A stretch of 64,000 nucleotides of DNA from Symbiodinium sp. CCMP2592 (lineage: Eukaryota > Sar > Dinophyceae > Suessiales > Symbiodiniaceae), in assembly GCA_905221615.1 (NCBI GenBank), contig CAJNDT010000591.1:485001-549000 (forward strand), in the 5' to 3' direction. Below the pieces are notes generated by a model that did no database searches, was not told where the DNA came from, and was given only the letters and a program-made list of their open reading frames with translations. The position numbers and the translations under genes were made by a program. Position 1 is the stretch's first letter. Every line of letters starts with the position of its first letter. Of this stretch, positions 1 to 64,000 are shown piece after piece.

Positions 1-1657
1 CGGGCGCGGGCGGCCAATGGTTTAGGGTTTAGGGTTTAGGGTCCAGGGTTTAGAGTTTAGAGTTTATGGTTTAAGGCTTCAGGTTTAGGGTGTAGGGCTT
101 ACATGTAGTGTAATAAATGTCGTGTTGGGAGTTGCTACACATTAACCAGTTTCTATTCTCTGGTTCTTGTGACTCTTGTCGATCCTAGTACTTCAAATGG
201 AAACATGATTTCAGTCCCCTCTTCCTCCCTCTATACTGCACACATGGAGTCCTTTAATTACGCTTGAACTGTAGTGTTACATGCTCGAAAGCCATGATCG
301 AAGCACGAAGATCCCCGTAATCGAGCCACAGCCGTACATAAGAGCCTGGCAGGCCCAAAGCCCTTGAGCAAATTGAAGACTAGCTTATAGAACAACGTAG
401 AGCCGCAGCACTTAAACAGCCGAAGCCCTTTGTCAACACCCGGCAAGCCAAACCTAAATCCTACCAGGAACCCGCAAGGTGTGAAGAAGGAATCTAGTTG
501 ATCAGGCTGTGTTTTCTTGGAACAACCCCTAGAGTCTACAGCTTTGATGACTGAAGGGCCGAAATCGGGCCGCGTCCGCGCCGGGCACTCTTCAGGGTTT
601 CGGGCTGTTGGGATTCGTGGTTTACGGTATTAGGGTTGAAATCTCATGAGTATGTCATGGGGTTGAGGCTTTCGGGTTTTTGGCATTGGTCTTAGGGTTT
701 CTGGTTGGGGGACTTTTGGGCGACTATTTGAGGTAGACCCTCGACCAATTGATTAACCGCGGGATCTATTTCTCAGGGCTTGTACACTGTACTACCTATG
801 GTCTCCGTTGTGGTTCCTTTTCTAGGTTATTCCGGGTTTCAACAGCAGTACCTACTATGATCTACTATAGGGGTATCTGGGCTTGTGAAGTTCAGGGTAT
901 TGGGTTCAAGGTATAGGGTTTAGGGTGTGGGAATGAAGGGGTTCGGGTTTTGGGGGCCGAGGGTCAAGGGTCTAGGATCTAGGGAGCATCAGGGCTTCTG
1001 GCGCGGTTTCAAGCCGACGAGTCGGTGTCTGCGAGAATGCATGAAGGGGTGGATTCTCCTTAGTCTCCTTAAGAATTGTATTTTCTTGGTTCATGTTTTA
1101 TTTTGTTCGTTTAAAACCCAAGAGATATGCAACATATTGTTCGTATGTTGGTTCTAAGGGGGGTATAGTTTCTGTTTCTCTAATGGTCCATGTTAATTGA
1201 AGGTGATCAGATTATGGGCTTACATGGCCAGGCTATGTATTCCGTGGGCACATGAACCGGTGGGGTTTGCTAGGCATTGGTAGTGTTGGCTTGAAAGGTG
1301 CTTGCTCATGTTAGGTAAGATATGCTTATAAGGCCGGGATTTGAGCGGATTTTGTCAGGTTTAGGGTCTTCTAGGTCTATACACAACATAGCATAACAAA
1401 ACGATATAGTCTTCCCATGTGCGGGTCTCGATTCTGGGGTTGAAGGCATTCGGCTGTGGCTTAGTCTTTGAGGATCCACCGTCTTTGCTTTTGAATCTTT
1501 AGACCCTTTCTGCCGTTCTTTCGAATCCCGTACGACTATGGTATGTAACCCAATATATTGTAATACTACTTGCCTGTAGGTAACTGGGCTTCCGTTCAAT
1601 AAAAGGCCAGACCCGTCTGTCTTTCGAAAGAGTATTTTGAGGGTTCCGTGCCAGTTT
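1..1657. other. spacer with degenerate telomere-like repeats, no gene seen
   Basis: The first 100 bases and scattered stretches near 590-730 and 890-980 hold degenerate TTTAGGG-like motifs (TTTAGGG, TTCAGGG, TTTAGAG). The short open frames here are low in coding character and have no splice-bounded peptide that could be recognised. Nothing else is supported. Confidence 0.5.
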
Positions 1658-1769
1658 ACCCCAAGGGTCCAACCTGACCCAATAATTAGGTATTCGGTTT
1701 TAGGATAGTAGTTATGTAGGTTAGGATTTTGGAGAGTATATGATCATTAGGTACTTGGACCCTTGGGGT
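1658..1769. mobile_element. hairpin element, family K (copy 1)
   Basis: Inverted repeat with arms ACCCCAAGGGTCC and GGACCCTTGGGGT enclosing about 85 bases that contain AATAATTAGG and TTAGGTACTTGG. The same element occurs at 38521-38632 and, in the opposite orientation, at 63270-63374. It has no coding capacity. It resembles a MITE or introner-like element. Confidence 0.8.
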
Positions 1770-2097
1770 TAGAGTTAAGAAGCGAACCCGATGCCAGAAG
1801 CCACCAAACAGGCTTGAGTTGCAGATTTGAGCGCTTTGAGGTCGAGGTTTGAAGCTTCCACAGTCAGTTAGAACCTTGCTGGTCGATTGACAAGGTTCTG
1901 CATGATTCTCATGCTTTCAATCTCTTTTTCCCCCAAACTACAGGGATTGCTATGTTTTTGCTCGTCATGGGCAGAGAACGAGTTTCTGAATTGATGGCTG
2001 TAAACTTTACCGATCAGAGGGCATCTTGGGTAGGCCGCCCGCGCGAGGGCATGCACTGTTCAACCCTGTGATGTGCTTTGGCCGATGTTTCAGTATG

Positions 2098-2140
2098 AGG
2101 GTTTAGGGTGTAGGGGTTTAGGGTTTAGGGTTTAGGGTAA
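2098..2140. repeat. interstitial telomere-like repeat
   Basis: Short run of TTTAGGG units just upstream of the trinucleotide-repeat region. Confidence 0.85.
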
Positions 2141-2484
2141 ACATGTGTGTCTTTGCGGGTGTTAGCCGTAGTTTGGTCTTAGCCGTTCTCAGCATAACCT
2201 TATCCTTCCTTGAAACCCCGGCAACGCTGGTTCTAGATTCGGGCATCCCAGCTAAACCATACAAGCCCCCAAAGCTTTCGATTCGACCGCAGCTGTTCAG
2301 GACATTGAAGGCTTCCCCAGCCCCAGCCCGTTTCCGCACTTGCGCCATGGCTGCCACCACCGCTGCACTCCGATCATTCTACTCCGTTCCCAGCCTAGGC
2401 AGGGGTTTGTTGGGGTTTCAGTGTGCAGACTGTTGGCCGTGTCCTTGATGGCGACCATGGTAGCGCTGGCGGTTGTGGGGGTGA

Positions 2485-3240
<756 letters not shown>

Positions 3241-3341
3241 AGTTAGCAGTAACTTAGCAGTAGCGGTAGCAGTAGACTGCGGCGACCACAGCGATTGCTG
3301 GTTAGTGCTACTACCATGGGCTCCTCACTGTTGTTAGTTTC

Positions 3342-4369
3342 ATGTCAGTGATGGCTGCAAGCACGACGACGATGCTGACGACGCAAACGATGAGGTCGAG
3401 GATCAGGATGGCTTTGGAGCTGTTGGTGGTCTTGGCGGCAACGGTGATAGTGGCGGTTTTGTTCCAGTTCTTGGCATGTAAGCCTTTTGGCCCAATCTCA
3501 TCTTGTCAACCCTACGCTGGCAATCACACGTTTGCGCTCCACCGGCTTCAAACAATCTTACAGCGCTTTTGACAGCACCTAACAGTCAGAAAGTTCGGCT
3601 GCATCGTTTTCGTTAGTCACCAGTGCTAGTCTTCTGCTCGTCTGGTCGCTCGAAGCGTCTGCTTCTCTCCACGAACTTTGCGATGGCTGCGGCAGCAGAG
3701 GCAAGGAACCCCGAATCCTCAACTTACTCACTTCAAGTGTGGTCAAACTATAGTCGTTGCTTTATTGCTTGGCAAAATCCATGGCTTTGACCCGCAAAGA
3801 CAGATAGCTGGTGGATGGCTACAGTTAAGCCCAGTAGTAGAAGTATAGTCCATTTCTAGCCCCTTTTTAACCAAAAAGATTAACCTTTAGTTCACCATGA
3901 TACCCTACAAGTAGGTAAGGGTCCTGGGGGGGGGGGGGGGCTGGCAGCACGACTTCCTGATCGAGAGTTCATGCTTCGTGGCTTTGATCCACCCTTAGTA
4001 GGGTCCATGTACCTATACAGGACAGACTATGACTATGGCCCTAAAACGCCTGTACAGGAACTCCTTTTGGGTCAATGTATGTTCTATACATAAGTCCACC
4101 GTACAGTTGCAAGGCACTCCAGGATGTGGAAGCATCATTCCCCCTGAAGCCTGTCAAGCCTGTAACTCACGAGACGTCTCGGGCATGAGATCAATAGTTC
4201 CGCATTTTGGTGTCAACTTCAGCATGTTGGGTTTCAGAATTTGTTTTTGATTGTTGTTTAATTATGTCGTTTAGTTGAAGATTTGAGGTTCGGGATTTCT
4301 GAGAGCTCAGCTCTCAACTTGTGACCCAATACCTGTACTTGGCAGTCTTGTGAGTACTAAACCCTAACC
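3342..4369. other. spacer, no gene recognised; 15-base G run at 3926-3940
   Basis: No splice-bounded peptide was recognised here. A homopolymer of 15 G lies at 3926-3940. Short open frames at 3342-3572 and 4029-4250 show no family resemblance. Confidence 0.45.
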
Positions 4370-4462
4370 CTACCTTAACCCTGAAGAACCTATTTTTTAA
4401 AGATTTGAGTAAGGAAATCATTTTAGGTAACCCTAAAAAGGTAGGTCCTTCAGGGTTAAGGT
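4370..4462. repeat. hairpin element, family T
   Basis: Inverted repeat: the left arm TACCTTAACCCTGAAG pairs with the right arm CTTCAGGGTTAAGGTA. Inner bases (ACCTATTTTT / AAAAAGGTAGGT) also pair, with one small bulge. Single copy in this window. Confidence 0.75.
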
Positions 4463-4503
4463 ACACCCTAAATCCGATTGGACCCTAATCCACTTGGGCC
4501 TTA

Positions 4504-4588
4504 GCTTGGAGGCTCCGTCGGTGGCAGCACCACGAGCTGCCAGCCGAAAGCCGCGCATCGAGACCAAGCTGCGACGAAGATGGTGTTG
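4504..4588 (+). other. candidate exon of unknown gene
   Basis: A GC-richer island after an AG|G acceptor (CTTGGAG|GCTCC) that ends at a GT donor (GAAGATG|GTGTTG). All three + frames are open, so the frame is uncertain; one reads SVGGSTTSCQPKAAH. No family is recognised. It could be a 5' exon of the acyltransferase gene downstream or belong to another gene. Confidence 0.25.
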
Positions 4589-5064
4589 GGTGTTCTGAGG
4601 GCTGGGCATTAAGGGTTAAAAATTGTATGTATGTGCATAGATACGTATACATATATATATATATATGTGTATATATATTCGCACAAGCGCATCCGCATAG
4701 GTTTACATGTACATATGGAACCAAAGTTTGTGTTTTAGGAGGCTCGGGACCTGGGTTTCGGAATGCGGAGCGTTTTAGGTGGTGTGGTACGGGTTTAAGG
4801 TTTAGGGTTCCGGTTTGGGGTTAGGGTTTTAGCATTTAGGGTTTAGGGTTCGGGGTTTAGGGTTCAGGCTTAAGGGTGTGGGTGTGTATAGGGGTTTACG
4901 GTTTGATGTTTCTAGGTTTAACCGGCTGAAAAGGCATCCAGGTGTTGAGTTTTGACGGCTATGCAATTATGTTAGGATGTGTCGATTCTGGACAGATTGA
5001 GAGTTCCGCTATTCTACGCCCCCTCCCCCTCCCTTCCCCCCCCCCCCCAGAAAAGATGTCGTAC

Positions 5065-5182
5065 ATGGAGGAGCATGGGACTTAGTAAGTAAGGTTATAA
5101 GTATCTTAATTGGGGTTATAAGTAGTTATAAGTAGAGTTACCCTAATTATAAACCTAGTTGCTAAGTCCCATGATCCTTTAA
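5065..5182. mobile_element. hairpin element, family A1, with GTAC target duplication
   Basis: Arms GGAGCATGGGACTTAG and CTAAGTCCCATGATCC flank a core with TTATAAGTA repeats. GTAC is found on both sides (5061-5064 and 5183-5186). Relatives lie at 60045-60160 and, nested in another element, at 63474-63591. A pyrimidine-rich run (about 5020-5049) lies just upstream. Confidence 0.8.
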
Positions 5183-5522
5183 GTACTTACTTCAGCCCAA
5201 AAGTGTATGACCTCCTACACGTGACATTCGCCGTGCCTTTGGCGGGATTCAGTTTCGGGCTTGGGGTGTGAAGTGTTCGTTATCTTAAGCTGCGCGGCGA
5301 ACAAGAATATGTTTTCATCTAGACTTCAGGCACAGAAGCCCCAACAGGGGACCTGCAGGATTATTATTATTATCTATGGCATGGGAATTTGACTAGATTT
5401 GGGGGTCTAGTGTCCGGGAGTTAAGACTCTATTTTGAGGGTTCCTGCCCAGAGCTGCGAACAGTTCAACTCGTGCCGTAAGCGTATCCCTCAGGGTTAGT
5501 TTTGGAGACCCTGGCAATCTGT

Positions 5523-5634
5523 ACAGTAAACTCCATAAAGTTGGAAACCAGATTAAGGCCAAATAGTGCTGCGATTCCCTATACACTCTTAAGGATTGAG
5601 GCTATGGGGTTTCCAACTTTTGGGTTTCTACTGC
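5523..5634. mobile_element. hairpin element, family H (copy 1)
   Basis: Inverted repeat with arms AAAGTTGGAAACC and GGTTTCCAACTTTTGGG around a conserved core (AAGGCCAAATAGTGCT ... CCCTATACA). Two other copies, at 29812-29927 and 60203-60319, share both arms and core. Confidence 0.85.
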
Positions 5635-6104
5635 AAACCCATGGACCCTTATACCCTAAACCCTTATGGATCCCTTATAGATCCCTTTAAAGGAACCCTT
5701 ATGGTACCCTTAAAGGAACCCTACTCTAGGACTGCATTGATGGCTGCCGCTTCCCTTTGGCACCTCGGCAGCTTCGCTGTCTCGGACTCGGGATGCTAAG
5801 GACTGATGTTTGAAGATTTGCACTCTTGGGTTCAGGGTTTAGGGTTTAGGGCACTCTTAGGTTCAGTTTTTTGTAATTTTATGGTGGGTTTCAGGATTTT
5901 GGGATCAGTTGTTCTTGGTTTGTGTGGTCATTTTTGTCCGTAGGGGGGGGCGGGGAAGCCTGAACCCTTAGCTGTTAAACCTACGTATACTCCGAACCCT
6001 AGCACTTAAGCAATGGATCCGAAATCCTAAGCCCACAGAATCATCAGACCTTTCAGCTTCTCGCACAAGAGCATCATCCCGGAGAGGGGGTAACTCCTCG
6101 AACA

Positions 6105-6200
6105 ACGTTCTAAGAGGGGTAATAAGTCCCATAATATAGGTTATAACCATAGTCAGCCTACTTATAACCCTACTTATAGCTACCCATGAACCTCCAAGCA
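6105..6200. mobile_element. decayed hairpin element, family A2
   Basis: The right half is intact (TATAGCTACCCATGAACCTCCAAG) and matches the elements at 55973-56071 and 56408-56499. The left arm is eroded or replaced. Confidence 0.6.
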
Positions 6201-6321
6201 GGCTCCTGCAAGAGGACAGCGAACGCGACAACGGTAGCTGCAAACTTCAGACAAATTAGTTTAATTAATACTCGATCTCCTTACCATCCGGTTCAAAGCA
6301 TTGTAGCGACTAACAACTGTA

Positions 6322-6564
6322 GTGGGATGTTTTGCTTATAACCAGATCATGAGCACGGCAAAGAATACCTTGATTATGCCAAATTCCCTGATGAGATTTC
6401 CGAGGTTTTTCCCATCATCCTTGGCCATTTCATCCGCTTCGGCAGCCGGGATGCACTTAGGGCTCAGATTCTTCAGTTTATTCGTCAGCCTAGCATGGTT
6501 TACCTGCGTTTCGACCGTAGATTTGTTTTGGCTGCCTTGTCTCGTATTGCAGGATTTTAGCTGA
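6322..6564. other. stretch open on both strands, possible protein fragment
   Basis: The stretch is open for about 75-80 codons on + and also on -. The - reading ends at a stop after a hydrophobic tail (IIKVFFAVLMIWL) and includes a hydrophilic part (AAEADEMAKDDGKNLG), which looks more protein-like than the + reading. No family is recognised. It may be a captured or decayed coding fragment. Confidence 0.25.
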
Positions 6565-6869
6565 CAACAGCGTCCAAACCAACGTTAGAACTAGCATGCA
6601 GTCTGTAGGTCAGGTTTGTTGCTAGGTGTGTGGTGGTGCGAGTTTACAGATTTCATGGGGTGTTTAGAACTCACAGCTTTCTATGTTGCTGATAATGGTT
6701 TCCAGCTTTAGCACATGGACTCATGCTAGGGGATTGTGTGTGCATTCATGTCCCTAAGGGTCCAGAAACCGTCCAGAATGCCCCGATGTTGCAACAAAGA
6801 AGCCTCGCGAAGGCTTAAGCATATAACATACAGGTACATAGATCCTGATGTGAAAGCATCACATAGGTC

Positions 6870-6932
6870 CTAACCCTAAACCCTAAACCCTAAACCCGAA
6901 ACCCTAAACCCTAAACCCTAAACCCTAAACCA
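6870..6932. repeat. interstitial telomere-like repeat (CCCTAAA)
   Basis: About eight CCCTAAA units with few changes, in the orientation opposite to the tracts at 2098 and 5825. Confidence 0.9.
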
Positions 6933-7333
6933 AAGACTAAACCGTACACTGGAGCCTAGACTTAGACTCGAGACCCGAGACCCCAAGCCCTAAATTGTGG
7001 CCTCTGGGTGTTTCGGTCTTTAAGGATTGGGGTGCTGGATGTAGAGCTTTGGAGTTCAGGGTTACGGTTTAGGGTTTAGGGTGGGTTTTGCGTTTAGGCT
7101 TCTGAGTTTTGGGTCTCAGTTTTATGTTCTGGCTTCCGCAACTCTCAGCCGTACATATAGATCATGATCATACAGACATAGACGTCGCATTCCTGGACCC
7201 TACCACACTCCTGAATCCATGCCTACTGCTGAAAATGCTGTAGTACAGACTCGAGGTCGGGCTAGCTACTAATTGGGTTTAGGGTTTGGGGTTCAGGGTC
7301 TCTTTAGAGTGTCACCATAGTGCCCTTGTAGAA

Positions 7334-7470
7334 GGTACGGACAACAAGCGTCTCTTGAAGCTCTTGACGCAAGAGAATGTGCTCGTGGGAGGCAGCATGG
7401 GAGTGCTTGCTTTTTGGGCGCAGTCCTGTTGTCGGCAGTTTAAGGGGAGCGAGAGACCTGAAGGTAACAT
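7334..7470 (+). other. candidate exon region of unknown gene
   Basis: After a possible AG|G acceptor (TAGAAG|GTACGG) a frame reads TDNKRLLKLLTQE and continues GGSMGVLAFWAQ. Its coding look is moderate, and the - strand is also open. It lies about 0.8 kb upstream of the first sure acyltransferase exon, so it could be a 5' exon of that gene. Confidence 0.25.
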
Positions 7471-7882
7471 AGGTGTTTCAATCATTACTAACAGTAGTTT
7501 CTCCACGTAGTTGCATTATAGTTTATTGCCGAAACCGGGTGTATTCATAAATGCCTACATGTTTGCAACTTCAAGTCTCTAGAGACCGATCCAGATCCTA
7601 TTTGGAAATGTTAAACCCGAATCCTTCACCTGATACTTCCTGCAATCCCCTGAACTTGCCGAACGATCCAGGTTGTCATTATTTGTGTCCCATGGTGCGT
7701 GAAACGGAACCAATTCCGAAGTCCTAACAGCTATGGTCTACTTGCGCAAGTGTGCAAGTAGGGCACTCGCCCCGAGTTCGACCCAAGGGCCCGAGTAATT
7801 AACGGTATGGTATAAACTCTCGGGCCCACATATCTACTATATTGCCTACTATATTGGTACTTGGACCCGTTGGGCGAAAGTT

Positions 7883-7997
7883 GAGGGTCCATGTAGCTAT
7901 ATAGTATATACATGGGCCTTAGAGTAGTCCCTACTGTATATAATATAGGTACTTTAGGGCCAAAGTATATAGTACATGGGTACATGGACCCTTTGGG
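7883..7997. mobile_element. hairpin element, family B (copy 1)
   Basis: Arms AGGGTCCATGTA and TACATGGACCCTTTGGG enclose a TA-rich core with TATATAGTATATAC. Six copies of the family occur in the window. A smaller hairpin (GGGCCCGAG ... CTCGGGCCC, 7786-7827) lies immediately upstream. Confidence 0.85.
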
Positions 7998-8061
7998 CGA
8001 ACCTAAACCCCTAAACCCCCCTAAAGCCCCGAAGCCCTAGGACCCCAACATACCCCAACCC

Positions 8062-8169
8062 TACCTATAGTCTCCATTGCAGTTCCTTTTGGTGGTTAAA
8101 CTAACTACGTACATATTAAGGATCCTATAAGGTAACCCCAAAAAGGAACTACAATGGAGACTATAGGTA
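8062..8169. mobile_element. hairpin element, family D (copy 1)
   Basis: Near-perfect arms TACCTATAGTCTCCATTG and CAATGGAGACTATAGGTA. It ends 44 bases before the 3' splice site of the exon at 8214. Other copies lie at 26596-26707 and 50274-50377. Confidence 0.9.
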
Positions 8170-8213
8170 CACACCTAAAGGAAGCCCATATAAGGATCGA
8201 ACTTTGCGCGCAG

Positions 8214-8296
8214 GTTTTTTCGCCATCTCTGGTTATGTGGCGGCGTACACGTCGACCAACCTCGGCGAGCGGAGTCACGACGTCAAGAAGCTGAAG
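8214..8296 (+). CDS. acyltransferase-3 exon: FFAISGYV segment
   Basis: Acceptor GCGCAG|GTTTTT and GA donor CTGAAG|GAGCCG. After two leading bases 27 codons read FFAISGYVAAYTSTNLGER and end ...VKKLK in phase 0. FFxISGYV is the typical early membrane segment of acyltransferase-3 proteins. Codon third positions are strongly G/C, unlike the surrounding introns. Confidence 0.75.
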
Positions 8297-8594
8297 GAGC
8301 CGACGCGCCCTATTTATAGGATCCTTGAGGGAGGGTGGTTCAAGGGGGGAGGGTACAAGGAATGTTTAGGGGACTCTAAAGGAACCTCAGGGAGTACCAG
8401 GGAGAATTAGGGATCACTAGGCTGTTTACCCCCCTTGGATCCCCCTTCCTTAAGGATACTGTGTAGGGTTTGGGGTATGCTATAGTTATCATAAGCAACC
8501 CCCACAACAGTATAGTTACGTGTGAAGGCCTCTGTATTCTACTTTGAGGTTTTGCGTGTCGGATTATGGTTAGCACTTGGATATCAGAGTTAGG

Positions 8595-8692
8595 TTGGAG
8601 GGTTTCGGGTTTTTAGGGTCTAGGGTTTAGGGTCTAGGGCTTTAGGGTTTAGGGGTTTAGGGGTTTAGGGGTTAGGGTTAAGGGTTCAGGGA
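8595..8692. repeat. interstitial telomere-like repeat
   Basis: TTTAGGG units mixed with TTTAGGGG and TCTAGGG, inside an intron. Confidence 0.85.
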
Positions 8693-9001
8693 ACCTTCGG
8701 CAAGAGGCTTTAAGATTGGGTGCTTCTACGCGCTTTTCAGAATTTCAAGAAAGACTTTTTACATGTACCCCTGATCTGGAAGCCAGCAGCTGGGGGTCTG
8801 AGTCTGAGGCATGATGGAGGAGTTCCAAGCACTATATGGTTATAGGGTTTAGGGTTTTAGCAGCTGTTCGTATCATCATGTGTTTCTTGTGGGTCCCCTG
8901 GAGGTTCGGCAATGGTACTATGTGTATGTGTTGAGGGTTTAGAGTCCGGGCGGGATGCGGGAGAGCCCGGCGCCAGGACCCAGAGCTTTTCTTCTGGCAG
9001 A

Positions 9002-9110
9002 AGGCCGCACATGATGCTGCGCTTGTGCGAGTTCTGGGAACACTTAACGGCGCATGTGGCCAATCTGTCCTGTGAGCAGTTGGTATTCGTACTGCGTCAT
9101 TGCTTATAAC
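9002..9110 (+). other. candidate exon, frame uncertain
   Basis: The pyrimidine-rich acceptor CTTTTCTTCTGGCAG is followed by an open frame (LRLCEFWEHLTAHVANL, ending at TAA 9107-9109). A second frame after GAAG|GCC reads AAHDAALVRVLGTLNG. It lies within the first acyltransferase intron. It may be one of that gene's missing exons or chance. Confidence 0.2.
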
Positions 9111-9639
9111 CCTACCTGAAGTTGCAGTTCACAGCATCGGGGCCGGGCGTTACTTACGACTTCCGATAATCGCTTTCACTGCTGCCCATGGCTAAACCCC
9201 TCTAAACACTAAACCCGAGTCGCGCACCATGTTATCAGCGAAGGCCATCACATCAACCACCGTTCAACGATCATGGCGCACCTCTGAAACGGCAGCACAT
9301 GTGCTGTCTCAGAGTTCGGTGTTCACTTGATGGTTTAGCGTTTTGGGGTACCGATGTACTGAAATCTTGGTTTCGACCATTGGTTAATACATCGCACTAA
9401 CCATCCTCACAGAGCAAGACTGCCACTATGGATCCGCTGCGGGCCTAAGCACATGCTATTTGAGGGTAGGTGTCTTGTCTCTGGGGCTCGCAGGGTCAGG
9501 GGGCTGATGCTCCTGCAAGTCTCACGGGGTTGCATTTACTTGCACCAACTTACTTGCCTTCTGATGCTCGCAACTAGACCCGAACCCCCGGCCCCCAAAC
9601 TCAAAGACCTGCAGCTGCAAGCCCGATACCCAAGTCTTT

Positions 9640-9725
9640 TGGGGTTAGGGTTTTAGGGTTTTAGGGTTTAGGGGTTTAGGGTTTTTAGCGGTTTAGGGGT
9701 TTTGGGTTTTGGGTTTTAGGGTTAT
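9640..9725. repeat. interstitial telomere-like repeat
   Basis: TTTTAGGG/TTTAGGGG-type units, more degenerate than most tracts here. Confidence 0.85.
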
Positions 9726-10231
9726 GGTTAATACTCGACAAGCCACTTGTAGGTCCGGATCCAGGCTTAAGTTTTGGACGTACGCGGGTTCCTCACGCTG
9801 GAACAGTTCAATACTTTCTGCTACAAAACAGAAAACCCCGGATGAACTACCTCAGCGTTAACCATTGTTTGGCAGTTGGTTCCATAGGGTACATTCTCTG
9901 TGGCTCACATCATACTGACTGCTATATAGAGTTAAACCGTAAACCTCCATAGCCCGTAACCCAGATCCAAAACCTCAACCTTGTAACCGTAGCCTTATTG
10001 CCCTATTGTATGGCTTACAAGGCTCATAGAAACTTCTCAAATAAAGCCGTTGAAAGTTTTTTCACCAAGAATCCTACAGCTGCTTCAGCTCAGGGATACC
10101 GTCCTAATCCCAACCACTGAACCACCCTAACTACACCCTAGAACATCCTTTTCTCCCTTAGCCCGAAATGCTTCAGCCCGAGTTGCTAAACCCTGAATCG
10201 GTTGCCTTGTATGATTGTATGACAGTGCTAG

Positions 10232-10297
10232 GTCATGGGCTACTATCCCTTGCACTTCCTGGTTTCCACCTTGGGTGCTCCGATGTTCATCGCCACC
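10232..10297 (+). CDS. acyltransferase-3 exon: GYYPLH segment
   Basis: Acceptor AGTGCTAG|GTCATG. In phase 0 it reads VMGYYPLHFLVSTLGAPMF and then reaches GACACATGA, so it must splice before the TGA, at a GC donor after 10291 or a GA donor after 10297. A basic or aromatic YPLH loop before a helix is a family hallmark (R.YPLY/YPLH). Confidence 0.72.
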
Positions 10298-10464
10298 GAC
10301 ACATGAGCTGCACAGAGAGTTCTACAGACTGCAAAGTCTACAGGAGTTAGGGGGGTTGCTGAAGTTTTTGTGTTTCCCTAAGGTCCTAAACTAGAGGGCC
10401 TTGAGTCTAACGCCACGAGCTGTCTGCAGTAGACTAGGCATTGGGCCGCTCTGGTAAGGAGTTC

Positions 10465-10680
10465 GTTTAGGGGTTTAGGGTTTATAGGGGTTTAGGGTTT
10501 AGGGTTCAGTCTCATTTACTGTTACATTAAGACTGTCAGCTTTTTTGCACAAAGCCCTACCCCAGTAATCAAATCAGGTTCTTTGACAGGCCCCTGTCCC
10601 AGCCTAAATGCCAGGCTCTAAGCCCTAAACCCTAAAGCCTGCAGCCCTAAAAAAGCCCTGAACCCTAAACCCTAAATGCA
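10465..10680. repeat. two short telomere-like tracts in opposite orientation
   Basis: TTTAGGG units at about 10465-10510 and CCCTAAA units at about 10620-10680, separated by about 110 bases of unique sequence. Confidence 0.75.
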
Positions 10681-11067
10681 ATTTAACTGCCAGGCTCTCA
10701 GCCGAAACATCGTAGCACCTGGCCATCAGATCGCAAATATAGGGGCGTGAAGAATTCGAAGAGGGTTTTTGGGGGTTCCTTATCATAAGTATAGCATAAT
10801 GTACCCCTAAACCATCTTCTAATTGTCAAGGCCCTTACATTAAGCGACCTTGCACACCCGAGAAATTGACAAAATGGAGGAGCTTGGGTATTTTCCGATA
10901 TTGATGCTTATGGGATTCCAGTATTACTATAGTATACACACCAATTTTTTTCTATATACTTAGTAAGGCCCTTAACTCTAAACCCTAAACGTTACACATG
11001 AAGCCAGGACCGTCTTATGAACAACTCCTGGAAGACTACCGGACTTCATGTGCCTGGGTCTATTTGG

Positions 11068-11169
11068 GGTTTTCCGAAAATAGGGGACCCTAAAATAGGA
11101 CGCTAATAGTAGTAGGATCCTTATTATCAGGACCCGACAAATCACAAGGGACACCGGATTTTCTGAAAC
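11068..11169. mobile_element. hairpin element, family C (diverged copy)
   Basis: TTTCCGAAAATAGGGGACCC at the left and a decayed GGATTTTCTGAAA at the right, with the family core AGTAGGATCCTTATTAT. Better copies lie at 22205-22295, 23983-24186 and 49647-49747. Confidence 0.65.
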
Positions 11170-11862
11170 TCACATTTCGGCTGAATGTTTTGGCGTTTTT
11201 TGTGCAGTATAGGGTTCAGAGTTTGGGACTGCAGGGCTTGATGCGTTGTTTTTTTTGAATCTAGGTTTGGGTTGTGGATTTAGGTCAGCCTTGGGTCGTA
11301 GGGTTCTGGTTTCCGACATCAAGTCGGGGGCGAACTATGATGAAGAGGATATTGGGGTCTCAAGAAGCAGTGGGAATCTTTTTGGGATTTGCAGGCAGGT
11401 GGATCCCACCATCTATGGCCGAAGCAACATTTTCTGATTGTTTTCTTCGTGATGACATCAGGTTCGGGTTTTATGGTCTCAGGTCAATGTGCCCGAAAGT
11501 GAAAGAGTTTTTGAGCTTACATCCCATGCAGTACATGGGTTAGTTTTCAAACATGCAGGAAGTACGGTGTTTGAGTGAGAGAGAAATTTAGGGAATGGAT
11601 TTCGGATTCCGCTGTTGCGGTTTGCAGCTCTCAAGTTAGGCTTTATGGGCCTTAGTCGTTGTACTCCGTCCCAGTGAGATACTTCCGTGTTGGGTGATAG
11701 GCCGACAACCACAGCCTATACCCTTGCATCAGGGGTGGGAATAGCTTCAGGTATGGACTTAGGTCGGTCTTCTCAGCTTTTGCAAGGTTCAGGGCTGCTC
11801 ATTTGTCACCCAGCACTTGCTCCCGGGTAAGGCACATGATCGACGTATCATTACCAGCTCCC

Positions 11863-11985
11863 GGCAACAATAATAATCATATCAAGATTAATCATAACAA
11901 TAATAACAGTAATAATAATAATAGTAATAATAATAAAACTAATATTAAGAATAATAATAGCAACAATATGAATAGTTCCCTAAAC
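11863..11985. repeat. AAT-rich trinucleotide repeat
   Basis: Imperfect AAT/ATA triplets. The poly-Asn and poly-Leu frames here are repeat artefacts. Confidence 0.9.
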
Positions 11986-12164
11986 CCTAAACAGAACATA
12001 TCTGAAATACTCGGCGCCTTGACCTCCAAATTCACAAATGACACCTTCAGGAGTGCGGCGCACATGGCTTCACAAGACAGGCACACTAGTCACTAGTCAC
12101 AGACCCCCCAAAAGGTGGAATCTCCATGCTGTAAGCGGGGAATCTGGCCTTATCTATGTGCATG

Positions 12165-12189
12165 TGTGTGTATATATATATACACATAC

Positions 12190-12228
<39 letters not shown>

Positions 12229-12242
12229 TATACATACACAGA
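12165..12242. repeat. TA/CA microsatellite
   Basis: Alternating TA with interspersed CA and TG dinucleotides, inside an intron. Confidence 0.95.
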
Positions 12243-12972
12243 CAACATGCGCCTGCATACCTTCTTGAACTTGGGGTCAGGTCTCTGAATATGAGTCAGA
12301 GGACTCCCTTATTCAGGGTCCTTCTATCAACGGCCCTGTTCTTTGTGCTTGACGGTTGCTTGATATGCCCTAGATCCAAGCATGCCAGGCCTTTCTGAAC
12401 TACAGTCTTCTCCAGGCAGGCAGTCATGGGTGTTCACACGAGTTTAGGGTTTTTGAAAAAGGAGGAGTTCAAGGTTTAGCAAGTTTAGCCCCCCCTTGCA
12501 TGTAGGTCCGGGAGCAAAGGGCAGAAACCATGGTGGTGTTGGGGCTTTTGGTATAAGGGTTTAGGAGCCATGGTTAGTGCTCTTGTTTTTCATTTTCCAG
12601 CCTTGTCACTGTTACCGTTGCTATAAAACTTTGCTATCGCCACTGATGTCCATGGCGTGAGGCCGAGGTTGCACTTCTAAAGCTTAAGCCCTCAACCCTA
12701 ATCACTTGCTGCACTCTTCAAACCCTCGTTTACCTCTGCGCCTTGGTATAGGGGCCTGAATCATTGCCTGTGTGCTTATCATAATATCATCCGTACACCC
12801 CATAGCCCTATTCTAGCTACTAAGGCCCCTACATTGCATCCCAAACCAAAACTAGATCCCAAACCCCAAATGCTAAACTCTTCATCTCTAAACCCCTAAA
12901 ACCCCAAGCCCTTAAACCCTAAACACCTAAAAACTGCAACCTAAACCCCCTGAACCTCCGATCTCCCAAAAG

Positions 12973-13016
12973 GCGTGGTTCCCTTCGGAAGCAGAGATCT
13001 GGAACCCACCGACATG
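12973..13016 (+). CDS. acyltransferase-3 exon: WFP..AEIWNPPTW block
   Basis: Acceptor CCAAAAG|GCGTGG and GT donor ACATG|GTGGGA. In frame it reads AWFPSEAEIWNPPTW with the last Trp split 2+1. This block precedes the conserved FLS in acyltransferase-3 proteins, and the next exon supplies exactly that. Confidence 0.82.
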
Positions 13017-13058
13017 GTGGGAGCCTTAAGGATACGAACTTTGGGCTTCTTAGAGCCC

Positions 13059-13160
13059 AAAGGCTCCAACATCCCTTAATGAAGGAATATTCCTTAAGGC
13101 ATACTAGGGCTCTTACTATATTTTAAGGTGTCTTCCTTCATTAAGGGATATTGGAGTCTC
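13059..13160. mobile_element. hairpin element, family F (copy 1)
   Basis: Arms GGCTCCAACATCCCTTAATG and CATTAAGGGATATTGGAGTC. It starts about 40 bases after the donor of the exon ending at 13016. Further copies lie at 13676, 26801 and 52009. Confidence 0.85.
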
Positions 13161-13675
13161 TGGGAGTTCAGCATAGTTCAGAGCTGTTTTACAACCGCGT
13201 TCACGTAGGGTTTAGGGTTCAGGGGATTTATCTTTGGCCTGGGATTCATAAGGGGTTTAGGGGTTTCGGATTTCTGGTTTAGTCTATATGTAGGATGTAT
13301 GGAAAAGGCTTGACCTAGATCCCCCCCCCCGGGTCCTGGAAGGGCTGTTTTGATGTGCTCGATAACCCCTAGCTTCCGTCCTGGTGTTATAGCTGTGTTT
13401 GATCATAACTACAGGTGAGCGCTTCGGCCGGACCTCCTTTGAAGGGTTTCCAGGGGCTTAGGGCACAGTTTTAGGTCTAGGGCATGCAGCGTTTAGGGCG
13501 TTCGGTGGAGGGTTCAGGGTTCATGAATGTGTGTTTCTCGTGTGGCATTTGTTGTTTCGGCTTCCTTATTGAACTTAAACAGATCAAAGAAGGAATTCCT
13601 TTTGAAGGGGCCACTTCGGAAGCTCATTTGGCCTACCGGGACTGCCTTACCACGGGTACTGGGGACACGAAGCCC

Positions 13676-13774
13676 GACTCCAATATCTCTTAATTAAGGA
13701 CTATACCTTATTAACCTATAATAAGAGCCCTAATATGATTCAAGGAATTGTCTTTAATTAAGGGATATTGGAGC
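13676..13774. mobile_element. hairpin element, family F (copy 2)
   Basis: Arms CTCCAATATCTCTTAATTAA and TTAATTAAGGGATATTGGAG. Same family as the copy at 13059, in the same intron. Confidence 0.85.
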
Positions 13775-14319
13775 CTCTGGGAAGGAAGCCGAGGCGAATC
13801 TTCTGAGGAGCTAGAGACCCCAAGTAGTGGGAGTGAGCAGTTGGTAATGCTCTCTGCTTGTAGTTCGATGTACAGTATCATGCATGCCACAATTCCGTTT
13901 TCTGTTTTTCAAGAAGCCACACCCTCCGGCACCTCGAAATATAGGAAATTTAGGTGGCCGGTTCAGGGTTCACAGTTTAGATCCCAGCCTTCAGCCCAAT
14001 TTTTGATTACCGAAACCCGAGGGCCTAAGTCACTCCAGCCCTAGACGCTGCAAGAACCGGCTGCTTCGTCGTACCTAAACGTCTAGTACCTAAGACCCCG
14101 ATCTTGAATGCACAACATCAAAACACCAAACCCAGAACCCTGGACCCCCGTACCGATTACCAGCTGGTTGGCTGTAATTTGCTCTACTAACTTGCTCTAC
14201 TAACCAGGTTTTAGGGTTAACGTTTTAAGGGTTTGCTATATGACCCGGGTGTTGATAGGGCTTGCCAAAAGTGATTCCAACTATGTTTACATAGTTTGGG
14301 TTTTTCGGGGCATCAACAG

Positions 14320-14377
14320 GTTTCTGTCGTCCCTCACCTTCGCAAACGTTACCCTGCCGACCTTCGTGCTTCCTCAG
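14320..14377 (+). CDS. acyltransferase-3 exon: (W)FLSSLTFA block
   Basis: Acceptor ATCAACAG|GTTTCT. The first G completes the Trp begun at 13015, giving WFLSSLTFANVTLPTFVLP. GC donor CCTCAG|GCATCG in phase 0. The exact phase match across a 1.3-kb intron and the family motif support the call. Confidence 0.82.
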
Positions 14378-15275
14378 GCATCGGATTCTGCACGTCAGGG
14401 ATTAGGGTTAGGGTTCAGTCCTTGAGATCTTGTTACAAGACTCAGCTTGAGGTGCCATAACAAGCACTTCATAGTGCTGACAATTTCTCCTAAGGTGCAC
14501 TGTGGTTGAGACTCTGCTCCTACAACAAGAACCCACAATGGATTTGAGAATGTTAAGGTTGAAAAGGGTTTGAACGCTTGTTTGCAAGTTACGCTTGAAG
14601 TTTTCTGGCCGTGACTTGGGTTTCGGTAGTTGCTTTGCCGAATCAGAGTTTGAAGCTGCTGGCTGCGAGCGTCTTCGGTTTGTGGTTTGGAAACGTTTGG
14701 TCATGTTGCTTGTGTTTCTGGTTTTGCGTCGTGGCATTGGGGTTTGTTTGGGTTTTCTTCAGCGAGGTACACCCTAAGTCCGAGCCGCTAGCCGCTAACC
14801 CCCAAATTAAACATTTCCGTCATAACCTCTAGCCCCAAAATCTAAGCCCTTAAGCCATAGAATCATAGAACTTAGACTGCTGGAAGGGATTAGGGCTGCA
14901 GGTTTTGGTCCCCTACAGAGCCTCGAGTGCCGAAACCACCCACCGTGACATCTATTGACAAAGCGCTAAAACTAAGTATGAGCTAGAGCGAACATCACGG
15001 ACAATCGCCCCTCATTACTTGGAGAGGGACATTCTGACATAAGACTCTGTATAGAGATCAAATCATGGCCTCTTTTGGCGTCTCTACGGATCCCACCAAT
15101 GAATTCGACAACCGCGAGTCTTGCGGCTTAAGCACGCAAGCATAGACCTTATATTCTTTAGCACCCAAACAAGTCCAAAAAGCCGTTGGAGACTGCAAAC
15201 CCTCTAAACCTTAAACCCTTTCAACCCCAAACCTAAACCCTCTAGACCCTGTAACCTTTGAGCCGAGACTTCCAG

Positions 15276-15362
15276 GTGGCGTCCCTGTCCAAGGATGGCC
15301 TGCACAAGTTGATGGCGGCGTTGTTCGGCGTGTCGCTGCTGCAGAAGCTCTCCTACTCCCAG
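15276..15362 (+). CDS. acyltransferase-3 exon
   Basis: Acceptor ACTTCCAG|GTGGCG and GC donor TCCCAG|GCAGAA, phase 0 to 0. The 29 codons read VASLSKDGLHKLMAALFG and end LLQKLSYSQ. It has high G/C at third positions and continues directly from FVLPQ of the previous exon. Confidence 0.72.
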
Positions 15363-15735
15363 GCAGAAGGGTCCATAGTTCTGCTTTCGGGTCCAAGTTG
15401 TAAACCTGCCCTAAACCCTAAAACCCTGGGGTTCAGGGCTTGCTCTAAGCCTGATTAATGCCCAGGGTTGGATCACGTGATCATCATGTACGCTTTATCC
15501 AGTAATGTATCTTACATGTATATATTTCTATTTCCTAAAGCCTACATATTGGTACCTTGGACGCTTAGGACAAACTGTTGGTGCAACGTTTGATTACACA
15601 TCCCAAAATTTGGATCCTTTAATTTAATACCCGTATCCGAAAAGCAGGCTGGAGGCCCTGATTCTATCTAAAGTGGTGTGGGGGAGTGCTGCCAGGATGC
15701 TGGGGCTGCTAAGAGTTTAATATTACTGTAATTAA

Positions 15736-15846
15736 CCCAAAGGCTCCATGTGCCCATCTAGTAAGTACTTAGGCCTTAAAGGGGTGTCTATATAGGTACT
15801 TTAAGACCTATAGGTACCTACTATATGGGTACATGGAGCCTTAGGG
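15736..15846. mobile_element. hairpin element, family B (copy)
   Basis: Arms CCCAAAGGCTCCATG and CATGGAGCCTTAGGG around a core of TAGGTACTT repeats. Confidence 0.8.
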
Positions 15847-17145
15847 TAAGCTATCGCCCCGTCATCCCGGCTCTGGAGCCCTTTTGTACGGTGCCTGAAA
15901 GGCATGGAAATTCTATTGCCGTGGGCAAGTTTCGGAGAGGACCGCACATCCGCAGCTCAGATGGGAAGTTTGTTCCCAAAGGCCCCAACCTCCCCAAAAT
16001 CCATAAGGCTCAGGGTGTCCATGTAACTGTAAACTGTAATGCGTCTTCTCGCCTTTAAAGAACCTCCATCATCACTCCTTTACGATTAATTAAGAAATTA
16101 GAGGACGCCGGACTTAGGGCTCATCGCCTTGAGAAGATCCCTGTCTGTGGGCCAAGCCGTATAGAGAACATCTAAAGCCAAGAAGTTCCCCTAATCTAAG
16201 AAGCTCTGGCCATCGCTGTGGCGTAGTCCAGACTCTTTACCGCAAAACCGAGACGCTGTAGACTGGCTAGGTGCAGTTTCGAGCATGGCATCAGACAGAC
16301 ACGGTAGGGTTTAGGGCTTTGTCCCAAACCCTAAAGCCAATGCGGCAGAGTTTAGTGTTTAGTAAACCTAAACGTTGAGCCACGAAGTCACCCGTCAGTC
16401 GCCAGAGCGACGTGGCTCATGGAGGAATTCGATGTGCAAAGTTTAGGCTGTTGAGCTTCGCCCACGGAATGACGACTCACATACGGCGAACCCCAAGTCT
16501 TATGCGCTCTTAAAGATGTCACCGCACAGCCCCGAAAGACCCGAAGAACAACTGAGGTACTTGTGGAACGTCACAAGCATTCTGGCCGCAGGTAGGACAC
16601 AGGATTTCCGTCGCATGTCCTTTTTTGCGGTCCAGGATATACAAAGGGCGCTGCAATCCCACGATACACAAAGGGCGCTACAATTCCACGCATGCCTCCC
16701 ATTGGCGTACAACATGCCATAGGTCCCTGTAGGTTTCTTGTAGGCGTTCTGCGTTTGAAATCCTTGGAGTCTTCTGGGCTGGACCTTTTGACTTTCCACT
16801 GTCATCGTTGCATGTTGAACGAGAAATGCCAAAGACTATCACCGTGCATCCCCAAGATATCATGATTCGAAGCTGCATACCGCTTCTTGGTGGTATTTCT
16901 GGTACGAGCAGGTTGCATTCAACTGGCTAATACTAAGCCCTAGCAGCCCAGTCACAAGCAACCCTAACGATACTTGTACCAATCTAGTACAGAAGCTGTC
17001 CGTGAATTAACTATATAGGATTCCCTGCGGGTCCGAAGTATATTTGCCCTCTGTCTACAAAAGGCAGTTTACAATGTAGAGAGAGTTGCTCTATTTATGT
17101 CTATCCTCATAGGTACATGGACTCTGAGAGTGTCTGATCTTGCAG

Positions 17146-17230
17146 GGAAGCCTCCAGCCTCAGGATTTCATCCGTTCGGAGCTCTGGTGGAAATCGTGGC
17201 CGGAGTTGCGGCAGCTCGCTCTGCCCCTTG
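17146..17230 (+). CDS. acyltransferase-3 gene, central exon
   Basis: Acceptor ATCTTGCAG|GGAAGC and GT donor CCCCTTG|GTTGAA. In phase it reads QDFIRSELWWKSWPELRQL. There is no family motif, but the phase agrees with both neighbours and codon usage is coding-like. Confidence 0.62.
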
Positions 17231-17324
17231 GTTGAAGTGCCATTCTTTAGGAACCCCCAACTCTTAACCCGAAATGTTCCTCAATTCAAGTTAAACCTCT
17301 AAGCCCGAATTTCTGCTTGATTAC

Positions 17325-17395
17325 ATCCCAAACCCTAAATCTCTAAACCCCTAAAGCCCCTAAACCCCTAAACCCTAAATCCCTAAACCCAAAAA
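17325..17395. repeat. interstitial telomere-like repeat (CCCTAAA)
   Basis: CCCTAAA/CCCCTAAA units inside an intron. Confidence 0.85.
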
Positions 17396-18194
17396 ATCCT
17401 TGACCATTAGCCGTAGGAGTGCTGGCACGGAGCCTGGGCATTTAGGGCTGCAGCGGTTGGATAAGTTTGGTGCATGAGGCTTCCAGGGGTTATGGCAAAA
17501 GGACCAGAGAACCTTCCAATGTAGGGTGCAGCGTTTTGGGCAGATTGTCGCAGTTTTGTTGGGTTTTGGGACGAGGGCTTGGCTTGGAGACTCTTTGCTG
17601 CCTTCTCAGAGGTTCCTTCATTGTCGTGATAGTGCAGCGATATTACTGGTTTTACGGGACGGCATTATTCACTGAAGTGACAATGTATGGTGTCTACGAG
17701 GCGGGCAAGAATGAAAGCGAAGGCTTGTCTTGAACTGGCAGATTCCCTCATAAGGGAATTCTGAATACTCGTAAGGCTTGAGCCAAAGCTCAGCTGAAGC
17801 TTCACTGGTCCAAGACTGCCAACTGCAACCCTTGCTGTATCCCCGAACCAAATCCTGCTATACTCGTATATCCCTGACCCTCAAACCCTAGACAGCTTGC
17901 TTGCCCAAATTAAACGAGGCTTCTATACTACCGAGGGGGCCAAAGGACGTCCTGGACCAATACCCTCGGGTTCATAGCCCCCAAGCTCCAAACTTAAGCT
18001 AAGCCCAAGTCTCTGACCAGCCCAATACCCAAGGTGTTCATACCATATGCCCCCTCAATCCTCTAAACTATCAATGTTGAGTTGCGCACTCTAAGCCCCA
18101 AATCCTTACTTATAAGCCCTAAACCCGAACCCTAAACCCCAAAGCTCGAAAGCCTAAACCTTGTAAACGACCGCCAGGCTCCAAGGTTGGAAGT

Positions 18195-18286
18195 ATGGGC
18201 CCCTAATATGGACCCTTAAGAGTCTATATCGGGTATATAGTAGGTATATAAGGATCCCAAGGTTAAGGGTCCATACTAGGGGCCCA
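18195..18286. mobile_element. hairpin element, family L
   Basis: Arms TGGGCCCCTAATATGGACCC and GGGTCCATACTAGGGGCCCA around a TATATAG-rich loop. It ends 19 bases before the exon at 18306. A partial relative lies at 41434-41500. Confidence 0.85.
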
Positions 18287-18305
18287 TGGTTTCAACCGTT
18301 GACAG

Positions 18306-18380
18306 GTGATGGTGGACCGAGAGCCGCAAAAGCCTTCCATGAACCCGTTGTGGCTTTTTCTCGCATCTCGGTGTCGATCG
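18306..18380 (+). CDS. acyltransferase-3 gene, central exon
   Basis: Acceptor GTTGACAG|GTGATG and GC donor TCGATCG|GCTCGG. It reads DGGPRAAKAFHEPVVAFSR. The phase (2 leading bases, 1 trailing) fits both neighbours. The peptide was not recognised on its own. Confidence 0.55.
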
Positions 18381-18654
18381 GCTCGGGCTGTGTTTTTTTG
18401 TGAGCATCTAAGGGCTTGTAGAGCTTAAATCCTGAACCTTAACTGTTACACTCTTGAGGTTTCTGTTCAACAATTCCTGGAACCCTCCAACAGATTCTGA
18501 TACATCCCAAGCTCGACTCTCACCGTTGTTTCGTTTCTCCCTAAAAGCCTCTACATGGATCAGGCTTTGGAGCAGGGCACGGCAGGGTTTAGGCTTTAGG
18601 GATCAAGGTTTAGGGTAGGCTTCAGGGTTGTGGCTCTCGGGTTTAGTGTACCAA

Positions 18655-18840
18655 ACCCCTCAACAATCATCACTCAACTTCAAGACTCTACTGGAAACCC
18701 TGAACCCTAAACCTTAGGCCCTAAACCCTAACTCCTGAGCCCCTAAACCCCTGAACCCCAGACCCTAAACCCTAGGCCCTAAACCCTAAACCCCGAAACC
18801 CTAAACCCCTGAACCCTAAACCCCTGAACCCTGCAAAGCC
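18655..18840. repeat. interstitial telomere-like repeat (CCCTAAA)
   Basis: About 185 bases of CCCTAAA/CCCCTGAA-type units. Confidence 0.9.
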
Positions 18841-19464
18841 CAAGCTACATCCTACGCATTCAACCCACCAGCGCATCTGAAGCCCGAGAAGCTCCTGAAC
18901 CCCCAAATTCTGCTCCAGTTTGCTATAGTCTCCTCAGGATTTTTGTATTTTTGTTCATATAAAGCCCAGGAGAATATTAAAGATATTATGTTTATCATGG
19001 TTCTACGGGGGGTATAGTCTGAAAATTATGGGGTTCAGGGTTTAGGGGTTTGGGGTTGTATAAGCCGTATGAGTTTCATCCTGTGCGGGGTCAGAGTTTG
19101 CAGCTATAGTAGAGTCGATGCACGAAAGAGGCAACACCATCTCATGTTCCTTTCATCTTCAAGTTTTAGCACAATATATTCCTCCAAACCCTTTTTGTTC
19201 TGATGATTACCTACCCCCTCCCCCAAAGTAAGTAGGCAAAAGTTAAAAGAATGGCCCAATATTTTGCATACTTTGGGGGTCCAGGTACTCCCTCAAATCC
19301 CAAGCCCCATAAACCCTAAACCCAAAGCCCCAGAAGTCCCAACCCCTAAGCCCCACACTCACCCGAATCCCAAGCTTCATTGGTTTTCGGCATTGGTTTT
19401 CGGCTGAGGTGAGCTATGCTTCCTTGGGCCTTCGCCTAACGAACCTGCTCAACCTGCAGCTCGG

Positions 19465-19735
19465 ACGCCCTAAACCTGAAACCCTAAACCTGAAACCCTA
19501 AACCCTAAGCCCAAAACGGCCCTAAACCTTGAACCCCAAACCTGAAACCCTGGACCCTAAGCCCTAAACGGCCCTAAACCTTGAACCCTAAACCTTGAAC
19601 CCTAAACCTTAAACCCTAAGCCCTAAACGGCCCTAAACCTTAAACCCTAAGCCCTAAACGGCCTTAACCTTAAACCCTAAACCTTAAACCCTAAGCCTTG
19701 AACGGCCCTAAACCTTAAACCCTAAACCTCTTGCG
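19465..19735. repeat. higher-order telomere-like repeat with CGGCC spacer
   Basis: CCCTAAA-type units are organised into a longer period: the block CCCTAAACGGCCCTAAACCTT recurs several times, with AACCCTAAGC between. This indicates amplification of a variant block and not simple telomerase addition. Confidence 0.85.
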
Positions 19736-19800
19736 AGGTTGGTAGCAGGTAGGCAGTGGCAGATTTGGACTTGTCGGATCCGAGCTTCACCTAGAGTACC

Positions 19801-20002
19801 CTGAGGGTCCATGTGGGTGGTTGTCAAAATTATGGTCCCTTTTTGGGTCCCCATTATAGCACGGCACCTATTATTCAGGGTAACCAGAAAGGGACCATGA
19901 TTTTGACAACCACCCATGTAGCTATATAGCATATACATGGGCCTTAAAGTAGTCCCCATAGGGCCCGAGTATATAGTATATGGGTACATGGACCCTTTGG
20001 GG
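19801..20002. mobile_element. family B element interrupted by a family G element
   Basis: The family B left arm AGGGTCCATGT is followed at once by a family G hairpin (19815-19913). After it the B element resumes (AGCTATATAGCATATACATGGG) and closes with ACATGGACCCTTTGGGG. CCATGT flanks the insert on both sides (19809-19814 and 19914-19919), a target duplication. Confidence 0.85.
19815..19913. mobile_element. hairpin element, family G, nested in a family B element
   Basis: Arms GGGTGGTTGTCAAAAT and ATTTTGACAACCACC; the inner GGTCCCTTT/AAAGGGACC also pair. The sister copy at 25637-25737 is flanked by ACATG. Confidence 0.88.
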
Positions 20003-20898
20003 CAACCACTTAGTAGCTGAGTGGAGACACTTTACACTTTTTAATATTACCCACTATAAAACTAGAAGTGTACACTCTTTGGGGCTTATGAACTCAGCAA
20101 CTAAGACCAACGCAGCCTTAAAATAAATGCATCAGCAACCCAACAAGAGTTGGTGTACTTCCTGCTTTCATGTATTTGCAACTTCGGTCAATGGCTATCC
20201 CATTCGGGCACGGATCGCAACTCAGGAGGGTGGTCAAAAGCAATGCTTTGTTCTGAGCCCTCTCATGTGAGGGAGGGATGCCGTATCGAAGCAAAACCAA
20301 GGCTTATGCAGGGCTTTACAGCAGTGAGAACTCGTATTGAGTTTTCCAGCTCAGTGCACCAAGCTGTTTGGGTAGCCGAGAAGTGATCCTTACATATTCA
20401 GACTCACGTTGATCAAGATGATTACTCCGGTCTCTTTTTTCTGGAAGTCCCGTATCAGGAATGATGCCATGATTCGAACCCTCATCTTCATGCCAGTGTA
20501 CACCAAGTTCCTCATGGAGCTTCACAGGACGACAGGGGTCGCTGCTTCTTTCTATTGGAGTTTCCGACATTAGGGGCGCCTTGTTTTGGGGTCCTTATAG
20601 TAAGAATCCTACTATTCAAGTGCTATGTTAGGGTTCTGTATTTTCGTAAATTCCCATATACATAGATAGTTATCTTAGATAGTTAGGGTGCTCTTTGGTA
20701 TCCTTCTCATCACGGTGTCGTGCTGTTTGATGGATCCAAAAACAGACCCTAATTTAGAGAACTACCCATGTACTGGACTAAACCCAACCCCGGGCGAACT
20801 TGAGGTCATGTAGATGGTATGGCAGCGGGCTTTAGACCCGTTTCAACACCAAACCCGAAACGGCGTACGCCTTGAACCTTAGATCAGCAGTTTGATGC

Positions 20899-20985
20899 TG
20901 TTGATGATATAACCTTAAGGACCCTAAACTATGGGAATTATGGTATATTCCTTATTCTGGGTCATGCAGGATTATATCATCAACC
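20899..20985. mobile_element. hairpin element, family E (copy 1)
   Basis: Ends GTTGATGATATA and TATATCATCAAC, core CCTTAAGGACCCTAAACTAT. It ends 6 bases before the 3' splice site of the exon at 20992. Second copy at 39324-39423. Confidence 0.88.
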
Positions 20986-20991
20986 GTACAG

Positions 20992-21044
20992 GTCCCGATT
21001 CCGAAAGCCTTGGAGCAGCCAATCTCGAGCAGTTTCAGCGAGTC
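20992..21044 (+). CDS. acyltransferase-3 gene exon, left of the hairpin intron
   Basis: Acceptor CCGTACAG|GTCCCG. It reads PDSESLGAANLEQFQRV. The 3' boundary lies within GAGTC (21040-21044), which is repeated at the far side of the hairpin. Confidence 0.62.
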
Positions 21045-21181
21045 AAAGGGGAAAAGGAGGGACCCTTAATGGAGACCCCAACCCTATAATGGGATATATA
21101 ATGGGTGTATAACAGCTATATTAAGGGTATATACCTGGGGGTCCTTATTAAGGGTCCCTCCTTTTCCCCTTTGAGAGAGTC
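21045..21181. mobile_element. hairpin element that forms a whole intron, family M
   Basis: Left arm AAAGGGGAAAAGGAGGGACC, right arm GGTCCCTCCTTTTCCCCTTT, loop rich in TATA. GAGTC occurs immediately before (21040-21044) and as the last five bases of the interval (21177-21181). Removing the interval joins FQRV to WRRDCLSEK in frame. Another cut (GT at 21042 to AG at 21177) would also keep a frame, so the exact splice is unsure. Confidence 0.8.
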
Positions 21182-21225
21182 TGGCGCAGGGACTGCCTCT
21201 CCGAGAAGCCTCACATGATCACCCG
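21182..21225 (+). CDS. acyltransferase-3 gene exon, right of the hairpin intron
   Basis: It reads WRRDCLSEKPHMIT with strongly G/C third positions. GC donor ACCCG|GCCGCC in phase 2, which fits the next exon. An alternative frame (SLAQGLPLREAS) is also open but has weaker codon bias. Confidence 0.6.
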
Positions 21226-21244
21226 GCCGCCTGGCTCTGTTTCC

Positions 21245-21365
21245 GTCGGTTTAGGGTTTAGGGTTTAGGGTTCAGGGTTTAGGGTTTAGGGTTCTAAACC
21301 CCTAAACCCTAAACCCCTAAAACCCTCAGGGCCTAAACCTCAGGGGTTTTTAGGGTTTTGGGTTT
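21245..21365. repeat. back-to-back telomere-like repeats in opposite orientation
   Basis: TTTAGGG units run to about 21295, then CCCTAAA units to about 21340, then TTTAGGG again. The switch at 21294 makes a head-to-head junction. Confidence 0.88.
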
Positions 21366-21585
21366 AGGATGTCGGTCAGTAGGGTTTCAGCCGACAGAGA
21401 AAATCCTAGAGCCAAGATTTCCCTCAACCCCAGCCTAAACCCCGTGATTCTCAAAGGTCAAACCCTGAAACCAAAGCCTGCCCCAAGATCTCAAATCCGA
21501 AGCCCAAAAACCCTAAGCCCTTTCGGATCTTTTGAAGGGGATTGCAGTTCAACTTAAACAAACCTGAGCTTGAATCCTCTGCCAG

Positions 21586-21653
21586 GTTCTTCGGCTCCAA
21601 GCTGATGACCTGGTTGGGATCGCTCGCGTTCCCAATGCTGCCCGGATCGAAAA
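21586..21653 (+). CDS. acyltransferase-3 exon: late membrane helix
   Basis: Acceptor CTGCCAG|GTTCTT and GT donor GAAAA|GTTTAG. It reads FFGSKLMTWLGSLAFPMLPG. In the family a 'LGxxSF' helix precedes the C-terminal HGPI segment. Phase fits both neighbours, and third positions are mostly G/C. Confidence 0.65.
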
Positions 21654-22204
21654 GTTTAGGGCTTTAGGGTTTAGGGTCTGAGTTTTTTTTTGGGTTTAAG
21701 GTTTTGGCTTTTAGGTTTGCGAGTTTAGGGCTTGGGGTTTAGGATGCAAGGCTTTGAGTTTAGGGTTTGGGGTTCAGGATTAAGGGCTGGGCAGCAGGAA
21801 GGAGAGAGGGAGGTAAGGAAGTAGTAAGCCAGCAGGCAGGCAGGCAGGAGGTAGGCACAGGTGCAGGTAAGTAGGTAAGTGGTTACCTTTACAATAAGGC
21901 AAATAGGTAGGCAATAAGTAGTTACGTAGGTAAGTAATTAAGTAGATAACTAGAGGAGTAGGTAGGTGTTTTTAGTGACGCTCTTGAATACTAGTAGCTA
22001 GCCACTAGTCATTAAGTAGATTTGGTGCGGGTGTTGACCTGTCCTTTTTGTGGTATGAACAGAAAAGAGTCCAGAGATTACGAAGACCCTATATTGGAGG
22101 TTGATGGGTGTGTGGCATTTGGCCGAGGGTTTAGGATTGGGTGCAGACTGCTGGCTTCTGGCCGCCTTTCCTTTTCGGGATTCGGGCTGCACTGAGGTCA
22201 ACCG

Positions 22205-22295
22205 ATTTGGGGGTTTCCGAAAACAAGGGACCCTAATATAGTACCCCAACTAGTAGGATCCCTATTATAAGGACCCCCAAATATGGTACCCCTCA
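22205..22295. mobile_element. hairpin element, family C (copy)
   Basis: GGGGGTTTCCGAAAACAAGGG at the left, core AGTAGGATCCCTATTATAAGG, right end GGTACCCC. It runs to within 6 bases of the splice acceptor at 22301. A partial copy follows at 22556-22612. Confidence 0.78.
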
Positions 22296-22301
22296 TTTGA
22301 G

Positions 22302-22353
22302 GAGGCAGTTTTGAGGCTCTTCAAAGCTCAGGTGCAGGAGCCGCCGACTTCAG
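22302..22353 (+). CDS. acyltransferase-3 gene exon
   Basis: Acceptor CATTTGAG|GAGGCA and GT donor GACTTCAG|GTTTAG. It reads GSFEALQSSGAGAADF. Phase links SK(R) before and (R)FILHG after. Confidence 0.6.
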
Positions 22354-22364
22354 GTTTAGTGCTC

Positions 22365-22450
22365 GGGGTTTAAGGTTTAGGGTGACGTTTTCAGGGTTTA
22401 GGGTTTGGGGTTTAGTGCTCGGGGTTTAGGGTTTAGGGTGGGTGTGTAGG
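22365..22450. repeat. interstitial telomere-like repeat
   Basis: TTTAGGG units interleaved with GTGCTCGGGGTTTAGG, itself repeated twice. Confidence 0.8.
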
Positions 22451-22679
22451 GTGCTCGACTCCGGCAGGCTTTGAGATCGTGTTTGTAGTGCCCAAAACTC
22501 GTGTGCGGATGTCGAATGCCAGACCCAGACTATACAAACGAAAGCTTAACCTTTTCTGACCCTAATATAGTACCCCAAATAGTAGGATCCTTATTATAAG
22601 GGCCCCCAAATATCGTTCCGTTTAGTATCGTCTAATGCTGCCCAGTGCACATGCTCTCCCTCCCGAAACCTGCTCAACC

Positions 22680-22695
22680 GGGGGGGGGGGGGGGG
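22680..22695. repeat. 16-base G homopolymer
   Basis: Sixteen consecutive G, 30 bases before the next exon. It could form a G-rich structure. Confidence 0.98.
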
Positions 22696-22725
22696 TGTTT
22701 ACGAGCTCACACAGCAGCAGCGAAG

Positions 22726-22785
22726 GTTCATTCTTCATGGGCCGATCGGCCAAATCTTCTACAAGAAGCTTCTTGGACGCCATCT
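22726..22785 (+). CDS. acyltransferase-3 exon: HGPIGQIFYKK segment
   Basis: Acceptor AGCGAAG|GTTCAT and GA donor CCATCT|GAGTTC. It reads FILHGPIGQIFYKKLLGRH. An aromatic/aliphatic helix followed by H-x-P is the conserved C-terminal feature of acyltransferase-3 proteins. An Mpv17/PMP22-type reading was considered but fits the upstream exons less well. Confidence 0.72.
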
Positions 22786-23410
22786 GAGTTCCCTTCACCC
22801 CAAGTCATCGGAACCGTGCCGTGAGAAAAAGCGCGTGTTTCCAGTTGTTTCTCGCAAGACGCGCTGCTTTTCAGCAGGCCAGCTTGTTTTCAGCTGTGGT
22901 TTGTTCCTACGGGGACTTCAGCCGCTTCTGTTTTTGTGTCTTTGATGGAGTGTCAGGCTCTGAAGCAAGGTCTGGATAGAGTAGCCAGACAGTCTGGCTA
23001 GAAAGGATACTCGTCCACCGTGTCCGCAAAAGTACAACACTGTGATATGTGGGGCCGCACGGCCGTCCTGACATCTAGCATTCTGATTGTTGAAGCCGCG
23101 AAGAGTTAGTACCAACATGTACACTGGCTGTTGAACAAAACCGACAGGAGGCTTGTCTTGAACTGTGAGCAGAAGTCCACACTAGCTATGCAGACATTTA
23201 CGAGCCTCAAACCCCCAGCAAGTGGCCGCCAACCGCGAAGGTGAGCACCACAACCAAGCATAATCCAACGGGTACATCCGAACGTCCAACTGTTGCTCCA
23301 TGTTCTGCATACCCTATGCTTCCTTGACGGATGGTACGCATGCAGTACGGGGTTTCTCAAGGAAAGGTACTGCAATTCAGGAGCAAAGTTTCAGGTGTAG
23401 GATGCATATT

Positions 23411-23430
23411 CATATATATATACACACACA

Positions 23431-23477
<47 letters not shown>

Positions 23478-23530
23478 TATGTGCAGATATACATATGTAT
23501 ATGTGTGTGTATATATATATATATATATGT
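23411..23530. repeat. TA/CA microsatellite
   Basis: TATATA runs with CACA and TGTG blocks. The Tyr-Ile repeat frames are artefacts. Confidence 0.95.
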
Positions 23531-23642
23531 TGTCGCTGACACTAACCGGTCGAATACTAGATTGTGTCCATGAATCACAAACACACCCTGGGCTCAACAC
23601 AGTAGGCGGCGATGTGGCGCCCCGTAAGGCAACCCAGCTAAA

Positions 23643-23805
23643 CCTAGAGGCTCATACCCTACCCCTTTTTTCGGACACCTAGTTTTATCGCTAGGACCTG
23701 TTATATAGATAATTAGGTACCTTAAAAGCCTAGTTTTATGTTTAGAATCTGTTATATCGAAAAATTTGGAACTTTAAAAAAGGGGTAGGGTATGAGCCTC
23801 TAGGA
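23643..23805. mobile_element. hairpin element, family J (copy 1)
   Basis: Very long arms (about 29 bases, CCTAGAGGCTCATACCCTAC... and ...GTAGGGTATGAGCCTCTAGG) around two copies of an inner CCTAGTTTTAT(C/G)..TAG. It ends 26 bases before the acceptor at 23831. A shorter copy lies at 31768-31861. Confidence 0.9.
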
Positions 23806-23831
23806 ACCGCAGTCAGTCCTGCGCCTCCGAG

Positions 23832-23875
23832 GAAGATCGCTGAGAAGCTCTGGGGCGGGATCATGCCAAAGAGGT
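23832..23875 (+). CDS. acyltransferase-3 gene exon
   Basis: Acceptor CCTCCGAG|GAAGAT and GC donor AGAGGT|GCTCCT. It reads KIAEKLWGGIMPKR. Phase joins ...LLGRH(L) before and (C)VALTN after. Confidence 0.6.
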
Positions 23876-23982
23876 GCTCCTCGTACCTTTAGGGCCAACT
23901 TTAGGGTTCCTTTAAAGGGGTATTATAAGGTTAATATAATAGGGGTTCCTTTAAAGGGCTCTAAAGGGTTTAGAGCGTATAT

Positions 23983-24186
23983 GGGGGAGTTTCCGAAAAT
24001 TTAAGGGATACCTATGAGTTCCTTTCAAGGGTTACTATAAGGGCACTATAAGGGTTCCTTTAATGGGCTCTATAAGGGTGTAGGGTTTGCGAAAATTATG
24101 GGTACCTTATTTTGGGGGTCCTCATAATAAGGATCCATTTTTGGACTACTAGTTATCAGGGTCCCCTAGTATTTTCGGAAACCCCC
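23983..24186. mobile_element. hairpin element, family C (long copy)
   Basis: GGGGGAGTTTCCGAAAAT at the left and ATTTTCGGAAACCCCC at the right. The inside carries CCTTTAAAGGG-type repeats and a second TTTGCGAAAATTATGGG half, so it may be two elements fused. Confidence 0.8.
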
Positions 24187-24489
24187 TTATACCATATCTC
24201 TCATCGGGGCTGGAAAGGGATTAGCCTGCTGAAGGATTTAGCTTGAATGTTCGATCAGGTGTACGGTGTACTAGAGCAGGCTGAATAAATACCAAAATCA
24301 CTCTTTCGGGGTACTTGTAGAAGTATTCCAAAATACACCCCGAAACCCTATTCTCTTTACTAAGGCCCCAAAAGCAACTAATCCGACAAGACAAACACCT
24401 TGAATAAAAGTCATAGTTGGGTTCTTCCTGCATTCAATTGCGTCCAACTGAACCTAGGGGTTTCGAATCCCAGTGCTGTTCCTCTGCAG

Positions 24490-24551
24490 GTGTGGCCCTT
24501 ACGAACATGGGCCTTGTCGCCCTGAACGCTGTGTTCACGGGGGGAATCAGG
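24490..24551 (+). CDS. acyltransferase-3 gene exon, hydrophobic helix
   Basis: Acceptor TTCCTCTGCAG|GTGTGG with a good pyrimidine tract, and GT donor ATCAGG|GTTTAT. It reads VALTNMGLVALNAVFTGGIR. Confidence 0.62.
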
Positions 24552-24756
24552 GTTTATGTAGATGTATGGGCTTTGTCCGACCGCAGCTTACGCTGCTCCA
24601 AATCTAACTTCTTTGCAGTTGAGGTTCAGGGTTCGATTTCCCAGCTTGCTTCGGGTTCCGTGGGAAGCAGACTTTAAAGCGAATGGAGCTGGGAGTGTTC
24701 CCAGAGCAGGGTCCTGTTTTAGATACAAAGCTCGAAAGGGACACCTGACTGCAAAG

Positions 24757-24838
24757 ACACTGCGACGTAGGTTCTTCGGGATCTATCTCTTGCTTGTCAT
24801 CCTCGGTGGCCACGTGACGAACGAATACTTCGCCTGGG
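24757..24838 (+). CDS. acyltransferase-3 gene exon, last helix seen
   Basis: It reads RRRFFGIYLLLVILGGHV then NEYFAWG. The start (AAAG|ACACTG or TAG|GTTCTT) and the end (before GGGCCC, GC donor) are approximate. Read through, the frame meets TAG at 24856, which could instead be the true stop. Confidence 0.55.
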
Positions 24839-25037
24839 GCCCGGCGTCAATGCGCTAGTGGTTCAAGGCTCATGACTTTCAAGGTATGGGACTGAGACTT
24901 ACAGGGTTTAGGGCTTCGGGCGCATTGGGTCATGCAGTGCAGGATTGGTTTAGCGCCCGCGAAACTTCTGCAGAATTGCTTTCACTATATCATTACATCC
25001 ACGTGCTGTAGGCATGTCAGTGTATGCTCTACATGCG

Positions 25038-25096
25038 TGTGTACATACATACATACATACATACATATCTATATCTATATATATATATATACACAC
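25038..25096. repeat. CATA/TA microsatellite
   Basis: Five CATA units followed by a TA run. Confidence 0.95.
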
Positions 25097-25636
25097 ATGT
25101 CCAGACAAAGGCAAACAGCTAGCGATCTAGTCAGCCAGATAGCTATAGATAGATAGCTACGTAGACAGACAGATAGACAGATACACGGATAGGCAAGTTT
25201 ATGCATAAACATGCATACACTCGTACGTCCGTAGATAAGTAGTTGGTGGGTGTTACCAGGATGATTTCCTGGCCCACTTTTGATCTCTTTCGCCTATGCC
25301 GGCAGCGTGAAGGTCGCGAGGTCTAGCGTCAAGCTGTGTTGTGAATAGGACTTGGGTTGAGGGCGTGTAGGGTTCTTGGGTTTTGGGGAATTTAGGGTTT
25401 GGGGGTGTTGTGCAGAAGCCTGACTTGGAGCTGCTGACAGGGCAAACATTGGCGGTTGCATATGAGAGTGATTTCAGGAGTGAGTGTAATTTACATATAC
25501 TTCTGCTTAGCTGGATACCTAGCAGCTGCAGGATGTAAGCTAATGTTTCAACAAGGTATGTCGGGTTGCTGCATCAGTTGTGAGACTTGAACCGATAGCT
25601 GAATCAACCACCAAAGCCTGCTTGCTTTTCCACATG

Positions 25637-25737
25637 GGTGGTTGTCAAAAGTAGGGTCCCTTTTCGGATCCCTATTATACTACGGCACCTACTATTCAGG
25701 ATACCCCAAAAAGGGGCCCTAATTCTGCCAACCACCT
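25637..25737. mobile_element. hairpin element, family G, with ACATG target duplication
   Basis: Arms GGTGGTTGTCAAAA and a decayed TTCTGCCAACCACC, inner GGGTCCCTTTT/AAAAAGGGGCCC. ACATG lies on both sides (25632-25636 and 25738-25742). Confidence 0.85.
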
Positions 25738-25834
25738 ACATGTATAGAAGCCCGAGGTCCGAAATCGTAAGGCCAGCAACTTTTTTGTTTTTTTCGAACG
25801 TGCCGTGCGCTGATATAGAGTCCTACAGTCCTAA

Positions 25835-26572
25835 AGCCCTAGAATCCCTGATAGAGAGAGACATTCCCTGGAAAAGCTTAAAGGAACAAGTGGGGCGTGC
25901 CAACCCCGGAAGGGCCTTCATAAACCCTATCAAGTTGCGTATACAATCCTTCTAGCTTGGTTGAATGATCACTTTTGCTGGTTCGGTTCGCAATCTCTGT
26001 GGACGGCTTTCTCCCAATGGGATGACCTTCTCATGCTTCCAAAGATTGCCTTCGATGTTGCCTTGTTAGTAGTTTTGGGTGTGGTTACGTTGATAATGAC
26101 TTACCTTCAGTTTATTGCACGAGGATGTTTCTACTTGTTCGAAAGTGTCCCAGATGTGAGTCATGCCGTGATAGGACTCTGCGGCGAATGTAGGCACCTG
26201 CCATCCGAACTTAAGCGCTCCTCGAAGACGGGCAGTGTATCTCCGGCCAAAGAAGTTCGGAGATCCGAGCAGCGAATCCTAGAGCTGATTCAGCACGATA
26301 CTGATTCTCGGGACCTGTTGGTCTCGCAGATCGTGGGTGCTGTCATCACACAGGAGCAGGTCTCTTTAGCTGTTGCTGTTGAGATCAAGAAAGCCTTTGA
26401 AGCTTCTGTCCTTCCGCGGCTGGAGCGTCTGGATGAGCTGTGCTCTCTGCAATTGGCGACTCGAAGCTCTTCATCCCCGCGATCAAATGTGGTCCAGGAG
26501 TGGAAATTTGGGGGGGGCATTTTTGAGAAGCCGACGTTGATTTACTTCGGTACAATCGCACCTCCCGGATGA
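25835..26572 (+). CDS. uninterrupted 245-codon frame, unknown membrane-associated protein
   Basis: The frame is open from the TAA at 25832-25834 to TGA at 26570-26572 and is by far the longest open stretch outside simple repeats. It lacks an early ATG; the first in-frame ATGs are near 26034. An alternative exon start is the pyrimidine-rich acceptor CAATCCTTCTAG (ending 25954). The peptide has a strongly hydrophobic stretch (IAFDVALLVVLGVVTLIMTY), then a charged, probably helical region (RRSEQRILELIQHD, EIKKAF) and a Ser-rich tail. No family is recognised. In a region where every other exon is 30-90 nt it stands out as retroposed or horizontally gained, or as a single large exon. A family G hairpin lies about 100 bases upstream and a family D hairpin 23 bases downstream. 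Confidence 0.5.
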   Translation, partial: SPRIPDRERHSLEKLKGTSGACQPRKGLHKPYQVAYTILLAWLNDHFCWFGSQSLWTAFSQWDDLLMLPKIAFDVALLVVLGVVTLIMTYLQFIARGCFYLFESVPDVSHAVIGLCGECRHLPSELKRSSKTGSVSPAKEVRRSEQRILELIQHDTDSRDLLVSQIVGAVITQEQVSLAVAVEIKKAFEASVLPRLERLDELCSLQLATRSSSSPRSNVVQEWKFGGGIFEKPTLIYFGTIAPPG

Positions 26573-26595
26573 CATCCTCGCTGTTATTTGAGATC

Positions 26596-26707
26596 CTACC
26601 TAAAGTCTCCATTGTGGTTCCTTTTTGTGGTTTAACCAGCTAAATATTAAGGATCCTATAACTATAAGGTAACCCCAAAAGGGAACTACAATGGAGACTA
26701 TAGGTAG
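26596..26707. mobile_element. hairpin element, family D (copy 2)
   Basis: Arms TACCTAAAGTCTCCATTG and CAATGGAGACTATAGGTA; inner GGTTCCTTTTTG pairs with CAAAAGGGAACT. Confidence 0.88.
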
Positions 26708-26800
26708 ACGTACTGTCAGGGTTGGTGGTTACGCCAGGGCTGAGGTCGAGTAACTACTCACAGAACAGAGGAAGTCCTGATCACCCTCGGTTTTCGGCTC

Positions 26801-26906
26801 CCAGAGAGCCCAATACCCCTTAATTAAGGATTATGGCTTAAATTGTATAGGGCTTCATATTATGATTAAGCTATATTCCTTAATTAGGGGCTATTGGGCT
26901 CTCTGG
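26801..26906. mobile_element. hairpin element, family F (copy 3, best preserved)
   Basis: Arms CCAGAGAGCCCAATACCCCT and GGGGCTATTGGGCTCTCTGG, inner TTAATTAAGGA/TCCTTAATTA. Confidence 0.9.
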
Positions 26907-26974
26907 CCTGATCCTGTCATGATTCAGGACTGTCAAAGGGCCTGGTCTCCGACGGACTTGGAGATGGCGTTTTC

Positions 26975-27320
26975 TGTAAACCCTACGAACCCTAAACCCT
27001 TAAAACCGAAACCGTGCACTCTAAACCTTTAACCCTTGAGCCCTACACCCTGAACTCTACACCCTATAAACTCGTAAACCCTCAAAGGAACCCTAAACTC
27101 TTAAACCCTAACCTTTAACCCCTAAACCCTTAAACCCTAAACCAAACCCTAAACCTGAAAACCCTTAAACTTCTACAAACCCCTTACCCTAGGGCTCAAG
27201 ATGGCCCAAAAGCCTTGTACAGTATGGTCTTTGGACCCAAAAGCCCTAATATGTGAGTCCTTAGATCCCTAGGGTAACCCTAAACCCTATAAGCCCTAAA
27301 CCCTAAACCCTTAAACCCAG
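26975..27320. repeat. telomere-like repeat tract (CCCTAAA)
   Basis: CCCTAAA/CCCTTAAA units at about 26975-27160 and again at 27260-27320. Confidence 0.88.
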
Positions 27321-27339
27321 TAAAAGCAAGTAGAGGTCA

Positions 27340-27400
27340 AGAACGAGGCGATCAAAAAGCTCAGCGCCTCCGTGGCGCAATTCTTGGCAAGCCGAAGCCG
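27340..27400 (+). other. candidate exon of unknown gene
   Basis: AG|G acceptor (GTAGAG|GTCAAG) and GC donor (CCGAG|GCCTGG) bound a frame reading VKNEAIKKLSASVAQFLAS, with a coding-like G/C third-position bias and a helix-like pattern. The gene is unknown; it may be a 3' exon of the acyltransferase gene or of a separate gene. Confidence 0.4.
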
Positions 27401-27414
27401 AGGCCTGGGCTTTG

Positions 27415-27640
27415 AGGGGTTTAGCGTTTAGGGTTTAGGGGTTTAGGGTTTAAGGGTTTAAGGGTTTAGGGTTTAGGGTTTAGGGGCTTAGGGTTTAGGG
27501 GTTTAAGGGTTTAGGGTTTAAGGGTTTAGGGTTTAAGGGTTTAGGGTTTAGGGTTTAGGGGTTTAAGGGTTTAAGGTTTAGGGCTCTTCTATAAGTTGCT
27601 GTCGGGGTTTAGAGTTTAGGGTTTAGGGCTCTTCTAAGGG
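27415..27640. repeat. telomere-like repeat tract (TTTAGGG)
   Basis: TTTAGGG/TTTAAGGG units. With the CCCTAAA tract at 27280-27320 it brackets the candidate exon in opposite orientations. Confidence 0.92.
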
Positions 27641-27663
27641 TTGCTCGGGTTTAGCTTGCTTTA

Positions 27664-27722
27664 GGGGGTCAGGGTTCCTTTTGGGTTTCAGGGTTCCTTT
27701 TGGGTTTCAGGGTTCCTTTTTC
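27664..27722. repeat. three tandem 19-base units
   Basis: GGTTCCTTTTGGGTTTCAG occurs in tandem, with the third copy incomplete. The following 400 bases repeat the theme loosely (GGGTTTCT, GGGTTCT). Confidence 0.85.
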
Positions 27723-28384
27723 AGGGATTCTACAAGGGTTTCTGCACGGGTTTCTGCGGGACTGTAGGGCTGTAGGGATTCCTGTGGGGGCTTCTACAGG
27801 GTTCAGGGTTCTTCTAATGATTCCTTTAAGGGTGTCGGAAGGCTTTTCCCTCCTTTTACGGGCTTCTATAGGGTTCTGTACGGGCTTCTGTAGGTTCCTT
27901 GAATGGGTCCCCTTTAGGGGCCGGGGTTCCTTTGCGGGCGTCCATAACGGCTTCTATGAGGCTCTTGGAGGTTTTTTAAGGGTTTCTATAAAGATGACCA
28001 TGAGGAGTAGAACCTCGGAGAAAAATCACGCTTTTGGTTCAGGTTTAGCTATGGTCTTGGGGTTTTGGGTTTCGTGTTTAGGTCTAGCGGCCCATTTCAT
28101 TCCAGGCTCCTCTAAGGCTCTAGGGGTTCTAGAATAAGGATTCGATATGGGCTTCATCGCTGCTTCATAAGCCGTCTACAAGCCCCATAGCCTCAATCCG
28201 GAAAACCCTGAAGCGCTTGCAGCCACCGGGTTGAAGGGCTGCCAGGCTCCTGGAATATTTAGGGTGTAGGGTTGGGCACCTAGAAATTATAGGGTTTACG
28301 GTTTAGACTTTGGGGTTTAGGGTGAGTTTAGAGTCGCATCCCTTCAAAACCTTTCCGTGCTAGATGCTCAAGCTCTACAGCCAG

Positions 28385-28480
28385 AAAACCCTTAATGCGA
28401 ACCCTAAACCCCTAAACCATAAACCCTAAACTCTAAACCTTAAACCCTAACCCCCAATCCCGAAACCCTAAACCCCTAAA
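28385..28480. repeat. telomere-like repeat tract (CCCTAAA)
   Basis: CCCTAAA/CCATAAA/CCTTAAA units. Confidence 0.85.
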
Positions 28481-29229
28481 AAAGAACCCCTCAAAGGAAA
28501 CCGTCGGGATCCTTAACAAAGCGCTGACCAGGCTTCCTGCATGATGCAATTCCACTGCGCCGTGAAGCTTCCCGTGAGATGCTCGCGGGCGCCTAAAACC
28601 CCCAAATGTAGCAGTTGAGGGTTTAGGGCTTTGAGTTTAAAGTTCACAGGGTTTCGAGTCAAGAGTTTCGGGTACATGTGCAGAGGTGAGGAAAGTTGGT
28701 GCGGCAATATGCGGATACTGGCTATCAAAGCCCTACCCCGGACATTTGGAGCCGTGACTCCTACCTACTGAGCCCCTGAAGACCCCTTGTTGTTTGCCGT
28801 AACTTCTTTGTATAAACCCTCCTTGAGCATAAACAGAGTAAGTAAGGGTGCTGCAGTCCAGGTCCCAGGGCCATGGTAAGCCCTAAACCCTCAAAACCAG
28901 GACTTCTGAAGCATCTGTAGTTTGTGATGGGGTTGCTCCAATGTGCAGCAGGGCAGGGTGGAGCGCAGAGGACATTTTTTGTTCGCGGCTTTTGTAGGAC
29001 TATGGCAGCGTGTTGTGGATTTATCGGGCCTTGGGCCTCGTGCATGGTTTCGTTGGGCTTATTTTAAGCCTAGTGGGCTTTGGGGCTTTCAGTGTTCGTC
29101 GGATGCGGAATATTGAGCCCAGGTGACCTCGAGCACTGCTCTTTTAGGATATGGCCCATGGTCGATGGCACAGGTGCTCTTCAGATCAAAGTTATAGGAA
29201 AAGGGTCCCGGGAGTGGAACTAGATCGCG

Positions 29230-29395
29230 GAGCAAGTGGAGCAACCTCAACTGTACAGTTGCCGGGGAGGAGTGAGGAGCATTGGGGAACAGAACGGGTT
29301 GCTGAAATCAGTGGCGCCGGCGAAGCCGGTGACATCCTCACCCGGAAAGCCCTGCATTGGGCACACTTGGGCACATGCCCAGCAAGCGTTTAGCT
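29230..29395 (+). other. candidate coding stretch of unknown gene
   Basis: An open + frame reads VELDRGASGATSTVQLPGR and later GAGEAGDILTRKALHWAHL. Base use is coding-like, but no splice borders or family can be named. An exon-like piece (AAVAPESWHDHVQRLL) follows at about 29426-29475. Confidence 0.3.
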
Positions 29396-29811
29396 TTTAA
29401 CAGATCACATCGTTGCAGTTGCAGGCAGCCGTTGCGCCGGAATCTTGGCACGATCACGTACAGAGGCTCCTGCAGCCTGCACAGACCCCCCAAAAAGCGA
29501 GATGCTCCTGAAAGAAAGCGTGCAAATCAGAGCCAGGCCAGGCTTAAACCCTAAACCCAAAACCCCGAACCCTAAACCCCAAACCCTTATAAGCCCTGAG
29601 CCCGAACCCAAAACCCTAAACTCTAAACCTTCGGCACGATTTAGGACCCATAAGGTCCGAAAACCCAAATCCGCAGATTTCGAGTCTGAGCCCGACGCCA
29701 GAAACCCATTAATATAGATTACCTATACTCTAGGCTGCCCAGTAGTTCCCTTATTCCCTTTTTGTCGTCCTAGGCTCCTTATAAAGTTACCCAATACCAA
29801 AAAGGGAGCCC

Positions 29812-29927
29812 TTGTAGAAGCCTAAAAGTTGGAAACCCAATATCCTCAATCCTCAAGAGTAATGTATAGGGAATCCCAGCACTGTTTGGCCTTAATCCGG
29901 CTTCCAACTTTATGGGGTTTGCTGTAA
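29812..29927. mobile_element. hairpin element, family H (copy 2)
   Basis: Arms CTAAAAGTTGGAAACC and GCTTCCAACTTTATGG with the family core (TATAGGGAATCCCAGCACTG). Another short hairpin (CCCTTTTTG/CAAAAAGGG) adjoins on the left. Confidence 0.85.
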
Positions 29928-29939
29928 GATAGATTACCT

Positions 29940-30076
29940 ATACTGGTTTGGGGATTTCGTTGCTATACTTTGTTAATTTGTTACCTATATACAATTCTGG
30001 AGATTTTCTTATTATACTTCTATTAAAATAATGGACCGCAAAACCCTATTCTAATTATTAAGGCCCCTATGTTACA
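29940..30076. mobile_element. decayed element, family N
   Basis: The right end CCCTATTCTAATTATTAAGGCCCCTAT is the family signature; the left arm is decayed. Similar ends occur near 10830, 12830, 33930, 34100, 34504, 49490 and 53490. Confidence 0.6.
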
Positions 30077-30385
30077 GAACAAGTTCAGAGATTGCGTCAA
30101 AAGGACCCCTGCCGTCAAGAACACTTAGAGAAGACACGTCTATGAGCCTTAGCGCAATCGTTTATGGGACCAGCATAGCCCGAAGTGCCACGTTGCTTTC
30201 GCAACCCGAAAATACGTCCTCGCCGAGAACCGTAGGCAACGAAATCTGGGGGCTTGAATCCCTTAGTATTGTACGTTTCCCATGATTAAGTTTCACTGGT
30301 CATACACATATTTACAGTCGAGTTATAGGAGAGAGTCTATGTTACCCATTAGCCATGTCTGTATGCTAAGAAGTCTTCACCAGGC

Positions 30386-30425
30386 AGTAGAAGCGGAGAT
30401 GGCCCTAACACCCTTCAGTGTGGCA
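30386..30425 (+). other. candidate exon with GTAAGG donor
   Basis: Between TCACCAG|GCAGTA and GTGGCAG|GTAAGG a frame reads AVEAEMALTPFSV. It could be the missing N-terminal exon of the P450 gene, but nothing proves it. Confidence 0.2.
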
Positions 30426-30500
30426 GGTAAGGCATTTGTCTTCCTGGCCCGGAGCAAGCTTTGTGCAGATGCTCGGGCAGCAGGGAGCGAGTTTCGCTAT

Positions 30501-30609
30501 CCCTAAGTGTCCATGTACCCAAATAGTATAAGATTTGGCCTCAAAGTAGTCCCTATATAGGTACATTGGGCTTAAAGTATATACTATTTGGGTGCATGAA
30601 CCCTTTGGG
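30501..30609. mobile_element. hairpin element, family B (copy)
   Basis: Arms CCCTAAGTGTCCATGTACCC and GGGTGCATGAACCCTTTGGG, core AAATAGTATA/TATACTATTT. Confidence 0.85.
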
Positions 30610-31767
30610 TATGGGTTGGTGAACTGCCAGAGACTGACCGAAGCTTCTACCGAATCGGTTCAGTGTTGTAACGTCTGTAAAGTCTAAAGTTTTGCACAGC
30701 ACCAAAACCATGATTCTGCGTAACGTCGTGGCAAAAAAACCTGCTGCGCCACGTCGTTTTCTACAGAACCTGGGCAGGTGCAAGCACTCAATTCTTTGCT
30801 CTCCCAGGGCCACACGCCTCGAGGCTGTCAGTCTTGTAGCATCATCTAGTATATTTTGGTGTAGCGCGGCATCTTAGAGTATCTTCTGTTATCTCATGGT
30901 AGCTTGTCGTATCTTATCGTATCTGACAGTATCTTATGTATCTCATTGTAGGCTTAGGATTCTATAATTACCCGAAACCGATCATCCCTCGAGCATCCAA
31001 GCAAGCCCTGCGACATGCGAAGCCTCACTAGGGTTTAGGGACGGTTTAGGGTTTATGGTTTTAGAGTTTTAGGGTTCAGGGTTTAGGGTTAGCAAGGGGT
31101 TTCCCTTAAACGGCCAGTAACAACCATACTTGCGCATAAACGTCGGCTATATTCGTGGGGGAGGCATTCGTGCAGTATTCTTATGATTCATGTCTGAAGC
31201 ACGCAACCTGCGCCTTTGACTTTCCGAAGTATGGCTCAAGAGGTGAGAGGAAGACATATAACCCTGCAGTCATTTTGGGTGGTCTAGGGTTTGGAGTTTA
31301 GGGGTTTATGAGGTTCAGAGTTTTTGGTTGAGAAGTTCCACTCTCGGTAGATACTCAGGTTACACGCTTCCATGCACATTCGAACCCTCGCCACAAGCAG
31401 TGGCCCTAGACTCTCCAATCCTCAACCCACATCCAGTTAGCCCGAAAAGCATGGTGGGTTTCTACCCCAAAGCTCAAAGTAGCCCAAACGGTTTAGGGTG
31501 TAGGGTTTAGGCCAAACACCTTACTTAATATGGCATTTGGGCCCAAAAGCCTCAAAACAAGAGTGCTTGGAGGCTTAGGGTTACTCCTTGCCCAAGGCGC
31601 TCATGCAGAAGGGCAGTGAGCCGCACGGATTGGGATTAACTCAGCTTGTTCCCTTTCAGGGTCGCGTTTCGCGCAGCGAGGGTTTAGAGAATAGGGTCCC
31701 GAGACACATCTCCAGCACAGAACCATAAGCCCCAAAAGACTAACCGTTAACCCTGAACCACACCCTG

Positions 31768-31861
31768 CCTGAGGCTCATACCCTACCATTTTTTCAGGTA
31801 CCTAATTTTCTCTATCACAGATCCTAACCTTAAACTGGGTATCCAAAGATGAGCCTCTAGG
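31768..31861. mobile_element. hairpin element, family J (short copy)
   Basis: Arms CCTGAGGCTCATACCCTACC and GATGAGCCTCTAGG. About half the length of the copy at 23643. Confidence 0.75.
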
Positions 31862-31939
31862 TAAACTCTAAAATCTCCTGACCTTCCTAAGCTTCACTAC
31901 TGTAGGATCTTGGAGCTTTGGGACCAGAAGTCTCAGGAG

Positions 31940-32165
31940 GTCTCAGGGTTTTAGGGCTTTAGGGTTTCAGGGTTTTAGGGCTTTAGGGTTTGGGGTTTTA
32001 GGGTGTAGGATTTTAGGGTTTTAGGGCTTCAGGGTTTTAGGGCTTTAGGGGTTTAGGGTTTTTGGGTGTAGGATTTTAGGGTTTTAGGGTTTAGGGTTTT
32101 AGGGCTGTAGGGGTTTAGGGTTCAGGGGTTTAAGGGTTTAGGGTTTGGGGTTTTAGGGCTTAGGG
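31940..32165. repeat. telomere-like repeat tract (TTTTAGGG variants)
   Basis: Long tract in which TTTTAGGGCTTTAGGG pairs recur. It ends about 20 bases before the first P450 exon seen. Confidence 0.9.
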
Positions 32166-32183
32166 TTGAAGTTCGAAATGAAG

Positions 32184-32267
32184 GGTTATGTTGTTCGGCA
32201 TCCGCGAGCTCTTGCAGCGAACTCGTCATGCGTCTCGGGATGCGATCTGGAGCTCGCACAAAGCAAG
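32184..32267 (+). CDS. P450 exon: N-terminal region
   Basis: Possible acceptor AATGAAG|GGTTAT and GT donor AAAGCAAG|GTAGCT. It reads FGIRELLQRTRHASRDAIW then SSHKA; the split AG|G completes Arg before HPRMF. The 5' border is uncertain: an in-frame ATG at 32188 could be a start, but the membrane anchor is then missing. Confidence 0.75.
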
Positions 32268-32379
32268 GTAGCTATACGTATATAGTTTGTGCAGACTGGG
32301 AAATTGCGACGAACATATGCGTGTTGGGGCGTGATCTTGGTTGCACTGTTCGCATTCAGGGTTTCACTCTGCCACGAAG

Positions 32380-32419
32380 GCACCCGCGGATGTTCCGGAT
32401 GCACATTGGGCCCAAGACC
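32380..32419 (+). CDS. P450 exon: beta-1 strand region
   Basis: Acceptor CCACGAAG|GCACCC and GC donor AAGACC|GCTTGT. It reads (R)HPRMFRMHIGPKT, matching the 'YGxxFRxxxGPKP' region of P450s. Confidence 0.88.
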
Positions 32420-32849
32420 GCTTGTGTGGACCCTCGCCTCAACAGCAGCGATTTTTCAGACGTGGACTTTGTGGGCACAGAGAGTTTAGTCTATTGAGTC
32501 TATTTTGGAAATGTTGGGATAAATTGCTCCATGACCCGAATTGGTCTTGAATTCGGGCCCGGAGCCCGAAAGATAAGCTTCAAGCTTCAAGCCCCACACG
32601 ACTGGAATTCAACGATTTTTTGCGTACAACCTAGACGCAAAACCTTGCACTTCGCACCTGGATCCTTGCTAGCAAATCTCCTCTATGCCACCAAAGACGA
32701 AGATCCAAAGCCGTAGGAAGCATCCCTAAAGGTGCAACTCCATGGACTACTGACTACTCATACACCATACAGTCCCCTGAAGCCTAAGCTCCGAACTTTA
32801 TTCTGAAGCTCCAAACCAACACCGAAGCAGTGAGCCGCACCGATCTCAG

Positions 32850-32894
32850 GTGACACATCCGGAGCTAGCGAGATCCGTGCTGACGCGTCCCAAG
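32850..32894 (+). CDS. P450 exon: B-helix region
   Basis: Acceptor GATCTCAG|GTGACA and GC donor CCCAAG|GCTCCG, phase 0 to 0. It reads VTHPELARSVLTRPK, the 'vsdPelvk.il..r' segment of P450s. Confidence 0.9.
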
Positions 32895-33102
32895 GCTCCG
32901 CAGAGACCTAAGGTGTCCGAGGGGTTGCGGTTCAGGGTTTATCAAGGCGGCATGGAGCTTGACCAGATGAGGGGCAAGTGCGCAGTACTGAGGTACTTAA
33001 TCGGGCTTTGGAAGCAATGAGCAGTCGTAAGTTCGTAGTCCGGGGAGGAGCCCGAGTGTAGGGCTTGTTTAAGTTGTGGACTTGGGATGCAAGGCGCTTC
33101 GG

Positions 33103-33126
33103 ATGTGTGTGTGTGTGTGTGGTTTG

Positions 33127-33161
<35 letters not shown>

Positions 33162-33192
33162 CTCTCTGTGTGTGTGTGTGTGTGTGTGTGTG

Positions 33193-33225
<33 letters not shown>

Positions 33226-33319
33226 AATGTGTGCGTGCGCATAGACTTGATTCAAGATACTTAATGCCTCACAGATTCGGAAGCTATACAACTATAGAAA
33301 AGAGAGAGAGAGAGAGAGA

Positions 33320-33352
<33 letters not shown>
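33103..33352. repeat. GT, GA and TA microsatellites in series
   Basis: (GT)n at 33103-33228, (GA)n at 33300-33320 and (TA)n at 33321-33352, in a P450 intron. The Val-Cys, Thr-His and Arg-Glu frames are artefacts. Confidence 0.97.
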
Positions 33353-33355
<3 letters not shown>

Positions 33356-34265
33356 TATTTGTATATGTTGGGGCTGCTCTAATCTGGAAGCCTCAATTAA
33401 CCCGACTGGAATCCCCAATGCCCCGGCATGTACTCATGCTAGCCCTGCTCCCTAAATCTTAAATCGTAGCCCTAAATCCTAAACCTTAAACCCAGATCTA
33501 GAAGCTTGTCTTCTCTTCAACAGGTCCCCAACATGTGCGTGCAGGGTTTGGTTTGGGTTTTGGCACGCGTGCTCGTAACCTGGCAACATCAAGCTGACTA
33601 AACCGTGGCACCTTGAGTCCTGAAGCGCTGCGTTCCTTGACCCTGTGATAAGCCCTGTTTGACCCGAGACAGCAAGCCCGATATGAAACTTCGGGATTGC
33701 TTGTGAGGACTTCATCAAGATGGAGGTCCCGCGGAACCCCGCAAGTGCGCTCCTAGATCTTTCAAGGGGATAAGAGGTTAGCCCAGAAAAGCTGCAGGTT
33801 CAGGCCTCTCTATCATGATTGTCCAACTACTATAGGGGACTACCTGCAATTGATTAATATCTTGGGGTTCCTTACTATAATTATAGTATAATGGAAAACC
33901 TTGTTCTAATTATTAAGGCCCATATTACTCATTCGTTTGTGTTTGAAGCGGTTGGTTTTGGTGAGATTGATCTTGAGAGGATCTTTGCGGGCTCAACACT
34001 GACACCGAACGGATGAGTATTCCAGGCTACCAGTACTATCAGATCCAAAATGTAGGGTCTTTGTAATTAGGGGTCCATTATACTATACTTCTGGTAACTA
34101 TTTAGGCCCCTATGTTACTCTTCTGCCAGTTTTGGTTGTGTCCAAAACACCAAATCTGGAGACTCTGTCCTGCTTTCCTCGAAGCCCCGCGACGTTAAAG
34201 CCTCGCAACCCAGCACCCCGTGCAAGACCCATACCAGCAGGGGCTAAAACATCTGGAAAGGAGAA

Positions 34266-34400
34266 GTGCTGGACTTATCGACTATAGGCTTTCAGGTGTT
34301 GATGCTGAGCTTTTTTCTTTGGTTTCTGCACCCTTATGTCAATGTTGTCTGCCATTTGAGGCTCGACACTCTGCTCTACCGCAGCAAGGACCGAATGCCC
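34266..34400 (+). other. hydrophobic open stretch in a P450 intron, probably not an exon
   Basis: After CTTTCAG|GTG a frame reads VLMLSFFLWFLHPYVNVV. It looks protein-like but cannot be placed in the P450 fold between 32894 and 34920. It could be a fragment of another gene. Confidence 0.2.
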
Positions 34401-34402
34401 CC

Positions 34403-34504
34403 TAATATAGAAGCCTTAATAATTCCCTATTTTGGGGTTCCTCATCATAATTGTAGTTTCATGGGCCCCAAACCCCTTTGTAATTATTAAGGCCCCTATA
34501 TTAT
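34403..34504. mobile_element. hairpin element, family N (best copy)
   Basis: TAATATAGAAGCCTTAATAATT pairs with TAATTATTAAGGCCCCTATA; inner TTGGGGTTCC is followed by the matching GGCCCCAAAC. Confidence 0.8.
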
Positions 34505-34623
34505 ACTACAGAAGTTGGCCAAAACATCCTACTATTTCAACATTGCCCCGAAATCGGGGTCAATGCTCCCCTAAAACCGATGTCTTGAACTTCGAGTCGT
34601 ATTGTAGGGAAGGAATATTCCAG

Positions 34624-34653
34624 CATGGCTACCGGAAGTGCTGCCTTGAAGTT
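34624..34653 (+). CDS. possible P450 exon: B-C loop
   Basis: It lies between ATTCCAG|CATGGC and GAAGTT|GTAAGC, the latter a canonical donor. It reads HGYRKCCLEV in phase 0, filling the gap between LTRPK and VVMSNG with a suitable length. The acceptor is AG|C, so this is less sure than its neighbours. Confidence 0.45.
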
Positions 34654-34919
34654 GTAAGCCCGCCGGTAACCCTTCCCCTTAGATAGAAACCCTACAGCCC
34701 TGCGTGCCAGGACGGAACTTCAAGCGTGCCTGGCTTCTGTGTTGGTAGTTCTGTTGAAAGTTATTTTCCTGACAATTTGAGGGCTCTGTCGTTTTGCGGT
34801 GGGTCAGTGTCCTGGTAGTCAGGATCGTCTAGTCTCAGATTTAGATCAAGGTATCATGTTGGTGATGCCAAATCCCAATAGCCTAAGGCTGAGGTGCAAC
34901 CTCGCTCCCCTAAATTCAG

Positions 34920-34956
34920 GTTGTTATGTCCAACGGGCACGACTGGGCCGCACAGA
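34920..34956 (+). CDS. P450 exon: C-helix, GHDWAAQR
   Basis: Acceptor AAATTCAG|GTTGTT and GC donor CACAGA|GCCACT. It reads VVMSNGHDWAAQ with a split Arg. It corresponds to the conserved G..W..R (C-helix Trp and Arg contact the haem propionates). Confidence 0.88.
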
Positions 34957-36078
34957 GCCACTCGGCTCTACAGAATATCAGGCTTCCACTTCCACCAATC
35001 TGGTCCCATTTCTATCAAACGCTTCCCAGCGAACGAAAACCCTAAACCCTAAACCCTAAACCCTAAAATAGCTGAGCCACCAAATGCAATTGGGGCCACG
35101 GTGCCTTCAGCCCTTAGCCTTTTATGAACCAGCAACTCCTCAGAGACGTAGGACGGTAGCCAGCATCATCCATGAGAGCACAAGAACGTGTTTGAGGTTC
35201 GAGCCGAGACAGAGAGGGTTTATGCTTCATGTTGAAGTATTTTGGGTTCAGATCAGGGCGGGTTTACTGAGGGTTTAGGGCTTGACATGTATGACAGATG
35301 CTTCAGGACCAACAATCATCATGGACTCCCACGAGTATGAGCCCACATTACTACACACTATTAAGCTAAAACTCAATGACTCAATGATTAGGGTTTGGGG
35401 TCTGTCGGGTTTGGAGGCTATATTCCACGTGCATGTCTCAGCGGCATGGCATGAACCGATTCTGAATCCTCCCTTCCTCCAAACTGCTGCCTCCTCCTAA
35501 AGGATGCCTCCCAACCACCCACCCCGCCCCTCCACGCTGCAGCTACTGCATTTTGTTTGCGAGGACGACGACAGCGACTATTGCTATTGCCTTTTGTCAG
35601 AGGGACCTAAGCAAGTGAGATGTGTGATTTACAGTAGTAGGTTTAGATTCAGCAAGTAGGTCAGAAGTATATAGGCCGGCAGGCACGGCCTCACGATTTC
35701 GATACTGATCAGCTTATGGCCCCAGGTACAAGCTATTAACTGAGTGCCGACTCTGGAAGTTATATGTTGCTCGGAATAGAGAGCAATAGGGTCCGCTGTG
35801 CTAATCATCTCGCTTTTCAGGTTCTGGATTTGGGGTTTGAGGGTTTAGGTACTATGCTTATAACCTACCCCTGAGCTCTATTCCGGGCATTGAGGCTTCG
35901 ATGTTAAGCTCTAGACCTGTACTCAGAGTAATGCCACAGTCCTTCAAGCAGAGTCTGTGGACCTTAGGCAGATGCCCAACTATACACCCTGCACCTGACC
36001 CCCACAAGCCTTGGGCTGCATGTCCAGGAGGTTCAGGATTTTTTAATTCGGATTAAACCATTATTATTAATATAACTG

Positions 36079-36166
36079 TATTTAATTACTATAATTAATC
36101 ATAATAACTACCTTTCATAATATATTTAATTACTATAATTAATCAGAATAACCACCTTTTATAATC
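36079..36166. repeat. two tandem 44-base AT-rich units
   Basis: TATTTAATTACTATAATTAA plus AATAAC.ACC.TT.ATAAT occurs twice in tandem, 18 bases before the splice acceptor at 36184. Confidence 0.85.
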
Positions 36167-36184
36167 ACAGCTTTGCATTTGCAG

Positions 36185-36208
36185 GAAAGCCTATCGATCC
36201 CGCCTTCG
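36185..36208 (+). CDS. P450 exon: KPIDPAF
   Basis: Acceptor CATTTGCAG|GAAAGC. It reads (R)KPIDPAF, the 'R+ll.paF' stretch after the C-helix, and joins GHDWAAQR in phase. The 3' border is unresolved: no GT, GC or GA donor gives the phase required by the exon at 37746, so a small exon may be missing. Confidence 0.82.
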
Positions 36209-36255
36209 AGAAGCAAGCGACCGCCTAAGCTTCAGAAGAGGGCCGCAGGCTTAGG

Positions 36256-36384
36256 GTTACCCAGACCCCCGGGAGGATCCAAAAAGTAGATCCCTTAAAT
36301 GGGGGTTCCTATAAAGTACCCTTAGTAGTATAGGGCCCCAAATTAGGGGATCTACTTTCTAGATCCTCCCGGGTGTCTGGTTAA
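36256..36384. mobile_element. hairpin element, family P
   Basis: Arms TTACCCAGACCCCCGGGAGG and CCTCCCGGGTGTCTGGTTAA, inner AGTAGATCCC/GGGGATCTACT. It lies about 50 bases after the exon at 36185. Confidence 0.9.
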
Positions 36385-36717
36385 GCGTGCTGAACAGTGG
36401 CCCCTACGAGTTTATGGTGTGTGATAAATTCAGGGGTGCAGGCAGGAGAGGAAGTGGGGTTCAGGAGACTGTGGGATTTGGTAGGGTTCAGGGTTTAGGG
36501 TTTAGGGTGTCTTCCGTGCGGAGTTGGGTAGTGCAAGGTAATCAATTGCTGAAACTACAGTAGCTACAGCCTCGTAGTATTCTGCTTTGGTAAATGCCCC
36601 AAGTCAGCAGAAGTTTGCTAGCCAGAAGCCTATGCAGGCGGCTTAGAGCATGGAGTTAAAGGCTACAAATAATAAATGTACCTAAGAGCCTAAGACAACT
36701 GGAGCCATTCAGCTTGG

Positions 36718-37100
36718 TTGGCAAAATCGAAGCCCCTTTGGCGGATGCAAGCTCACTTTGAATCATCTTCGCAAGGGGACTGTAGCCTCGCGCTGACCAC
36801 AAGCCCCTTCCGACTGCGTAGTCCAACGGCAGGTCTCAGCATCTCCTGTAATAGTAGGCACAGCGTATGGTCTAGGGCCAAACTCCACGAGCTCGGCAGA
36901 GCATCAATGCACCGAGATATAGTTCGGTTTTAAAAGGAGAGGGGGCGTGTTCTTGCAAGCAGCAGGTGTGACTGCAAAGCCCATGCAAACTATAGCAGCA
37001 AGACTAGCATAGGGGTCTGCATCAATAGAAACAGTACTGCTCCCTTTTCGTTCCTTTGGGAACCATAACCATAGCAGAATGTTTCCCAACATGCTTGTCC
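36718..37100. other. open but unassigned stretch in a P450 intron
   Basis: Open on both strands for 60-70 codons (for example AKSKPLWRMQAHFESSS on +). A copia-like polyprotein remnant was considered, but no catalytic motif is visible. Confidence 0.2.
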
Positions 37101-37163
37101 TAAGGGTCGTCGTAGCTCTAGAGCATACAAGGGTTCCGAAAAAGGTGTTTCACTGCCACAGCG

Positions 37164-37395
37164 TGTATGTATATATGTATGTATGCATGCATGTTGGTAT
37201 GTTTGTACGTACTTGCGTGTGTATGTATGTATGCATGTATGTATGCATGTATGTGTACACATAAACACCTCATACATACATATGTATGTATGTGTGTATG
37301 TATGTATGTATGCATGTGTGTATATATATGTATATGCATATTAAATGTGTGTCGACTACGAGTAGACGAACATATATATATATATATATATATAT
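37164..37395. repeat. TATG/CATG and TA microsatellite
   Basis: Imperfect TATG/TGTA tetramers ending in a TA run at about 37371-37395. The Tyr-Val-Cys frames are artefacts. Confidence 0.95.
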
Positions 37396-37647
37396 ACACG
37401 CACGTATGTACGAGACTGTACGAGTAGACGTACACAGACAGCTGGACTTTATGGATCCTCAGGACCCGGAAGCTCCATAGATCCCTTACAAAACCCTTTA
37501 AGGATCACGGTTTAGGGTTTAGGGTTTAGTAAGGAACCCTTTGAAAGGGTGAATAGGCCCTGACTGAGTCCTCAAGACGACTTCCCCAGCTGATCCGGAG
37601 CCCCAAATCCTCGATCGCAGCCCGATCTGAACCGCCAGACGCCCACT

Positions 37648-37735
37648 ATGGAGGCCTTAATAATCAGAATAGGGTTTGGGGGTATGTTAGGCTCTAGTGA
37701 TATTTAAAAAAGGAAACCCCCAAAAATAGTATTGG
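37648..37735. mobile_element. decayed element, family N
   Basis: GAGGCCTTAATAATCAGAATAG with GGTTTGGGGG pairs partly with CCCCCAAAAATAGTATT. It ends about 10 bases before the exon at 37746. Confidence 0.55.
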
Positions 37736-37745
37736 TGATGCTTAG

Positions 37746-37824
37746 GGCGCTCCAATACCTTTTTAGCCGAAGTTGCCCAGGCCTTGCGCAATCTCCTGCC
37801 CAAGTTCAACGATTGCTCCGACAG
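37746..37824 (+). CDS. P450 exon: D-helix region
   Basis: Acceptor ATGCTTAG|GGCGCT and GT donor TCCGACAG|GTGATC. It reads RSNTFLAEVAQALRNLLPK then FNDCSD(R). The split Arg joins LLDTWRG of the next exon exactly. Confidence 0.88.
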
Positions 37825-38149
37825 GTGATCTGGCTTGCATTGTTGTTTATTCTTGTGGAGGGAGGGGTGGGTGGGTTTACGGTTGGTCCGGGGGAAGTAC
37901 TCGGGTATGAGGTTGAGTTCAACGTAAAAGCTTTGCGCACTAAACCCTATATATAGATCTTGCTTCCGAAACCCGAAGCCATAAATTACACACCGCCTCC
38001 AACCTCAAACCTGAGCGCTTCGAGCCACCCGAAAACCTAAGCCCGTTAATCTAAAACCTACAGGCGAAATCCCAAACTAGAAGCCCGAAATTTCAAACTC
38101 CAAGCCCGAAGCCCGAAACCCGAAACCAGCCCCGAAACCCGAAACCAGC

Positions 38150-38173
38150 CCCTCCCCCCCCCCCCTCCCCCCC
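38150..38173. repeat. C-rich homopolymer tract
   Basis: Two runs of C separated by one T. Confidence 0.95.
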
Positions 38174-38520
38174 AGCCCGCCCCTGTCCGAAACTCATCCC
38201 TCCCCGAAACCCAGTCTGTTGAGCCTACCGCACCCACGCCAACCAAACCCTTGTGATGAGAGCAGCACCCACCCCAGTCGAACCCAAGCCATACCTACGT
38301 ACAACTCTGCAGGGAGAGGGGGTCACACGAATCTCTTCGCGGATTTTGGCCTTTGTTTGGGGCAATACTAAGCTCCTAAGCCTGAGCCTGAAACTCAGAA
38401 CTCCGTAAACCCTAGTCTTATTCAATATAAGATACCAAAATAAGGAAACCATATTATTTACTATAGATCCAAATCATGATAGCTGAATTCAAATTCCCTA
38501 GCAGGAACCCAGGAAATCTG

Positions 38521-38632
38521 ACCCTAAGGGTCCAAAGCATCCAATAATTAGGTACTCAGCTTTAGGATAGTAGTTATGTATGTTAGGATTTTGGAGAGTA
38601 TATGCTCATTAGGTACTTGGACCCTTGGGGTA
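38521..38632. mobile_element. hairpin element, family K (copy 2)
   Basis: Arms ACCCTAAGGGTCC and GGACCCTTGGGGT. The core is nearly identical to the copy at 1658 (TTAGGATAGTAGTTATGTA). Confidence 0.85.
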
Positions 38633-38761
38633 AGGATTCCTTTGAAAGGGATCTTTATAAGGGACCTATGAGGCTTCTTTAAAGGTAGTATAAACCCCTA
38701 ACCCCTAAACCCCTGGAGCCCCGAAAGCTCGGAAGCTTAACTTGAAGACATGAGAACCGAG

Positions 38762-38825
38762 GCTTCTGGACACCTGGAGGGGTGCAGACGAGGTGGATGC
38801 CAAGCAGGACCCGGCGCTGATCTTG
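38762..38825 (+). CDS. P450 exon: LLDTWRGADE
   Basis: Acceptor AACCGAG|GCTTCT and GT donor ATCTTG|GTCGGA. It reads (R)LLDTWRGADEVDAKQD then PALIL, the '..+W......vdv..dm' approach to the E-helix. Confidence 0.87.
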
Positions 38826-39323
38826 GTCGGATGAGGGTTAGGGTTTATTATTTTTATTTTTTTTTTGGGGGGGGGAGGGGGGTTAGGGGTTTAAGGGTTG
38901 AGGGCTTCGGGTTTATAGGATTGTAGGGTTGAGGGTTTGAGCGGTTTGGGGTTAAGGGCTCAGGGCTTCATTGGTTGAGGAGTTTTGGGGTATTTTGAGA
39001 GCCTTACCACGGAATGCTGCGTGGCGCCTAAACCCGTTCCTTAATTTTGTATGTGGCGCCTGAACAATTGGGGGGTACACTGCGCTGCAAGGAGATCCGA
39101 ACCAAGAAGAAACCATGCAGAATTGGTGTTTTGCAGTCAATAGGAAGGGTGGGTTCTTTGGCTTCGTTGAGGAGCTGCATGAGATTCTATATGGTTCATG
39201 GTGGGGCTTTCAAACCCGAACACATACCTTAAGCCCAAAGCCCGACGACAAACCCTAACGCCCCCACCCCCCCACCACTAGATTTTCAGGAACATTCCTT
39301 AACGAAGCGCTTTTGGGGTGCTT

Positions 39324-39423
39324 CTGTTGATGATATAGATCCTGCATTACCTTAAGGACCCTAAACTATGGGAATTATGGTATATTCCTTATTGTGGGTA
39401 ATGCAGAATTTATATCATCAACC
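39324..39423. mobile_element. hairpin element, family E (copy 2)
   Basis: Ends CTGTTGATGATATA and TATATCATCAACC; inner CCTGCATTACC pairs with GGTAATGCAG. Nearly the same as the copy at 20899. Confidence 0.88.
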
Positions 39424-39840
39424 GTTCGGGAGGGGCTCTTGGAAGTTGCAGCTTCGGAGCCGCAAGACGCCTGAAACCGTATATAGTTCCTAAGCATGGA
39501 GCCTTGTAGGCTTTGCGGCTGAAGGTTTTGTTAAATTGTGGATTTAGGGGCAGGGCCGAGGTTTTCACGTCTAGGTTCAAACTCAAAGCTCTAAATTGTG
39601 CAGACGTGTTTCGTCGCCAGTATTGGGTGGTTTCCTCCGGTTTGCTGCATAGTCACCTCTACACCCATAATTACACTGAAAGCCCTGTCACGGTTTAGGG
39701 CTTAGGCCTCAACAGTAAACCCGACACCGTCTTTGATCTCTGAACCCTGATTCCGAAGCCTTGCTTCCAAAATGGGTTTTCCAAGAGTGAGGGGTCCTTT
39801 TCCCAGGAGCGTCCTTTTCCCAAAAGACTGTCTTTTGCTT

Positions 39841-39924
39841 AGTAGGGAATGGGGGAATGGATCCCGATGATCCCTAAATAATCCTAAATGATAGTCCCCA
39901 TAACCCATACTCCCATTCCCTACT
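39841..39924. mobile_element. hairpin element, family S
   Basis: Arms AGTAGGGAATGGG and CCCATTCCCTACT; inner GGATCCCGATGATCCC is also self-complementary. Confidence 0.8.
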
Positions 39925-40245
39925 CAGAACCAGACAGCCTACTAAGAACCCTAAAACCCTACAGTATAACCCTTATAGTAACCCTTAAAGGAACCCTTAC
40001 AGGAACTCAACCCTAGACCCCGAACGACTAGAGTGTTCAGGGAGACGAAAGCTGCAGCTCGCAGAGCCCAGCACTTCCAAGTTGTACTTCCCGAAACTCC
40101 CGTAGACTCCCGAAGGGCCGCAAAAGAAACATGAACAAAGACTGAGCCTTAATCCGCTAGCCCTCAATACCGACCTCAATAACTTCATGAAGCAAACCTA
40201 TACCACCTGCACAAGCGCGTTATCAGACCCTAAGAGCTGCGGGAG

Positions 40246-40297
40246 GACATGTCCCGTTTCGCTTTGGACGTGCTTGGATCGGCGGTGCTGGGCCAGA
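40246..40297 (+). CDS. P450 exon: DMSRFALDVLG
   Basis: Acceptor TGCGGGAG|GACATG and GC donor GCCAGA|GCACTT. It reads DMSRFALDVLGSAVLGQ. It matches the highly conserved 'd+.rftlDVig..afG' segment, and this exon alone identifies the family. Confidence 0.92.
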
Positions 40298-40795
40298 GCA
40301 CTTTGTCTTCCGATAACTCCGGAGGCTTTATCAGAGTGGTGCACGATTTCTAAAGGGTCTTAGGGGGGTCATCGTAGGGTTTCGAGAACGCTTCGAAAGT
40401 GTTACAAAGTTTTTGGTGGATTTACGATGGTCGACAAGGCCTCTAATTGTGTTTGCAGGGTTCCTAAAAGAGTTGTCAAAGGGTTTGTCTCGAAAGTTTT
40501 TCCCACAGGATTTCCAATGCTGTTGAAGGGTTTACAAGGTTCGTTTCGGGCTTGAAAGTGTCCCTGTGGCCGCTACAAGCTTTGTACGAGGCTTCCAACG
40601 ACCGTATATGTAGTCAAAACCACCGACAGCCCTAGTCGTTTTGTTGCTTATAGGCCTCAACACTAAATGCGGTATGCCCTTTATACACCCACTAGACCCC
40701 ATTAGAACCCTCTTAGCTCTTTCAGCCCTAAACCCTAAACAGCGTAATCCTCCATGATCATGATCTCAGAAGGTCCCAAAGAAGCATTTACCACT

Positions 40796-41113
40796 CTCCC
40801 GGGTTCTGGTTAAGGAATTTAATTTTCGAAGTTGTCATTATGGGGGATGTATAGTCGGTAATATGGTTTCCTCATTGTGGTAATTTCAATTAAATTCCTT
40901 AATACAACGTGTATTCCTTCATATGGCAACTCAAACTTAATTCCTTAACAGAAGATGGTTTCCTTCTTATGGTAACTTAAGCTTGTAGAAGCTATGATAG
41001 TATAGGGGTCTATCGTAGCTAATATTGTTTTCTGCGGTAAGTTAAACTACACTCCTGATCAATATGACTTCCTTCTTATGGTAACTTAAACTAAAATTCC
41101 TTAGCCAGAACCC
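40796..41113. mobile_element. long hairpin element with internal tandem repeat, family Q
   Basis: Ends CCCGGGTTCTGGTTAAGGAATTT and AAATTCCTTAGCCAGAACCC. The interior has repeated TTCCTTCTTATGGTAACTTAAA-like units in both orientations. It ends 13 bases before the exon at 41127. Confidence 0.8.
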
Positions 41114-41126
41114 TGGCTATCCAGAG

Positions 41127-41166
41127 GCTTCGGGGCCATTGATGGCACCTTTACCGACAGCTACGA
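41127..41166 (+). CDS. P450 exon: FGAIDGTF
   Basis: Acceptor ATCCAGAG|GCTTCG and GC donor CTACGA|GCCCCC. It reads (S)FGAIDGTFTDSY with a split Glu. CCAGAG occurs at both the donor before and this acceptor. Confidence 0.85.
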
Positions 41167-41507
41167 GCCCCCTTGGCCTTCAAATTTAGGGTTTTGGGGG
41201 TTCGAGGTTTGAGAGGTCCAGGGAAGAGGTTTCAGAGTTAGGTTTTTTTTGGGTTCGAGATTTGAGAGGTCCAAGGAAGAGATTTCAGACATATGCGCTA
41301 GTAGAAGGCTGCATACAGGTTTGATGGACTAAGGCAAAGTCGTAGGGTAGTTAGCCTTTAACTTTTTTGGGGTGCTATAGGTCCCTATCGAATCCCAGAG
41401 GTTAACCTCTAGTTCTCCTAGATACTGGACAACCCAGCCTGCATAGGGTAGATAGTAGATATATAAGGATCCCAGGGTCAAGGGCCCATGGTTTCACCCT
41501 GAGAGAC

Positions 41508-41626
41508 TACAGCGAACCCCAGAAAGTTGGAACACGGATTTAGGATGAAGAGTGCTGGGATCCCATCTACTTTAATACCTTAGGGGCGCGAGGATAATGA
41601 TGTTCCAACTGTCCGGCTTCTACTGT
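41508..41626. mobile_element. hairpin element, family I (copy 1)
   Basis: CCAGAAAGTTGGAACA pairs with TGTTCCAACTGTCCGG; outer TACAG/CTGTA also match. Relative at 56583-56698. Confidence 0.8.
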
Positions 41627-41966
41627 AAGGTGTTCCCGGCATGGTTTCGGGTTCGCGGATTTGGGCAGCGGGTCGAGGGCTTCGGATTCGGTTAGGGGTT
41701 GCTGGCTTGTGGAGCAGAGTCTAGGACAATCGGGCTACACAACTGTGAGGATCGTGAGTATCCCTATTCTTCGTTTATATGAATGATGCTGGTTAGAGAT
41801 GAGGGTTTAAGGTTTCGGGTGTGGGGATTTGAGGCCTTCGCGGGCTTAGGATTACTGGATTTCTGGTGTATGAGCCCAGCGCGAAAGTTCCAGTCCGAAA
41901 GCCCATGCTGTCTGCAACCGGGAACACCGGGAACCCAGTCTGCAACCGGGAACCCAGAAACCCAAA

Positions 41967-42072
41967 CCCTAAGGGTCCATGTACCCAAATAGCATATGCT
42001 TTGAGCCCAATGTTATATAGGGACTACTTTAAGGCCAAAGTATAAACTATTTGGGCACATGGACTCTTAGGG
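41967..42072. mobile_element. hairpin element, family B (copy)
   Basis: Arms CCCTAAGGGTCCATGTACCC and GGGCACATGGACTCTTAGGG. Confidence 0.87.
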
Positions 42073-43070
42073 AAACCTCCTACACCCGGTGTCTGGAATC
42101 AGGGTCCTAGGGTCGCCGGTTTCGCTTGTTCTGATCCATGACGTTGGGGTTCCTAGTCGAGCATCATAAGCTAAAGATTGGACATATACTGTTCCCTTCG
42201 GCTCCTCTTTAAACGTATATACTAGAATATTCCCAAAGCCCTTTCCCAACTGTCAAAGTCTCATGCCACTATGCTACACCGTGTGAGAGCTTTGCAGCCA
42301 GATTCCTTTGCGCCAAAAAGTTTAGGATATAGGGGCGCTAAACAGGCCAAGATTTAAGGGCTTATGTAGGGTTTCTGGCCGGCAAACTGCAAAGATGTCT
42401 CGGCATGAGGCACTACAGATACATCATGGTTGAGCAGACCAACCCCGTGCACGCTTGCTGAAATAAGCGGTTTGGAGAGTGCTGATCTTCTGAACTTTCT
42501 GGGTCTGAGGTTTTGGGAATGCTGTCCATTGCAGTTCTGCATTGTCGGGCTTGGACTTTAAGGGTGCTCGTTTCGGGCAGTAGTTTCATAGCCGGCGGGT
42601 GTGCGGTCGATTTCCTGGTGTCTTTGAAGCCACTCTTGCTCTGGCAGATGCTTCAGGGTTCCGGTTTAGACTACTGTTCGGTCTATAGTCTATAGACTTG
42701 GCTTGGAGAGGTTGCCGGGAAGGTGTCTAGGGATACCCTAAACCCTAGACCCTAAGCCTGCAAAACCTCCGAGGTATGGTTTAGGTATTGTTTGGAATTC
42801 TTTCAGTCACCTCGAGAACACACTTTAGGGCTGAGTGTGGGGTTTAGACAGGTTTAGGGTCTACAGGGTTTTGGGTCTAGGGTTTAGGGTTTATATATGA
42901 ATCTTATGTGGCCGGCGGTATGAGTACCATGTGCATCAACGACCAACCATGAACTCCTAAGAGAAGCTCTATCATCGTAAACCCTACAAAAACCCAGACC
43001 CCTGAAGCCCAAAACCTTTGAAGATCTAGACCCTAACCCCTTATCGCAAAACGAAGCCAGCCGCTGCAAG

Positions 43071-43153
43071 GTACATGTCCTTCCCCTTCATGGAGCGCCT
43101 CCCAACCTCTCGCAATCGTCGCATGAGGACCCTCCGAGACCTTGTGTTGTCAA
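43071..43153 (+). CDS. P450 exon: F-G helix region
   Basis: Acceptor GCTGCAAG|GTACAT and GT donor TTGTCAA|GTTGGG. It reads YMSFPFMERLPTSRNRRM then RTLRDLVL. A 'P..+kLP....rr' stretch is usual here. Confidence 0.88.
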
Positions 43154-44623
43154 GTTGGGCGTATTAGGGCTTGGGCCAAGGGGCATGGAGGGCTTCGGGT
43201 TAGGGCTTCGTTGGTGAGGCCTTAGGGTTTTGGGGCTCTAAGTTGTGGGATTGTAGGGTAGGCTCTATTATGTGGGGTTCAGGGGCTTCTCCAGATGGGC
43301 CTTACGAGATCGAACTTTTAGGTCTAGGGTCTGTGTGCAGCGTTTCGTCCTTGCCCTGTAAGCTTGGGTGTTACGATTTCGATTCTTGCTTTCGACTCGT
43401 CGAAGTAACGGCGCCTTGCTGAACCCTCCATAAACCATCTGTTAGACCCTGCATACCCGATGTTTTAGACCACAGAGCCTTAAACACTAAAGCTCGAAGC
43501 GCTTTGCGCCAGGGAGGCGGTGCATCACATGCATGGCGTCCTGCAAGGCTGGGTGAAGCGAGATATGGGTGTTCGGGGTGCCTCCGATGAGGATCCTATT
43601 TTTTAGAGTCCTATATGAACCGAGGCCCGGTGCTTTCTGAAACTCGTATATCAAGGTTTCGAACGTTTTTTTTGCAACTGAGTGCAGGATGTAGGGGACA
43701 GAGGCATGACATGTAGGCTAAAGACGTTAAGGAATGTTATGGCATATTCCTTCGTGATTTGGTTTTTGGGGGTGAAGTCTCTGGATAAACCGTCAACCCT
43801 CAGTTGACGACATGCTATTCCATTTTAGTCCTGCCCTGTACTGTATGTAAGTTTAAATTATCTAGCCCATCCAAGGGCGTCATGCGAATTAACCCGGACA
43901 CTACACCCTCATGTTGGGGTTTCGGGTTTGGGGTTTGCCGATCCCTTCGTCCTGTACTCCTTGTCGGCTGTAGATTTCGGTGGAGAAGACTGAGATGCTG
44001 GAATACAAACGGGGAATCGCCATCAACCAGCCTGTCTGCTACAAGCCAGGATCACGAGTACTGTTGCACCCCAAGCGCAAAAGCGCCCCAACCGCCCCAA
44101 ACCCTGAACCGAACCGCCAACAGCGGCGGTTTCGTTTCTCTGCGGGGCATCTGTCGAAGAGTCAGTGCAGCAGCAGCATCAGCATTGCAACAATTCCCTT
44201 TGGTTGTTTGTACAAGTAGCATCAGCTATCCAGCATCACTCTAAGCGATTTTCTGTTGTCTCTTCAAGAAATTCATGGCCACCCTACACACTAAAGTCTC
44301 CGACCATGACCGCTGGGATTCTCTGACGGGTTTAGGCTTTTTAGGATTTGGGCTTTGGGGTTCTTTAGGGTTTGCAGGGTTAGCGGATTTGGGACTTTGG
44401 ATCTAGGTGGTGTCATCGGGGTTTCAAGCTCGTTGTATTGAAGCCGGTTGCTCGAAAGGGCCACTGAAAAGGACTTGCTCGGCCCACTGACATCGAACAG
44501 TATCGATGGTTTTTTTATACCACAGCCCCCCGACACCTTACTCGCTGAAGTCAGTCTACTCTCACATTGCGAACCTGGAAAAAACCCTGAACTCTTGTGA
44601 TCCTTAACCCGAGAAGAGAGCAG

Positions 44624-44655
44624 GCGCAATAGATGCTCGTGTGCAGCTGCGTAAG
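44624..44655 (+). CDS. P450 exon: AIDARVQLRK
   Basis: Acceptor GAGAGCAG|GCGCAA and GC donor CGTAAG|GCGCGG. It reads (S)AIDARVQLRK and joins both neighbours in phase. At 32 nt it is one of the smallest exons. Confidence 0.75.
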
Positions 44656-45115
44656 GCGCGGGCGCAGTCGTGGTTCCGGACTTCGATCTAGGCGGCTACT
44701 TCGTAGTAGAGTAGGTAACCTTCTAAGCCTGTGACCATCGTCGACCCTTTTAGGGTTTCCTTGATGGACGCCTACATAATCCCGAAGCTGGCTCGATAAC
44801 TCCCCAAATACTGGACAAGTAAAGTTTGCATCTCCGGGGGTCTGGCTTTGAGTGTTTGCCGGAGCGGGTCGTAACAACTATAGTAAACATGACCCCGTGC
44901 TGTCCCGATATAAGCAGACGATCAATAACAAGGACCGAAACCTGAGTCTGCGTATTAAGGTCCATAGGTCATAGGGTCCCGGTCAGGAGCTGGATTTAGG
45001 GATATACTTGAAGTCGAAGCGCCTGAGATGTGCAATCAGCTAGGGACGTCAACTGAATCCCTCATCGACAACCCCAGCCTCTCTAAACCCTCTAAACCCT
45101 AAAACCGCGTTTCAG

Positions 45116-45193
45116 GACCAGCAGGCAGCGGGCACTCTTTCGGACGAGCCACAGGACATGCTTGACATGTTGCACCCCGGCAGCATCCATCAT
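45116..45193 (+). CDS. P450 exon: loop before I-helix
   Basis: Acceptor CGTTTCAG|GACCAG and GT donor CATCAT|GTAAGT. It reads DQQAAGTLSDEPQDMLDML then HPGSIHH. 'DmLdmL' before the I-helix is typical. An earlier GC donor would shorten the last residues. Confidence 0.85.
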
Positions 45194-46659
45194 GTAAGTT
45201 CCGAAGTTCTGTACCTTACACCCTAAACCCGAAGGGCCCCTTTAGCCAAATAGGCCCTAAGTCCTAAGCTAAATTACGATAAGCCCTGCAAGCCCTGTTT
45301 CCTCGAAGCCCTCAACTTGGACTCGGTACTACTTTGGTGATCGTACGAATTGCTGACATCTAGCAAGATTTATCAGTAATCTCCAAGAAACTAACGACAT
45401 TTTGGTTCTAAGACTACAACCTCTCAATTTGCCACTAGCACCCTTAGTTTCGGGTTTCAGGGTTTGGGGTTTAGGGGCATGCCCTTTCCACTTGTCGGGG
45501 CTCCGGGCTGAATCGGGAAGAGGGATGGATTTGTTTGTAGCAAGAAGGGATTTTTGGAGAACCTCGACCTGAACAATAGGGCGCAGGAGTCATTGCGATC
45601 TTGCTTCTCAGTGTTCGTGGCTGTGTCTGTACCGTATTATGCCCCAAACCCTATTGAAACTATTGACGAGCGCCCAATACTACCTACACATAGACCCTGA
45701 ATGCCAGTTATTTGTGGTTATTTGCTTTTCGTATTACAGGTTGAAAAGAAGCAACCTCTTCAAGTTCCACCTTTTCTGAGCTGCGAAGGTGAAGATTAAT
45801 ATTACAGCTTTAACCATCAGAATAAGGGTTGGGACTGCAACGGTATGTTATTCGTAATTGTTCAGACGCCTAAACTCTGCATTGCCTTGACGCAGTTACC
45901 ATCGTGCAGCATTGCACGATGTAGGTAGCTGAGTTGCTAGGGTCACAACCTAGGCTCGGACCGGGCGTGGACGTGCCCAAAGATGGTGCGCGGATGCAGT
46001 CAGCACAGGGTTTCGGCTGTAGAGGGCAGCGGGTCGCAACGAAGCAGGCCTAGGATGAATCGAACAAGGTCTGAGGGTAGCTTATGCTAGCTAGCATATG
46101 GCTGTGTATGCATTGTTTTAGATGTAGTTTCGAATACAATAATCTCTCCTAGCATGGAGAGTTTTGGCTCGTGCTCCGATGTTGTTTGGTTGTTTGTCAG
46201 GATCAGGGTGTCAGGGTTAGGGTTACATCCGAATTCATGCACCGTGAGGCCACGCACCGGGCAAGCGTCGCAAATATCTTGCAAGTATCTAGATGGTTAT
46301 ATCTTGAGACTAGAAAGAAGCATATCCCCAGATCTGGAGATTACCCAACTACACATTTATATATAGTCCATGTGTATTATATCAAATCATCTCGGTTACA
46401 AAAGCCCGCTGGGGATGATGTCAGCAGCAGTTGGACGTGGCACGTGTGGGCCATTTTTGGTGCAGGCCCACAGCCGAGATGATCCGAGGTGAAATTCAGA
46501 GCTAGTTGTAGGGAAATCATAAAGTCAGTGACCTAGCCATAGCTTAGGGGTACTTAGAAATAGTTTTATTTTTTTATTACAATCCCTAAGAAACAGCTAA
46601 AATTCAATTTTTTGCTAGGGTTCTAAGTTCAGTATAGATAGCAAGAACCCTCACCCCAG

Positions 46660-46740
46660 CCACCCACTCACCCACCCACCCCCCAACCCCCCCCACCCCG
46701 ACCCTCCTCCCCGCCCCCCACACCCCCCCCCCTCCGAAGC
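46660..46740. repeat. C-rich pyrimidine tract
   Basis: CCACC/CCCCC-rich stretch of about 75 bases, followed directly by the telomere-like array region. Confidence 0.9.
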
Positions 46741-46814
46741 AAAGCATAGAGCAGCTCGAACTCCTCGAAGTTGTGCTATGAGAGTCCCTACGACAACAAG
46801 CACCTTTGAGGGGG

Positions 46815-47030
46815 TTCGGGTTTAGGGTTTAGGGTTTAGGGTTTAGGGTTTAGGGGTTTAGGGGTTTAGGGGTTTAGGGGTTTAGGGTTTAGGGTTTAGG
46901 GTTTAGGGTTTAGGGCTTAGGGTTTAGGGCTTAGGGTTTAGGGTTTAGGGTTTAGGGTTTAGGGTTTAGGGTTTAGGGTTTAGGGTTTAGGGTTTAGGGG
47001 TTTAGGGGTTTAGGGGCTTAGGGGTTAGGG
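46815..47030. repeat. longest near-perfect telomere-like array (TTTAGGG)n
   Basis: About thirty TTTAGGG units, some TTTAGGGG or CTTAGGG, without interruption, inside a P450 intron. No direct repeats were seen at its edges. Confidence 0.97.
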
Positions 47031-47332
47031 AAACGGATCTTGACCATCGAAGGAGAGACACCAAAAACCGCGTAATTATGGAGAGGTCCTCATTGTCATA
47101 GTAGGGTTCCTTGAAGATCCGCCCTTTTACTAAGGAATATTGAACTCAATGAGCCCCTGTAGCTAATCGTCTGAGCCCTTCTAAAGCCCGTTAAGACTTT
47201 GAAGGACCTTGCAAACCCTACAGCAACATGTCGTACAAAACAAACATAGCAAACGGAAAACCCCCTTGAGAGTCGACCTTGAACCCAAGACCCCAAAGCA
47301 TATTCTGCGGTTGCGGAGGAGTTCTGCCGAAG

Positions 47333-47380
47333 GAGGGAGCGTTGCTGCCGATGCTGTGGATATTCTTCCTTGCCGGGCAC
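47333..47380 (+). CDS. P450 exon: I-helix first half, ...FLAGH
   Basis: Acceptor TGCCGAAG|GAGGGA and GC donor GGGCAC|GCCTGC. It reads EGALLPMLWIFFLAGH. The oxygen-activation motif AGHDTT is cut by an intron between His and Asp. Confidence 0.92.
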
Positions 47381-48058
47381 GCCTGCCGGCTCTACATTGA
47401 GGTTTTACACGGGTTTCGCATCGTTTCATAAGAGTTTCAGAAGGGTTTCATTGTGGGCTTTAGAGCGGAGAGTTTTGGGCGCGGTGAGCTTGGCTTCCGG
47501 GTCTTCGTGTATAGAACCTCTGGAAAATCCAGGGCTGTGCGGTTTCGGACTTTTGGATTTCGGCAGGGGAGTAGGAGCTTCTGCCCCGAATACCCAGTGC
47601 TAGGGACCACGGCGGCTCCTCTGTTAAAGCTTTATGCGGCACTTGGCTACTACAAAGGCTGGTTCAGCCCGCTTCCTTCATCTGGGGTTGTTCTAGACTT
47701 TTGAGTAGATGTAGGGGGACTGACATTACGGGGAGTTTGATATCGCTAGCAGTTAAAAATCTTGCTGTAATTTCATGTAGGCCAAAATCCGCACCGTGAA
47801 GGAAGCACGCTTTTCCACTAACGCCTACTACAAGCAGGTTCTCGCGGCAGTCCCCTGCCGCGGACGCTGAACTAGTCTGGAATGCCATACTTAGCACCAT
47901 ATTGTTGTGCATTTGGGAGGGCTTTGGGAAATGGTGCTCCCGCCGCAACCCCGTGCTCAGCTTCACTTTCATATCGCTTGAAGTGTCTCAAATCGCATAG
48001 GGTTTAAAGAGCACAGGGTGAGCCTAAACTGTAAACGTTCAACTGTGTCTATCCCGAG

Positions 48059-48105
48059 GATACCACTGCGGTCTCTCTGGCTTGGCAGATGTACTTCCTC
48101 GCAAA
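48059..48105 (+). CDS. P450 exon: I-helix second half, DTTAV
   Basis: Acceptor ATCCCGAG|GATACC and GT donor GCAAA|GTGGCT. It reads DTTAVSLAWQMYFLA(K). The conserved acid-Thr pair is intact. Confidence 0.93.
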
Positions 48106-48309
48106 GTGGCTCTGCGGCATTCGTGTACTTGAGGGGTCTAAAGGCATCACATCCCATCACTATAGAAGAATTCTGCACAGGTTCTGGGTTCCAAAGAGAT
48201 TCCAGCAAGATTCGAGAACTGTCCAAACGGGTTCTATACGATTTCTGATTCTGGCCAGGACCTCAGCATAATTATCAGTGGTCCCTTACATGTGGTTTGA
48301 ATCTGGATC

Positions 48310-48355
48310 CATCATCATCAACATCATCATCATCATCATCACCATCATCATCATC
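48310..48355. repeat. ATC trinucleotide repeat
   Basis: About 14 CAT/ATC triplets with few changes. Confidence 0.95.
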
Positions 48356-48882
48356 TCGCGGTGCAACTTAGACAGCTGAAAGATTAGCCACTGGCTATAA
48401 GACCCCAAGTTAACTGGAACTGCCGTGATGTTTATACCGGTTTTGCATTGCTGGTGGCAAGATTTGCCGTGAAAGGGCCTAATGCCCACTCACCCAGAAC
48501 CAACGCCCGGTTCAAACAGTACACGTGCACCAAGCCACTGCTCTCCATGTAGTTGGCATTTTCCTACGTTCTGATTATGGGGGGCCCTAATTGCAAGACA
48601 GATTAACCCACAACATGTAGTACTTGTCAGGGTCTAGTAGAGGCCGCGCGGCAATGCTGAGCTTGCCTGTTGGGTTTCGGGTTTCGGGCTTTAGCTTTAT
48701 GTAGGGTTGCAGCTACGTATCAAATCATGTCTACAATGGTAGACACTCACGTCCCTGAAGTGTGGATAGTTGCTGTCGTGCCAGTAGGTTCTGGCCGGAT
48801 TCTCCCTTTATGTCTTGGGCCATTGTCCCCGAACTCCTAGTCCCTGAACCCTGAAAGCCCTCAACCTCGGACGTTGTGGCAG

Positions 48883-48922
48883 GTACCCTGAGGTCCAGCA
48901 GAAAGCTCGAGAAGAGGCCATG
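48883..48922 (+). CDS. P450 exon: J-helix, YPEVQQKAREEAM
   Basis: Acceptor TGTGGCAG|GTACCC and GC donor GCCATG|GCTCTT. It reads (K)YPEVQQKAREEAM, the 'hPe.q.k.r.E' J-helix. Confidence 0.93.
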
Positions 48923-49038
48923 GCTCTTGCTTCAGTTCAGCTCTTTAGGGTGCAGCACCCTGAAACCCCAAAGCTGAAACCCAACAACCCGGAACATCCA
49001 GACCCTACGCCGCAAACCCTAAACCCTAAACCGAATCT

Positions 49039-49149
49039 ATCGGAGGCCCCAAAAGGTGGGATGAAGGTAGGTGGGATATTCCCATATAAGAGTCCTTACA
49101 TAAGGGATCCTTAATCCTACCTACCTTCATCCCACCTTTTAAGCCCTCC
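49039..49149. mobile_element. hairpin element, family O
   Basis: Long near-perfect arms: AAAAGGTGGGATGAAGGTAG (from 49050) with CTACCTTCATCCCACCTTTT (to 49139), extended outward by CGGAGG/CCTCCG. Confidence 0.92.
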
Positions 49150-49381
49150 GAAGCTAAACTCCCCAGCCCCGTGATCATCAACGATCTTGGCTTCTGAGTT
49201 TGATCGTCTTGCCGAGGGTTCTCACGACGGACAACGGCCTTTAAGAATCCTTGGGCTTCCAGTGACCGGTGCAGTAAGCTGGGTCTTGTTAGTTTTGGCT
49301 AGTTCATGGTCTACCTGTACTGTGGGAACTGTCTTCTTGCATAAACCCCTGAACCCAAAGCCGCTCAAGTGAGCTTCTAGG

Positions 49382-49490
49382 GTACTATAGAAGCTTAAAT
49401 AATTACCAATATTATTCCTTAGGGCTCCTTTTTGCAACTATACTATAAAGGATTCCCAGACCCTAGCCTATTCTAATTCTTAAGGTCCCT
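49382..49490. mobile_element. decayed element, family N
   Basis: GGTACTATAGAAGCTTAAATAATT at the left and CCTATTCTAATTCTTAAGGTCCC at the right. Confidence 0.6.
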
Positions 49491-49646
49491 ATCCTCACTA
49501 GCCGCACCCGGAAAAAAGTCCTACAGTACCCCAAGCCCCAAACCCTAAACCCTAAACCACAAAATAATCTAAGCCCTAGAACCGCTGCGGGAGCCGAAGC
49601 ACCCCTTAGCAGCCAGACAGGACCGGCAAGCCGTTTGCCTTCATGT

Positions 49647-49747
49647 GGGAGTTTCCGAAAATTAGGGGATCCTTATATGGTACCCTAATAGTCGGATCCT
49701 CATTTTAAGGACCCCAAAATACGGTACCCCTAAATTTCGGAAACGCC
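49647..49747. mobile_element. hairpin element, family C, with CATGT target duplication
   Basis: GGGAGTTTCCGAAAATTAGG and CCCTAAATTTCGGAAACGCC; the core GTCGGATCCTCATTTTAAGG is as in the other copies. CATGT flanks both sides (49642-49646 and 49748-49752). Confidence 0.87.
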
Positions 49748-50273
49748 CATGTAGAGGTCTGAATTATTTGCAATTTTTGCCGTCCAGTACTAAAGTTCCC
49801 CCACCCAACCCCCACCGACACCTGCAAAAATGTAAAAACTGAGACAATCATGGAGCCCCGAGTGATAATCGACCCCATGAAACCTTCATAAGAACATAAA
49901 GGAAAGCACTTTACAGCCCTTCTCCCCAGGCCCTGGAAATGGGAGTATTGATTCACTTGTTGTGTTTCGCCCGTTAAACCATAAATGCTGAATCCTCAAT
50001 TGCAAAGTTCGAAAGCCAAGTTCCTCCCCTTGTAAATAAGTCTCAAAGTACGAAGTCCCATAAACCCTAAACCCCATAAATCACTGAGCCCGAAACCTTA
50101 AGAGTGCTAGATTACCAAGTCCCAAATTTCCGGAGCACTAAACCCTAAACCCCTAAAACTTAAATCCTAAACCCTACCTGGGGATTCAAAAACCTACCGT
50201 TTTAAGGGTTCGACGCTCCAATCAAGGGATCATAACCTACCATTTTGTGGGGTTTGGAGATACATGTAGACCC

Positions 50274-50377
50274 TACCTGTAGTCTCCAGTGTAGTTCCTT
50301 TTTGGGCTTACCGTTTAGAATCCTTAATACATAATTGGTTAAGCCAAAAAAAGGAACTCCAATGGAGACTATAGGTA
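50274..50377. mobile_element. hairpin element, family D (copy 3)
   Basis: Arms TACCTGTAGTCTCCAGTG and CCAATGGAGACTATAGGTA. It lies between two copies of a 60-base direct repeat (see findings). Confidence 0.85.
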
Positions 50378-50460
50378 AACCCCAAACCGCAAGATTCAGC
50401 TCCAAATTAAGGGATCATAACCTATATACTATTTTGTGGGGTTTGGAGATACATGTAGAC

Positions 50461-50510
50461 CCTAAACCCTAACCCTAAACCCTAAACCCTAAACCCTAAA
50501 CCCTAAACCG
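50461..50510. repeat. short telomere-like repeat (CCCTAAA)
   Basis: Seven units. It ends 20 bases before the exon at 50531. Confidence 0.92.
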
Positions 50511-50530
50511 TAAGATTCAGCTCCCGGGAG

Positions 50531-50572
50531 GCTCAGAAGATTCTGGCCGGTCGGAAAGATCCCACCGCCGAG
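50531..50572 (+). CDS. P450 exon: AQKILAGRKDPTAE
   Basis: Acceptor CCCGGGAG|GCTCAG and GA donor GCCGAG|GATGGC, phase 0 to 0. It fills the J-K helix connection. GCTC follows both the previous donor and this acceptor. Confidence 0.92.
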
Positions 50573-50639
50573 GATGGCAAGCGGGGTGTTCGCGGGGTTA
50601 CCACCTGCGGCCAGTTCTTTAAATACATACAAACATGCG

Positions 50640-50695
50640 TACATACAGAATAAACAAAATATCTTACATCAAGACACACACATACCTAGAAACCG

Positions 50696-50775
<80 letters not shown>

Positions 50776-50788
50776 GCGTGTGTGTGTG

Positions 50789-50819
<31 letters not shown>

Positions 50820-50928
50820 GTATATGTATATGTATACAGGCTGTAGGAACTGGTGTGTGTGTGTGAAAACAAATATCTATGTATGTATCATGTATCCGCG
50901 TGTGTATACACGCATGTATGCACTTCGT

Positions 50929-50981
<53 letters not shown>

Positions 50982-51400
50982 TGCATGTGTATACACACCC
51001 ATATGTTAACATGCATGTGTGTGTGTGTGGGTATTTGTACGTGTATGAGTATATCGTAGATCTATGTTTTCTGTTTACACACACATAATTTGCAAACATG
51101 TGCAGGCAGGCAGACAGGCAGGCAGGCATCGATGTATGTATGTATGTATGTCTGAATGTAATGCAAAATTTATGCATGTATGTATTTATGCATGTTTTCT
51201 GCATGTATGTATGCATGCATGAATGTGTGCACGTGTGTACACACCTGTATATATATATATATATACATGCCTATCTATGTAGATGCATATACATAAAGAC
51301 ACATACCCTCACATGCTACATACATACATACAGACATAACTAAATGCACAGACACACACGCACACACAGTATCATAATATATGTATATGTATATACACAT
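50640..51400. repeat. TA, TG, CATG microsatellite region
   Basis: Perfect TA runs at about 50698-50770 and 50930-50979, joined by TG/CA-rich and TATG-rich sequence to about 51340. The Tyr-Ile frames on both strands are artefacts. All of it lies in one P450 intron. Confidence 0.96.
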
Positions 51401-51457
51401 GTTGATGCATGGTTTAAAAACATCACCCATCACACTTCTTTGAGTTCTTGTTTCCAG

Positions 51458-51500
51458 GACATGGAGAACGTGCCGTATCTGTCTGCTGTCATCAACGAAG
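51458..51500 (+). CDS. P450 exon: K-helix, ENVPYLSAVINE
   Basis: Acceptor TTGTTTCCAG|GACATG and GC donor AACGAAG|GCCCCA. It reads DMENVPYLSAVINE(G). The Glu is the first residue of the conserved ExxR. Confidence 0.95.
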
Positions 51501-51711
51501 GCCCCAGCTGCTCGCGTCGAGCGACTATCCGGCTTAGGGTTTCGTCGGTTCAGAGATTCCGATTCTCTTTCATCCTCTGGTTCAAGCCGTTAGCCTTTAA
51601 GCCCTGAAGCTCTAAAACCTTAAAGGCTTAAACCCAGGGTCCAAGTTCGCAAACCGTAGGAATTGAGGTCCCGAACTCATTGTAGATCTACCTATCTGAA
51701 TGTGTAAAACT

Positions 51712-51775
51712 ATATATGTATATATATATATATATACATACACATGTCTATACATATACATACATGTGACCCTGC
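51712..51775. repeat. TA/CATA microsatellite
   Basis: TATG and CATA tetramers around a TA run. Confidence 0.93.
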
Positions 51776-52008
51776 AGGTATGATTTCATACATATACTCT
51801 GTCAGTCATGTGGTGATACCCAACAGCCTCTTCGTTGGGCTTCTGCCCCCTTTTTTGTTGCGGCCCTCCGAGTACTCTAGCGTAGAATTCAGAAGCCTGA
51901 ATAGTCAGCACTAGTGCTCTTGAGGGGTCCTGACTATACTTATAAGGTATATCAGGACCCTAAAATATTCTGAATTCATAAGGCCCCGATAGTAGGCCCT
52001 ATAGTGCT

Positions 52009-52119
52009 CAGAGAGCCCAATACCCCTTAATTGAGGAATATAGCTTACTTAAATCATAATATGAAGCCCGATATAATTTAAGCCATATTCCTTACTTAAG
52101 GGGTATTGGGCTCTTTGGG
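52009..52119. mobile_element. hairpin element, family F (copy 4)
   Basis: CAGAGAGCCCAATACCCCTTAA and TTAAGGGGTATTGGGCTCTTTG. On either side lie copies of another repeat (GTAGGCTCTTTGGG and ATAAGGCCC(C/G)..TAGTAGG). Confidence 0.9.
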
Positions 52120-52227
52120 TATAGCCACCCCGTTAAACTTATGTACCATCCTTATAAGGTAGATCTAGAACCCTACAGTATTCTGAACTCATAAGGCCCG
52201 TATAGTAGGCTCTTTGGGTACGTCGAG

Positions 52228-52271
52228 GCCTCCGCGTGCGCCCGCCCGTCTTCAATCTCTACACTCGACAG
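52228..52271 (+). CDS. P450 exon: LR of ExxR, then RPPVFNLYTRQ
   Basis: Acceptor TACGTCGAG|GCCTCC and GC donor CGACAG|GCGGCC. It reads (G)LRVRPPVFNLYTRQ. The ExxR charge pair is completed across a 0.7-kb intron. Confidence 0.94.
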
Positions 52272-53149
52272 GCGGCCCACGTCTCTCGGCTGGCACTCGA
52301 GAAGACAACCTTTGAGTTCGTTTAAGGGTTACTATAAGGGTACTATAAGGGTGCCCTCAAAGCCCCAAAACCTAAACTCTAAATCCTGGATCCTTAACCC
52401 TTAAACCCTGAACCCTCAACCCCAAGAGCCCCAACCCTAAACCCCTATAGAGCCAGCAGGGTCCAGGGTTTAGGGTTTTGGGATTTCGGTTGCAGTTTCT
52501 GGGGTTTCAGGGTATATGTAAGGGCTTGGCGTTTCGCTTTTAGGGTTTAAGCCACTTAGAATAGTTGGATACTCAAAAGTGGAACGATGGGTTACTCAAG
52601 TTATCGTCCTGAGAGTTGAGATTTACAGAAATGGCCCAAAGTTCCAGTTACTAAAATTCCGTTATGGTCCCATCGAGGTACCTACTCATTATTCTAAAAT
52701 TCACGGCCGGGGCGTAGGGTTCGGGTCTCAGAGCCTGGGGTTTATGACCTAGGGCCATTTCAGGATGTTCCGGCCTTCTGGGGGTTTGGTGCATTGAGTG
52801 CTCGCTGGATTCGAGGGCTTCCGTCTGCAGGGGATTGTTTTGTTTTGTGGTGGGAAGTTCATTACAGGCTGTGGCTTAGAGCTTCGTCTGGTTTGTTTTG
52901 AGGATGTCATTGGCTTAAGCTTCGTCCGGCTGGTGCAATGGGTGCCGTTGCCTTTGTTTTTTTCGGGTTCGGAGTTTATGGTTTTGTGGTGATGTGGCTT
53001 GACTTTGGTCGTTTTGTTGGGAGCTGTGAACCTCGAACCGGAACCCAGCAACAACACAAGACGACCATACATGCCCCACCAAACCCTCATAAAAACGTGT
53101 GCAAAGCCTTCAGTTCAAGCCGTTCTAACGCAAGACTCTGAATACCCGA

Positions 53150-53250
53150 TAGACCCTAAACCCCCAAACCCTAAACCCTAAAAGCCCTAAAACCTTAACA
53201 CCCTAACACCTAAACCCTAAACCCTAAAACCCTAAACCTTAAAACCTTAA
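53150..53250. repeat. telomere-like repeat (CCCTAAA)
   Basis: CCCTAAA/CCCTAAAA and CCTTAAAA units, 50 bases before a P450 exon. Confidence 0.88.
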
Positions 53251-53304
53251 GACCATAACCCCCGCCCCAACCATAAACAAAAGCGAGCTTGGAGACTTTC
53301 GGAG

Positions 53305-53344
53305 GACACCGAGCTCGACGGCGTCTTCGTTCCGAAGGGCACAG
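53305..53344 (+). CDS. P450 exon: DTELDGVFVPKGT
   Basis: Acceptor TTTCGGAG|GACACC and GC donor GGCACAG|GCCCAG. It reads DTELDGVFVPKGT, the beta-turn 'dtel.G..iPkGt' after the K-helix. Confidence 0.94.
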
Positions 53345-53821
53345 GCCCAGAAAGCTGCCCCAAACTGCACCAAGCTTGCTATAGGGGCCTCAAGCATCAG
53401 ACTAGGGTTCCTTCAAAGGGGTCCTTAAATTTTTACCATAAGGAATCCATCATAAGCGGTACTCTGATATAGGGGCCGTCATAATTAGAATAGGGTTTTG
53501 GTGCCCATTGTACTGTAATCATAGTCAGATGACACTATATGTCCTCTCCCAGAGTAGATGCATATGTAGGTCAATGCTTGCTGTGGGTTGGAGCATGTCG
53601 GGCCTGTCAAGCTAGATTTGTCATGAGTCTTTGGTGCAGAAGTGCTTGCTGGGGGAGCCCAGCCCCGCTTGACTACCATCCGATTTCAGCTGAACTCCTA
53701 GGACTTGAGAGTTGTGGTGTTGGGCTCGTGGGATATATTTATATATTCGGTGTCTAGTAGGGTTTGTCGGCTCATATTGTTTCTGGGCTTCATGATTTGG
53801 ATTTCGGTGGGCATGTTGCAG

Positions 53822-53862
53822 GAATTGCACTGCACATCGCAGCCATCAACAAGCATCCAGAG
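53822..53862 (+). CDS. P450 exon: GIALHIAAINKHPE
   Basis: Acceptor TGTTGCAG|GAATTG and GC donor CCAGAG|GCCCGC. It joins PKGT before and VWGEAEDF after in exact phase. Confidence 0.93.
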
Positions 53863-54052
53863 GCCCGCCCATGGCCACGGTCATAGGGCTGCTGGGTGGG
53901 GACGAGGGTCTGTTGCCAGCCCTAAGATCTAAACCTCGGTCTCAGGTAAGTTTCTGCTTCGGTTCCCCATGGCCAAGCCTTTGTCGCCGATCTGTTTGTC
54001 CGGGCGTGTACATCTGAGGGGGGTGTGCTCATGACATTGGCTCTATCACTCT

Positions 54053-54053
<1 letters not shown>

Positions 54054-54102
<49 letters not shown>

Positions 54103-54110
54103 CTCTATGT
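54054..54110. repeat. CT microsatellite
   Basis: (CT)n with a few CG changes, followed by a reverse-complementary GAGAG-rich stretch near 54119-54155. Confidence 0.95.
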
Positions 54111-54565
54111 CGACGCAGCGAGAGAAAGGGCCAGAGAGAGAACGACAAAGAGAAAGACATGGATGCCCAAACCCCGGTTCCCTGAAAGTGGAGGAGACAA
54201 TAGTACATCCGCACAGTCCCCATTTCACCATTCTGTCAGTAGGTAATTCCAAAGGCCTGGGTTTCTTTGCCAGGCTGCTCCGCGAGAGGGAGACGGACAG
54301 ACTGAGACTGACTTTACACATCTGCTGCAGCTGACAGCCCCAAAGCGTCCCGAAGCCTATGGCCCCTAATCTCAGGGTTGTCGGACCCTTCACTGGTTTT
54401 TCCTGGGCTTTGGGGTACCATACTTTACTGGTTTAATTCTTTGTCTTAAAAGGAACTATTATGAAATAAAAGTTTATACTTTTTTCTCCCTGCTTACTTG
54501 AAAGCCAAATTTATAATTCCAGACCCGACAACGCAAATTCTAAGCCCAAAAAGTCGATTCCACAG

Positions 54566-54615
54566 GTTTGGGGGGAAGCTGAAGACTTCAACCCGGAGCG
54601 GTTCCTCCAGGAAAA
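54566..54615 (+). CDS. P450 exon: WGEAEDFNPERF
   Basis: Acceptor TTCCACAG|GTTTGG and GT donor GGAAAA|GTGCGG. It reads VWGEAEDFNPERFLQE(K). It holds the PERF motif that locks the ExxR pair. Confidence 0.95.
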
Positions 54616-54869
54616 GTGCGGCGCTCAGAGCCTCCGAACAGGGTCTTCTTGCAGTTCAGACACTTGGATTTGGAATATGTTTCAATAGTCTTCTTTAGGG
54701 CTTCCGATTCCCTTTTGGTTAGGGTTTAGGGTTTAGGGGCTCCCGGTTCCCTGTTGTATTTGTACCACAACATACAAAACCCCCCCCAAAAACCCTGTCG
54801 AATTATAAACGGTGTAGTAGCAGTGAGTCCTCGTAGCTATGAGCAGGTAGGATCCCGTTTCCTTGGGTG

Positions 54870-54881
54870 TGTGTATATATA

Positions 54882-54943
<62 letters not shown>

Positions 54944-54948
54944 CATAC

Positions 54949-54997
<49 letters not shown>

Positions 54998-55205
54998 TGT
55001 GTGTATGTATGTATGTATGTATGTATGTATGTATGTAGTGTGTGTGTATGTATGTATGTATGTATGTATGTATGTATGTATGTATGTATGTATGTATGTA
55101 TGTATGTATGTATGTATGTATGTATGTATGTATGTGTGTGTGTATGTGTGTATGTATGTATGTATGTATGTATCTATGTATGTATATGTAGATATATGTA
55201 CACAG
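54870..55205. repeat. TA and TATG microsatellite array
   Basis: TA runs at about 54888-54995, then near-perfect (TATG)n to about 55185 with short TG interruptions. All reading frames here are artefacts. Confidence 0.97.
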
Positions 55206-55254
55206 ACATACATACTTTCTTAGGTACATACTAGAAGCAACAGACCATTCAACA

Positions 55255-55445
55255 CTATACAGAGCAGGAGCAAGACCAAAAGCAAGAGCAGGAGTAAGAG
55301 CAATAGCACAAGCAAGAGCACAAGCAAGAGCAAAAGCAAGAGCAAAAAGCAGGAACGACAGCAAGAGCAGGGGCAAGAGACGCAGCAGCACCTGGAAGAC
55401 AAACCAGCCCGGGACAAAAGCCAGCGTGGAAGCAAGTGCCAAAGC
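55255..55445. repeat. GAGCAA-type hexamer minisatellite
   Basis: About thirty imperfect copies of AGCAAG/AGCAGG, with spacing held at six bases. It is strongly purine-rich on the + strand. The open frames (Ala-Leu-rich on -) follow from the period. Confidence 0.92.
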
Positions 55446-55905
55446 AGAAGCAAGATCCCTCAAGAGTGATCGTAGCCCGTTTCATATTCTACAGCTAGGG
55501 GGAGTGGATTCTGTAAAGAATGTCGCTTTCCAGGTAGCAGCATGGTCTCAGGGTGCATCCGAATCCTGCATGGCCTCTAGAACCCAAGCCAAGAACAGCA
55601 GGGTAAGTCAAGAGACATCCCGCACAAAGAAGCCTGAAACATAAAAGTCTCCACACCTCTCAAGCCCCGAGCCCGGAAGCCCAGAAGTCCGGCAAACCGT
55701 AAGCGCGAACTCTCGATTTAGAGGCCTTGTTCCTTCAGGTCCCTGTTACTAGTATAGTACAACAGAGATTCAAAGCGCAGTAAGGCCCTTTAATATGACA
55801 GGGCTTTTCTAGAAACCCCTATAGGGCCCTTTGAACAACCTGTAAAGGGACCCGATTCGACGGATGAAGACCCCCGTATTGTGTCCCCAGAGCCCCACCT
55901 TCCAG

Positions 55906-55943
55906 GCAGCCCCGGGTGTTCCACAACCTCCCTTTCTCGGCAG
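55906..55943 (+). CDS. P450 exon: first half of the haem loop, ...LPFSAG
   Basis: Acceptor CACCTTCCAG|GCAGCC and GA donor CGGCAG|GAGCGG. It reads (K)QPRVFHNLPFSA(G). Together with the next exon it makes FSAGPRRCLG. Confidence 0.95.
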
Positions 55944-55972
55944 GAGCGGACGGTTTGGGGTTTGGGTTGATT

Positions 55973-56071
55973 ACTTGGAGGTTCATGGGTAGTTATAAGT
56001 AGGATAACTATGATTATAACCTATATCAGGGGACTCATAACCCACTTATAACTACCCATGAACCTCCAAGT
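55973..56071. mobile_element. hairpin element, family A2 (best copy)
   Basis: 28-base near-perfect arms beginning ACTTGGAGGTTCATGGGTAG. It starts 30 bases after the haem-loop exon. Confidence 0.93.
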
Positions 56072-56407
56072 AGTGGGCTTATGTAGCTGTGTGCTGCTTT
56101 CGTTTCAATGTGTTGGGCGCGTGTATCTAAGCTCACAGCCTGGAGCTGAAACTAACGAAGTTCTTAGAATAAGGTTCTTATGTGGTTCTTTGGGTCCTCC
56201 TAGGATTCTATGGGGCTCATATGTATCTACGGGTTCTATAATAGAGTGAACGGGCAAGCGTTTCAGGATTTTGCTTGGTGTTCAGGATACTTGCTACAGG
56301 GTCTTGGGGCCTCGCCGATCGGGCTTTGGGGTGCTCACGGGGTCCATGTCCGGAATGAGTGCGATTGTCCGGGGCGAAGGGTTCAGTAGCTGCAGCTCCG
56401 ACGCGCC

Positions 56408-56499
56408 TACTTGCCGGTTCAATAAGTAGAACAACTATGGTTATGACCGGTATCAGGGGACTTATATCCCTACTTATAACTACCCATGAACCTCCAAGT
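56408..56499. mobile_element. hairpin element, family A2 (copy with eroded left arm)
   Basis: Right arm ACTTATAACTACCCATGAAC; left arm CTTGCCGGTTCAATAAGTAG. The core AACTATGGTTATGACC.GTATCAGGGGAC is shared with the copy at 55973. Confidence 0.8.
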
Positions 56500-56582
56500 A
56501 CAGGATGCCAAACACAGACTCTGAAATGGCCCTATACCCTAAACCCCACGCATCCCGAAGCCCAAAACCTTAAAACTGAAAT

Positions 56583-56698
56583 CCCTTAAAGGGAACTCCA
56601 GAAAGTTGGAATATGGTTTCAGGGTAGGATACCCTATAATTCACCATAAAGGGCTTAGGATAATTATATTCCAACTTTCTGGCTTTTACCTTAAAGGG
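56583..56698. mobile_element. hairpin element, family I (copy 2)
   Basis: CCAGAAAGTTGGAATA and TATTCCAACTTTCTGG, with outer CCCTTAAAGGG palindromes on both sides. Confidence 0.88.
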
Positions 56699-57283
56699 CT
56701 TGTACACCAAAACCCGAATTCCAGTCCACTGCCTTTCAGTTTTTCTGGCCCTAGGAGAATCAGCACAAGGATTTTCGCAACCAGCGTGACTTCGTTCCTG
56801 CAAACCCTATATCAACATTAAGCCTAAATTCCCTATCCTTCAAGAAATCCTCAACCCTGAAGCTACACATTTGGAACATTCCCCGCGACAACTAGTTATG
56901 TGCATAGAGTTGCATAGGCAGGGGAGGTCTTTCGAAGGGAAGTGTTCGGGTCTCGACTACACTGGCCTGAGGACTTCCCGGAAGGGTGGGTGGTCGGCGG
57001 TTTTCTAAGGGTTTACAGTGGATATGTTTAGGGTTTGTAGGTCTTTTAGCATTGGGAACTGCACTCCCTAATATGATTTCATTTCCGTGGGCAGCAGAAA
57101 ACCTGAATCCTTAACCTCCAGCCCAGATCTAAACCGCCATCAAACGATACCTTCGAAGCTCGGCGCAAACTAAACTCTCGAGCCCCATCCTCAACCGGAA
57201 GCCCTCAAGACATCTCTAAACCGGTGAACCAGTGAATCCCCCCCGTCCGCCCTGTTTCGAAAGAGGCGACCTAACAGCTGCAG

Positions 57284-57345
57284 GACCTCGTCGCTGCCTT
57301 GGTGACAAGTTCTCCTTGATGGAGCAGAAATCTCTGTTGATGAAG
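57284..57345 (+). CDS. P450 exon: haem-cysteine loop, PRRCLG
   Basis: Acceptor ACAGCTGCAG|GACCTC. It reads (G)PRRCLGDKFSLMEQKS then LLMKL (L-helix). The Cys is the axial haem ligand. The 3' border is approximate: no donor gives the phase 0 needed by the exon at 58333, so a further exon is expected between. Confidence 0.95.
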
Positions 57346-57923
57346 CTTCCTTGCTGCATCGGAGGGGTTTGGGTTTTCGTCTACGTGTTGTGGTCTTCGG
57401 CTTGAGTAGATATCATTTTCAGAAAATACAATGGTGCATCAGAGTGACATGGACATGTCCTAAATTCGTTGTTTTTTCTTTAGATGTATGCTTGTTAAGT
57501 TTATGTATATATAGTTTACACGCACATGTATAGATGCTCGTTTCTGAAACTGTTCGAGATCAACAGTCCGAAAGCAGGCAACGAGATTTCGATCAGACGG
57601 ATGTGTATCTCAACGGACCTATAAGCCAAGCTAACTCTCGTATGCAGATTGTCGTAGCCGTTTGTTTATCCGCTTGCACAACAAGTTTAAATTTAGCTAG
57701 TTCGGCCGGCACCCACAACGATGATGACTATAAGATAAGATGGTCGTTGTACCAGCATGCCGCTACTACTCTGCTGTACCATGAGCAGTGGAGTGGGGCC
57801 TACCCTAAACCCTAAACCCTAAACCCTAAAACACAGGCAGCTTCTGCATCGGGAGTAAATCCGAGAACTCCAAAGCCTTCAACCCCCAAATCCCCTAAAC
57901 CCCTTCATCCCGAAACAATCTAT

Positions 57924-58034
57924 CCCCAAAGGGTCCAAAGTACCTTTATGGTAGAATGTAGGGTTTCTATGTTAGGAATTACTATTATGATTTGGGGAAG
58001 TATTCCCCATAACAGTACCTAGGACCCTTTGGGA
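57924..58034. mobile_element. hairpin element, family R
   Basis: Arms CCCCAAAGGGTCCAAAGTACC and GGTAC..AGGACCCTTTGGG (written as a hairpin with a small mismatch near GGTACTGT). The end motif resembles families B and K. Confidence 0.8.
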
Positions 58035-58332
58035 TCCCAAGCCCTAACCTGAACGCATGAAAGTCGCTGAAAGTCCCCGTTCTGGACATGCAGCCGAGGC
58101 TCCTCACACAGTACAAGGCGCGATGACACCTCAGACCTGGGTCCGTGTTCGCTGATTAACATTCCCAAACCGTATTATGATGCTGCTCTCGTCCCGAATC
58201 GAGTTCCAGAGTTCAGAGAGACCAACGTGCCAGACTTCTGGTTCCTACTGCAAGCTCTAAGGACTCTGAACCCTTAAACCCTAAACGTACTCAAAGACTC
58301 TATATAAGCACTGAACACAGCAGCCCCGGCAG

Positions 58333-58413
58333 GTCCTCCCACACGAGAGCACCCTCGACGGCGACAAGAACTTCACCTCCACCATGCTGGGGCTCATGTT
58401 CCTGCAACCTGAG
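58333..58413 (+). CDS. probable P450 exon: C-terminal beta hairpin
   Basis: Acceptor CCCCGGCAG|GTCCTC and GA donor CCTGAG|GAGACA. It reads VLPHESTLDGDKNFTSTM then LGLMFLQPE. The position after the L-helix and the '..l.l.P' ending fit the P450 C-terminus, but the link to the exon before it is not seen. Confidence 0.68.
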
Positions 58414-58617
58414 GAGACATGTTGTCCCTTTCATGAGACAACTAATATGTTCCGTAAGGTGTCTTGCGTAGGGGTTGTGCAGCATGTTTGGCTTCTGGTG
58501 ATGCTTGTTCTGCTATCTAGAGTGCCGTGCGGACAAGGCTGTTGGAGGGCTGACTTGGGGCACGGATTGTGTATGACAGTGTATGATCAAAGGCCGCATA
58601 GAGCACCCGTGTTGCAG

Positions 58618-58626
58618 GTTCGCTAG
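58618..58626 (+). CDS. possible terminal P450 microexon (Val-Arg-stop)
   Basis: Acceptor CCGTGTTGCAG|GTTCGCTAG, phase 0, would end the protein ...LQPE-VR. AG|G and phase agree, but nine bases are too few to prove an exon. The frame may end in another small exon. Confidence 0.35.
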   Translation, partial: VR

Positions 58627-59144
58627 TTGCTGGCAGCACAGAAGATCAACGCCTAAGCCTGCCATTTGCTAAGGTCGACTTGTGGCTCAAGACTCCAGCA
58701 AGTGTGTCACCTAATGTATGGCTTTCCAAGCCTCCGCAAGATCTTTTTTCGGCTTTACGAAGTCGAATACAAGTATACAAGAGCACAAGGAATTGAAGAC
58801 TACAGATGCATCGAAACTAAAAAATCCAACCAACCGCAGTAAGCCCAAACCCGAAACTCTGCAGTTAAAACCCGTTGCGCCGCCCTGTGCGAAAGCAAAA
58901 AACATACTTTCATCTTATAGCCCATGAGACTTTAGTGTTGAAAGAAATCAGACTTCGATTCCAAAAGCGCAACACCACTCACCGCACCACGTCAACTCCG
59001 GTTGAAATTGCGCAAACTCTACACTGTACACCCTAACCCTGGAAACTTTCAAGGCCCGCCAACCTCATCTAACCTACAAAACGCAGACCAGCCCTACAAA
59101 AACTGCAGCAGCTCCATAAACCCATACAGCAGCCCGACCACCGC

Positions 59145-59235
59145 CATGTCCCCTAAACCCGAAACCCCAAACCCCAAACCCCCAAACCCCCAACCCCCAA
59201 ACCCCAAACCCCAAACCCTAAACCCTAAACCCACC
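59145..59235. repeat. telomere-like repeat (CCCCAAA/CCCTAAA)
   Basis: CCCCAAAC and CCCTAAA units just upstream of the pyrimidine tract of the next gene. Confidence 0.88.
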
Positions 59236-59293
59236 CCCCCTCTCCCCCCCTTCCCTTCCCCTCCTTCCCCCCCCTTCCCTTACCGACGAAGAG
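59232..59293 (+). promoter_or_regulatory. pyrimidine tract with AG, possible spliced-leader acceptor
   Basis: About 50 bases of almost pure C/T end at about 59282. The first AGs follow at 59290-59293, 17 bases before the ATG at 59310. Dinoflagellate mRNAs receive a trans-spliced leader at such sites (established). Its use here is inferred; C-rich tracts also occur inside introns in this window. Confidence 0.5.
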
Positions 59294-59309
59294 CAAAGCG
59301 TCGGCGGCC

Positions 59310-59349
59310 ATGGCGCCGGCAGAGGGCAGCGACTCTGAGGGCTCCGATG
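59310..59349 (+). CDS. WW protein exon 1, with start codon
   Basis: ATG in the context GGCGGCCATGGCG, reading MAPAEGSDSEGSD(G). GC donor CCGATG|GCGGCT, phase 1, which fits exon 2 exactly. The acidic Ser-rich start follows a pyrimidine tract and AG. Confidence 0.8.
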
Positions 59350-59366
59350 GCGGCTCGAAGTCAGGC

Positions 59367-59585
59367 TTAGGGCTTAGGGGTTTTGGGGTTTAGGGGTTCA
59401 GGGTTTAGGGGTTCAGGGTTTAGGGTTTAGGGGTTCAGGGTTTAGGGGTTCAGGGTTTAGGGTTTAGGGGTTCAGGGTTTAGGGGTTCAGGGTTTAGGGT
59501 TTTGGGGTTTAGGGTTTAGGGTTTTGGGGTTTAGGCTAGGGTTTAGGGTTAGGGTTTAGGGTTAGGGTGTAGGCTTTAGGGTTTA
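59367..59585. repeat. telomere-like array bracketed by a 15-base direct repeat
   Basis: TTTAGGG/TTTAGGGG/TTCAGGG units fill 219 bases. GGCTCGAAGTCAGGC stands immediately before (59352-59366) and after (59586-59600). The array begins 17 bases into intron 1. Confidence 0.95.
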
Positions 59586-60044
59586 GGCTCGAAGTCAGGC
59601 GGTCTCTCTAAGGGATCCTTCTTAAGGGTCCTCTAAGGGGACCTTTTAGGGGGCTCTTTTTGTTTGATTTTGTTTGTTTGTGTGTTGTTGCCTGTTATTA
59701 TTTGTTTTTGTTGTTGTTCATTATTTTGTTAAGGGGGCTCTAAGCGGATTAGGGTTAAGGCGGTTAAGGGTTTGGGGTCGTTTAGGGTGTAGCGTTCAGG
59801 GTTTGGGATTTACAAGAAAGTAGGTTCAGAGATGGTTAAAGTCGACTCTTTAGTAACATTGCGTGTCACTTGAGGGGCTTACGGTTGAAGGTTTAATATT
59901 TTAAGATTAACCTGTCTTGGTTTACAATGTTGTTTTGTTGTCCTCTTACGTTTTGTGTATGTCGTGGTTGGTTTTTGTTTACTCTTTTGAGTCTGAAAAG
60001 GTTTGGGCTAAGCTGAGTTCATGTTGGGAGTTAGGATTAGGGGG

Positions 60045-60160
60045 ACCCTTGGGGAAATAGACCCTCAATATATAATTAGGGTAACTCTACTTATAACTAC
60101 TTATAACCCCAATTCAGGTACTTATAACCTTACTTGCTAAGTCCCATGATCCTCCAAGTA
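60045..60160. mobile_element. hairpin element, family A1 (one arm decayed)
   Basis: Right arm TTGCTAAGTCCCATGATCCTCCAA; TTATAACTACTTATAACC core as at 5065. The left arm has decayed. Confidence 0.75.
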
Positions 60161-60202
60161 ATAGTACTACCTACATTTGGAGAGCTCCAGACTGCCAGAG
60201 CT

Positions 60203-60319
60203 TACAGTAGAATCCCAAAAGTTGGAAACCCCCGAGCCTCCATCCTTAAGAGTAATGTATAGGGACTCCCCGCACTATTTGGCCTTAGTGCAGTTTCCAA
60301 CTTTATGGGGTTTATTGTA
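60203..60319. mobile_element. hairpin element, family H (copy 3)
   Basis: TACAGTAGAATCCCAAAAGT.. and ..ACTTTATGGGGTTTATTGTA, with TTGGAAACC/GTTTCCAA and the family core. Confidence 0.9.
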
Positions 60320-60873
60320 CTCTTAGAAAGGGTTTCGGGTTGAAGGCCGGGCGAAGAAAGATTTACAATGCACCAAGCATCCGACTACCGGAAGGCGTGT
60401 TCGAATGCAGCTGCATATCATGCATATCGCACAGAACTCCTTTGCAAACTTTTAAACCCTAAGCTCCCGAATCCCTAAAGCCCGAAGCCCTACACCCTTA
60501 AACCCCAACCTCCCGAAGCTTTAGTATCAACCCCCAAACCCTAAACACCCCCAATCCGGTCCTAAACTGGAAGCTCTAAACCCCAATCCCTAAACGCCTT
60601 CAATCCTAAACTCCCGAAGCCCTAAACCCTAGACCTGAAAGCTCGGGCGACAAGAACGGGGAGAGAAACTCGAGTTTGGGCCTCAAGATCAGTTGTTAAA
60701 GAGAGCTTTCTTCATATATCTGGGGTACTGAAATTGAAAAGTCTACTACCTTGAGATTCTATGAGGATGTGCTGTCTTCCGAAACTCCCAAGTCCTGAGG
60801 CTGCGGATCTGATTCCTCAGCTTAACCAGGGGCCGTGCTAGGAGGATCCAGGGGCAGCACTTCCTGCCCACAG

Positions 60874-60911
60874 GCTCTGGCAACAAGGGCGTCATCGTCC
60901 TTGACCAAGAA
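60874..60911 (+). CDS. WW protein exon 2: GVIVLDQE
   Basis: Acceptor TGCCCACAG|GCTCTG and probable GA donor CAAGAA|GATCAC. It reads (G)SGNKGVIVLDQE. 'VIVLDEE' marks this protein family. The frame stays open further (to TGA at 61098), so the donor is inferred from family spacing. Confidence 0.78.
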
Positions 60912-61019
60912 GATCACAGGATTCCCAACGAGGAGGATTCGCAATCAACGGTTTTGAGAAGGATTTCATGTGCGTTGTACAAGAAGGTTACAGCCATATT
61001 TGCTACAGTCAAGATTGAG

Positions 61020-61058
61020 GATCATATAGAGCCTCGGGACATGGATCATCAGACGATG
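61020..61058 (+). CDS. possible WW protein exon: DHIEPRDMDHQTM
   Basis: Acceptor AGATTGAG|GATCAT and GC donor ACGATG|GCCCCT, phase 0 to 0. It supplies the short linker with '.EP.' seen in relatives between LDEE and EVLEYA. GATCA also stands at the previous donor. Confidence 0.5.
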
Positions 61059-61377
61059 GCCCCTTGCAAGTTTCATATTGAGGAACCATGTCCTTTCTGA
61101 TTTACAGGCGCTCATATAGGGATGTCTCATGATCACGAGCTCGTGGCTAGGGAAAGATGTCCGAGCTAGTACAGGCCAGTACCGTAATTATACGGACCCG
61201 TCGATAAGGTACCCGCAAACAAAAATCTGTCAAGAGCCCACCCCTGCATCTTGCTTCCGAAAAAGTGCACCAACAATCCTGCTGCTGCTTGGCTTTGCGC
61301 AGCGACGTGCGCTGTGTTGCATGCATAGAATTCGTCTGCGAGTCGAGCCTTACGCTGATTCCAGACCTGCCTTGCAG

Positions 61378-61428
61378 GAAGTCCTTGAATATGCCGAGTA
61401 TTTGGGCATCGATCTCGACAGGGAGAAG
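61378..61428 (+). CDS. WW protein exon: EVLEYAEYLGIDLDREK
   Basis: Acceptor GCCTTGCAG|GAAGTC and GA donor GAGAAG|GACCGG, phase 0 to 0. The 17 codons match the helix ahead of the WW domain in CEP164-like proteins. Confidence 0.9.
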
Positions 61429-61487
61429 GACCGGAAGCGTGGAACTCTTTGGCGTTTACAACGCCCAGATCTACAGGATCTTCAGGG

Positions 61488-61590
61488 CAAGATACATACA
61501 TACATATGTATGTATGATATATGAATATGTGTATACACATAATCTACTGTATGTATATGTTTATATATGTATGTTCTGTATGCATATCCT
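61488..61590. repeat. CATA/TATG microsatellite
   Basis: Imperfect CATA/TATG tetramers in the intron after the exon at 61378. Confidence 0.92.
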
Positions 61591-62558
61591 GCAGACCTTC
61601 TCGGACGCCTAAGTACTGACGAGAATCCTCAAACCGCAATTCAGATTCGTTTACACAATTTCCGGAAGTCAGCGTCGTAAGTCTTGAATCCTGGAGCCCA
61701 TGCCCTTTAGCTGTGAATCCCTGGACCCCTAAGCCCTAATCCCTCCCCTTGGGCCCCAAAAGCCTATAGGCCCTACACCTTGAACTTGGGATCGGAGGTC
61801 TTTAGGGTTTTTTCAAGGGTCTAGTGAAGGATGCGGCAAAAATCCCATGCAGAAGCTTAAACGTTGTAAAGGAACCCGTGATCCGATGCAGAAATATCAG
61901 GCGCCACTGCAGTCAAATCCCTGGTCTTGAATCCTGTCCAACCCTGCATACGCTTCGAGGGTTTTTGGTTTTCTTCCCGATCAAGCCATGGGTTCCCCGG
62001 CAGCGGGTATATATTTTGTTTATCAACAGATTTTAAGCGGTTTTGTGGCAGTTTTATTTCATTTTTAAAATGTCTTCAGCCACGCTACCAAGGTGGTAGT
62101 CTGCTGTGCGGGCGCTTGGTATAGCCAAAAAAAGAGTATCCCAACACTCATGTAAATGGGATTCCAAGGAGCTTAACATCTAGCTCATACGAGCTTAGGG
62201 CTCAAGAGTTATAGAAGTTGCAGATCCTGCTCTTGTTTTAAGTTTCACGTAAGAGTCCGCTTATATCATCGGCCAACTTACACCCCCCACCCCCACCCTG
62301 AGATTTTAAAAGCTCGCCCAAGTTTCTGGAAAATGGGTAGACTTTTCATTGAAGAACCTTTGATTTCGCAGCGGTTTTGAAATCTTTTCGGCTTTTAATG
62401 AAAACTCGCTTCTTGAGGAAACAAGACTACAAATAGAGTCTATTAACATCTTTTTCGTTTTTTAATAAAGTTCTTTAGTTTTTAAAAATATAGGTTCGCT
62501 CGAAAAAAATCCAGGCTCGATTAGGGGAGTCTCCACTGTGCATCCGCTGGCTTCCCAG

Positions 62559-62615
62559 GACTTGTTGTGGATCGCCCGGGAAGGGGTGACTGCTCCAGTC
62601 CCCGCACCCTGGAAG
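62559..62615 (+). CDS. WW protein exon: DLLWIAREG..AP.P..WK
   Basis: Acceptor GGCTTCCCAG|GACTTG and GC donor TGGAAG|GCCTTC, phase 0 to 0. It reads DLLWIAREGVTAPVPAPWK. The last Trp is the first signature Trp of the WW domain. Confidence 0.93.
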
Positions 62616-63016
62616 GCCTTCGAGGGTCTTGCGGATGTTCGGGTTCCATAGGGATTTGTAGTTTTTGTTTATAACGGATGTTGTGGGAACTTGTAGCGGT
62701 TTAGGCGGTTGTTTCGGGTTTCAAGGTTTAGACCGATCTGGCGACTCTGGTGTGTCATTTCTGCATCGTTTTCGAGATCGTGCGCAATGGGACTTGCTCA
62801 GACGACAAGAGCCATGATGCAGCCTACAACTTGATCGTAGAATCCTAGAATACCTCGCAATGGCGTCTTATCCTACCCTCAAGATGACAGCATTTCCCGT
62901 CTACTCTACCTAACTCATGTTAAGTCTGCTGCGTTGATGAATCTAGCATGCTTAAGTATACGCGGCCGAGGGTATTTGGGGGGCCAGGATTGGAGCTCGA
63001 GCCTGCACTCAACGAG

Positions 63017-63065
63017 GCTTGCACGGAGAACGGTGATGACATCTTCTACTTCAATTTCGAGACAG
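63017..63065 (+). CDS. WW protein exon: WW-domain core, GDDIFYFNFETG
   Basis: Acceptor TCAACGAG|GCTTGC and GC donor GAGACAG|GCGTCG. It reads ACTENGDDIFYFNFET(G), with the aromatic triad of the WW domain. The second signature Trp (S.WDHP) must be in a later exon not found before the window ends. Confidence 0.92.
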
Positions 63066-63269
63066 GCGTCGACAAGCCTCGCTCGAAGGGTTCAACTCAG
63101 CTATCTCCGGCCATCCTGCGTGCCGTTGTCAATGGGGCCCAAGCCCCAAAATCCACAAACATGGAAGCCTCAAGATTGAGTATTCAAGGGCTTTCAGGCA
63201 TTCAGATCTGTACGAAGTTCGAGACATGTGCTGTCACTGTCAATGCAGGTGCCTTTCCACATGGGCTTA

Positions 63270-63374
63270 CCCCAAGGGTCCAAGTACCTAATAATCGTAT
63301 ACAGTCCAAAATCCTAACCTACATAACTTCTATCCTAAAACCGAGTACCCAATTATTGGGTCCTTTGGACCCTT
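63270..63374. mobile_element. hairpin element, family K (copy 3), with 19-base direct repeats
   Basis: Arms CCCCAAGGGTCCAAG.. and ..TTTGGACCCTT. GCCTTTCCACATGGGCTTA is present exactly at both sides (63251-63269 and 63375-63393). Confidence 0.92.
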
Positions 63375-63455
63375 GCCTTTCCACATGGGCTTAGAGACGG
63401 TAGTAACCATGGCAGCTGACGCCAAATCTCCAATCAGTCGGCCTTGACTTCGAAG

Positions 63456-63683
63456 CCCTTAGGGTCCATGTACTTGGAAGGGCAGGGGACTTAGTAAGTA
63501 GGTCATAAGTAGAGTTATAAGTACCCTAAATGGAGTTACCCCAACTATAACCCTTCTTATGAGCGACTTACTAAGTCCCCTCCCCTTCCAAGTACCCAAA
63601 TAGTATACACGTTGACCTTCAAGTATTCCCCATACAGGTACATTGGTCCCACGGTAAATACTATTTGGGTACATGGTCCCTTA
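63456..63683. mobile_element. family B element interrupted by a family A1 element
   Basis: CCCTTAGGGTCCATGTAC, then the A1 insert, then CCCAAATAGTATACACG ... AAATACTATTTGGGTACATGGTCCCTTA. Without the insert it is a normal family B hairpin. Confidence 0.9.
63474..63591. mobile_element. hairpin element, family A1, nested, with GTAC target duplication
   Basis: TTGGAAGGGCAGGGGACTTAG and CTAAGTCCCCTCCCCTTCCAA, nearly perfect. GTAC at 63470-63473 and 63592-63595. Confidence 0.93.
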
Positions 63684-64000
63684 GAGAACAGAAGTGAACG
63701 AAACTTGTTGTGTTTCTTGTGTTGCTGGTCGCGTGTTCCTATTGGACTATTGGACTGACATCGCGGCCGTAGTTGTATGTGATTTTGCCTTAGCCCAGAG
63801 ACACGCACTTATGTATAGCTTTATGTAGGCATGAATAAATACGCATGCACAGTCAGACACATACAAACATATAGTCAACAAACGACAGTAGAGCAATTGC
63901 AGCAGCTTGTATGTGGATATTTTAAGCGTAAGGGCATGCACTGATGTGCATAGCTGGCTACAAGCTATAAACTATATCTACTCATTGTTGTTATCGTTAG

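Follow-up and report, generated by a model that had tools for sequence, protein, structure and literature searches.

A palindromic 132-bp hairpin element with 5-bp target-site duplications in Symbiodinium sp. CCMP2592, probably one copy of a high-copy MITE family

Results and Discussion

The hairpin element and its immediate surroundings

The window, by which we mean the whole 64,000-nucleotide stretch of DNA that was analyzed, contains on its forward strand a complete hairpin element of 132 bp (TCAAAGGGG...CCCCTTTGA) at positions 21043..21174, the limits of which were set from 79 full genomic copies. Comparison with these other copies places its termini, TCAAAGG...CCTTTGA, at 21043 and 21174. 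The left terminal inverted repeat (21043..21070, forward strand) has 28 bases, all of which pair with those of its partner, the 28-base right terminal inverted repeat (21147..21174, forward strand). Folding gave one long hairpin with internal loops and a TA-rich middle. Positions 21030-21190 have a folding energy of -86.5 kcal/mol, whereas shuffled versions average -48.7, and none of the 200 shuffles folded as stably; the hairpin is genuine and well above chance. An inverted repeat with a TA-rich middle had been recognized in the initial annotation, but its perfect arms were given as 20 bases rather than the 28 found here. The interval of 137 bases described there is likewise close to the mark, though not exact, being made up of the 132-bp element and one 5-base duplication. 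Across the family, 18-28 of the 28 bases in the terminal arms are paired (n = 46 copies).

On the forward strand, the element is flanked on its left by GCGAG (21038..21042) and on its right by GAGAG (21175..21179), the two copies of a 5-bp target-site duplication, which agree in four of their five bases. A different repeat, GAGTC, had previously been read as the target duplication. It is indeed present at 21040-21044 and 21177-21181, but the pair was rejected in this role because the first GAGTC consists of GAG from the flank and TC from the element; it thus straddles the left edge of the element, while the second overlaps the right duplication.

The element was proposed to lie between two pieces of coding sequence, and each of these has a repeat as its neighbor. 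Another forward-strand hairpin, with arms GTTGATGATATAA and TTATATCATCAAC (13/13 arm bases), is situated at 20900..20984 and overlaps the proposed upstream piece, and a TTTAGGG/CCCTAAA-like array lies at 21248..21326, just past the proposed downstream piece.

Copy number and age of the family

Searches were conducted against a genome of 1,098,105,373 bases in 5,383 contigs. Positions 21040-21181 used as a query gave 1,988 first-look candidates, of which 40 were scored; these were the window itself and 39 others with 92-95% identity. The initial annotation had suggested looking through the assembly for other intervals with the same arms, and this search was productive, as the 19-base end of the element has 4,339 exact matches genome-wide (reversed control, 0). 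A two-ended pattern, consisting of both ends and a middle of 92-120 bases, had 2,853 strand-wise matches (control, 0). We estimate there are about 2,600 distinct copies of this strict two-ended form, based on the fact that 9 of the first 100 matches listed were the second strand of a copy already counted. The element had been treated as a one-off, a view that does not hold for a sequence present in thousands of copies.

Full copies were collected in two samples. The first, drawn from 39 loci with 3-kb flanks together with the window, yielded 46 full copies: the window copy, six extra copies inside the fetched loci and 39 copies picked by score. The flanks of these 39 lean to G, as the query held three left and seven right flank bases. 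The second sample comprised 40 of 100 listed places of the 19-mer, taken in contig order with some skipped (already sampled or close together); seven of the 40 were dropped as partial, leaving 33 full copies.

Two of the 46 copies in the first sample are identical to their consensus. Divergence from this consensus ranges from 0 to 11.4%, with the window copy at 5.3%. In the second sample, identity to the consensus of the first 46 extends from 78.0% to 97.7%, with a middle value of 94.1%. Judged from these identities, the family was recently active and has older or shorter members as well. A viral or bacterial origin was rejected, as the 19-mer end had no match in viral contigs and only three in a prokaryote collection, where about two would be expected by chance in 257 billion bases, with the proviso that such collections may omit near-genome records.

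Target-site duplications and an empty site

Exact flanking duplications of 5 bp were found in 45 of the 79 full copies (23/46 in the first sample and 22/33 in the second). At least four of the five duplication bases match in 41/46 and 28/33 copies, respectively, and the duplication is absent in the remaining five copies of each sample. No exact duplication of 4 bases, or of 6-8 bases, was present among the 79 full copies; exact 2-base flank matches numbered three in the first sample and two in the second, and exact 3-base matches two and none.

One copy, in locus L052 (element at 301, duplication CAAAA), is nested inside a hairpin of a different family. Uninterrupted members of that second family in four other loci (L023, L036, L046, and L030) provide the empty site: they align without gaps across the L052 junction once one of the two 5-base copies is removed. 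These alignments show that the L052 copy inserted as a transposon into another mobile element. In the displayed part of this comparison, which ran to 212 rows, many of the matches fall in TTTAGGG-like repeats; a few of the rest, such as that of the L027 copy, have gaps where they pass the junction and are uninformative. For the window copy's own empty site, the joined flanks matched only themselves genome-wide at E values up to 10, a result that amounts to absence of evidence since the search skips very common words.

These data also bear on the idea that the hairpin is a structured RNA gene or a regulatory hairpin under selection. Its very stable fold would be in keeping with such a role. Nevertheless, the target-site duplications and the empty site indicate insertion and the copies number in the thousands, and we regard this explanation as extremely improbable. 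The candidate of a structured RNA gene was rejected, as no Rfam family reached its gathering score in the window.

Probable assignment to the MITEs

We consider it very probable that the feature at 21043-21174 belongs to a family of MITEs, non-autonomous DNA transposons with terminal inverted repeats, that is high in copy number, has recently been active and is palindromic over its 132 bp. The data show that the ends of the family are defined, that its members duplicate 5 bp of the target, that the copies number in the thousands and are nearly identical to one another, and that an empty site exists for a copy other than that in the window. MITEs of the terminal-inverted-repeat class are likewise short and non-coding, with a fixed-length duplication and a high copy number, and we find no essential difference between them and the window family. 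The properties by which a MITE is recognized were found as follows: terminal inverted repeats; a target-site duplication of fixed length, which is 5 bp in the family and agrees at 4/5 bases in the window copy; many copies, located at sites unrelated to one another; and an empty site, this last for the L052 copy.

In the mechanism we propose, a transposase encoded elsewhere, the existence of which is presumed, would recognize the TCAAAGG... ends, and insertion at a staggered cut would then duplicate 5 bp of the target. At the window locus the target was probably either GAGAG or GCGAG, one copy of which would have mutated since.

An origin in a dinoflagellate agrees with the 429 exact genomic copies of the 21-base dinoflagellate spliced leader (reversed control, 0). 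The spliced-leader copies, together with the 5-bp duplications, the thousands of copies and the empty site, bear out the initial view of a mobile hairpin element that makes target-site duplications in a dinoflagellate. As a MITE family it is ordinary in kind, an addition to the many high-copy families of a dinoflagellate genome; its uses should lie in annotation and in marking recent transposition.

Comparison with introners

The initial annotation went further and proposed that the element is an introner, that is, an intron-generating transposon inserted into coding sequence. Its statement that introners had already been described in dinoflagellates is confirmed by the literature (PMC9860276, PMC11114475, PMC10522408). 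Introners are found in many eukaryotes and in some cases add codons (PMC9860276); among the dinoflagellates, they are reported for Symbiodiniaceae and Polarella (PMC9860276; Roy et al., 2023, cited in PMC11453091) and introner elements for Suessiales (PMC11114475, PMC10522408). Those of Symbiodinium microadriaticum have terminal inverted repeats, 4-bp duplications and their own 3' splice site (PMC9860276). In Amoebophrya, the inverted repeats of introners measure 8-20 nt and their direct repeats 3-5 nt (PMC7789003), and a general definition of an introner element calls for inverted repeats (8-20 nt) plus direct repeats (3-5 nt) no more than 30 bases from the ends of the intron (PMC10666404). 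The window element has inverted and direct repeats of this pattern, and no intron is annotated at the locus.

There are similarities and differences between the window family and these systems. The introners of Symbiodiniaceae and Polarella resemble the window family in being from dinoflagellates and, in S. microadriaticum, in having terminal inverted repeats; however, the S. microadriaticum duplication is 4 bp whereas that of the window family is 5 bp. Introner elements of Amoebophrya are similar to the window element in their hairpin, their inverted repeats and the direct repeats of 3-5 nt at their edges. Amoebophrya introners, however, are reported to be without a detectable family-specific inverted repeat (PMC7789003), and the window family has a family-wide one. 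The Amoebophrya introners were also called among introns backed by RNA-seq reads (PMC7789003), whereas the window element was recognized in genomic DNA. In contrast to the S. microadriaticum introners with their 3' splice site, the window element carries neither splice site whole.

Splice geometry

The element itself begins with TC and ends with GA. With a G on each side, it would form a putative GT-AG intron, G|TCAAAG...CTTTGA|G, and such an intron is conceivable at 21042-21175 because a G stands on both sides of the element there. This hypothetical intron (21042..21175, forward strand), which is read from the sequence, would have 134 nt, being the element plus one G at either end, and its removal would leave 5 - 2 = 3 extra bases, adding one codon and keeping the frame. 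The outer Gs would come from the two target copies and the T and A from the element, and therefore a GNNNG target together with a 5-bp duplication would add exactly one codon with no change of frame. The idea of an insertion into an exon, with the element being spliced out as this 134-nt intron, is favored by the geometry itself and by a pyrimidine-rich tract (CCCTCCTTTTCCCCTTTGAG) before the end of the putative intron. It is also favored by the S. microadriaticum introners with terminal inverted repeats and 4-bp duplications, by the addition of codons by some introners (PMC9860276) and by the hairpin introners reported in Amoebophrya (PMC7789003).

The element was also said to carry its own splice-compatible ends. 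This part of the proposal is not supported, as the element ends in T...A and both GT and AG need a G from the target. Since a G is needed on both sides, splice sites are not carried whole, and for most copies a GT-AG intron with boundaries precisely at the element's edges would be impossible. A G on both sides, strand read, was found for only 100 of the 2,853 strand-wise matches (window copy included), which counts against the introner explanation, and GNNNG targets account for 4 of the 45 exact duplications. A gene on the opposite strand would call for a C on both sides, and this arrangement occurred in 1/46 and 0/33 copies in the two samples. There are 716 matches with a G on the right, and 100 of these (14%) also have a G on the left; in the second, contig-order sample the G on the left was seen in 4/33 (12%). 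No excess of G...G copies is visible, because the genome-wide value for right-G matches is close to the left-G rate, which was taken from the 33-copy sample, and this again argues against introners.

AGGTN is one of several target types that would restore the message exactly. Such targets were found beside a 15-base end of the element in 11 matches, compared with the approximately 17 expected at 1 in 256 of 4,339, and among the exact duplications they number 2/45. The low number of AGGTN targets is a further point against the introner explanation.

On a broader scale, one may imagine a family of palindromic introners that duplicates 5 bp of its target, whose T...A ends would turn any GNNNG target into a frame-keeping GT-AG intron that adds one codon, and some of whose 100 G...G matches, the window copy included, are spliced. 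We think it improbable that such a family exists here. If some of the G...G copies were spliced, the conversion of a transposon into an intron without a frame break could be tested cleanly and by counting.

Coding potential of the flanks

Whether the window copy could be an intron depends in part on the nature of its flanks. When the 137 bases are removed, EQFQRV joins WRRDCLSEK in an open frame; this phase-matched join, which is the core of the initial annotation, was reproduced. All three forward frames are open at the joined site. For 24% of 20,000 places drawn at random from the window, some frame of the six was at least as open as the frame proposed, and open frames were therefore rejected as a sign of coding. 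Among the first 46 copies, a total of 61 ORFs of at least 50 aa extend across the joined site, and these are distributed over 30 copies. All three forward frames were open for at least 36 nt on both sides at only 2.9% of the random places, as in a GC-rich, stop-poor stretch. The GC content of the flanks is 0.55 on the right and 0.44 on the left, and that of the right flank could fit an exon.

The proposed frame has a codon score at the 93.5th percentile of the open 40-codon stretches in the window, a point in favor of an introner, although the training set of the model consisted of just two ORFs; a reverse-strand frame scores as high. No Pfam match was found at E values up to 0.1 in the six frames of 16-26 kb, and the joined flanks had no second genomic match at E values up to 10. 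The upstream open frame, which begins at 20928, extends across the right arm of the hairpin at 20900-20984. A real exon there would have about 53 bases between two mobile elements; a gene rich in introners could contain such an exon, but the data do not require one.

Several observations count against the MITE explanation, namely the open frame left after removal of 137 bases or of 134 nt, the three open forward frames (2.9%), the codon score, the GC content of the right flank, the window duplication of 4/5 bases and the negative outcome of the search for the window copy's own empty site. On the other side, the signs of a gene that were sought with Pfam, frame openness and the joined-flank search are lacking, and the upstream frame overlaps another hairpin. 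With no Pfam domain, no other match for the joined flanks, openness at the level of chance and an upstream frame that shares bases with a hairpin arm, the claims of coding sequence and of an intron within it are not supported. An introner reading of the window copy is possible, but the evidence leans against it and we judge it unlikely. We infer a non-coding location for the window copy and consider that it is not an intron.

A related explanation, compatible with a MITE, is that the element is carried as a passenger by a real gene, in one of its untranslated regions or in a larger intron, and has no role in splicing. Hairpins are abundant in the surrounding DNA, and a copy in locus L041 begins 15 nt past the stop codon of a 131-codon ORF, indicating that copies can adjoin gene-like ORFs. 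Against this is the fact that no gene was identified around 21 kb in the six-frame Pfam search, and we hold the passenger explanation to be possible but rather doubtful.

Other hairpins, repeats, and open frames

We surveyed the whole window and the 39 fetched loci (L009-L047) for MITE-like hairpins and found 193 in 303,244 bases, forming 26 sequence clusters; the window has 25 of them. The cluster of the window element's family holds 42 of the 193, this being the family used to choose the loci. By eye, the hairpin at 20900-20984 belongs to the same family as another at 39326-39422; it is below the score cut-off of the survey.

In a further family, TTAGAAG...CTTCTAA, the ends are accompanied by direct repeats of 8 bases, which are exact in two of the five members listed (L017:2239-2349 and L026:4825-4936) and agree in 7/8 bases in two more (L018:136-236 and L034:2315-2419). 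Because of these 8-base repeats, it is likely that more than one type of transposase is at work.

Internal arrays of the telomere-like repeat TTTAGGG/CCCTAAA are interspersed in the window, for example at 19468-19729, 21248-21326, 27417-27583, 46818-47030, and 59367-59587. The dinoflagellate spliced leader was absent from the window at up to three mismatches. By eye, the longest non-repetitive open frame in the window is at 25835-26569 (forward strand, 245 codons) and is perhaps a real exon; a Pfam search that covered the start of this frame, to 26000 only, gave no match. The 131-codon ORF mentioned above, at about 2591-2986 of L041, has a hydrophobic start and many cysteines, and is followed 15 nt past its stop codon by the copy of the element.
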